This document shows, in pieces, positions 1 through 64,000 of a stretch of DNA of 64,000 bases. Numbering within the stretch: the first letter of the stretch is position 1; each line of letters opens with the position of its first letter. The position numbers were made by a program, and so were the translations under genes. Source of the stretch: Oceanithermus profundus DSM 14977 (GTDB taxonomy: Bacteria; Deinococcota; Deinococci; Deinococcales; Marinithermaceae); assembly GCF_000183745.1 (NCBI RefSeq), contig NC_014761.1, positions 1-64,000 on the forward strand, in the 5' to 3' direction. Under the pieces are notes generated by a model. It was not told the DNA's origin and ran no database searches. It saw only the letters and a list, made by a program, of their open reading frames with translations.

Positions 1-59
1 ATTTGGGGCCCGCCGCCCCGGCTCGGGTAGAATGTAAAGGCTTGTTGGAGGTGCCCGGT

Positions 60-1388
60 TTGACCCACGAAAGCATCTGGGAAAACGTCCTGGACTACGT
101 ACGCGAGAACGTCACGAGCGTCGAATTCGACACCTGGTTCGCCCGTGTGAAGCCGCTGGGGCTGACGGGCGGGGCGCTCGAGCTGGGCGTGCCCACCAGC
201 TTCGCCGGCGACTGGATCCAGAAGCACTACGGCCACCTGATCCAGGAGGCGCTCCTGCGGCTGGGGGCCCAGTCGCCCGAGTTCCGCCTCAAGGTCGTAC
301 CGGGCGAGGTCGTTCAGGACAAGATTCTCGAGGAGGACGCGCGCGCCCCGGCCGCCGCCCCCCGCACCCGCCTCAACCCCAAGTACACCTTCGAGAGCTT
401 CGTCGTCGGCCCCGGCAACTCGATGGCGCACGCCGCCGCCATGGCCGTGGCCGAGGCCCCGGGCAAGGCCTACAACCCGCTCTTCATCTACGGGGGGGTG
501 GGGCTGGGCAAGACCCACCTGATGCACGCCGTGGGCCACTACGCGCGCCAGCGCTTCCCCGAGATCCGCGTCGAGTACGTCTCTACCGAGACCTTCACCA
601 ACGACCTGATCAGCGCCATCCGCTCCGACCGCATGAACCAGTTCCGCGAGCGCTACCGCTCGGTGGACATGCTCCTCGTCGACGACGTGCAGTTCATCGC
701 CGGCAAGGAGCGGACCCAGGAGGAGTTCTTCCACACCTTCAACACCCTCTACGAAGACGGCAAGCAGATCCTGCTCACCTCCGACCGGCCCCCGCGCGAG
801 ATCCTCACGCTCGAGTCGCGCCTGCGCAGCCGCTTCGAGTGGGGGCTGATCACCGACATCCAGCCCCCCGACCTGGAGACCCGGATCGCCATCCTCAAGA
901 TGAACGCCGAGCGCCGCGGGGTCCAGCTCAGCGAGGAGGTGCTCGAGTACGTGGCGCGCCAGGTGGCCTCGAACATCCGCGAGCTGGAGGGGGCGCTGAT
1001 GCGCCTGATCGCCTACGCCTCGCTCTCCGGGGTGACGATCACGCCCAAAGTGGCCCAGAACGCGCTGGCCGACCTCTTCCACACCGCCGGCGAGGCGGTG
1101 ACGATGGACGAGATCCTCGCCGCCGTGGCCGAACACTACGGCGTCACCCCCGCCGACCTCAAGTCCAAGGGGCGCAGCAAGGAGGTGGTGCGCCCGCGCC
1201 AGGTGGCCATGTACCTGATCCGCCAGCTCACCGGGGCCTCGCTGCCCGAGATCGGCCAGTTCTTCGGCGGCCGCGACCACACCACCGTCCTCTACGCCAC
1301 CCAGAAGATCGGCAAGCTGCTCGCCGAAGACGCCGAGCTGCGCCGCACCGTCGAGGCGTTCGAAAGCAGGTGGGCCGGCCGTGGATAA
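60..1388 (+). CDS. dnaA: Chromosomal replication initiator DnaA
   Basis: AAA+ ATPase that binds DnaA boxes and opens the origin. The 442-aa product has domain I (FDTWF near residue 25), Walker [10 protein letters not shown], Walker B LLVDDVQF, and the domain IV box-recognition signature GGRDHTTV near the C-terminus, so it is full length. I chose TTG at 60 because GGAGGT (47-52) lies 7 nt upstream and translation then begins LTHESIW, as expected for a Thermus-like DnaA. GTG at 51 and TTG at 3 are in frame but poorly placed relative to this ribosome site. The origin and dnaN follow directly. Position near base 1 suggests the chromosome was cut here. Confidence 0.97.
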
Positions 1389-1648
1389 CCCTGCCCATAA
1401 CCCTGGGGAAAGCCTGTGGAAGACCCTGTGGACAACCGCGGCCGCGGCCGCCCTGTGGAGAACCCCGCCGCCCTCCCCAGGTTTTCCGCAGGGCGCGGGG
1501 GCTTGTCCCCAGCGGCCTCCCCAGGCCGCCTCGCGTCCCCTGCGGGCCCGACGCGGCTTTTCCACAGTATCCCCAGCCCCTACGGTTACGACTACGGTAT
1601 CTTTAAGCTTAAGGAACTTCGTCACCTTCCTTTAAGAACGGAGGACGT
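1389..1648. other. oriC: Replication origin oriC (dnaA-dnaN intergenic)
   Basis: The 260-bp gap holds a cluster of DnaA-box-like 9-mers. On the + strand: CGTGGATAA (1380-1388, over the dnaA stop), TGTGGAAGA (1415-1423), TGTGGACAA (1427-1435), TGTGGAGAA (1454-1462). In inverse orientation: TTTTCCGCA (1482-1490) and TTTTCCACA (1558-1566). A GC-rich stretch and an AT-richer segment (1600-1640), which includes the palindrome TTAAGCTTAA (1603-1612), follow before dnaN. In Thermus thermophilus the origin is also between dnaA and dnaN. The box assignments are by eye; the degenerate boxes are less certain than the location. Confidence 0.85.
1580..1601. promoter_or_regulatory. DnaA-trio-like unwinding element
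   Basis: A 6-nt periodic stretch, CTACGG TTACGA CTACGG TATC, starts 14 nt after the DnaA box TTTTCCACA (1558-1566) and runs into the AT-rich segment. Read 3'-5' on the complementary strand it gives GAT, AAT, GAT triplets, the trinucleotide pattern of the basal unwinding system described in Bacillus subtilis (box, GC-rich spacer, trios, AT-rich DNA). The pattern is visible; the function is inferred. Confidence 0.5.
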
Positions 1649-2734
1649 ATGCAGGTTCGCTTGCCCAAACGCACCTTTGCCGAAGCGCTCGGCATGCTCG
1701 AGCGCATCATCCCAGGCCGCGCCAGCAACCCCGCGCTCACCCACCTGCGCTTCGAGGTCGCGGAGGGGGGGCTGCGGCTCCAGGGCTCGAACGGGGAGCT
1801 TGACCTGGAGCTCGTGGTCCCCGCCGAGGTCGAAGGCGAGGCGGTGCGCCTGGTTCCCGGCCAGCTGATCGGCCAGGTGGTGCGCAACCTCCCCGGCGAG
1901 CTCGTGGAGCTGGGGCTCGAGGAGGGGCAGCTCACGATCGAGAGCGGCTCCTTCGCCACCCGCCTCACCACGGCCGACCCCGCCGAGTTCCCCCCGCTGG
2001 CCTTCGAGGCCGAGACCGTGGCCCGCCTGCCGGCGCGCGAGCTGGGGCGGGCGCTGGCGCGGGTGCGCTACGCCGCCAGCGGCGAGGACTACCGCGCCAT
2101 CTTCCGCGGGGTGCAGCTCGAGCTGCACCCGACGCGGCTGCGCAGCGTCGCCTCCGACGGCTTCCGGCTCGCCCTCTACGACCTGGAGCTCGCCCTCGAC
2201 GCCGAGCGCAAGTTCGTCGTGCCGGCGCGCAGCGTCGACGAGATCGTGCGTGTCCTCGAGCGCACCGAGGGCGAGGTCGCCCTGGGGCTGCTCGGCGGCC
2301 ACCTCACCCTCGCCGCCGAGGGGTTCCGCATGGCCGCGGCGCTGATGGAGGGCGAGTTCCCCGACTACGAGCGGGTGATCCCCCCCGAGTTCGCCCTGGA
2401 GGCCGAGATCGACGCCACCGCCCTCAAGGACAGCCTCAAGCGCGTCAAGGTGCTGGCCGACCGCAACAACCACCGGGTCGACCTGGTCTTCGAAGACGGG
2501 CGGCTCGAGGTGGTGGCCGAGGGCGACTACGGCCGCGGCGTCGAGCGGCTCGAGGTGGACGCCCGCGGCGAGGCGCAGATGGTGCTCGCCTACAACGCCG
2601 AGTACCTGGAAGGGGCGCTCGGCCCGATCGCCGGCAAAGCGCGCCTGCGCTTCTCGGGGGCGGCCAGCCCCAGCGTGATCCAGGACGCCGAGGACGGCGG
2701 CTACCTGGCCGTCGTGGTCCCCCTGCGGGTTTAA
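1649..2734 (+). CDS. dnaN: DNA polymerase III beta sliding clamp
   Basis: Ring-shaped processivity clamp that tethers DNA polymerase III and recruits other replication proteins. The 361-aa length and three-domain composition are typical. Recognisable positions include the N-terminal MQVRLPKRTFAEALG, the central AASGEDYRAIFRGV, SVASDGFRLA, and the C-terminal VIQDAEDGGYLAVVVPLRV, where the usual MPMRL-type ending is replaced by VPLRV. The ATG follows ACGGAGGAC closely, a good ribosome site. The gene lies 260 bp after dnaA across oriC, the standard arrangement, and eno follows with only 20 bp between stop and start. Confidence 0.97.
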   Translation: MQVRLPKRTFAEALGMLERIIPGRASNPALTHLRFEVAEGGLRLQGSNGELDLELVVPAEVEGEAVRLVPGQLIGQVVRNLPGELVELGLEEGQLTIESGSFATRLTTADPAEFPPLAFEAETVARLPARELGRALARVRYAASGEDYRAIFRGVQLELHPTRLRSVASDGFRLALYDLELALDAERKFVVPARSVDEIVRVLERTEGEVALGLLGGHLTLAAEGFRMAAALMEGEFPDYERVIPPEFALEAEIDATALKDSLKRVKVLADRNNHRVDLVFEDGRLEVVAEGDYGRGVERLEVDARGEAQMVLAYNAEYLEGALGPIAGKARLRFSGAASPSVIQDAEDGGYLAVVVPLRV

Positions 2735-2739
2735 GCTGA

Positions 2740-5440
<2,701 letters not shown>

Positions 5441-5442
5441 CC

Positions 5443-6522
5443 GTGCGGGTGCGTTACGCCCGGGTCCGCGAGGCCGCGGGGCCGCCGCCGGCCGCGGCGC
5501 TGGCCCTGGCCGCTGAAGCGCTGCTGCGCCTGGGCGACCGGCCCGAGCCCGAGGGGCTCGCCGACGAGGAGCGCCTGCAGCAGGCGCTGGAACGCGTCGC
5601 CCGCGAGGCGGGGGAGGCCGATCCCCGGACCGCCGCGGCGGCGACGCTGGAGCTCCTGCGCGACCGGGGGTGGATCGAGCGGGCGGGCGGCGGGGAGCCG
5701 CGGCTCCAGGCCCACCCCGAGCTGCTGCGGCTGGCGGCGCTGCGGGCGCTGCGGGCGCTGCTGCCGCACGCGCGCCCCGCCGCCGGCGCCTGGCCCCGCC
5801 CCGGGGTGCGCGGGCCCCACGAGCCCCACGGCCCGGAGCGGCCCTGGCGCTGGGGGGAGCCGCTGCAGCTCGACGCCGCGGCGACCCTGAAGGCGGGGCT
5901 GCTGCGGGGCGGGCTGACGCTGGCGGACCTGCGGGTGCGCGAGGGCGAGGGCGGCCGGCGCTCCGCCGTGGCGCTGCTGCTCGACTGCTCCCACTCGATG
6001 GTGCTGTACGGGGTCGACCGCTTCGGCCCCGCCAAGCGGCTCGCGCTGGCGCTGCACCACTGGTTGGGGCGCGAGGGCGACCGCCTCCGGGTCGTCTGCT
6101 TCCACGACGTCGCCGTCCCGGTTCCGCCCGAGCGCCTACCCTTTCTGCGCGCCCATCCCTCGCACACCAACACCGCCGCAGCGCTCGAGGCCGCCCGGGA
6201 GTGGCTGCGCCGCCAGGGCGACGTGCGCCGGCGGGCGGTGCTGGTGACCGACGGCCGCCCCACCGCGGTGCTGCGCCCCGACGGCCGGGTCTACAAGAAC
6301 GCTTGGGGGCGCGACCCCGAAATCGAGCGCACCACCCGCGCGGCGGCCGCCCGCCTGCGCCGGGCGGGCGCGGAGCTCGACGTCTACATGCTCGACGACG
6401 AGCCCCAGGCGCTGGCCCGGGTGCGCGAGTTGGCCCGCACCGCCCGGGGACGGGCGTTCCAGGTCGATCCCGAACAGCTCGGGCGCCGGGTCCTCACCGA
6501 TCTGATGCGGGCCGCGCGGTAG
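5443..6522 (+). CDS. VWA-domain (MIDAS) protein
   Basis: A 359-aa soluble protein. The N-terminal half is alanine/leucine/arginine-rich and unassigned. The C-terminal half is a von Willebrand factor A domain: LLLDCSHSM carries the DxSxS metal-ion-dependent adhesion motif, HTNTAAAL supplies the conserved threonine region and LVTDGRP the distal aspartate. Such proteins often work beside MoxR-type AAA+ ATPases, but none is adjacent here. GTG at 5443, two nt after the pyk stop, is chosen because an AGGTGA-like site precedes it; earlier in-frame starts would lie inside pyk. Its TAG stop overlaps the -10 box of the next gene. Partner and function unknown. Confidence 0.8.
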   Translation: MRVRYARVREAAGPPPAAALALAAEALLRLGDRPEPEGLADEERLQQALERVAREAGEADPRTAAAATLELLRDRGWIERAGGGEPRLQAHPELLRLAALRALRALLPHARPAAGAWPRPGVRGPHEPHGPERPWRWGEPLQLDAAATLKAGLLRGGLTLADLRVREGEGGRRSAVALLLDCSHSMVLYGVDRFGPAKRLALALHHWLGREGDRLRVVCFHDVAVPVPPERLPFLRAHPSHTNTAAALEAAREWLRRQGDVRRRAVLVTDGRPTAVLRPDGRVYKNAWGRDPEIERTTRAAAARLRRAGAELDVYMLDDEPQALARVRELARTARGRAFQVDPEQLGRRVLTDLMRAAR

Positions 6523-6530
6523 ACTGGGGC

Positions 6531-6785
6531 ATGCGCCGTTGGTGGCAGGCCGCCTGGGTGACGGGCGTGCTTGAGGGCTGGTCGCGGAGCGTGCGGGTCT
6601 GGACGCACCGCGCCCCGGCCTGGGTCTGGGAGCAGCGGCAGGCGCGCACGCCGCTCTCGCTCGGCCTCCCCTACTATCCGGCGCGCGGCGCCCGCGGGAT
6701 CGAGCTCGTGCCCAAGGACGCCTACCTGCAGGAGGTTGAGGACCTCTTGTTCACCTGCACCGCCCCGCCGGAGGAGCGGCGGTAG
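6531..6785 (+). CDS. Small conserved-looking hypothetical protein, 84 aa
   Basis: An 84-aa basic, tryptophan-rich protein (six Trp), starting MRRWWQAAWVTG and ending TAPPEERR. No recognised domain and no clear signal peptide or membrane span. The ATG at 6531 is 5 nt after TAGACT (6520-6525), whose TAG is the stop codon of the VWA gene, suggesting a leaderless internal promoter. The product lies between the VWA gene and the TenA-like gene with 10-bp gaps, so all three are likely linked. Coding is supported by tight packing and GC3-rich codons; function unknown. Confidence 0.6.
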   Translation: MRRWWQAAWVTGVLEGWSRSVRVWTHRAPAWVWEQRQARTPLSLGLPYYPARGARGIELVPKDAYLQEVEDLLFTCTAPPEERR

Positions 6786-6795
6786 ACTTGGAGCG

Positions 6796-7416
6796 ATGAA
6801 GCACCTGCTGGCTCTACGGGACGCGCACTGGGACGAATGGGAGCGCCTGCTGGGGCATCCCTTCCTGCACCGCCTGCGCGGCGGCGAGGTGTCCGAGCGC
6901 AGCGTCTACGCCTGGATGGAGCAGAACTACCGCTTCGTCGAGGGGCTGCTGGAGCTGCAGGCGCGCCTGGTGCCCCGGGCCCCCCGCGCCCACCGGCTGG
7001 TGCTCGCCCACGGCCTGGTGGGGATCGTCGAGGACCTCGACTGGATGGCCATCCAACCCATCAACCCGGGCGCCCCCGCCCACCCCGCCCGCGAACGCTA
7101 CCTGGCCTTCCTGCGGCTGTTGGACCAGGAGCCCTACCCGGTCAGCGTCGTCGCGTTGTGGACGATCAACCGCGTCTTCCACGACGCCTGGAGCAGCGCC
7201 GCGCCCAGCGGCGGCCCCTTCGTCGACCTGGTGGAGCACTGGACGGCCCCGGAGTTCCATGCCTACCTGCACGACCTCGCCGAGGTGGCCGAGGAGGCGT
7301 GGCTGGCCGCCGGCGAAGCGGAGCGTCAACGGGTGCACGCCCTCGTGGGCGAGATCCTGCGCCTCGAGTGGGGCAGCTGGGACATGGCCCAGGCCTTCGC
7401 CGGCCACTACGGCTAG
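6796..7416 (+). CDS. TenA/THI-4 family protein
   Basis: A 206-aa all-helical protein of the TENA/THI-4/PQQC fold, with WMEQNYRFVEGLLELQARLV near the start and EILRLEWGSWDMAQAF near the end. Classical TenA is thiaminase II, salvaging thiamine breakdown products through an active-site cysteine; this protein contains no cysteine, so it belongs to a cysteine-less branch or has another role. The late Glu (RLEWG) matches the position of the conserved TenA glutamate. ATG at 6796 lies 7 nt after TAGACT (6783-6788), again formed from the preceding stop codon. No thiamine-pyrophosphate riboswitch was seen upstream. The stop overlaps the stop of the convergent PhzF gene. Confidence 0.75.
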   Translation: MKHLLALRDAHWDEWERLLGHPFLHRLRGGEVSERSVYAWMEQNYRFVEGLLELQARLVPRAPRAHRLVLAHGLVGIVEDLDWMAIQPINPGAPAHPARERYLAFLRLLDQEPYPVSVVALWTINRVFHDAWSSAAPSGGPFVDLVEHWTAPEFHAYLHDLAEVAEEAWLAAGEAERQRVHALVGEILRLEWGSWDMAQAFAGHYG

Positions 7417-8210
7417 CCCGGACCGGCCTCCACCCGCCCCGACCAGACGGTCACGGCCCGCCCCCACAGCAGCACGCGGTCCCCGCGCAGCTCCAGCTCG
7501 AGCGTCCCGCCGCGCGCCGACGCCTGGTAGGCGCGCAGGCGGTCCCTGCCCAGCGCCGCGGCCCAGTAGCGGGCCATGCGCGCGTGGGCCGACCCGGTGA
7601 CGGGGTCTTCGGGTACGCCCACCGCCGGGGCGAAGAAGCGCGAGACGACGTCGTAAGCGCCGCTTTCGTCCCGGGCCGTCACGACCACGCCGCGGGCCGG
7701 GGCCCGCGCCAGCAGGCCCGGGTCGGGCGCGAGCGCGCGCACCGCGGCCGCGCTTTCGAGCACCACGATCCAGTCGTCCTCGGCGCGGCCGCTCCAGACC
7801 GGGCGCACCCTGCCCAGCGCCGCCGCGATCGCCTCGGGCAGGGGTGCGGCCACGGCCTCGGGCGCGGGGAAGTCGAGGCCGATCCGCGCCCCTGCGCGCG
7901 TCGCGTAGAGCCGGCCGCTCCGGGTCTCGAAGGCGAGGCGCGGCTCCGGGCGCTCGAGGTGGCGCCAGAGCACGTGTGCGCTCGCCAGGGTGGCGTGGCC
8001 GCAGAGGTCCACCTCGACCTTGGGGGTGAACCAGCGCAGCCGCCAGGCGTCCCCTTCGGGCCAGAGGAAGGCCGTCTCCGAGAGGTTCATCTCCCGGGCC
8101 AGGGCCTGCATCCAGGCCGGGTCCGCGGGCGCCTCCAGCACGCAGACGGCCGCGGGGTTGCCCGCGAAGGGGCGGTCCGTGAAGGCGTCGACGCCGAAGA
8201 GGCGGCTCAC
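7413..8210 (-). CDS. PhzF-family isomerase/epimerase
   Basis: A 265-aa member of the PhzF/DapF-like fold family. It begins SRLFGVDAFTDRPFAGNPAAVCVLE, the family signature with the GNPAAV loop, followed by EMNLSETAFL containing the catalytic-type glutamate, CGHATLASAH in the middle and the C-terminal DPVTGSAH repeat of that motif. The physiological substrate of most such proteins is unknown. GTG at 8210 is selected because its GTGA overlaps the ispF stop, indicating translational coupling; the frame upstream of it lies inside ispF. It converges with the TenA-like gene, the two stops overlapping by 4 bp. Confidence 0.88.
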   Translation of the reverse strand: MSRLFGVDAFTDRPFAGNPAAVCVLEAPADPAWMQALAREMNLSETAFLWPEGDAWRLRWFTPKVEVDLCGHATLASAHVLWRHLERPEPRLAFETRSGRLYATRAGARIGLDFPAPEAVAAPLPEAIAAALGRVRPVWSGRAEDDWIVVLESAAAVRALAPDPGLLARAPARGVVVTARDESGAYDVVSRFFAPAVGVPEDPVTGSAHARMARYWAAALGRDRLRAYQASARGGTLELELRGDRVLLWGRAVTVWSGRVEAGPG

Positions 8211-8692
8211 GCCTCCTCCAGCACCACCAGCGCCCGCGCCTGCACGTGGTCCGGGGCCAGCCCCTCGCTGGTCTTGAAGGCCACGCTCACGTCGGCGGGC
8301 TCGAGCCCGCACAGCTCGGCGACGCGGCGGCGCATCGCCTCGCGGTAGGGGGCCAGCTTGGGGCGGTCGAGCGTCACCACCGCCCGCACCTGGCGCACCC
8401 GGCCGCAGCGGGGGCGCTCGCACCGCAGGGGGTGGGCGCCGGCGAGCTCGAGCACCCGCTCGAGCAGCTCGGCCCCCGACAGCCCCGCCCACCGCGGGTC
8501 GGTGTCGGGAAAGACCTCGCCGATGTCCCCCGCGCCGACGGCGCTCAGCACCGCGTCGGCGACCGCGTGCAGCAGGGCGTCGCCGTCGGAGTGGGCCACC
8601 GGCCCCCGGTCCGCGGCGACCTCCACCCCGCCCAGCAGCAGCTTCCGTCCCGGCTCGAGCCGGTGCGCGTCCTCACCGAATCCGATCCACAT
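8207..8692 (-). CDS. ispF: 2-C-methyl-D-erythritol 2,4-cyclodiphosphate synthase
   Basis: Cyclises CDP-ME 2-phosphate in the non-mevalonate isoprenoid pathway; ispH of the same pathway lies at 56843-57844. The 161-aa length is typical. Metal ligands are visible in GEDAHRL (D and H), and AHSDGDALLHAVADA is the diagnostic motif, with FKTSEGL late in the chain. ATG at 8692 sits 6 nt after TAGGAT (plus-strand ATCCTA, 8699-8704), a leaderless arrangement. It is coupled to the phzF gene through a 4-bp overlap. The HD-domain gene is divergent, 42 bp away. Confidence 0.95.
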   Translation of the reverse strand: MWIGFGEDAHRLEPGRKLLLGGVEVAADRGPVAHSDGDALLHAVADAVLSAVGAGDIGEVFPDTDPRWAGLSGAELLERVLELAGAHPLRCERPRCGRVRQVRAVVTLDRPKLAPYREAMRRRVAELCGLEPADVSVAFKTSEGLAPDHVQARALVVLEEA

Positions 8693-8734
8693 GGTCCCAT
8701 CCTACCCGCCCCGTGCCCGGCGGTATATTTAAGC

Positions 8735-9310
8735 ATGCCCACCTACGACGAAGCCCTCGAACTGATGCACGCCTGGACCCCTTCCGAGTCCCTGCGCCGG
8801 CACATGTACGCGGTCGAAGCCGCGATGCGCGCCTACGCCCGCAGGTTCGGCGAGGACGAGGAAACCTGGGCGATCGCCGGACTGATCCACGACTTCGACT
8901 GGGAGAAGCACCCCGAGACCCACCCCAACAAGGGGGCCGACCACCTGGAAGCGCTGGGCTGGCCCGCCGAGATCGTGCGCGCGGTGCGCGCCCACGCCCC
9001 CGAGCGCAGCGGCGTGGAGCCCGAGACCCTGATGGAGCGCGCCCTCTACGCCTCCGACGAGATCACCGGCCTCATCACCGCCGCGGTCTACGTGCGCCCC
9101 GATCGCTCGATCCACACCCTCACGGTCAAGAGCCTGAAGAAGAAGTTCAAGGACAAGTCCTTCGCCCGCGGCGTGGACCGCGAGATGGTCCGGCGCGGCG
9201 CGGAGCTGTTGGGCGTGGAGTTGTGGGAGCACGTTGGCTTCGTGCTCGAGGCCATGCAAGCCGACGCCGAACGGCTGGGGCTGGCGGGCGCGGCGTCCCC
9301 CGGGGACTAG
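8735..9310 (+). CDS. HD-domain hydrolase
   Basis: A 191-aa protein with a compact HD domain: an early histidine in LRRHMYAVEAAM, then AGLIHDFDWEKHPE with the HD metal pair, ending near VRAHAPE. This resembles the predicted phosphohydrolases found alone in many genomes; the substrate is unknown. ATG at 8735 follows TATATT (8724-8729) by 5 nt with no room for a ribosome site, so the transcript is probably leaderless. The C-terminal half (residues 110-190) is helical and basic and unassigned. It ends convergently with the 111-aa gene, the stop codons overlapping. Confidence 0.82.
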   Translation: MPTYDEALELMHAWTPSESLRRHMYAVEAAMRAYARRFGEDEETWAIAGLIHDFDWEKHPETHPNKGADHLEALGWPAEIVRAVRAHAPERSGVEPETLMERALYASDEITGLITAAVYVRPDRSIHTLTVKSLKKKFKDKSFARGVDREMVRRGAELLGVELWEHVGFVLEAMQADAERLGLAGAASPGD

Positions 9311-9642
9311 GCGGGGCCGTCCAGGCCCAGCTGCCCGGGCAGGAAGAACCCCTCGTCGAGCGTCATCCAGGGGTCTTGGGTGACGATGCGGTAGCGCACC
9401 CGGCCCGAAAAGCGCGCCGCGTCCTCGCGCGCCCAGCGCTCGGGGCCGCCCGGCGCCCCCGGGTCGGGGGCGGGCCAGGGGCCGGTTCCGGCGCGCACGA
9501 TGTAGCGCACCCCGCCCCCCACCACGAGCCAGACGGCCACCAGCCGCGGCGCCAGCCCGGCCAGGCCGCCTTTGGGCCAGTCGGCTCGGCGCACCTCGCC
9601 GCTGCCGGAGGCCACGATCCAGAGCGAGGGCTCCGCGCTCAC
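9307..9642 (-). CDS. Hypothetical protein, 111 aa
   Basis: Starts at GTG 9642, whose GTGA overlaps the stop of the 54-aa membrane protein upstream, indicating coupling; the longer upstream frame would run through that gene. The product (SAEPSLWIVASGSGEVRR at the start, DPWMTLDEGFFLPGQLGL near the end) has no recognised motif. A central segment is hydrophobic (LAPRLVAVWLVVGGGVRYIVRAG). I cannot assign a function. It ends against the HD gene with overlapping stops. Confidence 0.55.
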   Translation of the reverse strand: MSAEPSLWIVASGSGEVRRADWPKGGLAGLAPRLVAVWLVVGGGVRYIVRAGTGPWPAPDPGAPGGPERWAREDAARFSGRVRYRIVTQDPWMTLDEGFFLPGQLGLDGPA

Positions 9643-9803
9643 GACTCGGGCGGGTTGGGGCCCCAGAGGAAGCCCGCGATCACCGAGAAGCCGAGCGCGA
9701 TCATGAAGGCGTTGACGGGGGGGTTCCCCTGCCAGACCAGATAGCCCAGGTAGAGCCACGCCCCCACGAGGAGGAGCAGGGCCAGTACGCGTCGGAGCGG
9801 CAT
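9639..9803 (-). CDS. Tiny membrane protein, 54 aa
   Basis: A 54-aa reading frame starting MPLRRVLALLLLVGAWLYL and ending WGPNPPES. Two hydrophobic stretches (about residues 6-22 and 32-46) separated by GNPP suggest a hairpin membrane protein. Its stop is inside the GTGA of the downstream 111-aa gene, and the neighbouring tiny gene ends 4 bp upstream, so it is packed as part of a small operon. It falls below the usual gene-length cut-off. No family recognised. Confidence 0.6.
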   Translation of the reverse strand: MPLRRVLALLLLVGAWLYLGYLVWQGNPPVNAFMIALGFSVIAGFLWGPNPPES

Positions 9804-9807
9804 GCCC

Positions 9808-9978
9808 CTACGTTACCAGGAACCAGACGCCGACCCCTGCGAGGACCAGGGACGAGGCGATCCAGAGCGGGTAGACGCGGGCAAAGGCCGGCACCCGCGC
9901 GCGCAGGACGACCCCGATCAGGGCGTCGACCAGCCCCAGGGCGACGAGGAAGGCGCCGATGAACGGGTTTGCTTCCAT
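9808..9978 (-). CDS. Tiny membrane protein, 56 aa
   Basis: Starts MEANPFIGAFLVALG and ends VGVWFLVT. Two hydrophobic segments (about residues 6-25 and 37-55) separated by a basic loop RARVPAFARV. ATG at 9978 is 7 nt downstream of TATGAT (plus-strand ATCATA, 9986-9991), supporting a leaderless start there rather than at the in-frame ATG 9990, which overlaps the -10. First of three co-directional small genes (9978 to 9307). Function unknown. Confidence 0.6.
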   Translation of the reverse strand: MEANPFIGAFLVALGLVDALIGVVLRARVPAFARVYPLWIASSLVLAGVGVWFLVT

Positions 9979-10071
9979 GAAAGCTATCATACGATACCCA
10001 CCATCTGCCCGCGAAAGTGGCTATACTTACGGCAAGCCATCCGGCCCGCGCTTCGGCGCCTGGAGTTTTTC

Positions 10072-11139
10072 ATGAACGAATCCCCACAGCAAAAAGTCAA
10101 GCCCGCGGACTGGGTTCCCCTGGTCCGCCCCTTCGCCCGGCCGCAGGCCTGGCGCAGCCTCGCGCAGGTGCTGACCAGCTACCTGCCCTTCCTGACCCTG
10201 TGGTACCTGGCCTACCGCGCGCTCGAGGTGCACTGGGGTCTGACCCTGGCGCTCGACCTCGCCGCCGCCTTCTTCCTGGTGCGCATCTTCATCCTGCAGC
10301 ACGACGCCGGCCACGGCTCCTTCTTCAAGAACCCCCGCGCCAACGACGTGCTGGGCTTCGTGAGCGGGGTGCTCACCCTGACCCCCTACGGCTACTGGCA
10401 GCACGCCCACGCGCGGCACCACGCCACCAGCGGCAACCTCGACAAGCGCGGCGTCGGCGACATCTACACGATGACGACCGAGGAGTACCTGGCGGCCACC
10501 CCCTGGCAACGCTTCAGCTACCGCGTCTACCGCAACCCCTTCGTGATGTTCCTGATCGGACCGATCTGGGTCTTCATGCTCAGCTACCGCCTCCCGCTCG
10601 GCTACGGCGGCGACAAGCCGAAGGTGCGCGCCAGCGTCTGGTGGACCAACCTCGCGCTGGCCGGCCTGGTGGCCTTCGTCTTCGCCGTCTTCGGCTGGAA
10701 GGCCTTCCTGCTCGTCTACCTGCCCGTCCAGTACTTCGCCGCGATGATCGGCATCTTCCTCTTCTACGTCCAGCACCAGTTCGAGGACGCTTACTGGGAG
10801 CCCGACCCCCGCTGGGAGTACCTGAAGGCGGCGATGGAGGGCAGCACCTACCTCAAGCTGCCGCGCCTGCTGCAGTGGCTGACCGGCAACATCGGGCTGC
10901 ACCACGTGCACCACCTGGCCCCGAAGATCCCCAACTACCGCCTGCAGGAGGCCCACGACCGCATCGAGCTGATGAAGGCCGCCCCCACGGTCACCCTCGG
11001 CGACGCCTTCAAGATCGCCTTCGCCGACCTGCACCTCTACGACGCCGGCCAGGACCGCCTCGTCGGTTTCCGCGAGGTGGCGGCGCAGGCCCGCGCCGCG
11101 GACCGCGAGCGCACCCGCGGCGAGCGCACCGTCCAGTAA
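10072..11139 (+). CDS. Fatty-acid desaturase, membrane di-iron type
   Basis: A 355-aa integral membrane oxygenase-like protein with the three histidine boxes of acyl-lipid desaturases: HDAGH (about residue 80), HARHH (about 115) and HHVHH (about 285). Several membrane spans lie around them (SYLPFLTLWYLAYR, LAGLVAFVFAVF, FLLVYLPVQYFAAMIGIFLFYV). It would introduce a double bond into membrane acyl chains. GGAG at about 10062 precedes ATG 10072, and TATACT (10022-10027) is a possible -10, so unlike its neighbours this transcript has a leader. A strong intrinsic terminator follows at 11161. Confidence 0.92.
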   Translation: MNESPQQKVKPADWVPLVRPFARPQAWRSLAQVLTSYLPFLTLWYLAYRALEVHWGLTLALDLAAAFFLVRIFILQHDAGHGSFFKNPRANDVLGFVSGVLTLTPYGYWQHAHARHHATSGNLDKRGVGDIYTMTTEEYLAATPWQRFSYRVYRNPFVMFLIGPIWVFMLSYRLPLGYGGDKPKVRASVWWTNLALAGLVAFVFAVFGWKAFLLVYLPVQYFAAMIGIFLFYVQHQFEDAYWEPDPRWEYLKAAMEGSTYLKLPRLLQWLTGNIGLHHVHHLAPKIPNYRLQEAHDRIELMKAAPTVTLGDAFKIAFADLHLYDAGQDRLVGFREVAAQARAADRERTRGERTVQ

Positions 11140-11160
11140 ACGCCCCGGTCTCGGGAAGAA

Positions 11161-11186
11161 AACCGCCGGTCTGCGGCGGTTTTTTC
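11161..11186 (+). terminator. Intrinsic terminator after the desaturase gene
   Basis: Perfect 8-bp stem AACCGCCG / CGGCGGTT (11161-11168 with 11174-11181), 5-nt loop, followed by a run of T. It lies 21 bp after the desaturase stop. Confidence 0.9.
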
Positions 11187-11246
11187 GTGGCTACGCGCAC
11201 GCTTTAGCGCGCGCGGATGCATCTCCTGGTGCATACCTGCATGTCG

Positions 11247-11255
11247 TGGTATACT
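11247..11255 (+). promoter_or_regulatory. Extended -10 promoter feeding directly into a terminator
   Basis: TGGTATACT matches an extended -10 (TGN plus TATACT, -10 at 11250-11255). No good -35 is seen. The predicted start near 11262 lies only about 7 nt before the terminator stem, and no + strand gene follows, so any transcript would be about 34 nt. Confidence 0.4.
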
Positions 11256-11268
11256 GTGTCTTGTCAAT

Positions 11269-11295
11269 AGGCGGAATCCCGGTCCGCCTTTTTTC
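11269..11295 (+). terminator. Second intrinsic terminator
   Basis: AGGCGGA and TCCGCCT pair around a 7-nt loop (ATCCCGG), followed by TTTTTCTTTT. The T-run is on the + strand only, so it does not serve the convergent TRIC-type gene ending at 11308. Confidence 0.8.
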
Positions 11296-11307
11296 TTTTG
11301 GCGCCGC

Positions 11308-11895
11308 CTAGCGCGGCGTCGGCAGCACCAGGCCCAACGCGCGGCTGCCGAGCCGCAGCAGCACCGCGGCCGTCGCGGCGGCCGCCAGGGCGTAGGGCCC
11401 GGGGCCGAGCAGGTAGTAGAGCGCGGCCCCGCCCGCGGCGGCGGTCGCGTACCAGTCGCCGGCGCGGTAGAAGACGCCCGGCACCTGCTGGGTCAGCAGG
11501 TCGCGCAGCACCCCGCCGCCGACGCCGCTCGTCATCCCCGCGAAGACGACGCCCCAGAAGCCGAGGCCGGCCTCGAGCCCGCTGGCCGCGCCCAGCGCCG
11601 CGAAGACGCCGAGGCCCAGGGTGTCGAGCAGGTAGAGCGCCCGCCCCAGCCGCCGCACGGCGCGGTGCAGGAAGAAGACCCCCGCGCCCACCAGGGCCAC
11701 GGTCCAGAGCAGGGCCTCGTCCGAAAGCGCCGCCGGCGGCAGCCGCCCCACGACCAGGTCGCGCACCGAGCCGCCGCCCACGGCGGTGATGCCGGCGACG
11801 AGCAGCACGCCCACGAGGTCGTAGCGCTTCCGCACGCCCTCAAGCGCGCCGCCCGCGGCGAAGGCCAGGGTGCCGAGCCAGACCCAGAACTCCAC
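11308..11895 (-). CDS. TRIC/UPF0126-type membrane channel protein
   Basis: A 195-aa polytopic membrane protein with an internal duplication: each half carries a glycine-rich motif, GGGSVRDLVVGRLP and GVGGGVLRDLLTQQVP, diagnostic of the UPF0126 family, whose members are related to trimeric intracellular cation channels. About seven hydrophobic spans are visible. Expected location is the cytoplasmic membrane, with a role in K+ or other cation permeation by family analogy. GTG at 11895 is preferred; CACAAT (plus ATTGTG, 11902-11907) lies 6 nt upstream as a leaderless-type -10. Confidence 0.85.
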   Translation of the reverse strand: MEFWVWLGTLAFAAGGALEGVRKRYDLVGVLLVAGITAVGGGSVRDLVVGRLPPAALSDEALLWTVALVGAGVFFLHRAVRRLGRALYLLDTLGLGVFAALGAASGLEAGLGFWGVVFAGMTSGVGGGVLRDLLTQQVPGVFYRAGDWYATAAAGGAALYYLLGPGPYALAAAATAAVLLRLGSRALGLVLPTPR

Positions 11896-11935
11896 GGGCC
11901 CATTGTGGCACGGCCCCGGCACGCGGCGACGCCGG

Positions 11936-12661
11936 CTAGCCCGCGGGCTTGCTGCGCCGCGGGCGCAGCTCGATCACGCTGGGGATCACCCCGGTGTCGC
12001 TTTCCAGCACGTAGAGCACGGTCTCGGCCACGTCGGTGGGCTGGATCTTCCAGTCGGCGTCGGCGCGCGCGCTCGAGAAGGTGGTGTTCACCGAGCCCGG
12101 CAGGATCGTGCTCACGCGCACGCCCCGGGGGCGCAGGTCGTGCAGGCTGGCCTCGGCCAGGCCCAGCAGGCCGAACTTGCTGGCGTTGTAGGCCGCGCCG
12201 CCGGCGAAGGCGTAGCGGCCCGCCAGCGAGCCGATGTGGACGATGGTGCCGCGCTGCTCGCGCAGCATCGTCGGGAGGACCGCGCGCATGGCGTAGAAGG
12301 CGCCGTCGAGGTTGGTCGCGCGCACCCGCGCCCAGTCGTCCTCGGAAAGCTCCCACACGGGGCCGAAGACCCCCACGCCGGCACTGTTCACCAGCGCCCA
12401 GACGGGGCCGAAGGCGGCCTCCAGCCGCTCCACCGCCGCAACCAGGTCGTCCGGACGGGTGACGTCGCCGGGCAGGGGGATCGCGGCGCCGCCCGACTCG
12501 GGGTAGACGAGCTCGCGGGCCAGGTCCTCGAGGGCTTCGCGTCCGCGCGCGAAGAGGCCCACCTTGGCGCCGCGCCAGGCCAGCGCCCGCGCCACCGCCT
12601 CGCCGATGCCGCGGCTGGCCCCGGTGACGAGCACCGCCTTGCCGCGCACCACGCTAGCCAC
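11936..12661 (-). CDS. Short-chain dehydrogenase/reductase
   Basis: Classical SDR of 241 aa. The nucleotide-binding TGASRGIG motif is near residue 14, ARGRE after beta-2 favours NADP(H), NSAG is around residue 92, the catalytic serine is in HIGSLAG, and the Tyr/Lys pair is in YNASK. Substrate unknown. GTG at 12661 lies inside the last codons of the cupin gene; GTG at 12652 or 12649 are alternative starts. It forms a tight operon with the cupin and the 91-aa gene upstream. Start uncertain, family certain. Confidence 0.88.
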   Translation of the reverse strand: MASVVRGKAVLVTGASRGIGEAVARALAWRGAKVGLFARGREALEDLARELVYPESGGAAIPLPGDVTRPDDLVAAVERLEAAFGPVWALVNSAGVGVFGPVWELSEDDWARVRATNLDGAFYAMRAVLPTMLREQRGTIVHIGSLAGRYAFAGGAAYNASKFGLLGLAEASLHDLRPRGVRVSTILPGSVNTTFSSARADADWKIQPTDVAETVLYVLESDTGVIPSVIELRPRRSKPAG

Positions 12662-12989
12662 CGAAGCGTTCCAACAGGTCGGGGCGGACGGGGCTGAAGA
12701 CGTCGAGGACCACGCTGGGCTCGAGCGCCCGCACCGCGTGCGTCGCGCCCCCGGGAATCCAGACGGCCTCGCCGGCGGCCACCTCGCAGACCTCGTCCTC
12801 GATCTGAAAGGCCAGCCGCCCCGAGAGCACGTAGGTGATCTGCTCCTCGGGGTGGCTGTGCTCGGGCACGGTCACGCCGTGGTCGAGCACCACGTGGTTG
12901 AGCATCGTCTGCCGGCCGCCGAAGGCCGCGGCGCGGGCTCCGGGGAAGAGCTCGCCGTGGGGGCTTCCCTCCAGGTCCTTGCGTTTCAT
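12654..12989 (-). CDS. Small cupin-domain protein
   Basis: A 111-aa single-domain cupin. Metal-binding motif 1 is visible as HSHPEEQITYVLSGRL (two His and a Glu), motif 2 as WIPGGATHAV with the last histidine. Such stand-alone cupins include oxygenases, isomerases and sugar-binding proteins; substrate unknown. ATG at 12989 follows AAGGAG by 5 nt, and its ATGA overlaps the stop of the 91-aa gene, indicating coupling. The SDR gene begins before this gene ends. Confidence 0.85.
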   Translation of the reverse strand: MKRKDLEGSPHGELFPGARAAAFGGRQTMLNHVVLDHGVTVPEHSHPEEQITYVLSGRLAFQIEDEVCEVAAGEAVWIPGGATHAVRALEPSVVLDVFSPVRPDLLERFGG

Positions 12990-13261
12990 GTCCACTCCTT
13001 GATGGGCACGAGTTCGCCGCCCTCGCAGGCCTTTCGCACCACCCGGGCGCGGCGGTCGAACCAGATCTCGAGCACCGCCCGGTCGAGGCTCTCGGGAGCG
13101 ACGATCACCTTGCGCACGTAGTAACCCTCGGCCGTGGGGCTGAGCTCGCTGGCGCGGGAGATGCGCAGCGGCACGACCTCGCCGCTCTTCTCGGTGCGCA
13201 CCCGCACCCAGTAGGCCATGCCCTCGGGTTTGACGTGCGGATCGGGTTTGCGGAAGAACAT
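12986..13261 (-). CDS. Hypothetical protein, 91 aa
   Basis: A 91-aa soluble protein beginning MFFRKPDPHVKPEG and ending LVPIKEWT, with alternating polar/hydrophobic segments suggesting a beta-rich fold. No recognised domain. Its TGA is inside the ATGA start of the cupin gene, and its 3' end carries the cupin ribosome site, so both are coexpressed with the SDR. The M20 peptidase gene lies 14 bp downstream on the same strand side of the start. Function unknown. Confidence 0.65.
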   Translation of the reverse strand: MFFRKPDPHVKPEGMAYWVRVRTEKSGEVVPLRISRASELSPTAEGYYVRKVIVAPESLDRAVLEIWFDRRARVVRKACEGGELVPIKEWT

Positions 13262-13275
13262 CTCGCCTCAGTCTA

Positions 13276-14424
13276 CTAGGCGTCGCGCACCAGGCGGGTG
13301 AGCAGCTCGGCCAAAAGCGCCATGCGCCGGGGCAGCTCGGCGGTGACGATGCGCTCGCTCAGCTGGTGGGCGTCCGCCCCCATCGCCCCCAGGCCGTCGA
13401 GGGTGGGCACCCCCAGGTTGGCGGTGAAGTTGCCGTCGGAGCCGCCGCCCACCTTGCCGGGCTTCGAGTCGAAGCCGAGGTCGCGCGCCACGCCGCGGGC
13501 CAGTTCGAACAGCGCCAGGCTCTCGGGGGTGGGCTCCATCGGCGGGCGGTTGAGGCCGCCCTCGAGCTCGAGGCGCGCCCCCGGCTGCACCGGCTCGAGC
13601 GCCCGCATGAAGCGGTCCACCCGCTCGGCCTCTTCGAGCGTCCAAGCGCGCAGGTCCACGAGCACCTCGGCGTAGTCGGCCACCACGTTGCCGGCCGTGC
13701 CGCCGCGGGCCACGTTGGGGCCCAGGGTGGTGCCCTTCTCCAGGTCCTGGGCCTCGACGACGCGCAGCACCTGGTGCGCCGCCTCGACGATGGCGTTCAC
13801 CCCCTTCTCGGGCTCGACCCCCTGGTGGGCGGCCTTGCCGTGGACGCGCAGCTTGTACCAGCCCACGCCCTTGCGGTGCACCTTGAGGTCGCCGGCGCCG
13901 GTGGGGGGCTCGAGCACCAGTGCGTAGTCGGCGCCGCGGGCGGCGTCCTCGATGAAGATGCGCGAGGTCACCGAGCCCACCTCTTCGTCGGGGGTGAGCA
14001 GCACCTCCAGGTTGGGGTGTTCGGCCCCCGAGTCGCCCAGGTAGCGCAGCGCCCAGAGGATGAAGAGCAGCCCCGCCTTCATGTCGTAGACGCCCGGACC
14101 GTAGATCCGGCCGCGCTCCTCGCGCCACAGCTTCTTCCACGAGCCCACCGGGTGCACGGTGTCGTAGTGGGCGAGCAGCAGCACCCGCGGCCCGCTGCCG
14201 CGGCGGAAGAGGCGCAGCACCGCGCCGGCCTCGGTCTCGAAGCGGCGCAGCTCGCCCAGCCCCGCGAACTGGGTCTGCAGCCACAGCGCCGCCTTCTTGA
14301 TCCCGGGCAGGTGGTGGGTGGGCGACTCGATCTCGACCAGCTCGCGCAGGTCGGTCAGGTAGGCGTCCAGGTGGCGTTCGAAGTATGCGAGGGTGTCTTG
14401 GGCACGTGCCTGCGCTGACATCAC
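13276..14424 (-). CDS. M20-family metallopeptidase (carboxypeptidase G2-like)
   Basis: Zinc-dependent exopeptidase or deacylase of 382 aa. Motifs in order: LLLAHYDTVHP (first zinc His, catalytic-type Asp), GPGVYDMKAG (bridging Asp), LLTPDEEVGS (general-base Glu and zinc Glu), then the dimerisation domain with VHGKAAHQGVEPEKGVNA, and GGGSDGNFTANLGVPTLDGLG near the end. This set resembles glutamate carboxypeptidase/CPG2. Cytoplasmic, no signal peptide. GTG at 14424 is 6 nt after TATCGT (plus ACGATA, 14431-14436); the ATG at 14421 is an alternative. Confidence 0.9.
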   Translation of the reverse strand: MMSAQARAQDTLAYFERHLDAYLTDLRELVEIESPTHHLPGIKKAALWLQTQFAGLGELRRFETEAGAVLRLFRRGSGPRVLLLAHYDTVHPVGSWKKLWREERGRIYGPGVYDMKAGLLFILWALRYLGDSGAEHPNLEVLLTPDEEVGSVTSRIFIEDAARGADYALVLEPPTGAGDLKVHRKGVGWYKLRVHGKAAHQGVEPEKGVNAIVEAAHQVLRVVEAQDLEKGTTLGPNVARGGTAGNVVADYAEVLVDLRAWTLEEAERVDRFMRALEPVQPGARLELEGGLNRPPMEPTPESLALFELARGVARDLGFDSKPGKVGGGSDGNFTANLGVPTLDGLGAMGADAHQLSERIVTAELPRRMALLAELLTRLVRDA

Positions 14425-14445
14425 GTCTTCACGATACTGCAGTTC

Positions 14446-15561
14446 TCAGGCGATGTCCCGGAGCGTTTCCTCGATCAGCCAGTCCACCACGGCGCGCAGG
14501 TCGCCGGTCTCCTGGTAGATGGCCAGCTGCCGGTCGGCGGCGGTGCCGCGGTCGAGGATGGTGTAGACGTGCTCCACCGCCCAGCGGCTGTCCAGGTCGT
14601 CGAGGACGTCGTCCACGAACTCGACGAGCTCGACGAGCAGGTCGCGGGCCCACTTCTCGCGGCGCTCGCCGAAGTCGATCAGCTTGCCGTCGAGGCCGTA
14701 GCGCGCGGCGCGCCAGACGTTCTCCTCGATCAGCGGGGTGGGGTACTGGCGGAAGGTGACGTTGTCGCGCCGCATCAGCCAGTGCTTGTAGATCAGCGCC
14801 TGGGCCAGCGCCGCGATGGCGATGGCGTCGCGGGGGTTGGTGGCCAGGTCGGTGGCCCGGAACTCGATCGTCGGGTAGCGGTGGTGGGCCCGCATCGCCC
14901 ACCAGATGCGCGAGGCGTCCTGGATGGAGCCGGTCTCGATCAGGACCTCGACGAAGTGCTGGTAGTCGGAGTAGCTGGAGAAGGTGGCGGGGATGCCGGT
15001 GCGCGGCAGGCCGCGCCAGATGAGGCTGCGGTAGCTCTTGAGGCCGGTGACGCGGCCGCGCCACAGCGGGCTCGAGACCGAGAGGGCCAGCAGGTGGGGG
15101 AGCATGTAGCGCAGGGTGTTGATGGCGTCGACGCGGAACTCGTCGTCGTCCCCCGCCCCCACGTGGACGTGGGTGCCGAAGATGAGCAGGGCGCGCACCG
15201 CGTCCTGGAACTCGCCCAGGAGCTCCACGTAGCGGTCCTTCTGGGTGATGGGCACGTCCTCCCACAGCGCGAAGGGGTGGGTGCCGGCGGCGACGATGCG
15301 GGCCCCCTTGGCCGCGGCCAGCTGGGCCACCTCGCGCCGCATCTCCACGAGCATGCCGTAGGCCTCGCGGATGTTGGCCGCGGGCGGGGTGCCGATCTCG
15401 ACCATCGCCTGGTGCAGCTCGGGGTTGAGCAGCTGCTTGAGCGCGAGGGGGGCCTCCCCCAGCACCTCGGAGGCCACCGGGGCCAGGTCGCGGGTCTCCG
15501 GATCGATCAGCTGGTATTCTTCCTCGATGCCCACGGTCAGGGGCGGCGCACCCTCGTGCAT
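14446..15561 (-). CDS. Carboxylate-amine ligase, GCS2 (YbdK) type
   Basis: A 371-aa member of the glutamate-cysteine ligase 2 family: VGIEEEYQLID at the N-terminus, MVEIGTPPAANI, LLIFGTHVHVGAG in the middle, and YPTIEFRATDLATNP. The family makes gamma-glutamyl-type amide bonds using ATP; whether this one makes gamma-glutamylcysteine or another amide cannot be told. GGAGG stands 7 nt before ATG 15561; the ATG at 15567 abuts the ribosome site. TAAAAT upstream (plus ATTTTA near 15588) is a possible -10. An apparent longer frame extending upstream to 16968 runs antisense to purA and is not real. Divergent from purA. Confidence 0.88.
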   Translation of the reverse strand: MHEGAPPLTVGIEEEYQLIDPETRDLAPVASEVLGEAPLALKQLLNPELHQAMVEIGTPPAANIREAYGMLVEMRREVAQLAAAKGARIVAAGTHPFALWEDVPITQKDRYVELLGEFQDAVRALLIFGTHVHVGAGDDDEFRVDAINTLRYMLPHLLALSVSSPLWRGRVTGLKSYRSLIWRGLPRTGIPATFSSYSDYQHFVEVLIETGSIQDASRIWWAMRAHHRYPTIEFRATDLATNPRDAIAIAALAQALIYKHWLMRRDNVTFRQYPTPLIEENVWRAARYGLDGKLIDFGERREKWARDLLVELVEFVDDVLDDLDSRWAVEHVYTILDRGTAADRQLAIYQETGDLRAVVDWLIEETLRDIA

Positions 15562-15687
15562 AACCATTCCTCCAAAACGGTTGGAGCATTTTACGGCAAA
15601 GGGCCAGGTTTGCGCAAACGCGCGCCCCCGCCCCGCGCGCTGCGCTGTATAGCTATGCACCGCGGGGTGGGGTAAGCTGGGGCCGTC

Positions 15688-16890
15688 ATGCCGGGAGTCG
15701 CGATCATAGGGGCCCAGTGGGGCGACGAGGGGAAGGGGAAGGTCACCGACGCGTTGGTGGCCCAGGCCGACTACGTGGTGCGCTTCCAGGGCGGGGCCAA
15801 CGCCGGACACACGGTCGTCGCCGGGGGGCACACCTTCAAGCTGCACCTGCTGCCGACGGGGGTGATCCACCCGCACGCGACGAGCGTGCTCGCCGACGGG
15901 ATGGTGGTCGACGCCGAGGCGTTCGCGGAAGAGCTCGCCGAGATCCGCCGGCTGGGCTTCGAGCCCCGGGTGCGCGTCTCCGAACGGGCGCACCTGGTGC
16001 TGCCGCACCACAAGTTCGTGGAGAGCAAGGGCAACTTCGTGGGCACCACCGGGCGCGGCATCGGCCCGGCCTACGCCGACCGCGCCCGCCGCGTGGGCAT
16101 CCGCGTCGGCGACCTGCTCGAGCCCGAGGTCCTCGCCGAGCGCGTGGAGCGCCTGCTCGCGGCCAAGCCCAACTCCACCGCGGGCGCCGGCTGGACGAGC
16201 GCGGCGCGGGCGCTCGAGGACCTGGAGCGGATGCGCGAGGTGCTGGGGCCCTTCGTGGCCGACACCGGCGCCGAGCTGCGCGCCGCCTGGAAGGCGGGGA
16301 AGAAGATCCTCTTCGAGGGGGCCCAGGGGACGATGCTCGACCTCAACTACGGCACCTACCCCTACGTGACCAGCAGCCACCCCAGCGTGGGCGGGATCGT
16401 CGTGGGCACCGGGCTCTCCCACAAGGCGGTGGGCAAGGTCTACGGCGTGGCCAAGGCCTACGCCACCCGGGTGGGCCACGGCCCCTTCCCCACCGAGCTC
16501 GAGGGCGAGCTCGCCGAGACGCTGCGGGAGAAGGGCGGCGAGTTCGGGGTGACCACCGGCCGCCCGCGGCGGGTGGGCTGGCTCGACCTGGTGGCCCTCA
16601 AGTACGCCGTGGACGTCAACGGCATGGACGGGATCGTGCTCACCAAGCTCGACGTGCTCTCGGGCTTCGAAGAGGTCAAGGTGGGCGTGGCCTACCGTGA
16701 GGACGGGAGCGTGGAGTACCGCACCATGAAGGGCTGGGGCGACCTCGCGGGGCTCGCCCGCCGCGAGGACCTGCCGCGGACGTTGCTCGACTACATCGAG
16801 TTCATCGAGGACGCGCTCGAGGTGCCGGTGGTGATGTTCTCGACCAGCCCCCGGCGCGAGGACACCTTCGGCAGCGTGAGCTGGGTGTAA
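15688..16890 (+). CDS. purA: Adenylosuccinate synthetase
   Basis: GTP-dependent first step from IMP to AMP. The 400-aa protein starts PGVAIIGAQWGDEGKGKVTD with the GDEGKGK nucleotide loop, followed by GGANAGHTV, TTGRGIGPAYADRARR, FEGAQGTMLDLNYGTYPYVTSS and TTGRPRRVGWLDLV, all expected in order. Slightly shorter than the E. coli enzyme but complete. ATG 15688 is 9 nt after TAAGCT (15673-15678), with little space for a ribosome site. Confidence 0.97.
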   Translation: MPGVAIIGAQWGDEGKGKVTDALVAQADYVVRFQGGANAGHTVVAGGHTFKLHLLPTGVIHPHATSVLADGMVVDAEAFAEELAEIRRLGFEPRVRVSERAHLVLPHHKFVESKGNFVGTTGRGIGPAYADRARRVGIRVGDLLEPEVLAERVERLLAAKPNSTAGAGWTSAARALEDLERMREVLGPFVADTGAELRAAWKAGKKILFEGAQGTMLDLNYGTYPYVTSSHPSVGGIVVGTGLSHKAVGKVYGVAKAYATRVGHGPFPTELEGELAETLREKGGEFGVTTGRPRRVGWLDLVALKYAVDVNGMDGIVLTKLDVLSGFEEVKVGVAYREDGSVEYRTMKGWGDLAGLARREDLPRTLLDYIEFIEDALEVPVVMFSTSPRREDTFGSVSWV

Positions 16891-16945
16891 GGGAAGCCCG
16901 CGGCCTGCGACGCTGCGGCGGACCCTTCGGCCGTAGACTGAGGCC

Positions 16946-17746
16946 ATGTACGACAGCCACGTGCACACCCCGCTGTGCCAGCACGCCGAGGGCGAGCCCG
17001 CGGCCTACCTGGCCGCGGCGCGGGAGCGGGGCCTGGCCGGCCTCGTCTTCACCGACCACAACCCCATGCCCCCCTGGTTCGACCCGAAAAGCCGCATGGG
17101 CGAGGCCCAGCTGCCGCTCTACCACCGCCTCGTCGAGGCGGTGCGGGCCCAGGCGCCCGACGGCTTCTACGTGGGGCTGGGGCTCGAGGCCGACTTCCAT
17201 CCCGGCACCGAGGCCTACGTGCGGGCCCAGCTCGAGGCCTACCCCTACGACTACGTGATTGGCTCGGTGCACTTCATCGGCGCCTGGCCCTTCGACCACC
17301 CCGACTTCGCCGCCGAGTTCGAGCGGCGCGACCGGCTCGAGGTCTACGCCGACTACTACGCCCTGGTCTACGCCGCCGCCGAGTCGGGCCTCTTCGACGC
17401 CATCGGCCACCTCGACCTGCCCAAGAAGTTCGGCCACCTCCCCCCGGAGGAGGCCTGGGACCTGGTCGAGGGGGTGCTGGGCGCGATCCGCGACGCCGGG
17501 ATCGCCCTGGACGTGAACACCGCCGGTTGGCGCAAGCCCGTGGGCGAGCTCTACCCCGCGCCCCGGATCTTGCGGCGCGCCCGCGAGCTGGGCGTCCCGG
17601 TGGTGCTCGGCTCCGACGCCCACGCCCCGGACGAGGTGGGGGCGCGCTTCGCGGAGGCGGCGGCGCTGCTGGCCGAGGCGGGCTACCGCGAGGCCTGGGT
17701 CTACAAGAACCGCAAGCCGGAGCCCTACCCGCTGGAGGCGCCGTGA
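16946..17746 (+). CDS. PHP-family histidinol-phosphatase
   Basis: A 266-aa PHP-domain phosphoesterase. Metal ligands appear in DSHVHTPLCQHAEG (HxH), VFTDHNPM, GLEADFHPG, GSVHFIG, GHLDLPKKF and GSDAHAPDEVG, the pattern of HisJ/HisK-type enzymes that dephosphorylate histidinol phosphate in Thermus-like organisms. No other histidine gene is nearby, so substrate assignment rests on family. ATG 16946 follows TAGACT (16934-16939) by 6 nt. Its TGA lies inside the GTGA start of the PolX-like gene, which has its own PHP domain. Confidence 0.85.
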   Translation: MYDSHVHTPLCQHAEGEPAAYLAAARERGLAGLVFTDHNPMPPWFDPKSRMGEAQLPLYHRLVEAVRAQAPDGFYVGLGLEADFHPGTEAYVRAQLEAYPYDYVIGSVHFIGAWPFDHPDFAAEFERRDRLEVYADYYALVYAAAESGLFDAIGHLDLPKKFGHLPPEEAWDLVEGVLGAIRDAGIALDVNTAGWRKPVGELYPAPRILRRARELGVPVVLGSDAHAPDEVGARFAEAAALLAEAGYREAWVYKNRKPEPYPLEAP

Positions 17747-19350
17747 CCCCCAAGGACCTGGCGCGGATGCTGGCCGAGGCCGCCGACCTGATGGAGGTCC
17801 TGGGCGAGACGGGCTTCCGGGTGAACGCCTACCGCAAGGCCGCACGGGCGCTCGAGCGCTACGAGGGCGAACTGCCCGAGCTGATGGCCGCGGGCTTCGA
17901 CCGCCTCCCCGGGATCGGCAAGGGGCTCGCCGGGGCGCTGGCCGAGATCGTGGAGACCGGGGAGTTCGGCTACCTCGAGGAGCTGCGCGGCCAAGTGCCC
18001 CCGGGGGTGGCCGAACTCTTCATGGTGCAGGGGCTGGGGCCCAAGCGCATCCGCGCGCTGTGGCAGGCGGGGATCGACAGCCTCGAGGAGCTCGTGCGCG
18101 CCGCCGAGGAGGGGCGCGTCGCCGCCATGCCCGGCTTCGGCAAGAAGACCCAGCAGGCGCTCGCCGAGGCCGCCCGCTTCGCGCTCGCCAACCTGCGGCG
18201 GGTGCACCTGCCGGTGGGGCTCGAGGCCGCCCGGCTGCTGCTCGCCGACCTGGAGGCCGCGGGGATCCACGCCGCGCTGGCCGGCAGCCTGCGCCGCCGG
18301 CTCGAGACCGCGGGCAACGTGGACCTGGTGGCCCGGGCCGCGCCCGAGGCGGTGCTCGCCGCCCTGGGCGAGCACGCGAGCGAGGTGCGCGGCGGCGTGG
18401 TGCACGGGCGGCTCGAGGGGCTGCCGCTGCGCGTCTTCTGCGCCACGGAGCGCGACTTCGGCACCGCGCTGGTGCGCGCCACCGGCTCGGAGAGCTGGGT
18501 GCGGGCGCTGGGCGAGCTGCCCGTCGCCCCCGACGAGGCCGGGGTCTTCGCGGCGCTGGGCCGGCCGCCGGCGCCCCCCTGCTGGCGCGAGCCCGAGCAC
18601 CTGGGGCTCGCGCCCCCGGCCCGCCTCGTCGAGCGGCGCGACCTGGTGGGCCTGGTGCACCTGCACACCGCCTACTCCGACGGCAGCGCCTCGCTGCGCA
18701 CCATGGCCGAGGCGGCCATCGCCGAGGGCTACGCCTACATGGTGGTCAGCGACCATTCGCAGACCGCCGCCTACGCCGGCGGCCTCACCCTGGAGGACCT
18801 CGAGCGCCAGTGGGCCGAGATCGACGCCCTGAACGCCGAGCTCGCCCCCTTCCGCATCCTCAAGGGAATCGAGTCGGACATCCTCCCGGACGGCAGCCTC
18901 GACTACCCGGACGAGGTCCTGGCCCGCTTCGACGTGGTGCTGGGCTCGCTGCACTCCCACCTCCACCTTTCGCCCGAGGAGCAGACCGAGCGGCTCTTGC
19001 GGGCCGTCGAGAGCCCCTACCTGACCGTCCTGGCGCACCCATCGGGCCGCCTGCTGCTGCGGCGCAAGGGCGCGGAGGCCGACTGGGAGCGGGTGCTCGC
19101 GCGCGCCGCGGAGCTGGGGAAGATCGTCGAGATCAACGCCAACCCCTGGCGGCTCGACCTCGACTGGCGGCTGGCGCTCGCGTGGCGCGAGCGGCTCGTC
19201 TTCTCGATCGGGCCCGACGCCCACGCCCCCGAGGGCTACGCCGACGTCGCCTACGGGCTGTGGATGGCGCAGAAGGCGGGGCTGGGCCCCGAGCGGGTGG
19301 CCAACACCTGGCCCGCGGAGCGCTGGCTAGCCCTGCGCGAGGGCGTCTAA
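17743..19350 (+). CDS. PolX-like protein: degenerate polymerase domain plus PHP exonuclease domain
   Basis: A 535-aa protein of bacterial DNA polymerase X architecture: 8-kDa helix-hairpin-helix part (LPGIGKGLAGALAEI), fingers (MVQGLGPKRIRALW), palm, then a C-terminal PHP domain. The PHP motifs are intact: VHLHTAYSDG, VVSDHSQT, GIESDIL, GSLHSHLH, LAHPSGR, EINANPWRLD, GPDAHAPEG, so 3'-5' exonuclease or phosphatase activity is plausible. The palm is unusual: GSLRRRLETAGNVDLV has GN instead of GD, and LPLRVF stands where VDLRVV normally gives the third catalytic aspartate. Polymerase activity is therefore doubtful. GTG start overlaps the preceding stop (GTGA). The 3' end overlaps the convergent antiporter gene by 24 bp. 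Confidence 0.85.
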   Translation: MTPKDLARMLAEAADLMEVLGETGFRVNAYRKAARALERYEGELPELMAAGFDRLPGIGKGLAGALAEIVETGEFGYLEELRGQVPPGVAELFMVQGLGPKRIRALWQAGIDSLEELVRAAEEGRVAAMPGFGKKTQQALAEAARFALANLRRVHLPVGLEAARLLLADLEAAGIHAALAGSLRRRLETAGNVDLVARAAPEAVLAALGEHASEVRGGVVHGRLEGLPLRVFCATERDFGTALVRATGSESWVRALGELPVAPDEAGVFAALGRPPAPPCWREPEHLGLAPPARLVERRDLVGLVHLHTAYSDGSASLRTMAEAAIAEGYAYMVVSDHSQTAAYAGGLTLEDLERQWAEIDALNAELAPFRILKGIESDILPDGSLDYPDEVLARFDVVLGSLHSHLHLSPEEQTERLLRAVESPYLTVLAHPSGRLLLRRKGAEADWERVLARAAELGKIVEINANPWRLDLDWRLALAWRERLVFSIGPDAHAPEGYADVAYGLWMAQKAGLGPERVANTWPAERWLALREGV

Positions 19351-21162
19351 CGCGGCGCGGACCTCGTCCTCGGGAGCGCGCGCGACGAAGACCACGCGCT
19401 CGCCGCGGCTCCAGGTCTGCGCGGCGTGGACGATCTCGGCCTCCTCGCCGCGCAGCCGCACCAGCGGCAGCAGGAAGTCGGGCAGCTCGAGCTGGCCCAC
19501 GGCCCCGCCGGCGAACCCTTCGGGCACGGGCCACTCCAGGGTGACGACGGGCTCGTAGTTGAGGGCGTGCTCCCAGTCGCGGATGTCGATGGGCCGCCCG
19601 AAGGCGATCTGCCCCCCGATCTGCTCCACCATCTCGGCGCTGACGCCCTTGGCGTCGACCACGGGGTAGGCGCGGGCGGTGTGGAACTCCTCGCGGGCGA
19701 TGGCCACGGCCAGAACGTTGACCTCGGCGTTGGTGGTGGCGGCGAGCAGCGTCTCGGCCTCGTCGGCGCCCACGGAGGCGAGGGTGTCCTCCTCCAGGGC
19801 GTTGCCCAGCACCGCCTCGAGCCCGGCGCGCCGGGCGGCCCAGACCAGGCTCTGGTTGCGGTCGATGAGGACGACCTGGCGGCCGTGCTCTTTCATCAGC
19901 TGGCCCACCTTGCGCGCCAGGGGTCCGGCGCCCACGAGGATCGCGAGCTTGCCGGTGCGCCGGGTAAGGCCGAGAAGCCGCGCCACCCAGGGGGCCGTCA
20001 GCCCCGCGAGGGTGACGGTGACGAAGATGGTCACGAAGACCGCGGCCAGGAGCGCGTCGCCCCCGGGGATGCCCGCCCCCCGGAGCGCGAGCGCGAAGAG
20101 CGAGGCCACCGAGGCGGCCACGATGCCGCGGGGCCCGATCCAGGCGACGAAGAACTTCTCCCTCCAGGAGAGCGGCGAGCGCCAGGTCGCCGCCGCCACG
20201 GCCAGGGGGCGCACCACCAGCGCCAGCACCAGCGCGGTCCAGACGGCGGGCCAGCCGGCCTCGCGCACCACCGCCAGCGGCAGGTCGGCGGCCAGGAGGA
20301 TGAAGAGCACGCTGATGCCCAGCACCGTGAGCTGTTCCTTGAAGTGGCGCAGGCGGCGCTCCTCGGGCACCTCGCTGCGCTGGAAGACCAGGCCCATGGC
20401 CACCGCCGCCATCAGGCCGGCCTCGGGCAGGAGCGCCTCGGCGGCGGCGAAGGCGACCCAGACGCCGGCGAGGGCGACCAGGTTGCGCAGCTCGAGCGGC
20501 ACCCAGTCGTGCCGGCGGAAGAGGCGCGAGAGCAGGAGCGCCCCCACCGCCCCGACCGCGCCGCCGGTGAGGAGGCGGCCGAAGTAGGCCCAGACCGCCC
20601 CGTACCAGGTGAGCGGGTGGGCTCCGGAAAGGCCGAGGACGACGTCCATCACCGCGACGGCCAGCACCGCGCCCACGGGGTCGACGAGGATCGCCTCCCC
20701 CTCGAGGATGGCCTTGAGCTTGCGCGGCACCCGCACCCGCCGCAGGAGCGGCTGCACCACGGTGGGTCCGGTTACAGTCATCAGGGAGCCGAAGAGGATG
20801 GCCAGCGGCCAGGTGAACCCGGCCAGCGCGTAGGCGGCCAGCGTGGCCAGCACCCAGGTGACGACCACCCCGGTGGTGATCAGCCCGCGCACCTCGGACG
20901 CGGCGCGGCGCAGGTCCTCGAGGCGCAGGCTCAGGGCGCCCTCGAAGAGGATGACGGCCACGGCCAGCTTGACGAGCACCCCGAGGCCTTCGCCCATGTA
21001 CTCGGGGTGCACCCAGCCGAGGACGCTCGGGCCCGCGAGAACCCCGGTGACCAGCAGCAGGACGATCGCGGGGATGCGCAGCCGGTGCGCGACCAGCTGC
21101 GCCGCCAGGCCCAGGCCCACGGCCCAGGAAATGGTAAGGAGCAGCGCCTGTTCGTGCGGCAC
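19327..21162 (-). CDS. CPA1-type Na+/H+ antiporter with TrkA domains
   Basis: A 611-aa protein. The first 400 residues hold about 12 membrane spans of a cation:proton antiporter: LLLVTGVLAGPSVLGW, LFEGALSLR, TGPTVVQPLLRR, ILVDPVGAVLAV and WIGPRGIVAASVASL. The C-terminal 210 residues are cytoplasmic: a TrkA-N Rossmann domain (LVGAGPLARKVGQLM, VLIDRN) and a TrkA-C-like beta region. By family it exchanges Na+ or K+ for H+, with nucleotide gating by the TrkA part. GTG 21162 starts 6 bp after the LapA-like gene, so the two are cotranscribed. Confidence 0.9.
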   Translation of the reverse strand: MPHEQALLLTISWAVGLGLAAQLVAHRLRIPAIVLLLVTGVLAGPSVLGWVHPEYMGEGLGVLVKLAVAVILFEGALSLRLEDLRRAASEVRGLITTGVVVTWVLATLAAYALAGFTWPLAILFGSLMTVTGPTVVQPLLRRVRVPRKLKAILEGEAILVDPVGAVLAVAVMDVVLGLSGAHPLTWYGAVWAYFGRLLTGGAVGAVGALLLSRLFRRHDWVPLELRNLVALAGVWVAFAAAEALLPEAGLMAAVAMGLVFQRSEVPEERRLRHFKEQLTVLGISVLFILLAADLPLAVVREAGWPAVWTALVLALVVRPLAVAAATWRSPLSWREKFFVAWIGPRGIVAASVASLFALALRGAGIPGGDALLAAVFVTIFVTVTLAGLTAPWVARLLGLTRRTGKLAILVGAGPLARKVGQLMKEHGRQVVLIDRNQSLVWAARRAGLEAVLGNALEEDTLASVGADEAETLLAATTNAEVNVLAVAIAREEFHTARAYPVVDAKGVSAEMVEQIGGQIAFGRPIDIRDWEHALNYEPVVTLEWPVPEGFAGGAVGQLELPDFLLPLVRLRGEEAEIVHAAQTWSRGERVVFVARAPEDEVRAALDALAQG

Positions 21163-21168
21163 GGGGGG

Positions 21169-21792
21169 TCAGGCCTCTTCGTCTGCGGCTTCGTCCCCGC
21201 CCGCGCGGCCCAGCAGCCGGTCTTCGAGCTCGCCCAGGTAGGCGGCCAGGGTGTTGCCGGTGCGTTCGACGTCGGAGGCGAGGCCGCGCTCCAGGCTCTC
21301 CAGACGGGCCAGCAGCTCGCCCTTGAGCTGCTCGGTCTTCTGGTCCACGCGCCCGGAGATCTCGGTGTGCTGCGACTTGAGGGTGTCGTGCTCGAGGGAA
21401 AGGGCCTTGCGCGCCTCCCCGGCCTCGAGGCTGACGTGCGCCTTGAGGTCGGACTGGCCCTGGGCCAGCGCGCTCAGCTCCTGCTCGAGGTAGCGCTTGA
21501 GCTCGGCGAAGCGGCTGGCCTCGGCCTGGTCGGCGAGCTTGCGCGCCTGCTCCACCTGGCGGGCGTAACGGCGGATCTCGATGAGGGCCCCGGTTTCGAT
21601 CACGGCGATGAAGATGAAGTAGAGCAGGCTGAGGAGCGCGATCACGGCCAGCAGGATCAGCCCCAGCGGCGCGGAGACGCGCGTGAAGAGCAGGTTGATC
21701 TCGCTGGGCGCGGTGAAGAGCGGCCAGTTCAGGCCGGCGAAGAGCGCCACCAGCAGCAGGATGACCAGCACGGTCAGGTTGCGTAGGTTCAT
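21169..21792 (-). CDS. LapA-like membrane protein with long coiled coil
   Basis: A 207-aa protein with two N-terminal membrane spans (VLVILLLVALFAGLNWPLF and LGLILLAVIALLSLLYFIFIAV) in the spacing of the LapA/DUF1049 domain, followed by roughly 120 residues of charged heptad-like sequence (ARQVEQARKLADQAEASR onward) likely to form a cytoplasmic coiled coil, and an acidic tail. AAGGGGGTT precedes ATG 21792. It is cotranscribed with the antiporter. Function unknown; a membrane scaffold or assembly role is only a guess. Confidence 0.75.
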   Translation of the reverse strand: MNLRNLTVLVILLLVALFAGLNWPLFTAPSEINLLFTRVSAPLGLILLAVIALLSLLYFIFIAVIETGALIEIRRYARQVEQARKLADQAEASRFAELKRYLEQELSALAQGQSDLKAHVSLEAGEARKALSLEHDTLKSQHTEISGRVDQKTEQLKGELLARLESLERGLASDVERTGNTLAAYLGELEDRLLGRAGGDEAADEEA

Positions 21793-21833
21793 GGAACCCC
21801 CTTTCCCCGGCGGGCCGGGAACGTCGTCTGCGA

Positions 21834-22595
21834 TTATACTTCGCGCGAGATTTTTTCCGGAACGATGCGGGTTCCCAGCTTGCCCGAGAGCAGGCGGGGG
21901 AGGCTGCCGGGCTCGCCCGGGGCGATCATCACCCAGGGGGCGCCGAACTCGAGCGCCGTGAGCGCGGCCCGCACCTTGGGGATCATCCCCCCGGCGATCG
22001 TGCCGTCCTGGATGCGCGCCTCCACCTCGGCCCCGTCGAGTACGGGGATGCGGCTCTCGGGGTCGGCGGGGTCGGCGAGCACCCCCGGCACGTCGGTCAG
22101 GTAGACGAGCGGCTCGCCCAGGCAGCCAGCCACCGCCGCGGCCACCTCGTCGGCGTTGACGTTGAGCGGCCCCCCTTCGGCGCTCGCGATCGGGCTGATC
22201 ACCGGCGTCAGGTGGCGGCTCATCAACGCGAAGAGGAGCGAGGTGTTCACCGCGGTGATCCGCCCCACGCGCCCCAGGCGCTCGTCCAGCGGCTCGGCGC
22301 GCAGCAGCCGGGCGTCGCGGCCGCTGAGGCCCACGGAGAGCCGCCCCAGCTGCGAGAGCCGGTCGGCCAGCTCCTTGCCGAGCTGCGTCAGCACCTGTTC
22401 CACCACCGCCATCTGTTCGGGCGGGGTGACGCGCAGGCCGCTTTCGAACCGGGTTTCGAAGCCGCGCGCCTCCAGCTCGGCCCCGATGCGCGGGCCTCCG
22501 CCGTGCACCACGATCAGCTCCCCCTCGTGGTGCGCGAGGTCGCGCACCAGGGGCTCCGCTCCGTCCAGGCTTCCGCCGATCTTAACCACCAGCAT
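21834..22595 (-). CDS. argB: Acetylglutamate kinase
   Basis: Amino-acid-kinase-fold enzyme (253 aa) phosphorylating N-acetylglutamate in arginine synthesis. Motifs: MLVVKIGGSL (phosphate-binding lysine), VVHGGGPRI, VGLSGRDA, NVNADEVAAAVA, YLTDVPGVL, GMIPKVRAA. HGGGP and TDVPG favour ArgB over LysZ, the aminoadipate kinase of the Thermus lysine pathway, but I cannot exclude dual use. No other arginine gene is adjacent. Starts within the last 14 bp of the preceding 185-aa gene. Confidence 0.88.
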   Translation of the reverse strand: MLVVKIGGSLDGAEPLVRDLAHHEGELIVVHGGGPRIGAELEARGFETRFESGLRVTPPEQMAVVEQVLTQLGKELADRLSQLGRLSVGLSGRDARLLRAEPLDERLGRVGRITAVNTSLLFALMSRHLTPVISPIASAEGGPLNVNADEVAAAVAGCLGEPLVYLTDVPGVLADPADPESRIPVLDGAEVEARIQDGTIAGGMIPKVRAALTALEFGAPWVMIAPGEPGSLPRLLSGKLGTRIVPEKISREV

Positions 22596-23139
22596 GGTCT
22601 TCCTCCAGCGCGGGCCCGGGCGCCGCGTCGTCCTCGACGACCCAGACGTCCTCGGGCAGCCCGCCTTCCTCGTCGAGTTCCAGTACGTCGCCGAATCCGA
22701 TCACGGCGTGGTCGGGAAAGATCCCCAGCATGCCCGCCAGCGCGCGCACCGCCGCGGTCTTGGGCTCCCCCGCCTGGGCGGCGGCCACCGCCGCGGCGTC
22801 CAAGTCGTCGGGCAGGCGCCCGGCGGACCCCGACGGCGCGCCCTCCACCCCCTCGCAGAAGCGGTAGCGGACGCGGCCGCCCTCGGCCAGCCCCCAGCAC
22901 AGCCCCTCGTCCTCGTAAACGGCGAAGAGCGCCGCGCGGCCGATCCGGGCCGCCGCCTCGAGCGCCGCCCAGAGCCGCGCGGGCAGCTCGTCGGCCTCGA
23001 GACCTTCGTCGTAGAGGCTGTACCAGGGCGGATCGGGCGCCACGTAGAGCGCGAGCCCCGGGGTGCGGAGTTCGCGCGCCAGGGCGCGCACCGCGTCCGC
23101 GTCCTGCGTGCGAACGTGCAGGCTGGTGAAGCTGCGCAC
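22582..23139 (-). CDS. Hypothetical protein, 185 aa
   Basis: A 185-aa acidic soluble protein, starting RSFTSLHVRTQDADAVRALAREL and containing LFAVYEDEGLCWGLAEGGRVRYRFCEG and AGMLGIFPDHAVIGFGDVLELD. The second half looks like a scoring or phosphate-handling domain but I recognise no family. GTG 23139 is 6 nt after TAAGAT (plus ATCTTA, 23146-23151), a leaderless start. It overlaps argB by 14 bp, suggesting coexpression with it. Confidence 0.65.
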   Translation of the reverse strand: MRSFTSLHVRTQDADAVRALARELRTPGLALYVAPDPPWYSLYDEGLEADELPARLWAALEAAARIGRAALFAVYEDEGLCWGLAEGGRVRYRFCEGVEGAPSGSAGRLPDDLDAAAVAAAQAGEPKTAAVRALAGMLGIFPDHAVIGFGDVLELDEEGGLPEDVWVVEDDAAPGPALEEDHAGG

Positions 23140-23189
23140 GCCGCAATCTTACACGACCGCCCGCGGGTGCGGGTGAGGTCGGGGCGCGC

Positions 23190-23621
23190 CTAGGGCTCGA
23201 GTCGGAAGCTGACCTGGCCCTTGAGCTCGCCGTTGAAGAGGAAGTAGACCGTCCACTCCCCCTCCTGGACGCGGGCCTTGGTGGGGTTCAGCTTGAAGTG
23301 CCAGAAGGTGGGCTTGACCCGGCCCTCCCAGCTCTTGGGGACGTCGAAGCTGTACCCGGCGCGTTCGACCTCGCCGCGGGGCGGGATCAGGTACATCTCG
23401 AAGGCCTCCTCCCCGGCGTCGCCGGGCTCGAAGCGCCAGTAGGTGACGAAGACGATCGCCCCGTCGGCGGCGTGAAAGACGCGCGCGGGGCGGGCGATCT
23501 TGTAGGTGTGCAGATCGGCGGGGTCGAAGCCGGGCGCGGGCGGGCCCATCTCCACGCGCTCGAGCTGGGCGGCGAAGGCCAGACCGAGGGCCAAGACCAG
23601 CGAAAGACCGATCCGGAGCAT
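23190..23621 (-). CDS. Secreted hypothetical protein
   Basis: A 143-aa protein with a clear N-terminal signal peptide (MLRIGLSLVLALGLAFA, cleavage likely before AQLE). The mature part is beta-rich and aromatic (TFWHFKLNPTKARVQEGEWTVYFLFNGELKGQVSF), like a small extracytoplasmic domain; the end resembles the closing strands of an immunoglobulin-like fold. ATG at 23621 follows TATGCT (plus AGCATA, 23627-23632) by 5 nt, so it is preferred over the upstream in-frame start at 23651. Divergent from the zinc-ribbon gene. Confidence 0.7.
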   Translation of the reverse strand: MLRIGLSLVLALGLAFAAQLERVEMGPPAPGFDPADLHTYKIARPARVFHAADGAIVFVTYWRFEPGDAGEEAFEMYLIPPRGEVERAGYSFDVPKSWEGRVKPTFWHFKLNPTKARVQEGEWTVYFLFNGELKGQVSFRLEP

Positions 23622-23660
23622 ACCCAAGCATACCGCGCGGCGCCGTGCCATAATGCGCGC

Positions 23661-23831
23661 GTGCGTTACGCCTGCCCCTCCTGCGGCCGCTGGGTGCGCC
23701 CCTTCGTCGAGGTGATCGCCGTCAGCTGCACCCGCTGCGGCGCCTACGCCCGCCGCGAGGAGGAGGACCAGGACCCCCTCTTCGCCCGAGGCGAGGCCCC
23801 CGGGGAGGAGGCCGCAGAAGAAGAGGGCTAG
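23661..23831 (+). CDS. Small zinc-ribbon protein, 56 aa
   Basis: A 56-aa protein with two CxxC knuckles, CPSC near the N-terminus and CTRC about 18 residues later, followed by an acidic tail rich in Glu. This is a typical isolated zinc ribbon; function unknown. GTG 23661 lies 6 nt after CATAAT (23649-23654), a leaderless-type promoter. Its stop overlaps the convergent DMT transporter stop by 4 bp. Confidence 0.65.
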   Translation: MRYACPSCGRWVRPFVEVIAVSCTRCGAYARREEEDQDPLFARGEAPGEEAAEEEG

Positions 23832-24736
23832 CGCCGCCCCTGCCCCAGCACGGCCACCCCCACCCCCACGAGCAGCACCGCCGCCCCCGCGAAGACGAGC
23901 GGCGCCGGCACCTCCCCGAAGAAGAGGTAGGCCAAGAACCCCGAGCCCAGGGGCTCGAAGAGGATGGCCAGCGTCACCATCACCGGCGGGATCCAGCGCA
24001 CCGCCCAGTTGAAGCTGGTGTGGCCGATCAGCTGGCTGGTGAGCGCCATGGCCAAGGCGTAGCCGTAGAAGGCGGGCGGCCAGCCGGTGTAGGGGGTGCC
24101 GAAGAGCGCGGGCAGCGGCAGCAGCACCGCCGCCGCGGTGGCGTAGGCTACGGCGACGTACTGCCCGATCGAGAGCCCGCGGCGCTGGGCCTCGCGGCCC
24201 AGCAGGAAGTAGCCGCTCACCGTCCAGGCGCCCACCAGCGCCAGCGCGTCCCCCAGGAGCGGCGCGGAACCGGCCGACCCCCCGGCGGCGTCGCCCAGCC
24301 CGATGAGCACGCCGCCCGCGGTGGCGAGCAAGATGCCCCCCAGGGTGAGGCGGCCGACGCGCTCGCCCAGCCAGAGCCAGCCGAAGAGCGCCACCCAGAT
24401 GGGGTTCGTCGTCACGATCGTGACCGAGGCGGCCACCGAAGTGTAGGCCAGGCTGGTCACCCAGGTGCCGAAGTGGGCGGCGAGGAAGACCCCGGCGAGC
24501 ACGGCCATGGCGAACGCCCCGGGCCGGGGGCGGGCGCGCGCCAGCCCGGGCCAGGTCGGCGCCAGCAGCAGCGCCGCGATCCCCAGGCGCACCCCCGCGA
24601 GCAGCAGGGCCACCCCGGGTCCGGCGCTGCCGGCGCTGGCGAAGGCGAAGCGAATGAAGATCGCGGCCGCGCTCACCGCGGCCACCCCCACGACCAGCAC
24701 GGCGACCACCGTGCCCGAACCCGGACGAGCCCCCAT
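23828..24736 (-). CDS. EamA/DMT-superfamily transporter
   Basis: A 302-aa membrane protein with ten predicted spans arranged as two EamA repeats, each ending in the family pattern (LFGWLWLGERVGRLTLGGILLATAGG and GFLAYLFFGEVPAPLVFAGAAVLLVG). Such proteins export amino acids or related metabolites; substrate unknown. ATG 24736 is 6 nt after TAGGAT (plus ATCCTA, 24743-24748), leaderless. Divergent from the DUF47/phosphate-transport pair, whose -10 lies 35 bp away. Confidence 0.85.
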   Translation of the reverse strand: MGARPGSGTVVAVLVVGVAAVSAAAIFIRFAFASAGSAGPGVALLLAGVRLGIAALLLAPTWPGLARARPRPGAFAMAVLAGVFLAAHFGTWVTSLAYTSVAASVTIVTTNPIWVALFGWLWLGERVGRLTLGGILLATAGGVLIGLGDAAGGSAGSAPLLGDALALVGAWTVSGYFLLGREAQRRGLSIGQYVAVAYATAAAVLLPLPALFGTPYTGWPPAFYGYALAMALTSQLIGHTSFNWAVRWIPPVMVTLAILFEPLGSGFLAYLFFGEVPAPLVFAGAAVLLVGVGVAVLGQGRR

Positions 24737-24782
24737 GGTCCGATCCTACCCCGCAGGGAGACGCGTCCCCGGGCGCTCTGCC

Positions 24783-24788
24783 TATAAT
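24783..24788 (+). promoter_or_regulatory. -10 box of the phosphate-uptake operon
   Basis: A consensus TATAAT 9 nt before the ATG of the DUF47 gene. Initiation about 7 nt after the box would leave a leader of only a few bases. Confidence 0.7.
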
Positions 24789-24797
24789 GGGCTCACC

Positions 24798-25451
24798 ATG
24801 AAACTACCCTCGCTCTTCGGCGGCACCCGCGGCCTGGAGGCCCAGATCGACCTCTACTTCGACAAGGTGCAGGAGGCCGGTCTGGTCTTCGGCCGGGCGA
24901 TGGAGATCTACCTCGACCGCGGCGTCTCGGAAGAGTACGGCGACCTGGTGCGGCGCGTCACCGAGGTGGAGGAGGAGGCCGACGACCTGCGGCGCGAGAT
25001 CGAGACCCAGATGACCACCCACACCCTCATCCCCGAGCTGCGCGAGGACGTGCTCTCGCTCATCGAGCAGGTGGACGAGGTGACCAACCACTACGAGGCG
25101 GCGGTCTACAGCTTCTACATCCAGCGGCCCGTCATCGCCGCGGCCTACCGGGCCGACTTCGCCGAACTGGCGCGGATGGTGCAGCAGACCGCCGAGGAGA
25201 TGGTCACCGCCGCGCGCGCCTTCTTCCGCGACCTCAGCGCCGTGCGCGACCACGTCAAGAAGGTGCAGTTCTACGAGTCCGAGGCCGACAAGATCACCAC
25301 CCGCGTAGGGCGGCAGATCTTCGAGAGCGACCTCGACCTGGCCCACAAGATGCACCTGACCTCCTTCCTCGACCGCCTCGACAGCATCGCCGACACCGCC
25401 GAGGACATCGGCGACAAGCTCTCGATCCTGACGATCAAGCGGATGGTCTGA
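24798..25451 (+). CDS. DUF47/PhoU-related phosphate-transport regulator
   Basis: A 217-aa all-helical protein of the DUF47 (YkaA) family, related to PhoU. It starts KLPSLFGGTRGLEAQIDLYFDKVQEAG and has the heptad-rich helices VEEEADDLRREIETQM and FYESEADKITTRVGRQIFESDL. Members sit next to Pit-type phosphate permeases and are thought to modulate them; here the TGATG stop/start overlap with pit by one base fits that. ATG 24798 follows the TATAAT box above. Full length. Confidence 0.9.
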   Translation: MKLPSLFGGTRGLEAQIDLYFDKVQEAGLVFGRAMEIYLDRGVSEEYGDLVRRVTEVEEEADDLRREIETQMTTHTLIPELREDVLSLIEQVDEVTNHYEAAVYSFYIQRPVIAAAYRADFAELARMVQQTAEEMVTAARAFFRDLSAVRDHVKKVQFYESEADKITTRVGRQIFESDLDLAHKMHLTSFLDRLDSIADTAEDIGDKLSILTIKRMV

Positions 25452-26500
25452 TGAACCCGGGCCTCTTCGCCTACCTGTCGAGCGGCCTCTTCCTGGGCTG
25501 GTCGCTCGGGGCCAACGACGCGGCCAACATCTTCGGCACCGCCGTGGGCACCCGCATGGTGCGCTTCGCGACCGCCGCCCTCATCGCCAGCGTCTTCGTC
25601 ATCCTGGGGGCGGTGATCAGCGGTGCGGGGGCCTCGCACACCCTGGGCAAGCTGGGGGCGATCAACACCCTGCCGGGGGCGTTCATGGCGGCGCTGGCGG
25701 CCGCGCTGAGCGTCTACCTGATGACCCAGCGGGGGCTGCCCGTCTCCACCAGCCAGGCGATCGTCGGCGGCATCATCGGCTGGAACCTCTTCATGGGCCG
25801 GCCCACCGACCCCGCGGTCGTCTCCAAGTTCGCCTTCGCCTGGGTGGCCTCGCCGATCATGGCCGGGATCATGGCGGCGCTGCTCTTCATGCTGACGCGC
25901 GCGGTGCTGCGCCGCACCAAGATCCACCTGCTGCGGCTCGACCACTACACCCGCGCGGGGCTGATCCTGGTGGGCGCCTTCGGGGCCTACAGCCTGGGGG
26001 CCAACAACATCGCCAACGTCATGGGGGTCTTCGTGGGGGTCGCCCCCTTTCGCGATCTGCAGCTGGGCCCGATCGTGCTCACCTCGGCGCAGCAGCTCTT
26101 CCTGATCGGCGGCCTCGCCATCGCCGTGGGCATCTACACCTACTCCGAACGGGTGATGCTGACCGTGGGGCAGGACATCGTGCGCCTCACCCCGGTGGCG
26201 GCGCTGGTGGTGGTGCTGGCGCAGTCGCTGGTGCTCTTCCTCTTCGCCTCGCAGTCGCTGGCTTCCTGGCTGATCCAGCACGGGCTTCCGGCGCTGCCGC
26301 TGGTGCCGGTCTCGAGTTCCCAGGCGGTCGTGGGGGCGGTGATCGGGCTGGGGCTGATCACCCCCGGCGAGCGCGTCCGCTGGGACGTGGTGCGCAACAT
26401 CGCCATCGGCTGGCTCCTCACCCCTACGGTGGCGGCGATCATCTCGGTGGTGGGGATGTTCGTGCTGCAGAACGTCTTCAACCTGCCGGTGCGGCCTTGA
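25451..26500 (+). CDS. pit: Inorganic phosphate transporter, Pit family
   Basis: A 349-aa low-affinity phosphate permease with two repeats of the family signature, GANDAANIFGTAVGT near the N-terminus and GANNIANVMGVFVG in the second half, plus VSTSQAIVGGIIGWN and VSSSQAVVGAVIG. About ten membrane spans. Probably moves metal-phosphate with protons. Cotranscribed with DUF47. Its TGA stop (26498-26500) overlaps the left copy of the direct repeat that bounds the AT-rich HNH insert. Confidence 0.93.
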   Translation: MNPGLFAYLSSGLFLGWSLGANDAANIFGTAVGTRMVRFATAALIASVFVILGAVISGAGASHTLGKLGAINTLPGAFMAALAAALSVYLMTQRGLPVSTSQAIVGGIIGWNLFMGRPTDPAVVSKFAFAWVASPIMAGIMAALLFMLTRAVLRRTKIHLLRLDHYTRAGLILVGAFGAYSLGANNIANVMGVFVGVAPFRDLQLGPIVLTSAQQLFLIGGLAIAVGIYTYSERVMLTVGQDIVRLTPVAALVVVLAQSLVLFLFASQSLASWLIQHGLPALPLVPVSSSQAVVGAVIGLGLITPGERVRWDVVRNIAIGWLLTPTVAAIISVVGMFVLQNVFNLPVRP

Positions 26501-26509
26501 GGCCAAAGC
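26499..26509 (+). repeat. Left 11-bp direct repeat of the HNH insert
   Basis: GAGGCCAAAGC, identical to 27281-27291. It covers the last two bases of the pit stop codon. A perfect 11-mer repeated 782 bp apart at both edges of the AT-rich segment suggests a target-site duplication or recombination site. Confidence 0.75.
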
Positions 26510-26597
26510 AGCCAAAGATCCTTTAGCTCTTGGCGGTTGCACGTCTCTCTGTGAATCAGACGAGGTTTATTCTTGTCATGTGATTTAATCTTGAACT

Positions 26598-27224
26598 ATG
26601 ACATGGAAAGAGGCAGTTTTAAAAGCGCTACGTCGCCTTTCGAGAAGGCATCTCACAACAGTTTTAAAGCGCCAAACAATCATTGAAGAAGAACTGATGA
26701 CCATAGTAATCCACACTGGATCTCGTGGGAAAACACCAGAGCAGACTCTGAACAGGACCTTGCAAGATTTGCGCGATGATGGAAAAATAATTTTTTTAGA
26801 CAACAAAGGAACGTATCATTTGGTTTTCCTAGAAGATCTGCCCCCCGCCGACATCAGTGTTGATTATAAAGCTCCACCACGAGCTCCAGCCACTATTCAT
26901 CGTATTAAACGTGACACAGCAATAATCGCTCGTCTAAAAAGTCTGTATGAATACCAATGTCAAATTTGCGGCTTGCGGATACGATTACAAGATAGGTACT
27001 ACTGCGAAGCCCACCACCTGCGCCCGCTTGGGGAGCCACACAGTGGTCCCGACATAGAAGATAATATTATTATTGTTTGTCCAAATCACCACGTACAACT
27101 GGACTATGGCGCTTTACAAATACATGTAAGAGATTTACTGACATACAAGCACAGAATAAACCAAGAATACATTAGTTATCATAATAACGTTATTTGCCAT
27201 CCGGCTGCGCGTGAGGAAATATAA
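26598..27224 (+). CDS. wHTH-HNH endonuclease-like protein on an AT-rich insert
   Basis: A 208-aa protein in sequence visibly poorer in GC than all neighbours, so probably transferred. Residues 1-75 form a winged-helix region (TPEQTLNRTLQDLRDDGKI then a GTYHL strand) resembling the DNA-reading C-terminal wing domain of DpnI and Dam-replacing proteins. Residues 110-180 are an HNH nuclease: CQIC, EAHHLRPLGEPHSGPDIEDN, and VCPNHHVQLD supply the zinc Cys and the metal-binding His/Asn. This suggests a modification-dependent or stand-alone restriction nuclease; no methylase is present. ATG 26598 is 6 nt after TAATCT (26586-26591), a host-like leaderless promoter. Confidence 0.85.
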   Translation: MTWKEAVLKALRRLSRRHLTTVLKRQTIIEEELMTIVIHTGSRGKTPEQTLNRTLQDLRDDGKIIFLDNKGTYHLVFLEDLPPADISVDYKAPPRAPATIHRIKRDTAIIARLKSLYEYQCQICGLRIRLQDRYYCEAHHLRPLGEPHSGPDIEDNIIIVCPNHHVQLDYGALQIHVRDLLTYKHRINQEYISYHNNVICHPAAREEI

Positions 27225-27280
27225 CGCTCTCTTGCATCCCGAACGCAAAATAACCTGATCACCTTTCCAGGCTCTCGAGA

Positions 27281-27291
27281 GAGGCCAAAGC
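27281..27291 (+). repeat. Right 11-bp direct repeat of the HNH insert
   Basis: GAGGCCAAAGC, perfect copy of 26499-26509. It is 34 bp before the TATCCT -10 box of the asparaginase-like gene. Confidence 0.75.
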
Positions 27292-27336
27292 GGACGCGCC
27301 ATCACCTCTGCAAGTTAGTTCGGGTATCCTGACCCC

Positions 27337-27843
27337 GTGAACCCGACCCCCGAACCCGAGTTCGTGCAGGTCTTCACCACCGGCGGCACGATCGACAAGG
27401 TCTACTACGACGCCAAGGACGACTACACCGTGGGCGACCCGCAGATCGGCAAGCTGCTGGAGGAGGCGCGGGTCAACTTCCCCTACGCGATCGAGGCCCT
27501 CTTCAAGAAGGACAGCCTGCAGATGACCGACGCCGACCGCGCGCGCATTCGTGAGGCGGTGGCGGCCGCTCCGGCGCGGCGGGTGCTCATCACCCACGGC
27601 ACCGACACGATGGTGGAGACGGCCCGGGCGCTCGTGGGCGTGCCCGACAAGACGATCGTGCTCGTGGGGGCGATGCAGCCGGCGCGCTTTTTGGGCTCGG
27701 ACGCCGAGTTCAACATCGGCTACGCGGTCGCCGCGGTGCAGCTGCTGCCCCCGGGGGTCTACATCGCCATGAACGGCCAGGTCTTCGGGGCCGAGCGCGT
27801 GCGCAAGAACCGCGAACGGCTGCGGTTCGAGGCCGCCCCCTAG
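27337..27843 (+). CDS. Short asparaginase-like protein (N-terminal domain only)
   Basis: A 168-aa protein matching the N-terminal domain of type I/II L-asparaginases: FTTGGTIDKVYYD carries the nucleophile threonine loop and LITHGTDTMVETA the second catalytic Thr-Asp pair. The usual C-terminal domain is absent. Short asparaginase-domain proteins of this size occur in other bacteria, so it is probably a genuine compact form rather than a truncation. GTG 27337 follows TATCCT (27325-27330) by 6 nt. The stop overlaps the convergent P-type ATPase stop. Activity on asparagine is untested. Confidence 0.78.
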   Translation: MNPTPEPEFVQVFTTGGTIDKVYYDAKDDYTVGDPQIGKLLEEARVNFPYAIEALFKKDSLQMTDADRARIREAVAAAPARRVLITHGTDTMVETARALVGVPDKTIVLVGAMQPARFLGSDAEFNIGYAVAAVQLLPPGVYIAMNGQVFGAERVRKNRERLRFEAAP

Positions 27844-29900
27844 CGGGGCCGCCAGGCCAAGAGCCGGAGCGCGTTGGCGGTGACGAGCAGGGTCGCGCCG
27901 GTGTCGGCCATGACCGCGAGCCAGAGCCCGGTGTAGCCGAGCAGGGTGGTGACCAGGAAGACCGCTTTGAGGCCCAGGGCCACGGCGACGTTGGTGTAGA
28001 TGTTGCCGAGCGCGGCGCGGGCGAGGTTCAGGAAGTGGGCGAGCCGCAGTAGGTTGGGCTCGACCAGGGCCACGCCCGCGGCCTCGAGCGCCACCTGGGT
28101 GCCGCTGCCCATGGCCACGCCTAGGTCGGCGGCGGCCAGGGTGGGGGCGTCGTTCACGCCGTCGCCGACCATGCCCACCGGGTGGGGGAGCTCGGCGAGG
28201 GCCTCGAGCTTGTCCTCCGGGCGCAGCTCGGCGTGGTAACGGACCCCGCCCAGCTGCTCGGCGAGGCGGCGCACCGCCGGCTCGCGGTCGCCGGAGAGGA
28301 TGACGGTCTCGATGCCCAGGGCCCGCACCCGCTCGAGCGCCTCGGCCGCCTCGGGCCGCGGGGCGTCTTCGAAGAAGAGGACGGCCACCGTACGCCCGTC
28401 GAGCTTGACCACGCTCGCGGTCTCGCCGTTCTCGCTCACGCCCGCGGGCAGGCCGCCCGCGGCGGCGGGGCTGCCCACCCAGACCTCGCGGCCCGCCACC
28501 CGACCCTTCACCCAGGCGCCGGGCAGGGCGTCCAGGTCTTCGGCCTCGGGCACCGGGACTTCCAGTTCCTCGGCGCGCGCGAGGACGGCTTCGGCGATGG
28601 GGTGGGCGCTCGAGCGCTCGAGCGCCGCCACCAGCGGCAGGACCTCGCGCTCGTCCATGCCCCAGACCCGCACGAGCCGCGGCCGCCCTTCGGTGAGCGT
28701 GCCCGTCTTGTCGAAGGCGAGGGCGCGCAGGCGTCCGGCGGTCTCGAGCACGTCGCCCCCCTTGACGAGGACGCCCATCCGCCCCGAGCGCGCCAGCGCC
28801 GAGGTGACGGCCGCCGGCGCCGAGAGCACCAGGGCGCAGGGGCAGCCGATGAGCAGCAGGGCGAGCCCGCGGTAGATCCAGACCTCGAAGGGCTGGCCGA
28901 AGAGCAGCGGCGGTACCGTGGCCGCGAGCGCCGCCGCGACCACCACGAGCGGGGTGTAGTAACGGGCGAAGCGGTCGATGACGCGCGTCGTGGGGCTCTT
29001 CATCGCGTCGGCGCGCTCGACCAGCTTCTGGATCTGCGCCAGCGCGCTGTCCGCGACCGGCGCGGTCACCCGCGCCACCAGCTGCCCCTCGAGCAGCACG
29101 GTGCCCGCGTAGATGGGGTCGCCCGCACGCTTGGGCACGGGCGCGGACTCGCCGGTGAGCATCGACTCGTCCACCGCCCCCGCGCCCTCCAGGACCACGG
29201 CGTCGGCGGGGATGCGTTCCCCGGCGGGCACCTGGACCCGTTCGCCCACCGCCAGGAGCTCCACCGGCACCTCGCGCACGCGGCCGTCCGCTTCGAGCCG
29301 CCGCGCCTTGGTGGGGGCCAGCTTGGCCAGTTCGCGCAGGGTGCCGCGGGCGCGCGAGGCCGCCAGGCCCTCGAGCACCTCGCCGATCAGGAAGAGGAAG
29401 ACGACGACGAGCGCCTCGGGGGCGGCGTCGATGAGGATCGCGCCCACGACCGCGATCGAGACTAGGGCGTTGATGTCGAGGCCACCGCCGCTTTTCAGCA
29501 CCGCCCAGGCCTTGCGCGCCAGCGGGGCCACGCTGACCAGGGCGCCCGCGCTCCAGACCCAGCGGGCCGCGGCGGGCCAGAGCAGCTGACTGACGAGCGC
29601 CAGCACGATGAAGCCCGCGCTCACGCCCAGCATCTTCACCTTGGGGTTCTGCCACCAGGGCGCCTCGCCGGCCGGCTCGCGCTCGGGGCGCACCTTGTAG
29701 CCCAGCGGCTCCACCGCCCGGGCCACCGCCTCAGGACGGGCCTGGGCGTCCAGCTTGACGAAGAGCTTGCCGCTGCCGTAGGCCACGACCACTTCCTTGG
29801 CGCCCGGCAGCTTGCGGACCGCCTTTTCGATCTTGACCGCGCAGTCGGCGCAGTCCAAACCTTCGACGTCGAAGGTGAGTTCACGTACGGGGGCGTTCAT
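27840..29900 (-). CDS. Heavy-metal P1B-type ATPase (Cd/Zn/Pb exporter)
   Basis: A 686-aa metal-exporting ATPase. N-terminal HMA domain with VEGLDCADCAVKIEKAV (metal-binding CxxC), eight membrane helices, the actuator loop VDESMLTGESAPV, the CPC motif IGCPCALVLSAPAAV, phosphorylation site DKTGTLTEG, SSAHPIAEAVL and hinge GDGVNDAPTLAAADLGVAMG. CPC with this helix composition fits the P1B-2 (Zn/Cd/Pb) group. ATG 29900 lies 6 nt after TAAGAT (plus ATCTTA, 29907-29912). The ArsR-type sensor gene lies just upstream on the same strand with a likely operator between them. Confidence 0.93.
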   Translation of the reverse strand: MNAPVRELTFDVEGLDCADCAVKIEKAVRKLPGAKEVVVAYGSGKLFVKLDAQARPEAVARAVEPLGYKVRPEREPAGEAPWWQNPKVKMLGVSAGFIVLALVSQLLWPAAARWVWSAGALVSVAPLARKAWAVLKSGGGLDINALVSIAVVGAILIDAAPEALVVVFLFLIGEVLEGLAASRARGTLRELAKLAPTKARRLEADGRVREVPVELLAVGERVQVPAGERIPADAVVLEGAGAVDESMLTGESAPVPKRAGDPIYAGTVLLEGQLVARVTAPVADSALAQIQKLVERADAMKSPTTRVIDRFARYYTPLVVVAAALAATVPPLLFGQPFEVWIYRGLALLLIGCPCALVLSAPAAVTSALARSGRMGVLVKGGDVLETAGRLRALAFDKTGTLTEGRPRLVRVWGMDEREVLPLVAALERSSAHPIAEAVLARAEELEVPVPEAEDLDALPGAWVKGRVAGREVWVGSPAAAGGLPAGVSENGETASVVKLDGRTVAVLFFEDAPRPEAAEALERVRALGIETVILSGDREPAVRRLAEQLGGVRYHAELRPEDKLEALAELPHPVGMVGDGVNDAPTLAAADLGVAMGSGTQVALEAAGVALVEPNLLRLAHFLNLARAALGNIYTNVAVALGLKAVFLVTTLLGYTGLWLAVMADTGATLLVTANALRLLAWRPR

Positions 29901-29912
29901 GGGTCCATCTTA

Positions 29913-29940
29913 TGCTAATATGAGCAGTCGTTCAAGTATT
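29913..29940. promoter_or_regulatory. Putative ArsR/SmtB-type operator upstream of the metal ATPase
   Basis: The imperfect inverted repeat TGAGC-N4-GTTCA, within AATATGAGCAGTCGTTCAAG, lies immediately upstream of the ATPase -10 (29907-29912). ArsR/SmtB operators typically contain TGAAC/GTTCA arms in AT-rich flanks, which matches. The overlap with the promoter would allow repression released by metal. Confidence 0.5.
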
Positions 29941-29985
29941 GCCTCTCCCACCGGGGCGGCGCCCGCGAAGGAGCGCGGCGCGCCG

Positions 29986-30345
29986 CTACTCTCCGGCGTG
30001 CTCGAGCGCGTCTTCCAGGATCTCCTCGACGTGCCGGTCGGCGAGCCGGTAGAAGACCTGGCGCCCCTCGCGCCGCCAGCTCACCAGCCGGTTGTCGCGA
30101 AGCACGCGCAGCTGGTGGCTGATCGCGCTCTGGCTCATGCCCAGCAGGTGCGAGAGGTCGCAGACGCACAGCTCCCCCTGCTTCATGGCCAGCAGGATGC
30201 GCATCCGCGTGGGGTCGGCCAGGGCCTTGAGCAGCACCGAGGCCCGCGCGATCGTGTCGGCGTCGGGGAGGGCGGCCCGCGCGCGCTCGAGCGCCTCGGG
30301 ATGCAGCGTCAACGTGGTGCAGACGGCGACGTCGTCTCGAGCCAC
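29986..30345 (-). CDS. ArsR/SmtB-family metal-sensing repressor
   Basis: A 119-aa winged-helix repressor. The recognition helix region is ELCVCDLSHLLGMSQSAISHQLRVLR with Cys60 and Cys62 in the CVC metal site of the alpha-3 helix, and an additional Cys9 near the N-terminus (AVCTTLTLHPE), the pattern of CadC-like alpha-3N sensors of Cd, Pb or Zn. Expected to repress the ATPase gene 86 bp downstream and dissociate on metal binding. GTG 30345 is 6 nt after TAGAAT (plus ATTCTA, 30352-30357), leaderless. Confidence 0.9.
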   Translation of the reverse strand: MARDDVAVCTTLTLHPEALERARAALPDADTIARASVLLKALADPTRMRILLAMKQGELCVCDLSHLLGMSQSAISHQLRVLRDNRLVSWRREGRQVFYRLADRHVEEILEDALEHAGE

Positions 30346-30422
30346 GCCTTCATTCTAGCCGAAGGTGCCCTTTCCGGCAGGGACATATAGCCGTGGTACA
30401 TTGAACAAGCAAGGAGGGAAAG

Positions 30423-31202
30423 ATGAACCATGCGACGAGTGCGGACGGCACCCGTATCGCCTGGACCGCCGAAGGCTCGGGACCGGCGGTCGTCCTGGTG
30501 CACGGGATCACCGAAAACCTGCGGGTCTGGGACCCGGTGGCGCGGCGCCTGACCGGAGAGCGCACCGTGGTGCGCCTCGACCTGCGCGGCCACGGGGCCT
30601 CGGGGCGCGCGGACGGCTACGGGCTGGCGGCGATGGTCGCCGACGTGATCGCGGTCATCGAGGCCGCGGGGATCGAGCGGCCCGACGTGGTGGGGCACTC
30701 GCTGGGGGGCCTGGTCGCCTCGGCGCTCGCAAACGCCTACCCGGTGCGTTCGGTGGCGAACGTGGACCAGCCGCTGGCGCTCGCCGGGTTCAAGGCCATG
30801 CTCGAACCGCTGCGGGCGCCTCTGGAGGACCCCGCGACCTTCGGGCCGGTGATGGAGCAGCTGATGGGCCAGCTCGAGGGCGAACGCCTGGACCCCGCCG
30901 AGCGCACCCGTCTGCGGGCGCTGCGGCGGCCGCTCCAGGAGGCCGTGCTGGGCATCTGGCACGACGTCTGGGTCCTCTCGGAGGACGACCTGGCGGTGCT
31001 GGTGAACGAGCTGCTTGAAGGGTACCGGACGCCCTACCTGGCGCTCCACGGCATCGACCCGGGGCCGGCCTACGTGGACTGGCTCGCGGCGCGCATTCCC
31101 GGCGCGGCCGTCGAGGTCTGGCCCGAGTACGGGCACTACCCCCACCTCGTCGATCCCGACCGTTTCGTGGAGCGGCTGCGCGCGTTCTGGGCCGCGGCCT
31201 GA
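30423..31202 (+). CDS. Alpha/beta hydrolase
   Basis: A 259-aa alpha/beta-hydrolase-fold protein. VLVHGITENLRVWD gives the oxyanion-hole HG motif, VVGHSLGGLVASAL the nucleophile elbow with catalytic Ser, and WPEYGHYPHLVDP the catalytic His; the acid is likely an aspartate near ALHGIDPG. Closest in layout to esterases or haloperoxidase-like enzymes; substrate unknown. AAGGAGGGAAAG precedes ATG 30423, so it is translated from a leadered message. The response-regulator gene starts 38 bp downstream with its own -10. Confidence 0.85.
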   Translation: MNHATSADGTRIAWTAEGSGPAVVLVHGITENLRVWDPVARRLTGERTVVRLDLRGHGASGRADGYGLAAMVADVIAVIEAAGIERPDVVGHSLGGLVASALANAYPVRSVANVDQPLALAGFKAMLEPLRAPLEDPATFGPVMEQLMGQLEGERLDPAERTRLRALRRPLQEAVLGIWHDVWVLSEDDLAVLVNELLEGYRTPYLALHGIDPGPAYVDWLAARIPGAAVEVWPEYGHYPHLVDPDRFVERLRAFWAAA

Positions 31203-31240
31203 CGGGAGGGTTTCGTGAACCCCTTGCGCCATACTGAGGC

Positions 31241-31933
31241 ATGGCGCGGATCCTGATCGTCGAAGACGACCGCGAGATCGCCGCCCTCGCCGCCGCGCAG
31301 CTGGAGCGCGCCGGCCACGCCGTGCGCGTCGTGCACGACGGCGAGGCGGGGCTTGCGGAGGCGCTCGAGGGCGGGCACGACCTGCTCGTCCTCGACGTGA
31401 TGCTGCCGGGGGTGAGCGGCTTCGAGATCGTCGAGCGCCTGCGCCGCCGGCCCGGCTACCCGCGGGTGCTGATGCTCACCGCCCGCGCCGAGGAGGTGGA
31501 CCGGGTGCTGGGGCTCGAGCTGGGCGCGGACGACTACCTGACCAAGCCCTTCTCGCTGCGCGAGCTGGAGGCGCGGGTGCGGGCGCTGTTGCGGCGCGGC
31601 GTCGGGCCCGAGCCGAAGCCCGCGGGCCCGCTCGTCTTCGGCGCGCTCGAGATCGACCCCGCCGCCCGGCGGGTACGGGTGGACGGGCGGACGGTGAACC
31701 TGACCGCCCGCGAGTTCGACCTGCTCTACGAGCTGGCGCGCCACCCCGGGCGCGTCTACACCCGCGCCGAGCTGCTCGAGCGCGTCTGGGGCGCGGGATT
31801 TTCGGGGTACGAGCACACCGTCAACTCGCACATCAACCGCCTGCGCGCCAAGATCGAACCCGACGCCAAACGCCCCGTCTACGTCGAGACCGTCTGGGGC
31901 GTGGGCTACCGCTTCGGGGGCGGGGAGGCGTGA
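31241..31933 (+). CDS. OmpR-family response regulator
   Basis: A 230-aa two-component regulator. Receiver: ILIVEDDREIAALAA acidic pair, VLDVMLPGVSG with phospho-acceptor Asp, MLTARA and YLTKPFSLRELEARV with the conserved Lys. C-terminal winged helix: LTAREFDLLYELARHPGRVYTRAELLERVWG and VNSHINRLRAKIE. It partners the histidine kinase that starts inside its stop codon (GTGA). ATG 31241 is 5 nt after CATACT (31230-31235). The regulated genes are unknown. Confidence 0.93.
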   Translation: MARILIVEDDREIAALAAAQLERAGHAVRVVHDGEAGLAEALEGGHDLLVLDVMLPGVSGFEIVERLRRRPGYPRVLMLTARAEEVDRVLGLELGADDYLTKPFSLRELEARVRALLRRGVGPEPKPAGPLVFGALEIDPAARRVRVDGRTVNLTAREFDLLYELARHPGRVYTRAELLERVWGAGFSGYEHTVNSHINRLRAKIEPDAKRPVYVETVWGVGYRFGGGEA

Positions 31934-33378
31934 GGCGCCTGGCCGCGCGGCTGGCGCTGGCGTTCTCGCTGCTGGTGCTGCCGCTGGGGGCCCTCTTCGT
32001 CTGGGGGGCGCTCGACGCCGCGCGCCGCTACCACCAGGAGATCGCCCAGAACCAGTACCGCGACCTGGCCGCCAACCTGCTCCACAAGAGTCCGGACCTG
32101 ATGGTCGGCGGCGAACGGGCCGGGGCGCTCGACGCGCTGGCCGCCGAGCTGGCCATGACCAACCCCGGCGTCGAGGTCTACCTGCTCGACGCGGAGGGCC
32201 GCATCGTCGGGGCCTCGCCCCCCATGGACGCCCTGGTGCGCAAGCGGGTGGACCTGCGCCCGCTCGAGCGCTTCGTGCGCGGCGAGGTGCGGGGGCCGCT
32301 GCTGGGCGACGACCCCAAGCGGCCGCGGGGCCGCCAGGTCTTCTCGGCCGCGCCGGTGCCCGGGGGCGGTTGGATCTACGTCCTCCTCTCCGACCTGGCC
32401 CTCGACTCGGTGGCCGAGGCCGTGGCCGGCAGCACCGTGCTGCGGCTGGCGCTGTGGGCGGGGCTGGGGCTGGTGCTGCTGGCGGCGCTCGTGGCCGCGG
32501 GCACCGCCTGGGGGCTGACGCGGCGGCTCACCGCCCTGGAGGCGGCGATGGAGCGCTTCGACCCCGCGGCCGAGGCCGGCCCGCCCGACCCGCCCGCGGG
32601 CGAGCGCGACGAGATCGACCGCCTGCACGCCCGCTTCGCCGAGCTGGCCGCCCGGGTGCGGGCGCTCCTCGCCTCCGAGCGCGAGGCCGACCGCCACCGG
32701 CGCGAGCTGGTGGCCGGGGTTTCGCACGACCTGCGCACCCCGCTGGCGGTGCTTTCGGGCTACCTGGAGACGCTGGAGCAGGCGGGGGAGCGCCTGAGCG
32801 CCGCCGAGCGCGCCCGCTACCTGGCCGCGGCGCGGGCCCAGGCGGCGCGGCTGGCGCGGATGACCGACGACCTCTTCACCCTGGCGCGGCTCGAGTCGGG
32901 GGCCTGGCCCTTCGCCCCCGAGCCGCTGGCGCTCGCCGAGCTGGTGCAGGACGTGGTGCTCGAGCTGCGCCCGCGTTTCGAGGCCCGTGGGGTGGCGCTC
33001 GAGCTGGCCCCGCCGCCGGGGCCGCTCGTGGTGCAGGGCGACGCGGGGCTCTTGGAGCGGGCGCTCGTCAACGTGCTGGTCAACGCGCTGGAGCACACGC
33101 CCGAGGGCGGCCGGGTAACGGTGCGCCTGGCCGAGGCGGAGGGCGAGGCGCGGGTCGCGGTGGCCGACACCGGCTCCGGCATCGCCCCCGAGGACCTGCC
33201 CCACCTCTTCGAACGGACCTTCCAGCGGCGCGACGGCGGCTCCGGACTGGGCCTCGCCATCGCCCAGCAGGCGTTGCGCCTGCACGGCGGCCGCGTCGAG
33301 GTGGAGAGCGCCCCGGGCGCGGGCAGCCGCTTTGAGATCAAGCTACCCTTACCAGGGCGGGATATATACCAGCCCTAG
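31930..33378 (+). CDS. Membrane sensor histidine kinase
   Basis: A 482-aa kinase. A short N-terminal membrane span (LALAFSLLVLPLGALFVWGAL) and a second (VLRLALWAGLGLVLLAALVAAGTAWGL) enclose a periplasmic sensor of about 140 residues. Then HAMP linker, H-box GVSHDLRTPLAVLSGYLETLE with phospho-His, N-box VNVLVNALEHTPEGG, G1 DTGSGIAPEDL and G2 GLGLAIAQQALRLHGG. GTG 31930 overlaps the regulator stop. Its last 30 bp overlap the convergent AT-rich gene, and the final residues (GRDIYQP) may come from the insertion rather than the ancestral kinase. Confidence 0.92.
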   Translation: MRRLAARLALAFSLLVLPLGALFVWGALDAARRYHQEIAQNQYRDLAANLLHKSPDLMVGGERAGALDALAAELAMTNPGVEVYLLDAEGRIVGASPPMDALVRKRVDLRPLERFVRGEVRGPLLGDDPKRPRGRQVFSAAPVPGGGWIYVLLSDLALDSVAEAVAGSTVLRLALWAGLGLVLLAALVAAGTAWGLTRRLTALEAAMERFDPAAEAGPPDPPAGERDEIDRLHARFAELAARVRALLASEREADRHRRELVAGVSHDLRTPLAVLSGYLETLEQAGERLSAAERARYLAAARAQAARLARMTDDLFTLARLESGAWPFAPEPLALAELVQDVVLELRPRFEARGVALELAPPPGPLVVQGDAGLLERALVNVLVNALEHTPEGGRVTVRLAEAEGEARVAVADTGSGIAPEDLPHLFERTFQRRDGGSGLGLAIAQQALRLHGGRVEVESAPGAGSRFEIKLPLPGRDIYQP

Positions 33379-34761
33379 CTGTAGGTGAATACTTTCGGGC
33401 ATCGTGTCTTCACCCACTAGATGAACCAAACCATCTTCTACCTTGTCGCCTAGGTTCCATGTTGGCTCAACAACAACACTGCTACCGTCTTCAAGGTCCA
33501 AGAATAACAGCTGGCGCTGCGGCAAGTATGCGCTATCTTCGGTTACGGCATGGATACGGAAGCCAACAAGCTGACGGCCTACAAGTTTTTGTATGACTCC
33601 TTGATGTATATAAAGCTTTGTTAGATCCTCGCTGCACTCCAATTTGAGTTGCTTAATAGCGTCATGGTCAATAATCGAGAAACTCACACTCATGTCGGAT
33701 GCGGCTGGCGTTTTCTTGCTAATGAAGGTTATTCCGTCCGCATGAAAAGTGATTGCAATTTGCGAGCCGCTGTTGAATCGAATCCGCAGGGCGTCTCTTG
33801 AGACTTCTCCACTTTTCTTGATTTCGCAGACCTCAACACCACTGATTTCCTGATGGAGGTATTTCGATAAATTCGTATTCTCTGGTTTATCAACGGGGGT
33901 GTCAGAGTATGTAGGCAAACTGGCAAGCGCTAAGGCTTTTTCTTTTCCAGTGTAAAAATTATATTCTAATATATAAACGAGATGCTCCACACTCTTGGCA
34001 AGCCGCTCTAGATCGTAGACAAACGTTTCATAAGCCTCGCATCTGACCGCGCTTTCACGCACCTTATGAACGCTCTTTCCTCGATACTTACTAATGTGTC
34101 CAAGGATTTCTTGTAAATATGTAGCCTCTGGAAACGCTGCTTTCAGAGCCTTATAACCTTTCTTGCTATTAGATGATTTTCTTTTTAGAATGCTGCCTAA
34201 CTTATTAATGCATTCCACATCTAATGCGTCGTTAATATATCGATAAAGCTCTCTGTGTGCATCCTCATAGGCGTGCGTGTGATTCACAAATGGAAACCGA
34301 AGGGATACTAACTCGGTATGTCGAATAGAGAAAATTCCGCAACCCGCATGTACTTGAGACAGCGCATTGGCCCACTCAACCTGTTTAATTAGCTGCTGCA
34401 AAGGAGGCGTTTCTTTTGCCCAGTCTCCTTTCAAGTAGACAGAAACCCACTCTTCAAATTTAGGGTCTGGGCTGTCTTGAAATTCAGACGGGTCTAGTTC
34501 GAAGCAGTCCCACTTCGATTGTTCTGACGCAGCCGTATTCTTCATAAGATCAGGCTTATATGCCGCAATGGCTAGTTCTCCGTCAGGGAGCTCTCGAAAA
34601 GCGAAGCGTAAGTTAATGAGGTTTTCTGGAGGTGCGCTCTCAGTCGACTTAATATGGCCACCGTGCAACCCAAACTCAATGCTATATTTATCCGGTCGAC
34701 CAAGATAAACATATAAAATTTCGGAGCGAAAGAACCTCAAAAAGCCTAGAGGATTCATCAT
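33349..34761 (-). CDS. Unknown AT-rich gene with a possible HEPN-type motif
   Basis: A 470-aa protein in sequence clearly lower in GC than its neighbours. No domain is certain. Residues 1-130 look beta-rich. Residues 160-270 are helical, with HISKYRGKSVHKVRESAVRCEAYETF containing R227-GKSV-H232, an Rx4H arrangement like the catalytic pair of HEPN ribonucleases. Residues 300-470 are again beta-rich. HEPN proteins are frequent in defence and toxin systems, but the match is a single motif. Start ATG 34761 is 7 nt after TAGAAT (plus ATTCTA, 34769-34774); ATG 34758 is an alternative. The 3' end overlaps the histidine-kinase gene by 30 bp. Confidence 0.7.
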   Translation of the reverse strand: MMNPLGFLRFFRSEILYVYLGRPDKYSIEFGLHGGHIKSTESAPPENLINLRFAFRELPDGELAIAAYKPDLMKNTAASEQSKWDCFELDPSEFQDSPDPKFEEWVSVYLKGDWAKETPPLQQLIKQVEWANALSQVHAGCGIFSIRHTELVSLRFPFVNHTHAYEDAHRELYRYINDALDVECINKLGSILKRKSSNSKKGYKALKAAFPEATYLQEILGHISKYRGKSVHKVRESAVRCEAYETFVYDLERLAKSVEHLVYILEYNFYTGKEKALALASLPTYSDTPVDKPENTNLSKYLHQEISGVEVCEIKKSGEVSRDALRIRFNSGSQIAITFHADGITFISKKTPAASDMSVSFSIIDHDAIKQLKLECSEDLTKLYIHQGVIQKLVGRQLVGFRIHAVTEDSAYLPQRQLLFLDLEDGSSVVVEPTWNLGDKVEDGLVHLVGEDTMPESIHLQLGLVYIPPW

Positions 34762-34775
34762 AGGAAATATTCTAC

Positions 34776-34803
34776 CACACGGCCTTGTTAGGACCGTGCG
34801 GTA
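34776..34803. other. Imperfect inverted repeat at the edge of the second AT-rich insert
   Basis: CCACACGGCC and GGACCGTGCGG form an imperfect stem around TTGTTA, immediately outside the start of the 470-aa gene. It could be a bidirectional stem-loop or an element end; no T-run supports a strong terminator. Confidence 0.4.
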
Positions 34804-34819
34804 GTCCGGATATAGAGTT

Positions 34820-35542
34820 CTACTTCACCGGCGCGACCGTCACCTTGATCACCGGCCCCGTGAGCTCGACGCCCATCACGTCGTGGACCACGCCGCCCTC
34901 GTCGGCCCCGTAGTTCTTGCCCATCTGCCGCGGGGCCTGGTTGGGCCCCTCGCCGGCGGGCTCGTTCACCTCGGTACCGGCGTCCCAGAGCTTGAAGTAC
35001 ATCGTCACCTCGCCCTCGAGCGGGTGGTTCATGGGGAAGAGTTCGATGCCCTCGGGCCCCGGCGCGTAGAACCAGTCGTTCGACTGCACGAACATCGTCG
35101 CCAGCGAGAGCCGCGCCCCCGGGGCGGCGGTGATGCGGAAGGTGTAGGCCTCGCCCGGGAAGATGGGGGCGGGCGCGTCCTTGCCCGCGGGCACGGCGAA
35201 GACGCCCGCCGAAGCCACCCCCGGCTTCATCGCCAGCTCCGCGGCCAGCGCCGCGGGGTCGCCGTCCTCGGCGAGCCGTTCGAGCCCCAGCCCCGCCGCC
35301 TCGCCCGGCGTAAAGAGGGGGTTTGCGCCCTCGTGCACCGCCCACACGCCCGGGGCCAGGGGCACGGCCACGCCGCCCTTCATCGTCATCAACGTCGTCG
35401 GGGTGCTCACGTTCTCGACGCGCACCTCGAAGGCGTAGCTGCCCATCATCGCGTCCGAACCCATCTTGTCCTTGTCCCCCGACATCTGCGCCGCCGCGGC
35501 CAGGGTCAGCGCCGCCAGTCCCATCGTCCATGCTCGTTTCAT
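34820..35542 (-). CDS. Spondin-domain secreted protein
   Basis: A 240-aa exported protein (MKRAWTMGLAALTLAAAAQMSG is signal-like) followed by a spondin-N-type domain: YAFEVRVENVSTPTTL, NPLFTPGEAAGLGLERLAEDGDPAALAAEL, LATMFVQSNDWFYAPG and KLWDAGTEVNEPAGEGPNQAP are in the order seen in bacterial spondin-domain proteins. These are usually extracellular; the ligand is unknown. GGAG precedes ATG 35542 by about 6 nt. It may be monocistronic. Confidence 0.85.
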   Translation of the reverse strand: MKRAWTMGLAALTLAAAAQMSGDKDKMGSDAMMGSYAFEVRVENVSTPTTLMTMKGGVAVPLAPGVWAVHEGANPLFTPGEAAGLGLERLAEDGDPAALAAELAMKPGVASAGVFAVPAGKDAPAPIFPGEAYTFRITAAPGARLSLATMFVQSNDWFYAPGPEGIELFPMNHPLEGEVTMYFKLWDAGTEVNEPAGEGPNQAPRQMGKNYGADEGGVVHDVMGVELTGPVIKVTVAPVK

Positions 35543-35673
35543 CGCGTTCTCCTTTCGAGCGTCCAGCTCCCCCGCAGGCTAGACGGGCCCCCTCACGGAA
35601 CCGTCCCGCAACCATCACGGAGGGGTCACGGCCCCGTGTCGCCCAGACGACACGGCGGCACCGACGGATGGGG

Positions 35674-35679
35674 TATACT
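35674..35679 (+). promoter_or_regulatory. Candidate -10 box for the propeller lipoprotein gene
   Basis: TATACT about 100 bp before ATG 35779, implying a long leader. No convincing -35. The 5' leader contains GAGACTATACCATCTC, a short inverted repeat (GAGA/TCTC). Confidence 0.4.
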
Positions 35680-35778
35680 CCCGTGGGCTTTATATGAAAC
35701 GGTTACGAGAGAGACTATACCATCTCCGGAACGAGCCGACCAGGAGCAGGAATCCGTAAAGCCCAGGAAAGGACGCCA

Positions 35779-37830
35779 ATGAAGACACTTGCCCATGGGA
35801 TGCGTACCGCAGGCTTGCTTTTACTCGCCGCGGCGGTTCTGACCGCCTGCCGCGGGGAGGTCGCGCCCCCGCCCGAGCCGGGCTTCACGCTCGCGCTCGA
35901 TCCCGACCGGCTCACCGTGGAGCCCGGCGGTGCCGGCGCCGGGTTGACCCTGACGGTAACCCCGCACGACGGCTTCACCGGAGCGGTGGAGCTGCGCCTG
36001 GAAACCGCGGACGGCGCCGCCGCGCCGGCGGGCCTCCACCTGTCCCCGAGCCGCGTCGAGGTTGGCGGCGGGCCCGCGCGGTTGACCCTCGACCTCGCCG
36101 CCGGCCTCACGGTTCCGCCCGGCGCACTCGACCTGCGGTTGCGGGGACGGGCCGCAACGGCCTCGGCCGCGACGGCGCTGGCCGTGACCGTCGAAAGCGG
36201 CACGGGGGTGCGCTGGACGCCGCGCTCGGTGGCGCTGCTCGCCGCAGCCTACGGAGCCGATCGCTTCGTGGCCGTGGGGGCGAGCGGCGCCCTCCTCACC
36301 TCGCCCGACGGCGCGAGCTGGACGCCGCACCCGGCCGCGGGTTACCCCCGACTGAACGCCGTCGCCTACGGCGGCGGACGCTTCGTGGCCGTGGGCGACG
36401 GCGGCGCCGTGCTCACCTCCGCGGACGGCGCGGCCTGGAGCGTCCGCACCTCGGGGACGTCGCGCAACCTGCGGGGCGTCGCTTACGGTGGGGACGTCTT
36501 CGTGGCCGTGGGTGAGGGCGGCGCGGCCTTCACCTCCGCGGACGGCGCGGCCTGGGAGCGCCGGGTCTCCGGTACGGACCAGGAACTCCGTTCCGTCGCC
36601 TACGGCAACGGCGTCTTCGTGGCGGTGGGGTCCGGCGGGGCCGTGCTCACCTCCGCCGACGGAGCCGTCTGGACCACCCAGGACGCGGGCACCGGCGTTC
36701 CTCTCGACGCGGTGGCCTACGGCGACGAAGGCTTCGTGGCCGCCGGTTTCCGCGGCGCCCTCCTCACCTCGCCCGACGGCGAAACCTGGACGGCGCGCGA
36801 CGCGGGCACGGGTTACAACCTCTCCGCGGCCGCCTTTGGCGGGGGGCGGTACGTCGTCGTGGGCGACGGCGGGGTCGTCCTTGACTCCCGCGACGGCGCG
36901 AGCTGGAACCTCCACCGCACCGGCACCTACCACGCGCTGGCCGGCGTGGCCTACGGCGGAGGCGTCTACGTGGCCGTGGGCGAGGGGGGCGCGGTCTTCA
37001 CCTCCTCCGACGCCGGCGCCTGGGCGCGTCGGCCGCAGGGCACCCGCGACACCCTCAACGCCGTCATCGCCGACGGCGGGGGCTTCCTCGCCGTGGGGTA
37101 CGGCGGGACCGTGGTGGCCTCCGCGGACGGCGCGGTCTGGGGCGAGCGCGCCTCGCCTTCGGGGTACTCCCTCTACGGCGTCGTCCGCGGCCCCGAAACC
37201 TACGTGGCCGTGGGCTCGAGCGGCACGGTCCTCGTCTCGCCCGACGGCGCGAGCTGGACGGCGCGGCGCTCCGGGACCTACGACGACCTCTCCGCCGTGG
37301 CCTACGGCAACGACCTCTTCGTGGCCGTGGGGTATGCGGGCCGCGTCCTCACCTCGCCCGCCGGCGAAACCTGGAGCAAGCGGGACGCCGGCACCTACAA
37401 CTGGCTCCAGGACGTCGCCTTCGCTGCGGGCCGCTTCGTGGCGGTGGGTCAGGCCGGCACCCTGATCTCCTCCCCCGACGGCATCACCTGGACCGCGCAC
37501 GCGACCGGCACCTACCGCGACCTCAACGCCGTCGCTTACGGCGACGGCCGCTTCGTGGCCGTGGGCGACGCGGGCACCGTGCTCACCTCGCCCGACGGCG
37601 AAACCTGGACGCTGCGCGACATGGGCGCGGACGCCTCCTTCTACGGCCTGGCCTACGGTGCCGGCGGCTTCGTCGCCGTCGGCAGCGAGGGGGCGGTGTA
37701 CACCTCGCCCGAGGGCGCGAACTGGACCGCCGCGGAACGGCCCACGGACGAGTGGCTCTACGCCGCGGCCTACCGCCCGGGCGCCTTCGCCGCGGTGGGG
37801 CGGGGCGGGGTGATCCTGACCTCGCCCTAG
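35779..37830 (+). CDS. 14-repeat beta-propeller lipoprotein
   Basis: A 683-aa exported lipoprotein: signal with lipobox LTAC, Cys24. Residues 35-145 form a beta-rich domain (GFTLALDPDRLTVEPGGAG). From about residue 150 to the end are 14 tandem repeats of 39 aa with consensus L-AVAYG-G-FVAVG-GG-VLTS-DGA-W-R-SGT, as in YCF48/BNR-like propellers. Fourteen blades is 2 x 7, so two seven-bladed propellers are likely. Probably an outer-surface binding or sensor protein. GGAAAGG precedes ATG 35779. Confidence 0.88.
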   Translation: MKTLAHGMRTAGLLLLAAAVLTACRGEVAPPPEPGFTLALDPDRLTVEPGGAGAGLTLTVTPHDGFTGAVELRLETADGAAAPAGLHLSPSRVEVGGGPARLTLDLAAGLTVPPGALDLRLRGRAATASAATALAVTVESGTGVRWTPRSVALLAAAYGADRFVAVGASGALLTSPDGASWTPHPAAGYPRLNAVAYGGGRFVAVGDGGAVLTSADGAAWSVRTSGTSRNLRGVAYGGDVFVAVGEGGAAFTSADGAAWERRVSGTDQELRSVAYGNGVFVAVGSGGAVLTSADGAVWTTQDAGTGVPLDAVAYGDEGFVAAGFRGALLTSPDGETWTARDAGTGYNLSAAAFGGGRYVVVGDGGVVLDSRDGASWNLHRTGTYHALAGVAYGGGVYVAVGEGGAVFTSSDAGAWARRPQGTRDTLNAVIADGGGFLAVGYGGTVVASADGAVWGERASPSGYSLYGVVRGPETYVAVGSSGTVLVSPDGASWTARRSGTYDDLSAVAYGNDLFVAVGYAGRVLTSPAGETWSKRDAGTYNWLQDVAFAAGRFVAVGQAGTLISSPDGITWTAHATGTYRDLNAVAYGDGRFVAVGDAGTVLTSPDGETWTLRDMGADASFYGLAYGAGGFVAVGSEGAVYTSPEGANWTAAERPTDEWLYAAAYRPGAFAAVGRGGVILTSP

Positions 37831-37848
37831 GGCCGCGGGCGGTGCGGC

Positions 37849-37854
37849 TAGAAT
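37849..37854 (+). promoter_or_regulatory. Leaderless -10 box of the nucleoside hydrolase gene
   Basis: TAGAAT lies 6 nt before ATG 37861, with no ribosome site between them. Confidence 0.65.
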
Positions 37855-37860
37855 GAGGCG

Positions 37861-38796
37861 ATGCGCCCCGAGCCGCTGATCGTCGACACCGACGCCGGGG
37901 TGGACGACGCCCTGGCGCTGATGCTGGCCCTGGCCCACCCGGGCGCCGAGGTGGTGGCCGTGACCGCGGTGGGCGGCAACGTGCCGCTTGAGCACGTGGT
38001 CCCCAACGTCTTCGAGGTGCTCCACGTGATGGGGGCCGAGGGGGTGCCCGTCTTCCCCGGGGCGCGCGAGCCCCTGCTGCCCGGGGAGCGCGTGCACGCC
38101 ACCGAGTTCCACGGCAAAGACGGCCTGGGCGACTACCCAAATCGCCGCGCCCGGGTGCGCCCCGAGCCCGAGCCGGCCGCGGTGGCGATCGCGCGCCGCG
38201 CCCGCGAGCGCCCGGGCGAGCTCACCCTGGTGGCGCTGGGGCCGCTCACCAACCTGGCGCTGGCGCTGCGGCTCGAGCCCGAGCTGCCCCGCCTGCTCCG
38301 GCGCCTGGTGGTCATGGGCGGGGCCCACACCGCCCGCGGCAACACCCCCCACTGGGCCGCCGAGTTCAACTTCTACTACGACCCCGAGGCGGCCCAGATG
38401 GCGGTCCAGGCCTTCGAAGAGCTCACGCTGGTGACCTGGGAAACCACCCTGGCCCACCCCATCCTCTGGGCCGAGCACGAGGCGCTGGCGGCGCTGGACA
38501 CGCCCCGGGCCCGCTTCTACGCCGCCGTCACCCGCACCACCCGCGGCTTCCTGGAGAAAAGGGGGCTTCCGGGGCTGCTCATCCCCGACCCGCTGGCCAT
38601 GGCGGCGGCGCTCGAGCCCGGCCTGGTCACGTCGGTCGAACGCCACCGCGGCTGGGTGGAGACCTGCGGCGCCCACACCCGCGGGCAGCTCGTCCTCGAC
38701 CACGGCCGGAGCGCCGAGCCGCCCAACGTGCGCGTGGTCACGGGGCTGGACCGCGAAGGGGTGCGGGCGCTCTTCCACCGCGCGCTCGCCGGCTGA
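37861..38796 (+). CDS. Nucleoside hydrolase (inosine-uridine preferring type)
   Basis: A 311-aa purine/pyrimidine salvage hydrolase. The N-terminal calcium-binding motif is LIVDTDAGVDDALAL; further motifs are VALGPLTNLALAL, VVMGGAHTARGNT, AEFNFYYDPEAAQ and IPDPLAMAAAL. It cleaves the N-glycosidic bond of ribonucleosides by family. ATG 37861 is 6 nt after TAGAAT. Followed by a 178-bp gap containing tandem palindromes. Confidence 0.92.
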   Translation: MRPEPLIVDTDAGVDDALALMLALAHPGAEVVAVTAVGGNVPLEHVVPNVFEVLHVMGAEGVPVFPGAREPLLPGERVHATEFHGKDGLGDYPNRRARVRPEPEPAAVAIARRARERPGELTLVALGPLTNLALALRLEPELPRLLRRLVVMGGAHTARGNTPHWAAEFNFYYDPEAAQMAVQAFEELTLVTWETTLAHPILWAEHEALAALDTPRARFYAAVTRTTRGFLEKRGLPGLLIPDPLAMAAALEPGLVTSVERHRGWVETCGAHTRGQLVLDHGRSAEPPNVRVVTGLDREGVRALFHRALAG

Positions 38797-38816
38797 GGCC
38801 GCCGAACCTGTCAAAT

Positions 38817-38855
38817 CGCTCACGGCGTGAGCGCAGTTCGCTCATAGCGTGAGCG
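38817..38855. repeat. Tandem 17-bp palindromes, 22-bp period
   Basis: CGCTCACGGCGTGAGCG (38817-38833) and CGCTCATAGCGTGAGCG (38839-38855). Each has arms CGCTCA/TGAGCG. Their start-to-start distance is 22 bp, about two helical turns. They resemble a pair of operators more than a terminator (only TTTT follows). AAGGAG at 38866-38871 and a TTG just downstream suggest a lost or decayed gene; no convincing product is encoded. Confidence 0.6.
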
Positions 38856-38974
38856 TTTTGCCGGCAAGGAGCTTTTGATAGGGCGCGCTCTCGTGTGTGC
38901 ACGGTTCCCGTCGCCGTTCCCGACGTCATGGAGGCGGAGTTCGCCGCCGGGCGTGCCCGCGGTTGCCGCCCGAC

Positions 38975-39550
38975 TTAGCCGGGCTGCCACAGCATCGGCC
39001 AGACGCCCGGCCCCCGCGGCAGCCGCACCTCGCGCAACACCCGAAAGCCGCAGCGCTCGTAGAGCCGCCGCGATCCGGGTGAGCTGGCCACCAGGTAGGC
39101 GGGCCGGCCCTCCGCCGCCGCGCGCTCGAGGCCCGCTTCGAGCAGCGCCCTGCCCAGCCCCCGGCCCTGACGCCCGGGCAACACCCCCAGGTAGAGGAGC
39201 AGCCAGTGCGGAAAGCGCGGCCGCCGGCCCTCCACGAAGAGCGCCCAGAAGAGCCCCTTCAACGGCCGGTCCCTGTAGAGCCGCAGGTAGAAGCGCACGT
39301 CGGCCGCGGTCACCGGCGTGCCCGGCGCCACCCAGACGGCCGCGGCGCTACGGTCCGCGTTCGCCCAGACCGTTCCCCGCGGCCCGTGCTTTTCCAGCAC
39401 GTGGCCGAATAGGCGCGCGAGCCGCCGCTCGCGCGCGCCTGCGTCCGGATCGAACCAGGCCATGACCGGGTCGTCCATGAACGCCGCCACCAGCACGCGC
39501 CGCAGCGCCCCGACCTCGCCCGGCTCCGCCCGGCGGACCTCCTGGGCCAT
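38975..39550 (-). CDS. GNAT-family N-acetyltransferase
   Basis: A 191-aa acetyl-CoA-dependent acyltransferase. LLLYLGVLPGRQGRGLGRALLEAGLERA contains the acetyl-CoA pyrophosphate loop (QGRGLG) and LVASSPGSRRLYERCGFRVLREVRL the beta-6/beta-7 substrate edge with the typical YERCGF. The N-terminal part (AEPGEVGALRRVLVAAFMDDPVMAWF) matches the same family. Substrate unknown. ATG 39550 follows TAGGAT (plus ATCCTA, 39557-39562) by 6 nt. Confidence 0.88.
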   Translation of the reverse strand: MAQEVRRAEPGEVGALRRVLVAAFMDDPVMAWFDPDAGARERRLARLFGHVLEKHGPRGTVWANADRSAAAVWVAPGTPVTAADVRFYLRLYRDRPLKGLFWALFVEGRRPRFPHWLLLYLGVLPGRQGRGLGRALLEAGLERAAAEGRPAYLVASSPGSRRLYERCGFRVLREVRLPRGPGVWPMLWQPG

Positions 39551-39636
39551 GCCCCCATCCTACGCTTCGGGGCGGGGAAAATCCTCTATCGAATGCGAAA
39601 AGCGTAAATTCCGTACTGCAAACAAAGAAGAACAAG

Positions 39637-39642
39637 TATAAT
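39637..39642 (+). promoter_or_regulatory. Leaderless -10 box of the LuxR-type gene
   Basis: Consensus TATAAT, 6 nt before ATG 39649, in an AT-rich upstream stretch. No ribosome site fits between them. Confidence 0.7.
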
Positions 39643-39648
39643 CAACCC

Positions 39649-40155
39649 ATGCCCCTGCACGCCGGACGGAGCCACTTCGGCCTCTGGCGCGACCTCCTCG
39701 CGGACGCCGTGCCCGAGCGCGTTCACCTGGTCTTGGACCAGCCCGCAGGCTTCGCTCTGTGGGGTCTGGACCCGCTGCCCGCCCCCGCGCTGGTGGTCAC
39801 CTTCAACCCGTACCCGCTGTACCTGCTGGACCTCTTCGAACGTCGGCCCGTGGGTTTGCTGGTCACACCCGGTTCACTCGCCGAAATTGACGCCGCGCTG
39901 GACCTCGTGGCCGCGGGCCGGCCCGTGGGTTCGCCCCCCACCCTCCCCTTCGACCTCCCCACCACCCGCGAGCGCCAGGTCCTGCGCCTGCTGGCCCGGG
40001 GGCTTTGCAGCGACGCCATCGCCCGCCGCCTGGGGGTCAAACGCGATACCGTCTACACCTACTACCAGGCCCTGCGCGAAAAACTTGGGGCCGAAAGCCA
40101 GCACGAACTCGTGCTGACCTACCTCGGGTTGATCCGACATGACCCACCAGCTTAA
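39649..40155 (+). CDS. LuxR-type regulator with degenerate receiver half
   Basis: A 168-aa regulator. The C-terminal part (residues 100-165) is a LuxR/NarL HTH: LPTTRERQVLRLLARGLCSDAIARRLGVKRDTVYTYYQALREKLG. Residues 40-95 (ALVVTFNPYPLYLLDLFERRPVGLLVTPGS) resemble the last half of a receiver domain but without a phosphorylatable aspartate site; the usual lysine is replaced by Thr. So regulation may be phosphorylation-independent, or the gene is N-terminally shortened. Targets unknown; the frameshifted lipoprotein gene follows 150 bp downstream. Confidence 0.75.
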   Translation: MPLHAGRSHFGLWRDLLADAVPERVHLVLDQPAGFALWGLDPLPAPALVVTFNPYPLYLLDLFERRPVGLLVTPGSLAEIDAALDLVAAGRPVGSPPTLPFDLPTTRERQVLRLLARGLCSDAIARRLGVKRDTVYTYYQALREKLGAESQHELVLTYLGLIRHDPPA

Positions 40156-40311
40156 CCAGGCGTTCCAGGCCACACCCACGGCTCCATGTGTTTGAAAAGC
40201 ATGCACCTCTAGATACCTGGGAGGGAGCTCCAGGTTTTAGGGTGGAATCCTGCCCATTTCCATCCTAGCCTAGAGCTGTAATGCGGTCATGTGTACACGA
40301 AAGGAGGCAGC
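40156..40311. other. Intergenic region, no gene seen
   Basis: About 150 bp between the LuxR-type stop and the lipoprotein start, with composition intermediate between the host and the AT-rich inserts. It contains AAAGGAGG (about 40300-40307), the lipoprotein ribosome site, and no clear promoter or terminator. Confidence 0.5.
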
Positions 40312-40786
40312 ATGCGTAAGTCAAGACCCTCTATGGTGCTGGTATCTCTGGCAATAGGGCTTAGCCTGCTGCTGGCTTCGTGTCAGAGTTCCAAAGCTCA
40401 ACCTTCCAGCACCCCTGCCCGTCTGGATGATGCCGCAGTGGAGCAGGAAGTACAAGAAATGATGGCGATGAGGTCGGCGCTTGACGCAAGGCTGAAGGAA
40501 GTGGCCCCCGGGGTCTGGGTTGACGTACGTGCGGACGGCGTGCGCATTCACATGGACCCCCCCTTTTTTCACCGAGCGCACGCTGCCTCAGTTTGAAAGT
40601 TTCCTGAAGAGTCTCGACGTGAACGGCATCTCCAAGGACGGCTCCGTGGCCGAGATGATTCAGCGCCAGCTGAACCACGCCTTAGACAACGTCAAGCAGG
40701 GGTGGGAAAACCTTCAGCGGCTCTCGCCCGCCCAAAAGCAAGAATTGTACGACCGCTTTGTGAAGCCAAATCTTCACCAACCTTAA
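40312..40786 (+). pseudogene. Frameshifted lipoprotein gene (or slippage-dependent)
   Basis: ATG 40312 after AAAGGAGG-N4 starts a lipoprotein: MRKSRPSMVLVSLAIGLS then LLLASC with lipobox Cys24. Frame 1 stops at 40596. The downstream frame continues the same protein from about 40560 (FFTERTLPQFESFLKSLDVN to VKPNLHQP, stop 40786). The shift falls at a run of seven C and six T (about 40557-40569): one base fewer gives a single continuous protein of about 157 aa. So this is a recent pseudogene, a homopolymer sequencing error, or a case of transcriptional or ribosomal slippage. No family recognised. The C-terminal half is helical and polar. Confidence 0.7.
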
Positions 40787-40837
40787 AGCACATCCGTTGC
40801 GCCCGCGCACCTGCTTCCTTGTACGTGCGCATCCGCC

Positions 40838-41101
40838 ATGCGCACCACGGCCGGCCCCGGGGCCAAGGCTTACGCCAAGGGATCGTGCGTGGATGCGTAC
40901 AATAACTCTTATGCCAGGGCCGAGGCCGAAGGAAGTGTGGTCCAGAACCGGGACTCGGGGCGAGACGGGTCGTATGCGTCAGCTGCTAAATACGGAGACC
41001 GGAGCTGCAGCAGCTACGGTGCTGCATCCGCATACGTCACGGTAGCCGGTTTTCCCGAAACCATCTCGTCGGATAGCGACGCATACAGCGGGTGCAATTA
41101 G
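40838..41101 (+). CDS. Possible small Ser/Ala/Tyr-rich protein, 87 aa
   Basis: An 87-aa frame starting MRTTAGPGAKAYAKGSC and rich in Ser, Ala, Tyr and Gly, with three cysteines (GSC, DRSC, SGCN). Composition resembles a secreted protein but there is no signal peptide in frame, so it may be a fragment. It is in the same reading frame as the restored end of the frameshifted lipoprotein and 51 bp after its stop. A strong stem-loop follows. I have low confidence that it is expressed. Confidence 0.35.
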   Translation: MRTTAGPGAKAYAKGSCVDAYNNSYARAEAEGSVVQNRDSGRDGSYASAAKYGDRSCSSYGAASAYVTVAGFPETISSDSDAYSGCN

Positions 41102-41136
41102 AGCGCGGTTGCCCCCTGCCCCAAAGGCCACTTGTC

Positions 41137-41163
41137 AGCGGGGAGGTACCAAACCTCCCCGCT
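41137..41163. terminator. Perfect 11-bp stem-loop
   Basis: AGCGGGGAGGT (41137-41147) and ACCTCCCCGCT (41153-41163) pair perfectly around ACCAA. No T-run follows on either strand, so this is a stable hairpin of uncertain function; termination or RNA stabilisation are both possible. Confidence 0.5.
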
Positions 41164-41417
41164 TACGCTTGCCGTGAGCCTCGCGATCCGCAACGCGCGT
41201 AGGGTGTCAGCACATACACACCTCCGCAAGGTATGGCACCGAATGCACCGGAAAGGCTGCACGATGCGGTCGGCAACCACTATTTATCGTGACAGCGGCA
41301 AGCTTGCAAGCAATCCCCGGGTGGTTTTTGTACGTGTTTGGATCAAAGGAGGGCCGCTTCGCGGTTCGCCGCGCACAGACAACGTATCGGGAGGGTGACA
41401 CATAAATTCTCAACTTT
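41164..41417. other. Non-coding decayed segment
   Basis: About 250 bp with no open frame that looks like a gene. Codon bias is mixed, and it leads into the ABC ATPase remnant. Together with the frameshifted lipoprotein it marks this stretch as a decaying region. Confidence 0.5.
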
Positions 41418-41662
41418 TCCCAGCGGTTCGCGGGCGCTGGCTTGCGCTCGTCCCCTACCCACACCTTCGCGATCGGCTCCAAGGCCCTCCTCGCCGGCGA
41501 ACCGAGCGGCAACCTGGACATAGGACGCACGACGAAATCCACGACTTGTTTGACGAGCCTCACCAACAAGGCTGCACCCTCGTCATCGTCACCTACGATC
41601 CCGAAGCGGCCACCCGGTCCGACCGCGTCCCGCTCATGTGCGACGGCCGCATCGTGCAATGA
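41418..41662 (+). pseudogene. Remnant of an ABC-transporter ATPase (LolD-like)
   Basis: The last part of an ABC ATPase broken by a frameshift. In one frame, KALLAGEPSGNLD is a degraded Walker B/D-loop (normal LLADEPTGNLD); after the shift, HDEIHDLFDE then GCTLVIVTYDPEAATRSDRV, with the H-loop position changed from HD to YD, then a normal ending CDGRIVQ at the TGA of 41660-41662. Nucleotide-binding residues are already lost. The Walker A part is missing. This resembles lipoprotein-export or MacB-type ATPases. Confidence 0.75.
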
Positions 41663-41684
41663 GGTGCGGGTGGGCGCGCGCCCG

Positions 41685-42509
41685 TTACCCCAGCGCCACG
41701 TCGAGCACCATCATCACCGTGAACCCTACCATCACCCCGAAGGTGGCGATGTCGCCGTTGCCCGAGGACTGCGACTCGGGGATGATCTCCTCCACCACCA
41801 CGAAGATCATCGCCCCGGCGGCGAAGGCGAGCGCGTAGGGCAAGAGCGGCTGTACCAGCAGCACGCCCACCGCGCCGATCACCGCGCCGATGGGCTCGAC
41901 GACGCCGGACAGCTGGCCGTAGAAGAAGCTCTTTCCCGGCGAGAGCCCCTCGCGCCGGAGCGGCATGCTCACCGCCGCGCCCTCGGGCAGGTTTTGCAGC
42001 CCGATGCCGATGGCCAGCGTAACCGCGCCCGCCAGCAGCGTCGCCGCCTCCTCGCCCCCGCCCAGCACGTGGGCGGCGCCGAAGGCCACGCCCACGGCCA
42101 GGCCCTCGGGCAGGTTGTGCAGGGTGATGGCGAGGATGAGCAGGGTGGTGCGCCGCCAGGTGGTGCTCACGCCCTCGGCAGCCTCGTCGGGCTGGAAGAG
42201 GTGCAGGTGGGGCAGGTACTTGTCCACCAGGCGCAGGAAGCCGCCGCCGAGCAGGAACCCCACCGCCGCGGGCAGCCAGGGCGGCTTGCCCGCGGCCTCG
42301 GCCAGGTCGATGGCGGGCAGCAGCAGCGACCAGACGCTGGCGGCGATCATCACCCCGGCGGCGAAGCCGAGCATGGCGTCGAGCCAGCTCCGGGGCATGT
42401 CGCGCGTCGTCAGCACCGTCGCCGCGCCCAACGCGGTCATGCCCCAGGTGAACAGACCGGCGAGGAGCGCCAGCAGGGCGGGGTGGTAACCTTGCAGACC
42501 CTCGAACAC
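41685..42509 (-). CDS. ZIP-family metal transporter
   Basis: A 274-aa membrane protein. The binuclear metal motif of helix 4 is LHNLPEGLAVGVAFG, and helix 5 has LQNLPEGAAVSMPLRREG; the region EEIIPESQSS supplies further metal ligands. Eight spans. Family members import Zn, Fe or Mn. I prefer GTG 42509, 1 bp after the mntH stop (42511-42513), over a TTG at 42530 inside mntH. Being the last gene of the mntR-mntH operon points to manganese or iron supply. Confidence 0.88.
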   Translation of the reverse strand: MFEGLQGYHPALLALLAGLFTWGMTALGAATVLTTRDMPRSWLDAMLGFAAGVMIAASVWSLLLPAIDLAEAAGKPPWLPAAVGFLLGGGFLRLVDKYLPHLHLFQPDEAAEGVSTTWRRTTLLILAITLHNLPEGLAVGVAFGAAHVLGGGEEAATLLAGAVTLAIGIGLQNLPEGAAVSMPLRREGLSPGKSFFYGQLSGVVEPIGAVIGAVGVLLVQPLLPYALAFAAGAMIFVVVEEIIPESQSSGNGDIATFGVMVGFTVMMVLDVALG

Positions 42510-42510
42510 T

Positions 42511-43761
42511 TCAGACCCCCAGGGTGGCAAAGGCGAGCAGCAAGAGGTTCAGCACCACGATGACGCCCGTGCTGATCCAGGCCAGGGCGCGGAGGAGGGG
42601 TGGGTTGGCGAGGCCGCCCATCAGCCGCCGGTCCGAGGTGAAGAGGACGAGCGGGATCACGGAGAAGGGCAGCTGCATCGAGAGGATCACCTGGCTGAGG
42701 ACCAGCAGGGTTACGGGGCGCACCGAGAACCAGACGGCCACGAGCGCCGGGGCCATGGTGAGCAGGCGCACGAAGAGGCGCAGCGCCGCGACGTTGCGGA
42801 CGCGCACGTTCAGGAAGCCCTCGAAGACGACCTGCCCCGCGAGGGTGCCGGTGGTGGAGCTGGAGATCCCCGAGGCGAGCAGGGCGATGGCGAAGGTCAG
42901 GGCGGCGGCCTGCCCCAGCAGCGGCTTCAGGGTCAGGTAGGCCTGGTCGATCTCGGTGACGAGGAGGCCGTTCTCGTGAAAGACGGCCGCGGCCATGACC
43001 AGGATGGCGCCGTTGACCAGCCAGGCGGCGGAGAGGGCGGTGACGGTGTCGACCACGCTCCAGAAGAAGACGCGCCGCTTGCTCTCGGGGTTGCCCCTGG
43101 TGCGCGTCTTCACCTGGGCGGAGTGCAGGTAGAGGTTGTGGGGCATGACCGTCGCCCCCAGAATGCCCATGGCGATGAAGAGCGCCGTGGTGCTCTCGAA
43201 GACGGTGCCGTTGGGCACGAAGGCGTTCCAGGCCACCGCGCCCAGCGCCGGGTGGGCGAAGAAGATCTCGAGCACGTAGGCCATCCCGATCGTGGCCACG
43301 AAGGCCAGGATCACCATCTCGACCCAGCGGAAGCCGAAGCGCTCGAGCCAGAGGATGAGCAGCACGTCGAAGACGGTGAGCACCACCGCCCAGGTGAGGG
43401 GGATGCCGAAGAGCAGGTTGAGCGCCAGCGCCACCCCCATGAACTCGGCCAGGTCGGTGGCCATCATGGCCAGGAAGGCGGTGACGAAGAGGAAGCGGGC
43501 CACCGGCGGCGAGTAGCGCGCCCGCATGGCCTGGGCGAGGTCCATGCCGGTGGCGATGCCCAGCTTGGCCGCGAGGACCTGCATCAGCACGGCGATGGCC
43601 GAGGAGAGGGTGACGATCCAGAGGAGCGCGTAGCCGTAGCGGCTGCCGGCCTCGAGGCTGGTGGCCCAGTTGCCCGGGTCCATGTACCCCACCGAGACCA
43701 GGAAGGCGGGCCCCAGGTAGAACCAGAAGGGGCGCTGGAAGCGCACACGCGCGGCCTTCAC
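42511..43761 (-). CDS. mntH: Nramp-family divalent metal transporter
   Basis: A 416-aa proton-coupled Mn2+/Fe2+ importer. The helix-1 metal-binding motif is YMDPGNWATSLEAGSRYG, helix 6 has ATVMPHNLYLHSAQV, both diagnostic. About eleven spans. GTG 43761 overlaps the regulator stop (GTGA), so it is coupled to the DtxR-type gene; the longer upstream frame lies antisense to nothing but inside that gene. It is followed by the ZIP gene. Confidence 0.93.
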   Translation of the reverse strand: MKAARVRFQRPFWFYLGPAFLVSVGYMDPGNWATSLEAGSRYGYALLWIVTLSSAIAVLMQVLAAKLGIATGMDLAQAMRARYSPPVARFLFVTAFLAMMATDLAEFMGVALALNLLFGIPLTWAVVLTVFDVLLILWLERFGFRWVEMVILAFVATIGMAYVLEIFFAHPALGAVAWNAFVPNGTVFESTTALFIAMGILGATVMPHNLYLHSAQVKTRTRGNPESKRRVFFWSVVDTVTALSAAWLVNGAILVMAAAVFHENGLLVTEIDQAYLTLKPLLGQAAALTFAIALLASGISSSTTGTLAGQVVFEGFLNVRVRNVAALRLFVRLLTMAPALVAVWFSVRPVTLLVLSQVILSMQLPFSVIPLVLFTSDRRLMGGLANPPLLRALAWISTGVIVVLNLLLLAFATLGV

Positions 43762-44423
43762 GGCGCCGCCTCCACTTCGAGCGCCGCCGCCAGCTCCGGC
43801 GGCAGCAGGAAGCGGCCCTCGGCCAGCTCGATGCGGGCCCCTTCGGGGCCGCACTCGATCAGCTCGAAGCGCGCCCCCGGCACCAGCCCCAGCCGCGCCA
43901 GCAGCGCCAGCGTGCCCTCGTCCTGGGCGCGCACGCGCAGCAGCCGGTAGCGCCCCGGCCGGCTCTCGCTCATGCGCGGGCCCTCGGCGTGGGGCAGGGC
44001 CAGGCCCGCGGTGGGGATGGGGTCGCCGTGGGGGTCGCGCTCGGGGTGGCCCAGCCACTCGGCGATGCGCGCCTCGAAGGCCTCGGAGATGTGGTGCTCG
44101 AGCCGCTCGGCTTCCTCGTGGACCTCGTCCCAGTCGTAGCCCAGGGCCTCGGCCAGGTAGGTCTCGATCAGGCGGTGGTGGCGCAGCACCTCGAGGGCCA
44201 CCGCGCGGCCCGCCTCGGTGAGGGTCACCCCGCGGTAGGGGGCGTGGTCGACGAGGCCCAGCGAGGCCAGCTTCTTGAGCATGCCCGTCACCGAGGCCGG
44301 GCGCACCCCCATGCGACGGGCCAGGGCCTGGGTGGTCACCGGCCCTTCCCCCGAGAGCAGCAGGACCTGCTTGAGGTAGTCTTCCTGGGCTTCCGAGAGG
44401 TGGGCGCGGTGGGATTTAGTCAT
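43758..44423 (-). CDS. mntR: DtxR/MntR-family metal-dependent repressor
   Basis: A 221-aa regulator. Winged helix: LSEAQEDYLKQVLLLS, TTQALARRMGVRPASVTGMLKKLASLGLV, and LTEAGRAVALEVLRHHRLIETYL. Metal ligands lie in VHEEAERLEHHISEAFEARI. An SH3-like FeoA domain (YRLLRVRAQDEGTLALLARLGLVPGARFELI) closes the chain. Expected to sense Mn2+ or Fe2+ and repress its own operon with mntH and the ZIP gene. AGGAG lies 8 nt before ATG 44423. A matching operator is at 44446-44463. Confidence 0.92.
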   Translation of the reverse strand: MTKSHRAHLSEAQEDYLKQVLLLSGEGPVTTQALARRMGVRPASVTGMLKKLASLGLVDHAPYRGVTLTEAGRAVALEVLRHHRLIETYLAEALGYDWDEVHEEAERLEHHISEAFEARIAEWLGHPERDPHGDPIPTAGLALPHAEGPRMSESRPGRYRLLRVRAQDEGTLALLARLGLVPGARFELIECGPEGARIELAEGRFLLPPELAAALEVEAAP

Positions 44424-44445
44424 ACCTAAAACTCCTGATATAATA

Positions 44446-44463
44446 GTTTAGACCTGCCTAAAC
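44446..44463. promoter_or_regulatory. Putative DtxR/MntR operator
   Basis: GTTTAGACCTGCCTAAAC is a near-perfect 18-bp palindrome (arms GTTTAG/CTAAAC), 22 bp before the regulator start and overlapping its promoter region. DtxR-family boxes have arms of the same TTAGG/CCTAA kind. It also lies 45 bp before the prfA start. A further half-site, CCTAAAAC, is at 44425-44432. Confidence 0.65.
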
Positions 44464-44508
44464 CAATCCGCAAGCCCCGGGTGGTATCCTCAGGGGTAGG
44501 GACGTGCA

Positions 44509-45585
<1,077 letters not shown>

Positions 45586-46054
45586 GCGCGAGCTGCTCGT
45601 CGCCGCGGCGATCCTCCAGGACGCCCGCGGGCGGGTGCTGCTCGTCGCCAACGACTGGGGCCGCCGCGGGCGGGTGCGCTACACCCTGCCCGGGGGCATG
45701 GTCGAGCCGGGCGAGACGATCCCCGACGCGCTGGTGCGCGAGGTGCGCGAGGAGACCGGCCTTGCGGTGCGCAGCGTGGACCAGCTGGCCTACGTGGCCC
45801 AGGTGGAGGACCGGCGCAAGCGCGAGCGCACCATCGCCATGGCCTTCACCGCGAGCTGGGACGGCCTCCTCAACCCCCGCGACCCCGACGGCCACATCGT
45901 CGAGGCCCGCTTCTTCGACGCCGAGGAGGTGGCCGAGCGCCTGAGCACCCACCTCCCCCTGGCCGAGCCGCTGCTCCACTACCTGGAGACCCACGAGGTG
46001 GGGCGCTTCTACGCCTACACCAGCTGGAGCACCCCGGGTCAGCCCATCTGAGCC

Positions 46055-47374
46055 ATGCGCGTCGTTCACGTCGCCGCCGAGGCCCTCCCCTTCGTCAAGG
46101 TGGGGGGGCTCGCCGACGTGCTGGGCAGCCTGCCGCGGGCGCTGGCCGCCACCGGGGTGCGTTCCACGGTGCTGCTGCCGCGCTACCGCGAAATCGCAGA
46201 TCCGCTCGAGCCCCTGGGCGAGGTGGCCTACCGCTGCTGCGGCGAGGCGCGCCGCGCCCGCGTCTGGGGCGCCGCTCTGGGCGGCGTGGCCTACCGCTTC
46301 CTCGAGGTGGACCCGGACTGGTCCGCCCCCTACGAACCCCCGGAGGACGCGCGCTACCTGGCCTTTACCCAGGCTGCGGCCACCTGGCTGGCGGAGCAGG
46401 ACCACGACCTGGTGCACGCCCACGACTGGCACGCCGCCTACGTGGTGCGGCGCGCGCCGCGGCCGGCCGTCTTCACGATCCACAACCTCGCCTTCCAGGG
46501 GGAGCTCGAGCCCGACCGCTTCGAACGCCTCACCGGCGAGGCGCCGGAGGCGGACCTGCTGCACGAGGGCCGGGTCAACCTCATGAAGGGGGCGCTGCTC
46601 GCGGCCGACCGGGTGACCACCGTCAGCCCCCGCTACGCCCGCGAGATCCAGACCCCCGAGTTCGGCATGGGGCTCGACGCGGTGCTGCGCAGCATCCGCG
46701 GCAAGCTCACCGGCATCCTCAACGGCCTCGACACCGAGTACTGGAACCCCGCCACCGACGGCTTCCTGCCGCAGAAGTACGACGCCGACCACCTGGAGCG
46801 CAAGCGCCGCAACCGCATGACCCTGCTGGCCACCCTGCGCCTCGACCCGGGGCTGCCGGCCGTGGGCGCGGTGACCCGGCTCACCTGGCAGAAGGGGTTC
46901 GACCTGGTGCTCGAAGTCCTGCCCCGGATCCTCGACCTGGGGGTCAACTTCGTGCTGCTGGGCACGGGCGAGGCCGAGCTGGAGCGCGGCTTCGCCGAGG
47001 CGGCGCGCCGCTACCCCCGGCGGGTGGCCTTCCACGCGGCCTTCGACGAGGCGCGCGCCCACCGCATCTACGGCGGCGCCGACTACTTCCTCATGCCCTC
47101 GCGCTACGAGCCCTGCGGGCTGGCGCAGATGATCGCGATGCGCTACGGCACGCCCCCCATCGCCCGCGCCACCGGCGGCCTGGCCGACACCGTCGAGGAC
47201 GGGGTGACCGGGGTGCTCTTCGAGGAAGCGAGCGGCGAAGGGGTGCTCGCGGGGGTGCGGCGGATCCTCGACCTCGACGCCGAGGCCCTGGCGCGCGCCG
47301 GGATGGCGCGCGACTTCTCCTGGGGCCGGCGGGCGCAGGCCTACCGGGAGCTCTACGAGGAGGCGGTTTCGTGA
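46055..47374 (+). CDS. glgA: Glycogen synthase (ADP-glucose type)
   Basis: GT5 glycosyltransferase extending alpha-1,4-glucan from ADP-glucose. The 439-aa protein starts MRVVHVAAEALPFVKVGGLADVLGSLPRAL, containing the KVGGLADV substrate loop, followed by VHAHDWHAAYV, AVFTIHNLAFQG, NGLDTEYWNPATD, and the C-terminal domain with LLGTGEAELERGF and PSRYEPCGLAQMIAMRYG. Complete. It starts 3 bp after the Nudix stop and its own TGA overlaps the TPR gene start (GTGA). Confidence 0.95.
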   Translation: MRVVHVAAEALPFVKVGGLADVLGSLPRALAATGVRSTVLLPRYREIADPLEPLGEVAYRCCGEARRARVWGAALGGVAYRFLEVDPDWSAPYEPPEDARYLAFTQAAATWLAEQDHDLVHAHDWHAAYVVRRAPRPAVFTIHNLAFQGELEPDRFERLTGEAPEADLLHEGRVNLMKGALLAADRVTTVSPRYAREIQTPEFGMGLDAVLRSIRGKLTGILNGLDTEYWNPATDGFLPQKYDADHLERKRRNRMTLLATLRLDPGLPAVGAVTRLTWQKGFDLVLEVLPRILDLGVNFVLLGTGEAELERGFAEAARRYPRRVAFHAAFDEARAHRIYGGADYFLMPSRYEPCGLAQMIAMRYGTPPIARATGGLADTVEDGVTGVLFEEASGEGVLAGVRRILDLDAEALARAGMARDFSWGRRAQAYRELYEEAVS

Positions 47375-48084
47375 ACGAAGAACTGCAGACGCTCGTCGCC
47401 GAGGGGCGGATCGCCGAGGCGCTGGCGCGGGTGCGCCTGGCCGGCGAGGGCCCCCGCGAGGCGCTGGAGGCGCTCGAGCGGATCCGGCTGTCGTTGCGCA
47501 TGCGCGACGCGGAAGGGGCGCGGGCCGCGGCCGAGGCCGGCCGTCAGGCCCTCGCCGAGCTCATCGACGTCGAGGAGCTGGAACGGGCGCTCGCCGATCT
47601 GGCCGAGGAGCGCTTCGAGGACTGGCTGGCCCACCCCGTGGTGGGCGCCGAGGCCTGGGTGCAGAAAGGGCTTCTGGACGTGGCCGAGGGGCGGCTCGCG
47701 GACGCCCGCGACGCCTTCGCGGAGGCCGCGCGGCGCGACCGCCAGCACTGGCGCGCCCTCACCAACCTGGGCAACGCCGAGCTCGAGCTGGGGAACCTCG
47801 ACGCCGCCGAGGCCGCCTACGCCGAAGCGGTGAAGGCGAACGAGAACTACCCCGAGGTCTACCAGGGCATGGCGGCCCTGGAAAAGCGCCGCGGCCGCAT
47901 CGATCGCATGGTGCGCCTGCTCAAGAAGGCCCAGAAGATGCGGCTGCGGCCGCGCGAGGAGCAGGTGCCGGGCGCGGTGCTGCCGCCGCGACGCGCGCGT
48001 GCGGGCGCGCTCTTCAGCTGGCGCAACCGCTGGTGGATCTGGATCGCCCTCATCCTGCTGGCCTACTGGTGGACCCGGCGCTAG
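47371..48084 (+). CDS. TPR-repeat protein with C-terminal membrane anchor
   Basis: A 237-aa protein. Residues 90-190 contain tetratricopeptide-like helical pairs (LTNLGNAELELGNLDAAEAAYAEAVKANENYPEVYQG is the clearest). The C-terminal sequence WWIWIALILLAYWW is a single membrane span after a basic segment, so it is probably a tail-anchored cytoplasmic protein. GTG 47371 is coupled to glgA. Function unknown; TPR usually means a protein-binding scaffold. Confidence 0.78.
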   Translation: MNEELQTLVAEGRIAEALARVRLAGEGPREALEALERIRLSLRMRDAEGARAAAEAGRQALAELIDVEELERALADLAEERFEDWLAHPVVGAEAWVQKGLLDVAEGRLADARDAFAEAARRDRQHWRALTNLGNAELELGNLDAAEAAYAEAVKANENYPEVYQGMAALEKRRGRIDRMVRLLKKAQKMRLRPREEQVPGAVLPPRRARAGALFSWRNRWWIWIALILLAYWWTRR

Positions 48085-48102
48085 CCGCCGCCCGCTTTGG
48101 GA

Positions 48103-48108
48103 TAGCCT
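48103..48108 (+). promoter_or_regulatory. Leaderless -10 box of the SBBP-repeat gene
   Basis: TAGCCT lies 7 nt before ATG 48116, 17 bp after the TPR stop, so the following gene has its own promoter. Confidence 0.55.
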
Positions 48109-48115
48109 GATGCCC

Positions 48116-49324
48116 ATGACGGGTAGGCGTTTGCGCGCCGCGGTGCTGGCCTGGTTGGGGGGCCTGGTCCTGGCCTCCGGCGCGGCGGTGCAGGGCTGGC
48201 AGTGGGGCACGCCGGCCTGGGAAGGGGCCTTCGCCGCGTCTCCGGGGGCGGTGGCCGGCTGGACCGCGGGCGGCCTCTTCGCGCCGGTCCGGGACGTGGA
48301 CGCCTTCGTGGTCCGGTTCGACGGCTCCAAACCGCGACCCTGGCAGTCGGAGCTGGCGGGGCTCGAACGCGCCTACGCCCTGCTGCCTGCCGCGGGCGGT
48401 CGCTACCTGGCGGGCACCCGGGGCGGGGCCGCCGGCGACGCCATGCGCGCCCAGACCGACGCCTGGCTGGCCCGCCTCGACGACGCGGGCCGCCTCGTCT
48501 GGCAGGCGCGGGTCGGCGGTCGGCTCACCGACGAGGCCCGCGCCCTGGCCCCGGCCCCCGATGGCGGCGTCTACCTGGCCGGATTCGGCGAGGGCCGCGT
48601 CTTCGGACCCGGCGCCGGCGGGCGCGACGCCTTCGTCGCCCGCTTTGCGGCGGACGGCCGGCGGCTCTGGGGCGCGCAGTGGGGTACGGACGACGACGAC
48701 GTGCTCACCGCCGCCGCCCCCGACGGCGCGGGCGGCGTCTACCTGGACGGTTACAGCGACGTCGACGAGGACTGCCGCCGCGTCAGCGAGCGCGGCTTCG
48801 TGCTCCGCTACGGGCCGACCGGCGAGCTGGCCTGGGCCTACCGCTGGGGCCTGGACGCCGCTTCGCGGCCCGTGGCGCTGGCGGCGGACGGCGCGGGGGT
48901 CTGGGTGCTGGGCCAGACCGACGGTTCGCTCTACGGCGCCTTCGCGGGCGGTCGCGACGCCTTCGTGTTGCGGCTGACCGCGGACGGCGCGCCGGCCGGG
49001 GGCGTGCAGTGGGGCAGCCCCGCGGCCGACCTGCCCTACGCGCTCGCGCGCGACGTGGACGGGACGCTCTGGGCCGCCGGGGCCACGGCGGGCGCCCTCT
49101 TCGCGGCCTCCGCCGGAGGGTTCGACGCCTTCCTGGCCCGCCTCGACCCCGCGGGCCGCCCCGCGTGGGGCTGGCAGGCGGGCACGCCGGCGCGGGACGA
49201 GGCGCGGGCCCTGGGGCTGCGGCCCGGAGGCGGCGTGTGGCTCGCGGGGGTCAGCTACGGCAGCTTCTTCGCCGCGAACGCGGGGCAGGCCGACGCCTGG
49301 GCGGCGCTACTTCGGCCTCCTTGA
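48116..49324 (+). CDS. Secreted SBBP-repeat (propeller-like) protein
   Basis: A 402-aa protein with signal peptide MTGRRLRAAVLAWLGGLVLASGAA, followed by six or seven repeats of the SBBP type, with the recurring pattern GGRDAFVARF-ADGR-LWGAQWGT and GGVYLAG. These fold as beta-propeller blades and occur on secreted proteins of unknown ligand. ATG 48116 is preferred over the upstream ATG 48110 because it is the one after TAGCCT. The 3' end overlaps the convergent DUF3137 gene by 18 bp. Confidence 0.78.
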   Translation: MTGRRLRAAVLAWLGGLVLASGAAVQGWQWGTPAWEGAFAASPGAVAGWTAGGLFAPVRDVDAFVVRFDGSKPRPWQSELAGLERAYALLPAAGGRYLAGTRGGAAGDAMRAQTDAWLARLDDAGRLVWQARVGGRLTDEARALAPAPDGGVYLAGFGEGRVFGPGAGGRDAFVARFAADGRRLWGAQWGTDDDDVLTAAAPDGAGGVYLDGYSDVDEDCRRVSERGFVLRYGPTGELAWAYRWGLDAASRPVALAADGAGVWVLGQTDGSLYGAFAGGRDAFVLRLTADGAPAGGVQWGSPAADLPYALARDVDGTLWAAGATAGALFAASAGGFDAFLARLDPAGRPAWGWQAGTPARDEARALGLRPGGGVWLAGVSYGSFFAANAGQADAWAALLRPP

Positions 49325-50311
49325 ACTGAGGGCGCGAGCGCCCCAGATGCGCACATCGAGGTCCAGCTCGCTGACCACCGCGCGCATGGTGGCGAGCGCG
49401 CCGGCGTAGCGCTCCAGCCTGCGCACGTCAACGCCCCGGCGCCACAGCGGCGGTGGCTCGAAGAGGTCGGCGCGGGTGGGGAGGGCGAGGTAGAGGGTGC
49501 CGTCGATCACCGCCGCGTAGAGCGGGCCGTGGCGGCCGCGGTAGCCGCGCAGGGCCTCCATGAAGCGGGTGCTGAGCACGTAGCGGGCGGCGACCGGGTC
49601 GTCGGCGAAGACGACGAAGCGCCGCTCGAACCCGGGGTCTTCGAGGCGGATCAGCTCGAGCCCCCGGGTGCGCCCGCCCAGCCGCTGCAGGCTCTGGGAA
49701 AGCGGCCCCAGCAGGCGCTCGCTGCGGTCGGGGTAGACGAGGACGGTGCCCGAAAACGCCTTGGGAAACTCGGCCACCGCCAGCAGCCCCTTGAAGATCG
49801 TCACGTACTCGGTGCGGCAGCCGTCCTTGTCGCAGTCCTCGTGCTCGCGCTCGGCGTGCACCTCGGCGAAGGTGAGGGGCACCCCCGCGACCGCGCCGCT
49901 GAAGCGGTCCTCGCTGGCGTAGCGGTCCGGACGGGCCGGGAAGAGGCGGCTCGCCAGGTAGACCTCCTGGGGCAGCCCCGCGTGGGGTTCGTGGCGGAAG
50001 CCGGGCAGCACCGCCTCGACCAGGGGGGCGAGCACCCGCCGCTTGTAGGCCTCGCGGTAGGGTTTGGTCACCGCCCGGTGGCGCAGCAGCGCCCAGACGA
50101 GCAGGGCGAAGGCGGTCGCCGGGAAGACGAACCCGCCGAAAGGGCCGAGCAGCGGGCCACTGAGGAGGTAGACCGCCGCCGCGCCAGCAGCGGCGGAGAG
50201 CCAGACGCGCGCCACCGCGGCGCGCGCACGACTCCGGTCGGCCTCGAGCCCCTGCGCGCGGCGGATCAGGTCGTCCAGGTCGAGCCGCGGCGCGCCGGCT
50301 TCTAGGGCCAC
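49307..50311 (-). CDS. DUF3137-domain membrane protein, second copy
   Basis: A 334-aa protein of the DUF3137 type with two N-terminal membrane spans (VWLSAAAGAAAVYLLSGPLL, FVFPATAFALLVWALL) and a long cytoplasmic or outside domain with AEVHAEREHEDCDKDGCR, IFKGLLAVAEFPKAFSG and the ending WGARALSSRR. Paralogue of the gene just upstream (similar two-span, ERHYVVYA/ERRFVVFA, LMEQLAEF/FMEALRGY). GTG 50311 overlaps the first copy's stop by 10 bp. DUF3137 often accompanies LemA; the role is unknown. Confidence 0.85.
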   Translation of the reverse strand: MALEAGAPRLDLDDLIRRAQGLEADRSRARAAVARVWLSAAAGAAAVYLLSGPLLGPFGGFVFPATAFALLVWALLRHRAVTKPYREAYKRRVLAPLVEAVLPGFRHEPHAGLPQEVYLASRLFPARPDRYASEDRFSGAVAGVPLTFAEVHAEREHEDCDKDGCRTEYVTIFKGLLAVAEFPKAFSGTVLVYPDRSERLLGPLSQSLQRLGGRTRGLELIRLEDPGFERRFVVFADDPVAARYVLSTRFMEALRGYRGRHGPLYAAVIDGTLYLALPTRADLFEPPPLWRRGVDVRRLERYAGALATMRAVVSELDLDVRIWGARALSSRRPK

Positions 50312-51303
50312 GTCCCCTCGCCCCAGATCCTGCGGTTGAGGCCCAGCGATTCGACGAGCGAGAGGAAGAGCTCCACGTCCTCCAGGTAGCCGCGGAAGAC
50401 GCGGGGGCTCGCCAGCGGGCCGAAGAGCGGGGGCTCGAGCATGTTCTTGCGGGTGGCCACGGCCATGTAGAGCTTGCCGTAGTGAATCGAGAAGGCCACC
50501 GGCGCCCCCACCCGCTCGCGGAACTCGGCCAGCTGTTCCATCAGCGCCGGCGTGAGCGCGTAGTGCGCGGTTTCGGGGCTCGAGGCGTAGACGACGTAGT
50601 GGCGCTCGAAGCGGGGGTCCTCCATGCGCACGTGCACCAGCCCGGCCTCGTCGCGTCGGGGCTGCAGCGCGGCAGCGATCGGCCCCAGGTGCGGCTCCAG
50701 GCGGTCGGGGTGCACCACGACCTGCCCGCGGGTGGGCTTGTTGAACTCGGCGACGAAGAAGAGGCCGCGGAAGACCACCTGCTTGGTCCGCAGCTTCTGC
50801 CCGCTGCGGGGGGCCAGCGGCGCGCCCGACCCCTGCGATTCCAGCTCGCGGTAGCCCACCACCTCGGAGAACTTGATCTCGACGTCGTCGAAGCGGCCGA
50901 TGACCAAATCCTCCCCTTCCACCCCGCTGAAGGGGGCCTGGAAGAGGAGGCTCGCCTCCAGGTCCATCGGGCTCACCGAACCCAGGGGCGCGTAGTCCAC
51001 GTCCCGGAGGAGTTCGCGCATCATCGGCCGGATCACCTTGCGCTTGAACTCGTGCTTGAAGGGGTAGATCAGGCTGGGCGAGAGCCAGGCGGCCAGCGCC
51101 GCCGCGGCCAGTGGCGGCGCGAGCAGGTGGAACCAGCCCCCGCCCAGGCGCCAGAGCCAGATCCCCAGCAGCAGCCCCGGGATCACCAGCCCCGCCCAGG
51201 CGGCGATCAGGCTGACCCAGGTCCGGCGCCGTTCGGGCTCGAGCCCGCGGATGCGGGGCACGAGCCGGTAGTAGGCGCGTAGGGGACCCGGGGAGGTGGA
51301 CAT
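50302..51303 (-). CDS. DUF3137-domain membrane protein, first copy
   Basis: A 333-aa protein, paralogous to the next gene. Two N-terminal spans (VSLIAAWAGLVIPGLLLGIWLW, FHLLAPPLAAAALAAWLS) precede a soluble domain (FSEVVGYRELESQGSG, VVFRGLFFVAEFNKPTRG, HYVVYASSPETAHYALTPALMEQL). ATG 51303 is 4 bp after the LemA stop, and its own stop overlaps the second copy, so the three are one operon. Function unknown. Confidence 0.85.
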   Translation of the reverse strand: MSTSPGPLRAYYRLVPRIRGLEPERRRTWVSLIAAWAGLVIPGLLLGIWLWRLGGGWFHLLAPPLAAAALAAWLSPSLIYPFKHEFKRKVIRPMMRELLRDVDYAPLGSVSPMDLEASLLFQAPFSGVEGEDLVIGRFDDVEIKFSEVVGYRELESQGSGAPLAPRSGQKLRTKQVVFRGLFFVAEFNKPTRGQVVVHPDRLEPHLGPIAAALQPRRDEAGLVHVRMEDPRFERHYVVYASSPETAHYALTPALMEQLAEFRERVGAPVAFSIHYGKLYMAVATRKNMLEPPLFGPLASPRVFRGYLEDVELFLSLVESLGLNRRIWGEGTWP

Positions 51304-51307
51304 CGTC

Positions 51308-51871
51308 CTAGCTGCCGAAGAGGCGGCCGACGTTCGGGGCCTCGGATTCGGACTCGGCCACCTCGAAGACGCGGCGGCGCTTCAGGCCCATCCACCCGGC
51401 CACCATGTTCGAGGGGAACATCTCGATGGCGTTGTTGAACTCGACCACCGCGGCGTTGAAGGCACGGCGGGCCGCCGAGATCTGCTCCTCGATCTCGTTG
51501 AGCGCCGCCTGCAGCTGCAGGAAGTTCTGGTTGGCCTTGAGGTCGGGGTAGGCCTCGAGCTGGACGAGCAGCCGGCCCAGGAGGCCGGACATCTGGCCCT
51601 CCAGCCCCAGCCGTTCGTCGTCCGAGCGCGCCTGGCCGATGCGCGCGCGCAGCTCGGTCACCTTCTCGAGCAGTTCCCGCTCGTGTTTGGCGTACCCCTT
51701 CACCGTGGCCACCAGGTTGGGGATCAGGTCGTAGCGTTTCTTGAGCAGGGCGTCGATCGCGCCCTGGGCGTAGTCGATCTGGTTCTTGCGGGCAATGAGG
51801 GTGTTGTAGGTAAGAACCATAAATGCGCCGACAATGGCGACGAGGATCAGCAAAATCAAAAGGGCCGTCAA
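51308..51871 (-). CDS. lemA: LemA-family membrane protein
   Basis: A 187-aa protein with one N-terminal span (LLILLILVAIVGAFMVLTYN) and a helical LemA domain: NQIDYAQGAIDALLKKRYDLIPNLVATVKGYAKHERELLEKVTELRA, later EIEEQISAARRAFNAAVVEFNNAIEMFPSNMVA. The outward topology is typical. TTG 51871 has GGAGG 7 nt upstream. It leads an operon with two DUF3137 proteins. Function not established; often linked to envelope or metal-dependent two-protein systems. Confidence 0.92.
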   Translation of the reverse strand: MTALLILLILVAIVGAFMVLTYNTLIARKNQIDYAQGAIDALLKKRYDLIPNLVATVKGYAKHERELLEKVTELRARIGQARSDDERLGLEGQMSGLLGRLLVQLEAYPDLKANQNFLQLQAALNEIEEQISAARRAFNAAVVEFNNAIEMFPSNMVAGWMGLKRRRVFEVAESESEAPNVGRLFGS

Positions 51872-51920
51872 GGCAGACCTCCTCGAAAAGAGTTTAAGTT
51901 AACGGGGTTTTTACACGGAA

Positions 51921-51934
51921 CCCCCAAATGGGGG
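51921..51934 (-). terminator. Stem-loop after tctA
   Basis: CCCCC-ATTT-GGGGG on the minus strand, immediately downstream of the tctA stop. Only a weak T-tract follows, so termination strength is doubtful. Confidence 0.4.
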
Positions 51935-51939
51935 ATGGA

Positions 51940-53445
51940 TCACTCGCCTTCGGGCACGCGCCGCGCGGCGAAGCGGCCCGCCAGCCAGGGGAAGAAGAGG
52001 CTGAGGATGGCCAGCGCCCAGAGCACCTTGGAAAGCGGGCTGGCGTAGAGGATCGTGTAGTCGCCCCCGCTGATGGCCAGCGCCCGGCGCAGGTTGATCT
52101 CCATCAGCCGCCCCAGCACCAGGCCCAGGATGACCGGAGCCAGCGGGAAGCCGGCCTTGCGCATCAGGTAGCCCACCACCCCGATCCCGGTCATGAAGAG
52201 CAGGTCGAAGGCGCTGTTGTTCACCGCGTAGACGCCGATGAAGCTGAGCGCGGCGATGGCCGGGACCAAAAACCAGCGGGGCACCGTGAGGATGCGCGCG
52301 AACCAGCCCACCAGCGGCAGGTTGAGCACGAGCAGCATCACGTTGCCGATGTACATCGAGGCGATCAGGCCCCAGACGATCTCGGGCCGTTGCTCGAAGA
52401 TCAGCGGGCCCGGGGTGACGTTGAACATCATCAGCGCCCCCAGCAGCACCGCGGTGGTGCCGCTGCCCGGCACCCCCAGGGTCAGCATCGGCACCATCGC
52501 TCCGCCCGAGGCGGCGTTGTTGGCGGCCTCGGGGGCGGCCACGCCCCGGGGGTCGCCGGTGCCGAAGGTGCCCTCGCGGTCCACCAGGCGCTTTTCGGTG
52601 GTGTAGGCCACGGCGCTGGCGATCGAGGCCCCCGCCCCCGGCAGCACCCCGATGAAGAAGCCGATCAGCGAGCTGCGCAGGATCGTCCACAGCGAGCCCA
52701 TGAAGGTCTTCAGCGAGACCAGCGCGGTCTCCACCTTGACCCGGGTCGCCGTGCCCAGGAAGGTGTGCTCCATCAGCGTCAGCACCTCGCTGATGGCGAA
52801 GAGGCCGATGGCCACCACCAAAAAGTCCACCCCGTCGTAGAGCTTGAGCTCGCCGAAGGTGAAGCGCGGCACCCCGCTCCCGGGGTCGATGCCCACGGTG
52901 GCGAGCATCAGGCCGAAGACGCTCGCGATCAGCGCCTTGACCGGGTTCCTGCCCGCCAGGCTCGCCAGGGTGGTGAAGGCGAAGACCATCAGCGCGAAGT
53001 ACTCGGCGGGGCCGAAGCGGATCGCCCACTCGGCCAGGTAGGGGGCGAAGAGGGTGAGGCCGATCACCGCCAGGGTGCCGCCGATGAAGGAGCTGAGCGC
53101 CGAGAGCGCCAGCGCCTCGCCGGCCTTGCCCTTCTGGGCCATGGGGTAGCCGTCCAGGGTGGTGATCACCGCGCCGGCGTCGCCGGGCACGTTGAGGAGG
53201 ATGCTCGAGATGCGCCCGCCGTACTCGGCGCCGTAGTAGACCCCGGCGAGCAGGATCAGCGCCGACTCGGGCGGCAGCTTGAGGGCGTAGGCAATGGGGA
53301 TGAGGATGGCCACGCCGTTGACGGGGCCGATGCCGGGCAGCGCCCCGATGAGCGTGCCCAGGAAGGCGCCGGCGAAGGCGAGGAAGAGGTTCAGGGGGGC
53401 GAGGGCGACCTCGAAGCCGTGGGCGAGTTGCGCGAGAACGTCCAC
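51940..53445 (-). CDS. tctA: Tripartite tricarboxylate transporter, large membrane subunit TctA
   Basis: A 501-aa permease with about 12 spans. Signature glycines: LIGALPGIGPVNGVAILIPIAYAL near the start, YGGRISSILLNVPGDAGAVITTLDGYP, then PGAGASIASAVAYTTEKRL and GVPGSGTTAVLLGALMMF. Together with TctB and periplasmic TctC it imports citrate or another carboxylate by ion symport. GTG 53445 has GGAGG just upstream; in-frame upstream codons lie inside tctB. Last gene of tctCBA. Confidence 0.92.
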   Translation of the reverse strand: MDVLAQLAHGFEVALAPLNLFLAFAGAFLGTLIGALPGIGPVNGVAILIPIAYALKLPPESALILLAGVYYGAEYGGRISSILLNVPGDAGAVITTLDGYPMAQKGKAGEALALSALSSFIGGTLAVIGLTLFAPYLAEWAIRFGPAEYFALMVFAFTTLASLAGRNPVKALIASVFGLMLATVGIDPGSGVPRFTFGELKLYDGVDFLVVAIGLFAISEVLTLMEHTFLGTATRVKVETALVSLKTFMGSLWTILRSSLIGFFIGVLPGAGASIASAVAYTTEKRLVDREGTFGTGDPRGVAAPEAANNAASGGAMVPMLTLGVPGSGTTAVLLGALMMFNVTPGPLIFEQRPEIVWGLIASMYIGNVMLLVLNLPLVGWFARILTVPRWFLVPAIAALSFIGVYAVNNSAFDLLFMTGIGVVGYLMRKAGFPLAPVILGLVLGRLMEINLRRALAISGGDYTILYASPLSKVLWALAILSLFFPWLAGRFAARRVPEGE

Positions 53446-53453
53446 CGCGCCTC

Positions 53454-53903
53454 CTAAGCGGGCCACCAGCGGCCCAGGGGCAGGGGGATGCCCAGCCCGA
53501 AGACGAAGATCACGTAGAGCACGGCCGCGAGCCCCAGGCCGCCCAGCAGTCCGGTGCGCCAGCTCGCCCCGAAGAGGCGCGAGAGCCAGGCCATCTCCAG
53601 CGTGGTGGCGAGCAGGAAGCCCAGGGGCGCGAGCGCGTAGCTGTAGACCACGAAGCTCGCCAGCATGCCCAGCTGGCCGCGCAGCACGTGCGGCGGCGGC
53701 CAGGCGGGGTCGGGGTCGGGGCGGACGAGCAGGTAGAGCGAGAAGACCGCGAGGCTCGCGGCCAAGAGCAGCGGGAAGGCCCGCGGGCCCAGGGGATCGG
53801 CGAGGAAGTCGGCCTGGAGGCGGTACGCCTCCAGGCCGTAGCCGGCGCTCACCAGCAGCAGGAGCGCGCCCGCGATGCGGTCGGTGCGCCGGCCGCGTTC
53901 CAC
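53454..53903 (-). CDS. tctB: Tripartite tricarboxylate transporter, small membrane subunit TctB
   Basis: A 149-aa four-span protein (IAGALLLLVSAGYGLEAYRL, FPLLLAASLAVFSLYLL, LGMLASFVVYSYALAPLGFLLATTLEMAWLSRL, LAAVLYVIFVFGLGIPLPLG). Length and pattern fit TctB. GTG 53903 begins 2 bp after the tctC stop; tctA starts after its TAA, with the GGAGG inside the gap. Needed with TctA for transport. Confidence 0.88.
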   Translation of the reverse strand: MERGRRTDRIAGALLLLVSAGYGLEAYRLQADFLADPLGPRAFPLLLAASLAVFSLYLLVRPDPDPAWPPPHVLRGQLGMLASFVVYSYALAPLGFLLATTLEMAWLSRLFGASWRTGLLGGLGLAAVLYVIFVFGLGIPLPLGRWWPA

Positions 53904-53905
53904 GG

Positions 53906-54880
53906 TTACTTGATCAGCCCCAGAGCCTTGGACAGCTCCTTGAAGTCGGCGACCTGCTTTTTGACGAAGGCCTCGAAGTCGGCGCCGCCCTTGAAGAAGG
54001 GGCCGAGGCCGCTTTCGTCACGGATCTTGGCCCACTCGGGGGAGGCCTCGAGCTTCTTCATCGCGTCCACCCAGAAGGCGTAGGCGTCGTCGGGCACCCC
54101 CGGCGGCATGTAGAAGCCGCGCCATACCGCCCAGACCGCGTCGTAGCCGAGCTCGCGGGCTGTGGGGATCTGGGCGAAGTCGCCGCCCAGGCGTTTCTCG
54201 CTGAGCACCGCCAGGATGCGGATCTTGCCCGCCTGCATCTGGCCGATCGTCTCCGAGGCGTCGCCCGGGAAGACCTGGACGAAGCCGCCCAGCATGGCCG
54301 TGAGCGCCTCGCCGCCGCCGTCGAAGGGCACGTACTTGAGCGCCTTGGGGTCGATCCCCGCGGCCTTGGCCAGCAGCAGCACCTTCATGTGGTCCTGCCC
54401 GCCCACGGCGCTGCCGCCGCCGATGGCGATCTTGGTCGGGTCCTTGCGCAGGTCGGCGATCAGGTCGTCGAGGGTCTTCCAGGGGGCGTCGGCCTTGACC
54501 GCGATCACGCCGAAATCGGCGCCGATGGCGGCCAGCCAGCGCACGTCGCTGGCGGTGAAGTTGCCGTACTTGCCCTGGGCCAGCCGCAGGGTGGTGGCCG
54601 GCGAGGCCGCGACGAGCAGGTTGGCGTCGCCCTTGCGCTGGGTCACCACGTGGGCGAAGGCCACGCCGCCCCCGCCGCCGGGCATGTTCGTCACCTTGAC
54701 CGGCCGGGGGACGATTCCCAGGTCGTAGAGCAGCTTGCCCCCGGTGCGGCAGGTGAAGTCCCAGCCGCCGCCGGGGTTGGCCGGGGCGATGCACTCCACG
54801 TTGCCGGGGCTAAAGGCGAAGGCCCCGCCGAACAACGCCAGGGCCGCAGCGAGAACACCGCTCTTCCAGAACCGCTTCAT
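53906..54880 (-). CDS. tctC: Tripartite tricarboxylate transporter, substrate-binding protein TctC
   Basis: A 324-aa periplasmic binding protein. Signal peptide MKRFWKSGVLAAALALFGGAFA, then VECIAPANPGGGWDFTCRTGGKLLYD, the GGGWD loop that binds carboxylates in the Bug/TctC family, NMPGGGGGVAFAHVV, IAIGGGSAVGGQDHM, and FDGGGEALTAMLGGFVQVFPGDASE. GGAGG precedes ATG 54880. First gene of tctCBA. Confidence 0.93.
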   Translation of the reverse strand: MKRFWKSGVLAAALALFGGAFAFSPGNVECIAPANPGGGWDFTCRTGGKLLYDLGIVPRPVKVTNMPGGGGGVAFAHVVTQRKGDANLLVAASPATTLRLAQGKYGNFTASDVRWLAAIGADFGVIAVKADAPWKTLDDLIADLRKDPTKIAIGGGSAVGGQDHMKVLLLAKAAGIDPKALKYVPFDGGGEALTAMLGGFVQVFPGDASETIGQMQAGKIRILAVLSEKRLGGDFAQIPTARELGYDAVWAVWRGFYMPPGVPDDAYAFWVDAMKKLEASPEWAKIRDESGLGPFFKGGADFEAFVKKQVADFKELSKALGLIK

Positions 54881-54904
54881 AGCGACCTCCTTTTCCTAAC
54901 GAAC

Positions 54905-54945
54905 AAATTTTATCACACCGGGTAAACGGTTATATAGAAAAAAAT
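54905..54945 (-). promoter_or_regulatory. Candidate tctCBA promoter region
   Basis: Upstream of tctC on the minus strand are TAAAAT (-10 candidate) and TATATAAC, with the imperfect inverted repeat ACCG-TTTACC-CGGT between them. AT-rich compared with the surroundings. A regulator site is possible but not supported by a known motif. Confidence 0.35.
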
Positions 54946-54982
54946 GCGCCGGGGACGGTACGTTTGTCCCGGCGGCGGGGGC

Positions 54983-55879
54983 TCAGGCGCGCCAGCCGCC
55001 GTGCTTGGCCTCGCTCTCGGGCTCGACGTGGATCACCGTCTCGGCCCCGGGGAGGGCCTCTTCCAGGGCGCGCTCGAGCCGGTCGGTGATCGCGTGCGCC
55101 TCCTCGACGGTCATGGTGGCGGGCACCACCAGGTGGAACTCCACGAAGGCGCGGGGGCCGCTGGCGCGGGTGCGCAGGTCGTGGTACTCGAGGGCGCCGT
55201 CGAGGTTCTTCTCGATCGTCCGCTGGATGCGCGCGACCTGGTCCGGCGGCAGCGCTTCGTCCATCAGCCCGCCCACCGAGCGGCGGACCAGCCGCAGGCC
55301 GACGACCAGGATGTTGAGGGCCACCCCCGCGGCCACCAGGGGGTCGAGCCACCACCACCCCAGCTGCCAGGCGAGGCTCGCCCCGAAGAGCACGCCCACG
55401 GTGGAGGCCACGTCGGTGAGCAGGTGCTGGGCGTCGGCCACCAGCGCCGGGGAGCGCACGCGCCGCCCCTGGGCCAGGAGCAGGAAGGCCCAGCCGGCGG
55501 TGATGCCCCCGGCCAGGGCCACGAGCCCCAGCCCCAGCGCCGGCTCGGTGAAGGGCTGCGGGTGCAGGAAGCGGCCCCAGGCGGCCCGCAGCATCTCGAA
55601 GGCGGCGAAGAGGATCAGCGCCCCCTCGGCCACCGCCGAGAAGTACTCGGCCTTGGTGTGGCCGAAGGGGTGGGTGGCGTCGGCGGGGCGGACGGCGACG
55701 GCCAGGGCCACGAGCGCGCCCACCGCGGCGACGATGTTGACGATCGACTCGAGCGCGTCCGAGTAGATGGCCACGGAGCCGGTCAGCTCCCAGGCCAGCC
55801 ACTTGATCCCGAAGACCCCGAGGCCGACGGCCACGCTCCAGCGCGCCAGCCCGAGGGAGCGCGCGTCCTGGGCCTTCAC
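54983..55879 (-). CDS. CDF-family cation efflux protein
   Basis: A 298-aa divalent-metal/proton antiporter of the cation-diffusion-facilitator type. YSDALESIVNIVAAVGALVALAVA contains the S-D-x3-S metal site of helix 2, and DAQHLLTDVASTVGVLFGASLAWQLGWWWLDPLVAAGVAL the HxxxD site of helix 5, with HPFGHTKAEYFSA between them and a ferredoxin-like cytoplasmic tail (HDLRTRASGPRAFVEFHLVVP). Exports Zn, Co, Mn or Cd. GTG 55879 overlaps the dusA stop (GTGA), so it is coupled to dusA. Confidence 0.9.
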   Translation of the reverse strand: MKAQDARSLGLARWSVAVGLGVFGIKWLAWELTGSVAIYSDALESIVNIVAAVGALVALAVAVRPADATHPFGHTKAEYFSAVAEGALILFAAFEMLRAAWGRFLHPQPFTEPALGLGLVALAGGITAGWAFLLLAQGRRVRSPALVADAQHLLTDVASTVGVLFGASLAWQLGWWWLDPLVAAGVALNILVVGLRLVRRSVGGLMDEALPPDQVARIQRTIEKNLDGALEYHDLRTRASGPRAFVEFHLVVPATMTVEEAHAITDRLERALEEALPGAETVIHVEPESEAKHGGWRA

Positions 55880-56841
55880 GCCCCGACCTCCAGGGGCGCT
55901 TGCGCCGCCAGGCCGCCGGCCGGCGGGCGGCCCGCCCGCAGCGCCGCGTCGAGCGTCCGGCGCCAGCGTCGGCCGCCGGGTTCGCCCTTGAAGAGGTTGA
56001 AGAGCGGCCGCACCAGCGCCCGCAGCGGCACCCCCTCGGCGAGCCGTTCGTGCAGGTAGGCCTCGTAGCGTTCGAGCACCGTGCGGCGGTCGGGGACGCG
56101 GGCGTCGCCCCAGAGCACCCGGTCGGCCGAGGCCCAGCGCCAGGGGCGGTCCCACATCGCCCGGCCCACCATCACCCCGTCCACGTGCTCCAGGTGGGCG
56201 CGGGCCTCCTCGGGGTCGGCGACCCCGCCGTTGGTCACGATCGTGAGCTCGGGAAAGTCGCGCTTCAGGCGGTAGACCTTGGCGTGCTCGAGCGGGGGCA
56301 CCGTGCGGTTGGCCTTCGGGTCCAGCCCCTCGGTCCAGGCCTTGCGGGCGTGCACGACGAAGACCTGCACGCCCGCGGCGGCCACGACCTCCACGAAGCG
56401 CGCCAGGAAGGCGTAATCGTCGTCTTCGTCCAGGCCCACGCGGTGCTTGACCGTCATCCGCACGCCGGTTTCCTGATGCACGGCCCGTACGATCTCGGCC
56501 ACCCGCTCGGGCCGGCGCATGAGCACCACCCCGAAGCCGCCCGCCTGCACCCGCGGCGAGGGGCAGCCGACGTTCAGGTTCACCTCGTCGTAGCCCCAGG
56601 GTCGAGTAACGGCCACCGCCCGGGCCGCCAGCCGCGGATCGGCCGAGCCGAGCTGCAGGGCGACGGGGTGCTCGGCGGGGTGGAAGTCCAGATGCCGTGG
56701 CGGGTCGCCGTGGATCAGGGTGCGGTCGACCACCATCTCGCTGTAGAGCCGGGTGCGGCGGGAGACGAGCCGCATCAGGAACCGGAAGTGCCGGTCCGTG
56801 CGCTCCATCATCGGCGCCAGCGCGAGCCGGTGGCCGCTCAT
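55876..56841 (-). CDS. dusA: tRNA-dihydrouridine synthase, DusA type
   Basis: FMN-dependent reduction of uridine 20/20a in the tRNA D-loop. The 321-aa protein begins SGHRLALAPMMERTDRHFRFLMRLVSRRTRLYSEMV, with NLNVGCPSPRVQAGGFGVVLM (catalytic Cys), VKHRVGLDEDDDYAFL and VTNGGVADPEEA. The AHLEHVDGVMVGRAMWDRPW helix and the C-terminal FKGEPGGRRWRR tRNA-binding helical domain are DusA-specific. ATG 56841 is one nt after the ispH stop (TGAGATG). Confidence 0.92.
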   Translation of the reverse strand: MSGHRLALAPMMERTDRHFRFLMRLVSRRTRLYSEMVVDRTLIHGDPPRHLDFHPAEHPVALQLGSADPRLAARAVAVTRPWGYDEVNLNVGCPSPRVQAGGFGVVLMRRPERVAEIVRAVHQETGVRMTVKHRVGLDEDDDYAFLARFVEVVAAAGVQVFVVHARKAWTEGLDPKANRTVPPLEHAKVYRLKRDFPELTIVTNGGVADPEEARAHLEHVDGVMVGRAMWDRPWRWASADRVLWGDARVPDRRTVLERYEAYLHERLAEGVPLRALVRPLFNLFKGEPGGRRWRRTLDAALRAGRPPAGGLAAQAPLEVGA

Positions 56842-56842
56842 C

Positions 56843-57844
56843 TCACACCCCACCCACACCCGGGGCGACCCGGGCGGGCTCACGGAAGCGGATCCGCTCC
56901 CACTCGCCCTCCTCGACGACCTCCAGGTCGGGGAAGAGCCGGCGCAGGTAGGCGAGCACGTCCTGCACCAGGTCCTCGGGGGTGCTGGCCGCCGAGGTGA
57001 TGCCCACCGCGCCCACGCCCTCGAACCATTCGGGCCGCAGGTCGGCGGCGGTGTCGATGCGTTCGGCGCGCGTCATGTTGCGGGCGATCTCGTAGAGCCG
57101 CATGCCGTTGGAGGAATAGGAGCTCGTCAACACCAAGAAGAGGTCCACGTGCGGCGCGATGCGCTTGACCTGGTCCTGGCGGTTCTTGGTGGCGTAGCAG
57201 AGGTCGTCGCGGCTGGGGAGCACCAGGTTGGGGAAGCGCGCTTTTAGGATCTCGATCGTCCGGTCGGTGTCGTCGACGCTCAGCGTCGTCTGGGTAAGGA
57301 CGACGACGCGGTCGGGGTCGGGCACCTCGACGGTGCGGGGGTCGGCGAGGCGCGGGTCGCGCCCCACGTGGGTGTGCACGGCCACCAGCACGGTGTGCTC
57401 GGGCGCTTCGCCGTAGGTGCCCTTGACCTCCTGATGGTCGGCCGAGTCGCCGATGAGCAGCACGGTGTAGCCCATCTCGGCGTAGCGGCGGGCCTCGGTG
57501 TGCACCTTGGTCACCAGCGGGCAGGTGGCGTCGATGTAGCCCCAGCCCATGGCGCGCACCTGCTCGCGCACCTGGGGCGGGATGCCGTGGGCCGAGAAGA
57601 CCACGGTCCGCGCCAGCTTGTGGCGGCGTTCCAGGTCGGCGATCTCGGCGAGGTCTTCGACGAAGTGGACCCCGCGCTGCTCGCGCAACCGGTTCACCAC
57701 CACGTCGTTGTGCACGATCGAGTGGTAGACGACCAGGTCGCCCTCCTCCGCAAGTTCCTCGGCGGCCTTCTCCACGGCGCGGATGGCCATGACCACGCCG
57801 GCGCAGAAGCCGCGGGGCTTGGCAAGGTAGACGCGCAGGCTCAC
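56843..57844 (-). CDS. ispH: 4-hydroxy-3-methylbut-2-enyl diphosphate reductase
   Basis: Last enzyme of the MEP isoprenoid pathway, a [4Fe-4S] protein. The 333-aa chain has the three cluster cysteines in [22 protein letters not shown] and [14 protein letters not shown], with active-site histidines in [13 protein letters not shown] and [11 protein letters not shown] 57844 is 6 nt after TACAAT (plus ATTGTA, 57851-57856), leaderless. Operon ispH-dusA-CDF. Confidence 0.95.
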
Positions 57845-57856
57845 GGGTGCATTGTA

Positions 57857-58504
57857 CTAAGCCTTTCCCGCACCTGCGGCGGGGGGTTCGGCTCCGCCTG
57901 CAGTCGCGCGGGCGCCCGGCCGGCGGGCCAGCAGGACGCCTTTCCCGATGGGCACGACCACCGCGTCGACGCGACGGTCGCCGAGCACGCGGTCCACGAA
58001 GGGACCGAGCGCCTCCGCATGGCTCAGCACGTTGTCGGCGGCCAGCAGGCCGCCGGGGACGAGGCGCGGCAGCAGCGCCTCGTAGAGCGCCGGGTAGGCG
58101 CCCTTCTCGGCGTCGAGGAAGGCGAAGCCCACGGCGTCCAGGCCCGCGACGCGGTCGCGGGCGTCCCCCTCCACCAGCCGCACCACGTCCTCCACGCCCG
58201 CGCGGGCGAAGGTCTCGCGCGCCAGGGCGACTTTTTCGGGGAGGACCTCGAAGGTCGTCACCGTGCGGCCGCTGGCCCGGGCGGCCAGGGCGAGCCAGAG
58301 CGTGGAGTACCCCGCACTGGTGCCCACCTCGACGATCGCCCCCGCGGGCGCGGCCGCGGCGAGGAGCGCCAGGAAACGCCCGGTCTCGGGCGGGACCTGC
58401 CGCAGGCGCCGGCGGTGGGGCGTGCCGTCCGTGCGGTCGCGGGCGTCGATGGCCTCCAGCTCGGCCATGCGTGCGCGCAGGGCCTCGGGCAGGTCGTGGA
58501 ACAT
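57857..58504 (-). CDS. O-methyltransferase, catechol-type
   Basis: A 215-aa SAM-dependent methyltransferase. [18 protein letters not shown] is motif [29 protein letters not shown] holds the acidic substrate/metal loop, and [18 protein letters not shown] is the family ending. Metal-dependent O-methylation is likely; substrate unknown. ATG 58504 is 5 nt after TAGGCT (plus AGCCTA, 58510-58515), and this -10 contains the TAG stop of dprA. Confidence 0.88.
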
Positions 58505-58512
58505 GCCCCAGC

Positions 58513-59538
58513 CTACCCCACGGCCTCGTAGCGCCCGCCCGGCAGCGCCCGCACGTGCCCCGAGAGCTCGAGCTGGGTCAGCAGCCCCAACACCTCGGCC
58601 GCCCCCAGGTTCAGGTCGAGCGCCAGGTCGTCGGGCAGGGCCTCGCCGCGGCGGCGCAGCGCCTCCCAGAGCGCCCCCGCGGCCCCTTCGGGTTCCGGCC
58701 GGTCAGGGCGCGGCGCGGCCCCGCCGATTCCCAGGGCCTCGAGCACGTCCTCCGGCGCCTGCACCACCGCCGCGCCGTCGGCGAGCAGCCGGTTGCTGCC
58801 GCGGCTGGCCCAGTCGGAGGGCCGGCCCGGAACCGCCAGCACCTCGCGCCCCAGCTCGGCGGCCAGCGCCGCGGTGATCAAAGCCCCCGACTTCTCGGGC
58901 GCCTGCACGATCACCACCGCGTCGGCCAGCGCGGCGATGAGCCGGTTGCGGCGGGGAAAGCTGCCGGCGCTGGGCCCGCTGCCCAGCGGCAGCTCGCTCA
59001 TCAGGGTCACCCGCCCGGCCAGCTCGGCGTTCTCGGGCGGGTAGACGACGTCCACTCCGCTCCCCAGCACCGCGAGCGTCGGCCCCCCGCCGGCGAGCGC
59101 GCCCCGGTGGGCGGCGGTGTCCACGCCCCGCGCCAGCCCGCTGACCACGGCCACGCCGGACCCGGCCAAACTGCGGGCGAGCCGCTCGCTGAAGTCGAGC
59201 GCCCAGGGCTGGGCCTTGCGGCTGCCCACCACCGCGACCGCCGGACGGCCGCCGCTCCAGCCGCCCTTCAGGTAGACGAGCGGCGGGGGGTCGGCGAGGT
59301 GGCGCAGCGTGGGCGGGTAGTCGGCCTCCCACAGGCCCACCGGCCGCACGCCCAGCACCGCCGCCCGCTCCTTCACGCGTTCGGCCCCGCCCGCATCGAG
59401 CACCCGCCGGTAGGCGCGCTCCAGCTCGACGCCCAGCAGCTCGCCCACCCGCTCCAGGCCATCCTCGCCCTCCGCGAAGACCTTGAGGAAGCGCGCCGGC
59501 CCCACGCCGGGGGTAAGCGCCAGGGCCAACCAGGACAT
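58513..59538 (-). CDS. dprA: DNA-processing protein DprA
   Basis: Loads RecA on incoming single-stranded DNA during natural transformation. The 341-aa protein has the Rossmann core: [92 protein letters not shown] and [15 protein letters not shown], then a C-terminal winged helix ([30 protein letters not shown]). Thermus relatives are strongly competent. ATG 59538 is 6 nt after TAAACT (plus AGTTTA, 59545-59550). Confidence 0.94.
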
Positions 59539-59598
59539 GGTTCCAGTTTAGCGGGTATCCTGAAACTCCTCCGTTCAAGTTCCATGCCCCGCACCCGT

Positions 59599-59627
59599 TT
59601 GACGGCCGGGACCCCGGTTGGTAAAAA
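59599..59627 (+). promoter_or_regulatory. Sigma-70-type promoter of the structured leader
   Basis: TTGACG (59599-59604), a 17-bp spacer, and TAAAAA (59622-59627). This is one of the few spots in the window with both boxes at ideal spacing. Initiation near 59634 would give a leader of about 136 nt before the coding region at 59770. Confidence 0.6.
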
Positions 59628-59629
59628 GT

Positions 59630-59766
59630 AAACGCGCCGATTTGAGGCTCAGCTTGCGGGCGCGTTAGAAGTGCAGCTAAAGCGAGCGGAAAAGCCGCGC
59701 TTTTCTGCGCTCGCTCGGTCCTGCCGGGCGCGTTTTGCTGCGAGCCCAGGGGCGCAGAAAGGACGG
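59630..59766 (+). ncRNA. Candidate structured 5' leader
   Basis: The leader forms several stems: AACGCGCC / GGCGCGTT (about 59630-59666, 8 bp around a 20-nt loop) and a longer hairpin GCGAGC-GAAAAG / CTTTTC-GCTCGC (59682-59714, two helices separated by a bulge, 5-nt loop), then further GC-rich complementary pieces (GGGCGC/GCGAG). No known riboswitch class is recognised. Most genes here have almost no leader, so this one stands out. Confidence 0.4.
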
Positions 59767-59769
59767 ATG

Positions 59770-60135
59770 ATGAGCGAAAGTCTTTTCCAAACCCCCCTCA
59801 TCGAAGCGGTTCTGGACCCCGAGTGCCGCATGCCGGTCTTCATCAAGGCGTTGACCCACGGCAGCCGCGTGATCGAGCTTCCGCGGGGTTTCCCCGACCG
59901 GCCCGACGCCCTGGACGAGGTGCGCCGGATCGTGCGCGACCACCGGGCCCGGTACCGGGCGCGCGGGCTGGGCCGCAACTTTCCGATTCTTTACTACGCC
60001 TACGTGCCCCGCCCGGGCCGGAGCGTGCGGCTCACGCCCGAGGGCGAGGTGATCGGCCCCTTTCGCGACCGCCCCACCCGTGCGGGCTTGCGGCTCGCGG
60101 ACGGCCGCGAGGTCACCTTCACCCTGGACGACTAG
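59770..60135 (+). CDS. Hypothetical protein, 121 aa, behind a long leader
   Basis: A 121-aa protein, starting SESLFQTPLIEAVLDPECRMPVFIKALTHGSRVIELPRGF and ending RLADGREVTFTLDD. It is basic in the middle (RRIVRDHRARYRARGLGRN) and beta-rich at the end. No known domain. GAAAGGA precedes ATG 59770 by about 6 nt; ATG 59767 overlaps the ribosome spacing. A longer in-frame start at 59671 would place coding over the structured leader and is disfavoured. Its stop is just before the convergent DUF389 gene's stop. Confidence 0.6.
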   Translation: MSESLFQTPLIEAVLDPECRMPVFIKALTHGSRVIELPRGFPDRPDALDEVRRIVRDHRARYRARGLGRNFPILYYAYVPRPGRSVRLTPEGEVIGPFRDRPTRAGLRLADGREVTFTLDD

Positions 60136-61085
60136 ACCGGGTGCACCGTCCAGAAGCCGGCGCGCGAAGACCACCACAAGAGCAGCGCCAGCGCCCCCAG
60201 CAGCAACGCCAGCGGCCAGAGGCGGCGTACGGTGAGGCGGAAGCGCACCGCGTACCCCACGGCCGCGGTGAAGAGCAGCGCGGCCGCGTTCACCAGCGCC
60301 AGGTAGAAGGCGCCGGTGGCGGGCCCGGGCCAGCCGATGGCGCTGAACACCCCGGAGGCGACGAGCGGGGGCAGCAGCGCGATGGCCACCATCACGCCCA
60401 CCAGGGTCTGCCCCTGCCCGCGGATGTAGGAGTAGGCCCCCACCGCACCGGTGACCAGCGCCAGCGCCAGGTCGAAGAGGTTGGGGGCGCTGCGGGCCAC
60501 CAGCTGCGTGCCCGGCTCGATGGGCTGGGCGGCGAGGAAGGCGCGCGCCAGCAGCCAGGCCGCCGCCCAGGCGAGCCCCGCCCCGGCCGCGGCGGTCAGG
60601 CCGGCCTGCAGCGTGAGCCGGCGGTGGCGCCAGAGCAGGCCGAAGCCCAGGGCCATCAGCGGCCCCATCAGCGGGGCGATGATCATGCTGGCCAGCACCA
60701 GCAGCGGATCGTCGCGCACCAGGCCGGCGAAGGCGATCGTGGCCGAGGCGACGGTGAGGAAGGCGAACCAGGGGGTCAGCCGCGCCGCCTGGTCGAGGTC
60801 GCTCTCCAGCTCCTCGGCGGGGGTGGGCTCCTCGCGCTCGGCGGCTTCGGGTTCGGGAAAGGTCCAGGCCGGGGTGTCGAGCGCCATCCAGTCGTCGGGG
60901 CCGAGAACCGGCTTGAGCAGGGTGAGGAGCTGGTCGGCCTCGGCGGTGTCGACGGGCACGACCAGGTAGATCTGGTCCTCGCTCGAGCGCAGCACCAGCG
61001 GGTGCACGTCCTGGTCCTCCATCACCCCCAGCACCGAGGGCATGCGCGAGGCCTCGGTCTGCACGTAGAGCAGGTGGCGCGCCAT
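60132..61085 (-). CDS. DUF389 membrane protein
   Basis: A 317-aa protein with an N-terminal soluble domain (residues 1-100, YLVVPVDTAEADQLLTLL) and a DUF389 membrane domain: VLASMIIAPLMGPLMALGFGLLWRHRRL, LALALVTGAVGAYSYIRGQGQTLVGVMVAIALLPPLVASGVF, and four or five more spans. Function not established. ATG 61085 is 5 nt from TAAGCT on the minus strand (plus AGCTTA, 61091-61096), a -10 shared by palindrome with the divergent rluB gene. Confidence 0.88.
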   Translation of the reverse strand: MARHLLYVQTEASRMPSVLGVMEDQDVHPLVLRSSEDQIYLVVPVDTAEADQLLTLLKPVLGPDDWMALDTPAWTFPEPEAAEREEPTPAEELESDLDQAARLTPWFAFLTVASATIAFAGLVRDDPLLVLASMIIAPLMGPLMALGFGLLWRHRRLTLQAGLTAAAGAGLAWAAAWLLARAFLAAQPIEPGTQLVARSAPNLFDLALALVTGAVGAYSYIRGQGQTLVGVMVAIALLPPLVASGVFSAIGWPGPATGAFYLALVNAAALLFTAAVGYAVRFRLTVRRLWPLALLLGALALLLWWSSRAGFWTVHPV

Positions 61086-61090
61086 ACCCC

Positions 61091-61102
61091 AGCTTATAAG
61101 CT
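61091..61102. promoter_or_regulatory. Bidirectional back-to-back -10 boxes
   Basis: AGCTTATAAGCT is a perfect 12-bp palindrome. Its left half is TAAGCT read on the minus strand (5 nt before the DUF389 start at 61085), its right half TAAGCT on the plus strand (6 nt before the rluB-type start at 61109). The whole intergenic space is 23 bp. Both genes would be leaderless and polymerase could sit on only one side at a time. Confidence 0.7.
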
Positions 61103-61108
61103 TGAGGC

Positions 61109-61810
61109 ATGGAGGAGCGGCTCGACCGGGTGCTCGCCCACCTGGGCCTGGGCACCCGCAAGGAGGTGGGCAAACTCATCCGCGCCGGCGCGGTGCGGGT
61201 GGACGGCGCGGTGGTGCGCGACCGCGGCTACAAGCTCGACCCCGAGGCCGCGCGGATCGAGGTGCGCGGCGAACCCGTGCGCTACGCGCGCCACTTCTAC
61301 GTGCTGCTCCACAAGCCCGCGGGGGTGCTCACGGCCACCCGCTCGGAGCGCGAGACGACCGTCCTCGACCTGCTCCCGGACGCGCTGTGGCGCGACGATC
61401 TCCGCCCCGTGGGCCGGCTCGACCGCGACACCGAGGGGCTTCTGCTGCTCACCAACCACGGCGAGCTGCTGCACCGCCTCACCCATCCCCGCTGGAAGGT
61501 GGCCAAGGTCTACTTCGCCGAACTGGCCTCCGAGCTGCCCGAGGACGCGGCGCGGCGCTTCGCCGAGGGGGTGCTGGACTTCGCCCCCGCCGAGCTGGAG
61601 GCGCTGGGCCCGCGCGCGGCGCGGGTGACCCTCTACGAGGGGAAGCACCGGCAGGTGCGGCGGATGTTCGCGGCGCTGGGCGCGCCGGTCGCCTACCTGC
61701 GGCGCGAGCGCTTCGGCCCGCTCGAGCTGGGCGGGCTCGAGCCCGGTCAGGCGCGGCCGCTGAGAGCGGCCGAGGCGGCCGCGCTGCTGGAGGCCGTGGG
61801 GCTCGCCTAA
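61109..61810 (+). CDS. RNA pseudouridine synthase, RsuA/RluB type
   Basis: A 233-aa enzyme isomerising uridine in rRNA. N-terminal S4 domain (RLDRVLAHLGLGTRKEVGKLIRAGAVRVDG), catalytic motif VGRLDRDTEGLLLLTNHGEL with the nucleophilic Asp, KVYFAEL and EGKHRQVRRMFAALG. Whether 16S (RsuA) or 23S (RluB/E/F) is the target cannot be told. ATG 61109 is 6 nt after TAAGCT. It overlaps the convergent stop of the next gene by 4 bp. Confidence 0.9.
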   Translation: MEERLDRVLAHLGLGTRKEVGKLIRAGAVRVDGAVVRDRGYKLDPEAARIEVRGEPVRYARHFYVLLHKPAGVLTATRSERETTVLDLLPDALWRDDLRPVGRLDRDTEGLLLLTNHGELLHRLTHPRWKVAKVYFAELASELPEDAARRFAEGVLDFAPAELEALGPRAARVTLYEGKHRQVRRMFAALGAPVAYLRRERFGPLELGGLEPGQARPLRAAEAAALLEAVGLA

Positions 61811-62853
61811 CCCAACAGCGCGCGCACCGCGGGGGCCACCTCGTCGAGGCGGTGCACGGTGCGGTCGGCCGAGTAGAGGAGCATCAGGTTGTGGCGGTTG
61901 TCGTACTCGGGGCCGGTGTAGATGCGGCGGCGGCCGCTCGAGTAGAGCAGCACCTTGCGCCCCAGGCCGCGGACGTAGCCCTGCAGCGCCGCGGTCTCGC
62001 CGTCCACGTCGGGCCCGTCGGCGAGCGTGACCACCAGCTCGCTGGCGGCGGCGGCCTCCAGGTCGGCCGCGGCCCGCTCGCGCAGCGGGCCCGCGCCCTC
62101 GTAGCGCCGCGAGACCGAGACCGCGAACCCGGCGCGCTCCAGCTCGGTTCGCATCCGCGCCGCCCAGCAACGCTGCACCTCGAACTGGCCGCCCCCGAAC
62201 TCCAGGTGCACGCGTCCGGCCTCGGGCGCCGCCGCGGACGGGGGCGGCGGGTCGTGGGGGCGGAGCACCAGCTCCCGGCAGAGGCCGGCCACCGCGGCCT
62301 CGGCCTCGTCGAGGGCGGCGGCCGTCCGGCGCAGGTAGTCCTCGCGGCCGTCGAAGCGCAGGCTCAGGTCGAAACGGCCCAGGTTCTCGATTCGGGCGGC
62401 GAGCCGGCCGAGCAGCGGTGGCGCGGTCAGCACCTCCTCGGTGCCGTCGTAGCGCAGCACGAAGAAGTTGAGCCAGAGCAGCACCGCGGGCGTGCCCACG
62501 CCGGCGGCGTAGCCCACCTCGAAGGCGACGCCGCTGTCGGCCTGGAGATCGCCGAGCGGGGCCAGCAGGGCGAAGCCACGCTCGATGTGGTCGCGGTCCA
62601 GGTCGTAGATGGCGCGGCTGAACCCGTCCGCGGGCACGCCCTGGAGGGCGCTGTTGGAGTCGCGGAAGGGCAGGAAGGTAAGGGGCTCGCGCCCCTCGAG
62701 CCCCAGCGCGTTCAACCCGGCGCGCAGGCCGCGCACGCAGCCGCGCTCGAGCCGGGCCCCCAAATAGCGCCCCGAGGGATCGTAGAGCCGGGTGGCCACG
62801 TAGACGGGCGCCTCGCCCGCGGCCAGCCGCCTCGCGCGCGCGTGCGGGTTCAT
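61807..62853 (-). CDS. Duplicated nucleoside-deoxyribosyltransferase-like protein
   Basis: A 348-aa protein with two copies of a nucleoside-2-deoxyribosyltransferase-type module. Module 1 (residues 15-130): VYVATRLYDPSGRY ... IERGFALLAPLGDLQADSGVAFEVGYAAGVGTPAVLLW, close to the catalytic DSG.xxExGYA of the family. Module 2 (about residues 210-345): ASELVVTLADGPDVDGETAALQGYVRGLGRKVLLYSSGRRRIYTGPEYDNRHNLMLLYSADR. The duplication is unusual. Substrate unknown. ATGA overlap with the upstream YdcZ gene. Confidence 0.65.
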   Translation of the reverse strand: MNPHARARRLAAGEAPVYVATRLYDPSGRYLGARLERGCVRGLRAGLNALGLEGREPLTFLPFRDSNSALQGVPADGFSRAIYDLDRDHIERGFALLAPLGDLQADSGVAFEVGYAAGVGTPAVLLWLNFFVLRYDGTEEVLTAPPLLGRLAARIENLGRFDLSLRFDGREDYLRRTAAALDEAEAAVAGLCRELVLRPHDPPPPSAAAPEAGRVHLEFGGGQFEVQRCWAARMRTELERAGFAVSVSRRYEGAGPLRERAAADLEAAAASELVVTLADGPDVDGETAALQGYVRGLGRKVLLYSSGRRRIYTGPEYDNRHNLMLLYSADRTVHRLDEVAPAVRALLG

Positions 62854-63371
62854 CCTTCGCGGGCCACCATGAAGACCCCCGCCAGCACCAGCAGCAGACC
62901 CAGCGCCCGCGTGGGCGTCAGCGCGATCATGGGAAGTTCGAAGAGGCCGAACTGGTCGATGAGGGCCGCGGCGATCAGCTGGCTGGAGACGATGGCCACC
63001 AGCGCGGCGAGCACCCCCAGGTGCTGGATGGCCACGATCGTGCCCACGACGACGAGCGCCCCCAGGACCCCGCCCAGGTAGGCGAAGGCGGGGATCCCTT
63101 CGCCGGGTGCGGCGCGGAAGGCCCAGGCCAGCACGGCCAGCGCCAGCACCACCCCGGCAAGCATCAGGAAGCGCAGCGTGCCGTCGAGGCGCACGGCCGC
63201 GGGGCCGCGCTCGAAGAGCAGCAGCCCCAGGACCCCGACGGCCAGGCCCAGGAGGTGGACCACCGCGACCATCCCCCAGGTGCCCAGGCGCGCCTGCAGC
63301 GCCGCGTTCACGGGACCGATGATCGCGATGAGCACGCCCGTGGTCGCGGCGGCCCAGAGGCCCGGATTCAT
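62850..63371 (-). CDS. YdcZ-type DMT transporter
   Basis: A 173-aa protein with five or six spans (LWAAATTGVLIAIIGPVNAALQARLG, MVAVVHLLGLAVGVLGLLLFERG, FAYLGGVLGALVVVGTIVAIQHLG, LGLLLVLAGVFMVARE). The GPVNAALQ region and IVSSQLIAAALIDQFGLF fit the DUF606/YdcZ drug-metabolite-transporter subgroup. Substrate unknown. Its stop overlaps the start of the deoxyribosyltransferase-like gene, so both may work on the same compound. Confidence 0.82.
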   Translation of the reverse strand: MNPGLWAAATTGVLIAIIGPVNAALQARLGTWGMVAVVHLLGLAVGVLGLLLFERGPAAVRLDGTLRFLMLAGVVLALAVLAWAFRAAPGEGIPAFAYLGGVLGALVVVGTIVAIQHLGVLAALVAIVSSQLIAAALIDQFGLFELPMIALTPTRALGLLLVLAGVFMVAREG

Positions 63372-63457
63372 GCGCGACCCACCCGCACGGTCAGGATAGG
63401 CTTCATACTTTCATTCTAAACAAGCCCGGAGGGGATTTTCCAGCGGGACCGCGGGCG
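63372..63457. other. Short intergenic region
   Basis: TATCCT about 20 nt before the YdcZ start on the minus strand is a possible -10. No other feature was seen. Confidence 0.3.
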
Positions 63458-64000
63458 TCAGGGCCCGGGGTTCGAAGCCGGCGGGGTGGGGTTTTCCGAA
63501 GGCCGGTCCTCGGGCGCGGGCTGGGCGCCGGGCGCGGGGGCCTTGGGTACGGAGGGCGGGGTGAGGCGGCCGCCGGGGTTGAAGGCGTAGTCCTTGCGCA
63601 GCAGCTCCAGGTCTGCGGCGTTCACCGCACCGTCGCCGTTGAGGTCGGGGTCGAACTTGGGCGCGGCCTCCCCCTCTGCGCCCGCGGGGGGCGCCTTGGC
63701 CTCGGGCGCGGGAGCCGCGCCGCCCTCCGGGGCGGTTTCGGCACCGGGTTCCGGAGCCGTCCCCGCGCCCCCGGCGGACTCGGGGGCGGACGGCTCCGCC
63801 TTGGTGGGGGCGCCGGCGGCGGGCGGGGCGGGCTCGCCCTTCTGCGCCGCGGGCTTCCGGCCCCAGGCCGCCGCCAGCGCGCGCAGGTCCTCGAAGGCGT
63901 AGCGGCCCTGGTCGGCGGGGCGCTTGGGCGGCGACTTGGTGTAGGGCTCCCCCTTGGCGTCGAAGAACTGGGTCTGGGCCTGCACCCGCGGGCGCAGCTT
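63458..64000 (-). CDS. C-terminal part of a dockerin-like protein (partial at right edge)
   Basis: An open frame running off the right edge without a stop, so the N-terminus is missing. The visible C-terminal 180 residues include a proline/alanine/glutamate-rich linker (APPAAGAPTKAEPSAPESAGG onward) and one EF-hand-like dockerin repeat: DLNGDGAVNAADLELLRKDYAF, with the calcium loop DLNGDGAVNAAD. A proline-rich tail ends the protein. Probably secreted or cell-surface. No start can be given. Confidence 0.7.
   Translation of the reverse strand, partial: KLRPRVQAQTQFFDAKGEPYTKSPPKRPADQGRYAFEDLRALAAAWGRKPAAQKGEPAPPAAGAPTKAEPSAPESAGGAGTAPEPGAETAPEGGAAPAPEAKAPPAGAEGEAAPKFDPDLNGDGAVNAADLELLRKDYAFNPGGRLTPPSVPKAPAPGAQPAPEDRPSENPTPPASNPGP

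What the first reader, a model, noticed from the sequence alone, without database searches (positions are those of the whole stretch)
26499..27291. One-gene AT-rich cassette (wHTH-HNH nuclease) bounded by a perfect 11-bp direct repeat
Seen: GAGGCCAAAGC occurs at 26499-26509 and again at 27281-27291, exactly at the two ends of an abrupt AT-rich segment that holds one gene. A chance 11-mer repeat at those points is very unlikely. No transposase, integrase or terminal inverted repeats are present. Known: HNH proteins with a DpnI-like winged helix can be modification-dependent restriction enzymes. Inference: a minimal mobile defence cassette, inserted behind pit without damage, moved by machinery in trans. 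Its promoter (TAATCT, 6 nt from the ATG) already has the local leaderless form.
Basis: partly seen in the sequence, partly recalled or inferred. Interest (0 to 1): 0.75.

Follow-up and report, generated by a model that had tools for sequence, protein, structure and literature searches.

The report
Restriction gene swapped for Fic gene
A foreign, AT-rich gene for a probable modified-DNA-cutting enzyme sits in the heat-loving bacterium Oceanithermus profundus where its relatives keep an unrelated Fic gene, so it is an ordinary gene replacement with a restriction-type gene rather than a new mobile cassette marked by an 11-base repeat.

Summary
The 11-mer GAGGCCAAAGC is at both stated places, and between them lies one AT-rich gene (GC 42%, GC3 37%; neighbours' GC3 96-97%). 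The window is the chromosome of Oceanithermus profundus 506T (exact genome and chromosome lengths). The "minimal mobile cassette with target-site duplication" reading fails. In the same genus the pit-asparaginase spacer is not a single-copy empty site: two relatives carry a convergent fic gene there, a third has 114 bp, a fourth about 265 bp; none has GAGGCCAAAGC. Fic also follows pit in two genomes of a sister genus, so fic is probably ancestral, and it is gone from this genome. Homology with three relatives breaks at the same two positions (26496 and 27320). The right 11-mer lies 28 bp inside that boundary, and an 11-mer match near two such points occurs in about 1-2% of random pairs. The protein (208 aa) joins an N-terminal DpnI-type winged helix to a C-terminal TagI-type HNH nuclease with all catalytic residues intact: a new, short member of the described wH-HNH type IV (modification-dependent) enzymes. 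Two of three G6mATC-reading residues are replaced, so its target mark is open. Most likely history: foreign DNA replaced fic, perhaps by recombination through the flanks.

The parts
26598..27224 (+). wH-HNH gene, 208 aa: DpnI-type winged helix (aa 1-80) + TagI-type HNH nuclease (aa 99-195)
   Evidence: ORF; Pfam HNH_2 2.2e-6 and HNH 2.2e-5 above cut-off; TagI 6ghs E 4.1e-19 by sequence and 5.4e-8 by Foldseek; GC 0.424, GC3 0.368
26598..26837 (+). winged-helix (modification reader) domain, aa 1-80
   Evidence: 44 of 79 residues shared with the N-terminus of an HNH protein of G063 (L013); aligns with DpnI-type wH domains of Deinococcota, LQ-x-LRD-x-G-x-x-x-F...G-x-Y; hhalign pairwise E 8.4e-5, probability 60%
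26892..27182 (+). HNH nuclease domain, aa 99-195; C121-C124/C161-H164 zinc site, H140/D152/N156/H165/D169 active site
   Evidence: Residues invariant in 8 and 12 relatives; correspond to TagI Cys210/Cys213/His229/Asp241/Asn245/Cys250/Asp253/His254/Asp258 (alignment; PMC6212794)
26499..26509 (+). left copy of GAGGCCAAAGC; first two bases are part of the pit stop codon TGA
27281..27291 (+). right copy of GAGGCCAAAGC, 28 bp inside the right homology boundary
26497..27319 (.). replaced interval: homology to G001, G002 and G004 stops at 26496 and resumes at 27320 in all three; it supplies pit's stop codon
   Evidence: spacer contents
26586..26591 (+). TAATCT, putative -10 of a leaderless promoter, 6 nt before the ATG
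   Evidence: sequence; TANNNT 4-8 nt upstream in 13 of 116 long mechanical ORFs, 9 of these at 6 nt or near it
25451..26500 (+). pit (phosphate transporter), conserved left flank
27337..27843 (+). short asparaginase-domain gene (168 aa), conserved right flank; its TATCCT-6nt-GTG start is conserved in G001, G002, G004 and G005
   Evidence: PF00710 2.5e-26

Best explanation
A laterally acquired gene for a small modification-dependent (type IV) restriction endonuclease of wH-HNH architecture replaced the resident fic gene in the pit-asparaginase spacer of O. profundus. Shown: foreign composition; fic at this place in two same-genus relatives and behind pit in two sister-genus genomes; no fic in this genome; homology breaks at one common pair of points; catalytic residues intact. 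Inferred: the winged helix binds a modified base in duplex DNA and brings in a dimer of HNH nuclease that cuts nearby, so modified phage or plasmid DNA is destroyed while the unmodified host is spared. Inferred, less sure: the swap came by illegitimate joining or by homologous recombination through the conserved flanks, not by a transposase acting in trans. The two 11-mers are probably chance or microhomology, not a target-site duplication.
For: Junction: G002 (pit 99.7% identical in protein) and G001 carry a 381-aa Fic protein (Fic_N 2e-25, Fic 1.6e-20) convergent to pit. Fic also follows pit in sister-genus G008 and G011 and is absent from G000. G004 has a 114-bp spacer that keeps the TTATTTTA/TAAAATAA sequence found upstream of fic. 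No relative has GAGGCCAAAGC. Common breakpoints 26496/27320. Recombination at the spot: G004's identity to the window jumps from about 75-91% (mostly about 82%) left of the junction to 88-99% over 27.3-29.7 kb, then falls, with no such rise in G001 or G002. Enzyme: HNH above Pfam cut-offs; TagI, EcoKMcrA and ScoMcrA are the top hits by sequence and by structure (HNH part pLDDT mostly 82-97); the same HNH module is joined to SRA-like, EVE-like and other N-termini elsewhere. wH-HNH enzymes are a described class (PMC11037411), and the wH and HNH of HHPV4I suffice without its SRA domain (PMC10101028).
Against: The winged helix is recognised only weakly by curated models (HARE-HTH 0.006 for the N-terminus; DpnI_C 0.03 for the L013 relative; both below cut-off). 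It lacks two of the three residues that read G6mATC in DpnI (K229 and R231 aligned to T50 and N52; Q235 kept as Q56, PMC10101028). Its model is poor (pLDDT about 50-76). No activity data. A plasmid-borne D12-class adenine methyltransferase of unknown target is present. No donor genome with the same gene in the same place was found, so the recombination route is inference. The order of events (fic lost first, or fic replaced) is not resolved.
Confidence: 0.72

Rival explanations
1. Minimal mobile cassette: the gene moves as a unit by machinery in trans and made the 11-bp repeat as a target-site duplication.
For: Perfect 11-bp direct repeat flanking the gene; single foreign gene with no transposase of its own.
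Against: No relative has a single-copy site; the closest have fic there. The right copy lies 28 bp inside the homology boundary. An 11-bp match near two such points occurs in about 1-2% of random pairs. No second copy of the unit was found in this genome or its relatives. The other AT-rich single-gene island in the window has no such repeat.
Confidence: 0.08
2. Homologous allelic exchange: a donor Oceanithermus already carried the gene between pit and the asparaginase gene, and DNA uptake plus recombination in the conserved flanks swapped it for fic (one of the two routes left open by the best explanation).
For: Breakpoints fall at the pit stop codon and at the asparaginase promoter in three comparisons; mosaic identity of G004 starting at this junction; Thermaceae relatives are known for natural transformation (own knowledge).
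Against: No donor with the gene in this place was found among 61 genomes searched; the first arrival of the gene still needs an illegitimate event. G000-G002 identity shows no sharp step at the junction itself.
Confidence: 0.45
3. Fic was first deleted (as in G004) and the foreign gene then entered the remaining spacer by illegitimate recombination, the 11-mer serving as microhomology or arising by chance (the other route left open by the best explanation).
For: G004 and G005 lack fic and have short spacers; a 9-mer AAAATAACC in the spacer right of the gene is shared with the fic-upstream sequence kept in G004.
Against: The shared 9-mer is at chance level; nothing else of the fic locus is recognisable in the window.
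Confidence: 0.35
4. The protein is not restriction but a DNA-binding regulator or a homing-type HNH nuclease.
For: HNH is shared by homing enzymes; the winged helix is a general DNA-binding fold.
Against: Its HNH domain is nearest TagI and its relatives are joined to SRA- and EVE-type modification readers; no intron or intein context; the gene does not lie inside a homing target.
Confidence: 0.12

Closest known systems
wH-HNH type IV endonucleases (SruGXI, HpaD253I and others; PMC11037411) and PUA/SRA-wH-HNH HHPV4I (HhiV4I)
   Same: Winged-helix reader followed by HNH nuclease; stand-alone gene without a neighbouring methyltransferase.
   Different: 208 aa against 224-283 aa; bacterial (Thermales) rather than haloarchaeal; two of the three G6mATC-reading residues replaced.
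TagI (SRA-HNH), PDB 6ghs
   Same: HNH domain with the same zinc and active-site residues, 31% identity over the structural match.
   Different: Reader is a winged helix instead of SRA; zinc ligand CxxH instead of CxxD.
DpnI (PD-(D/E)XK-wH)
   Same: Winged helix of the same sequence type (LQ-x-LRD...G-x-Y).
   Different: Different nuclease fold, reversed domain order, K229 and R231 not kept.
HNH protein of G063 (L013:1324-2043, same order)
   Same: Winged helix 56% identical to that of the window protein.
   Different: Carries another, HNH_2-type nuclease module; other locus.

Membership tests
wH-HNH type IV restriction endonuclease | N-terminal DpnI-type winged helix | tested here: met
   Motif alignment with DpnI-type domains, hhalign E 8.4e-5, probability 60%; curated Pfam models only below cut-off, so met with moderate confidence
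wH-HNH type IV restriction endonuclease | C-terminal HNH nuclease with intact H-N-H and zinc ligands | tested here: met
   residues as in PMC6212794
wH-HNH type IV restriction endonuclease | Stand-alone gene, no cognate methyltransferase next to it | tested here: met
   Flanking genes are pit and asparaginase; adenine methyltransferase-family matches lie at C2:2273045 and on the plasmid contig C1; cytosine methyltransferases not searched
wH-HNH type IV restriction endonuclease | G6mATC-reading residues (DpnI K229, R231, Q235) | tested here: not met
   T50, N52, Q56 at these places. Not defining for the class: only about 10% of wH fusions have the motif (PMC11037411)
wH-HNH type IV restriction endonuclease | Cuts modified DNA in preference to unmodified DNA | not testable with these tools
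   Needs purified enzyme
Transposed cassette with target-site duplication | Empty site with one copy of the repeat in relatives lacking the insert | tested here: not met
   G001, G002, G004, G005 have no GAGGCCAAAGC at the junction; G001 and G002 have fic. G003's contig ends there
Transposed cassette with target-site duplication | Repeat abuts both ends of the inserted segment | tested here: not met
   Left copy 2 bp inside, right copy 28 bp inside the homology boundaries 26496/27320
Transposed cassette with target-site duplication | Further copies of the element | tested here: not met
   Protein and DNA searches of the own genome and 60 relatives find none

The most novel reading that the evidence does not exclude
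A very short winged-helix/HNH enzyme whose reader domain has lost the G6mATC contacts and reads another DNA mark, with reader and nuclease modules swapped freely among Thermales.
Probability: 0.3. Interest if true: 0.45.

Novelty: new member of a known kind. Interest (0 to 1): 0.27.

Why it matters
It adds a compact, probably heat-stable member to the wH-HNH type IV enzymes, with altered residues where DpnI reads G6mATC. It also gives a clear case of one accessory gene (fic) replaced by a restriction-type gene at one fixed spacer. It shows that a short perfect repeat around a foreign gene should not be taken for a target-site duplication without an empty site.

Tried and rejected
Relatives of the whole protein in viral contigs and annotated phages: none. 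Relatives of the winged helix in viral contigs, phages and plasmids: none. Sequence search of the winged helix against solved structures: nothing of value. First structure model without enough relatives: unusable. The other three genomic copies of the 11-mer: one at the start of a gene with a signal-peptide-like sequence, one in an AT-rich 358-aa ORF, one in another coding-looking stretch; none was seen to flank a similar single-gene cassette. Fic remnants inside the window segment: only chance-level 8- to 12-mers. A literature search for single-gene swaps by transformation gave nothing to the point.

Full report
Where it is. The genome that holds the window has 2,439,291 bases and the window's contig 2,303,940; these are exactly the genome and chromosome lengths published for Oceanithermus profundus 506T (PMC3111992).

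The observation. GAGGCCAAAGC is at 26499-26509 and 27281-27291. Between them lies one gene, 26598-27224, 208 aa, with GC 0.424 and GC3 0.368, against GC3 0.97 in pit and 0.96 in the asparaginase gene. It is foreign to this genome's composition. The weight put on the repeat is too high: random pairs of points at this distance in the same genome share an exact match of at least 11 bp in 0.66% (within 30 bp), 2.4% (within 50 bp) or 10.6% (within 100 bp) of cases.

The junction in relatives. Searching pit in same-genus genomes gave the junction in four that lack the gene. G002 (pit 99.7% identical in protein, 98% in DNA) has 1,217 bp and G001 1,241 bp there, in each case a 381-aa Fic protein convergent with pit and overlapping its stop. 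G004 has 114 bp with the TTATTTTA/TAAAATAA elements that in G001 and G002 lie upstream of fic. G005 has about 265 bp of other sequence. None contains GAGGCCAAAGC. In two genomes of a sister genus a Fic protein 60-62% identical also follows pit. Fic is therefore probably ancestral here, and it has no match in O. profundus. Homology of the window with G001, G002 and G004 ends at 26496 and resumes at 27320 in all three. The replaced interval is 26497-27319; it supplies pit's stop codon (TGA instead of TAA/TAG). The right 11-mer lies 28 bp inside it.

How the swap may have come. There is no donor in hand. One sign of recombination at this very place is the identity of G004 to the window: mostly 75-91% left of the junction, 88-99% from 27,320 to about 29,700, then a fall to 66-87%, while G001 and G002 show no such rise. 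This fits exchange between Oceanithermus lineages with an end point in this spacer. It does not prove how the wH-HNH gene came.

The protein. The C-terminal part (aa 99-195) is an HNH nuclease above Pfam cut-offs. The nearest solved structure is TagI, by sequence (E 4e-19) and by fold of the predicted model (E 5e-8, followed by EcoKMcrA and ScoMcrA). All residues required in TagI are present, with the CxxH form of the zinc site. Elsewhere this HNH module is joined to SRA-like, EVE-like and other N-termini. The N-terminal 80 residues are a winged helix. It is 56% identical to that of an HNH protein in another Thermales genome, G063, which has a different nuclease module. It aligns with DpnI-type winged helices of Deinococcota through LQ-x-LRD-x-G...F...G-x-Y (hhalign E 8.4e-5, probability 60%). 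Curated models see it only below cut-off. The DpnI residues K229, R231 and Q235 correspond to T50, N52 and Q56, so recognition of G6mATC is not predicted; the mark is open.

What is known. Winged-helix/HNH endonucleases are described as 6mA-dependent type IV enzymes, 224-283 aa, mostly haloarchaeal (PMC11037411), and in HHPV4I the winged helix and HNH suffice without the SRA domain (PMC10101028). The window protein works like these by anatomy and is filed as a new, short member with the modification dependence untested.

Limits. Activity was not tested; the winged-helix part of the model is of low confidence; G003's contig ends at the junction; the order of fic loss and gene gain is unresolved. 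The wording '8 or 9 of 13 at spacing 6' for the leaderless box rests on mechanical ORFs with first start codons, not on curated genes.

Noticed in passing
window 33349-34761 (-): A second AT-rich single-gene island (GC about 0.46, 470-aa ORF, no Pfam family above cut-off, no PADLOC match) 6 kb away. Homology to G001 and G002 stops at 33332 and resumes at 34821; G001 has about 208 bp there, G002 1.3 kb of GC-rich DNA with a 349-aa frame. No flanking repeat longer than 7 bp.
   Followed up: partly
window 27320-29700: G004 is far more like the window here (88-99%) than on either side: a probable recombination tract between Oceanithermus lineages.
   Followed up: partly
L003:2547-3692, L004:356-1501, L008, L010: Fic gene convergent to pit with TTATTTTA/TAAAATAA elements upstream in G001 and G002 (possible operator; Fic has a C-terminal HTH-like part). 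The G008 match contains one stop codon.
   Followed up: partly
window 27337-27843: The 'asparaginase' is only 168 aa (N-terminal asparaginase domain), and relatives match over the same short length.
   Followed up: no
L086, L087, L088: DpnI-type winged helices with the KIRQQLQ motif at the C-terminus of proteins that look like PLD-type nucleases in a related genus, and a full DpnI-like protein in L085.
   Followed up: no
G000:C1:20460-21002 (L082): D12-class adenine methyltransferase gene on the plasmid contig, target unknown; relevant to self-conflict with a 6mA reader.
   Followed up: no
L034:9479-10555 (G000:C2 about 1949479-1950555): AT-rich island with a 358-aa ORF of unknown function that contains one of the five genomic GAGGCCAAAGC copies, inside the coding region.
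   Followed up: no
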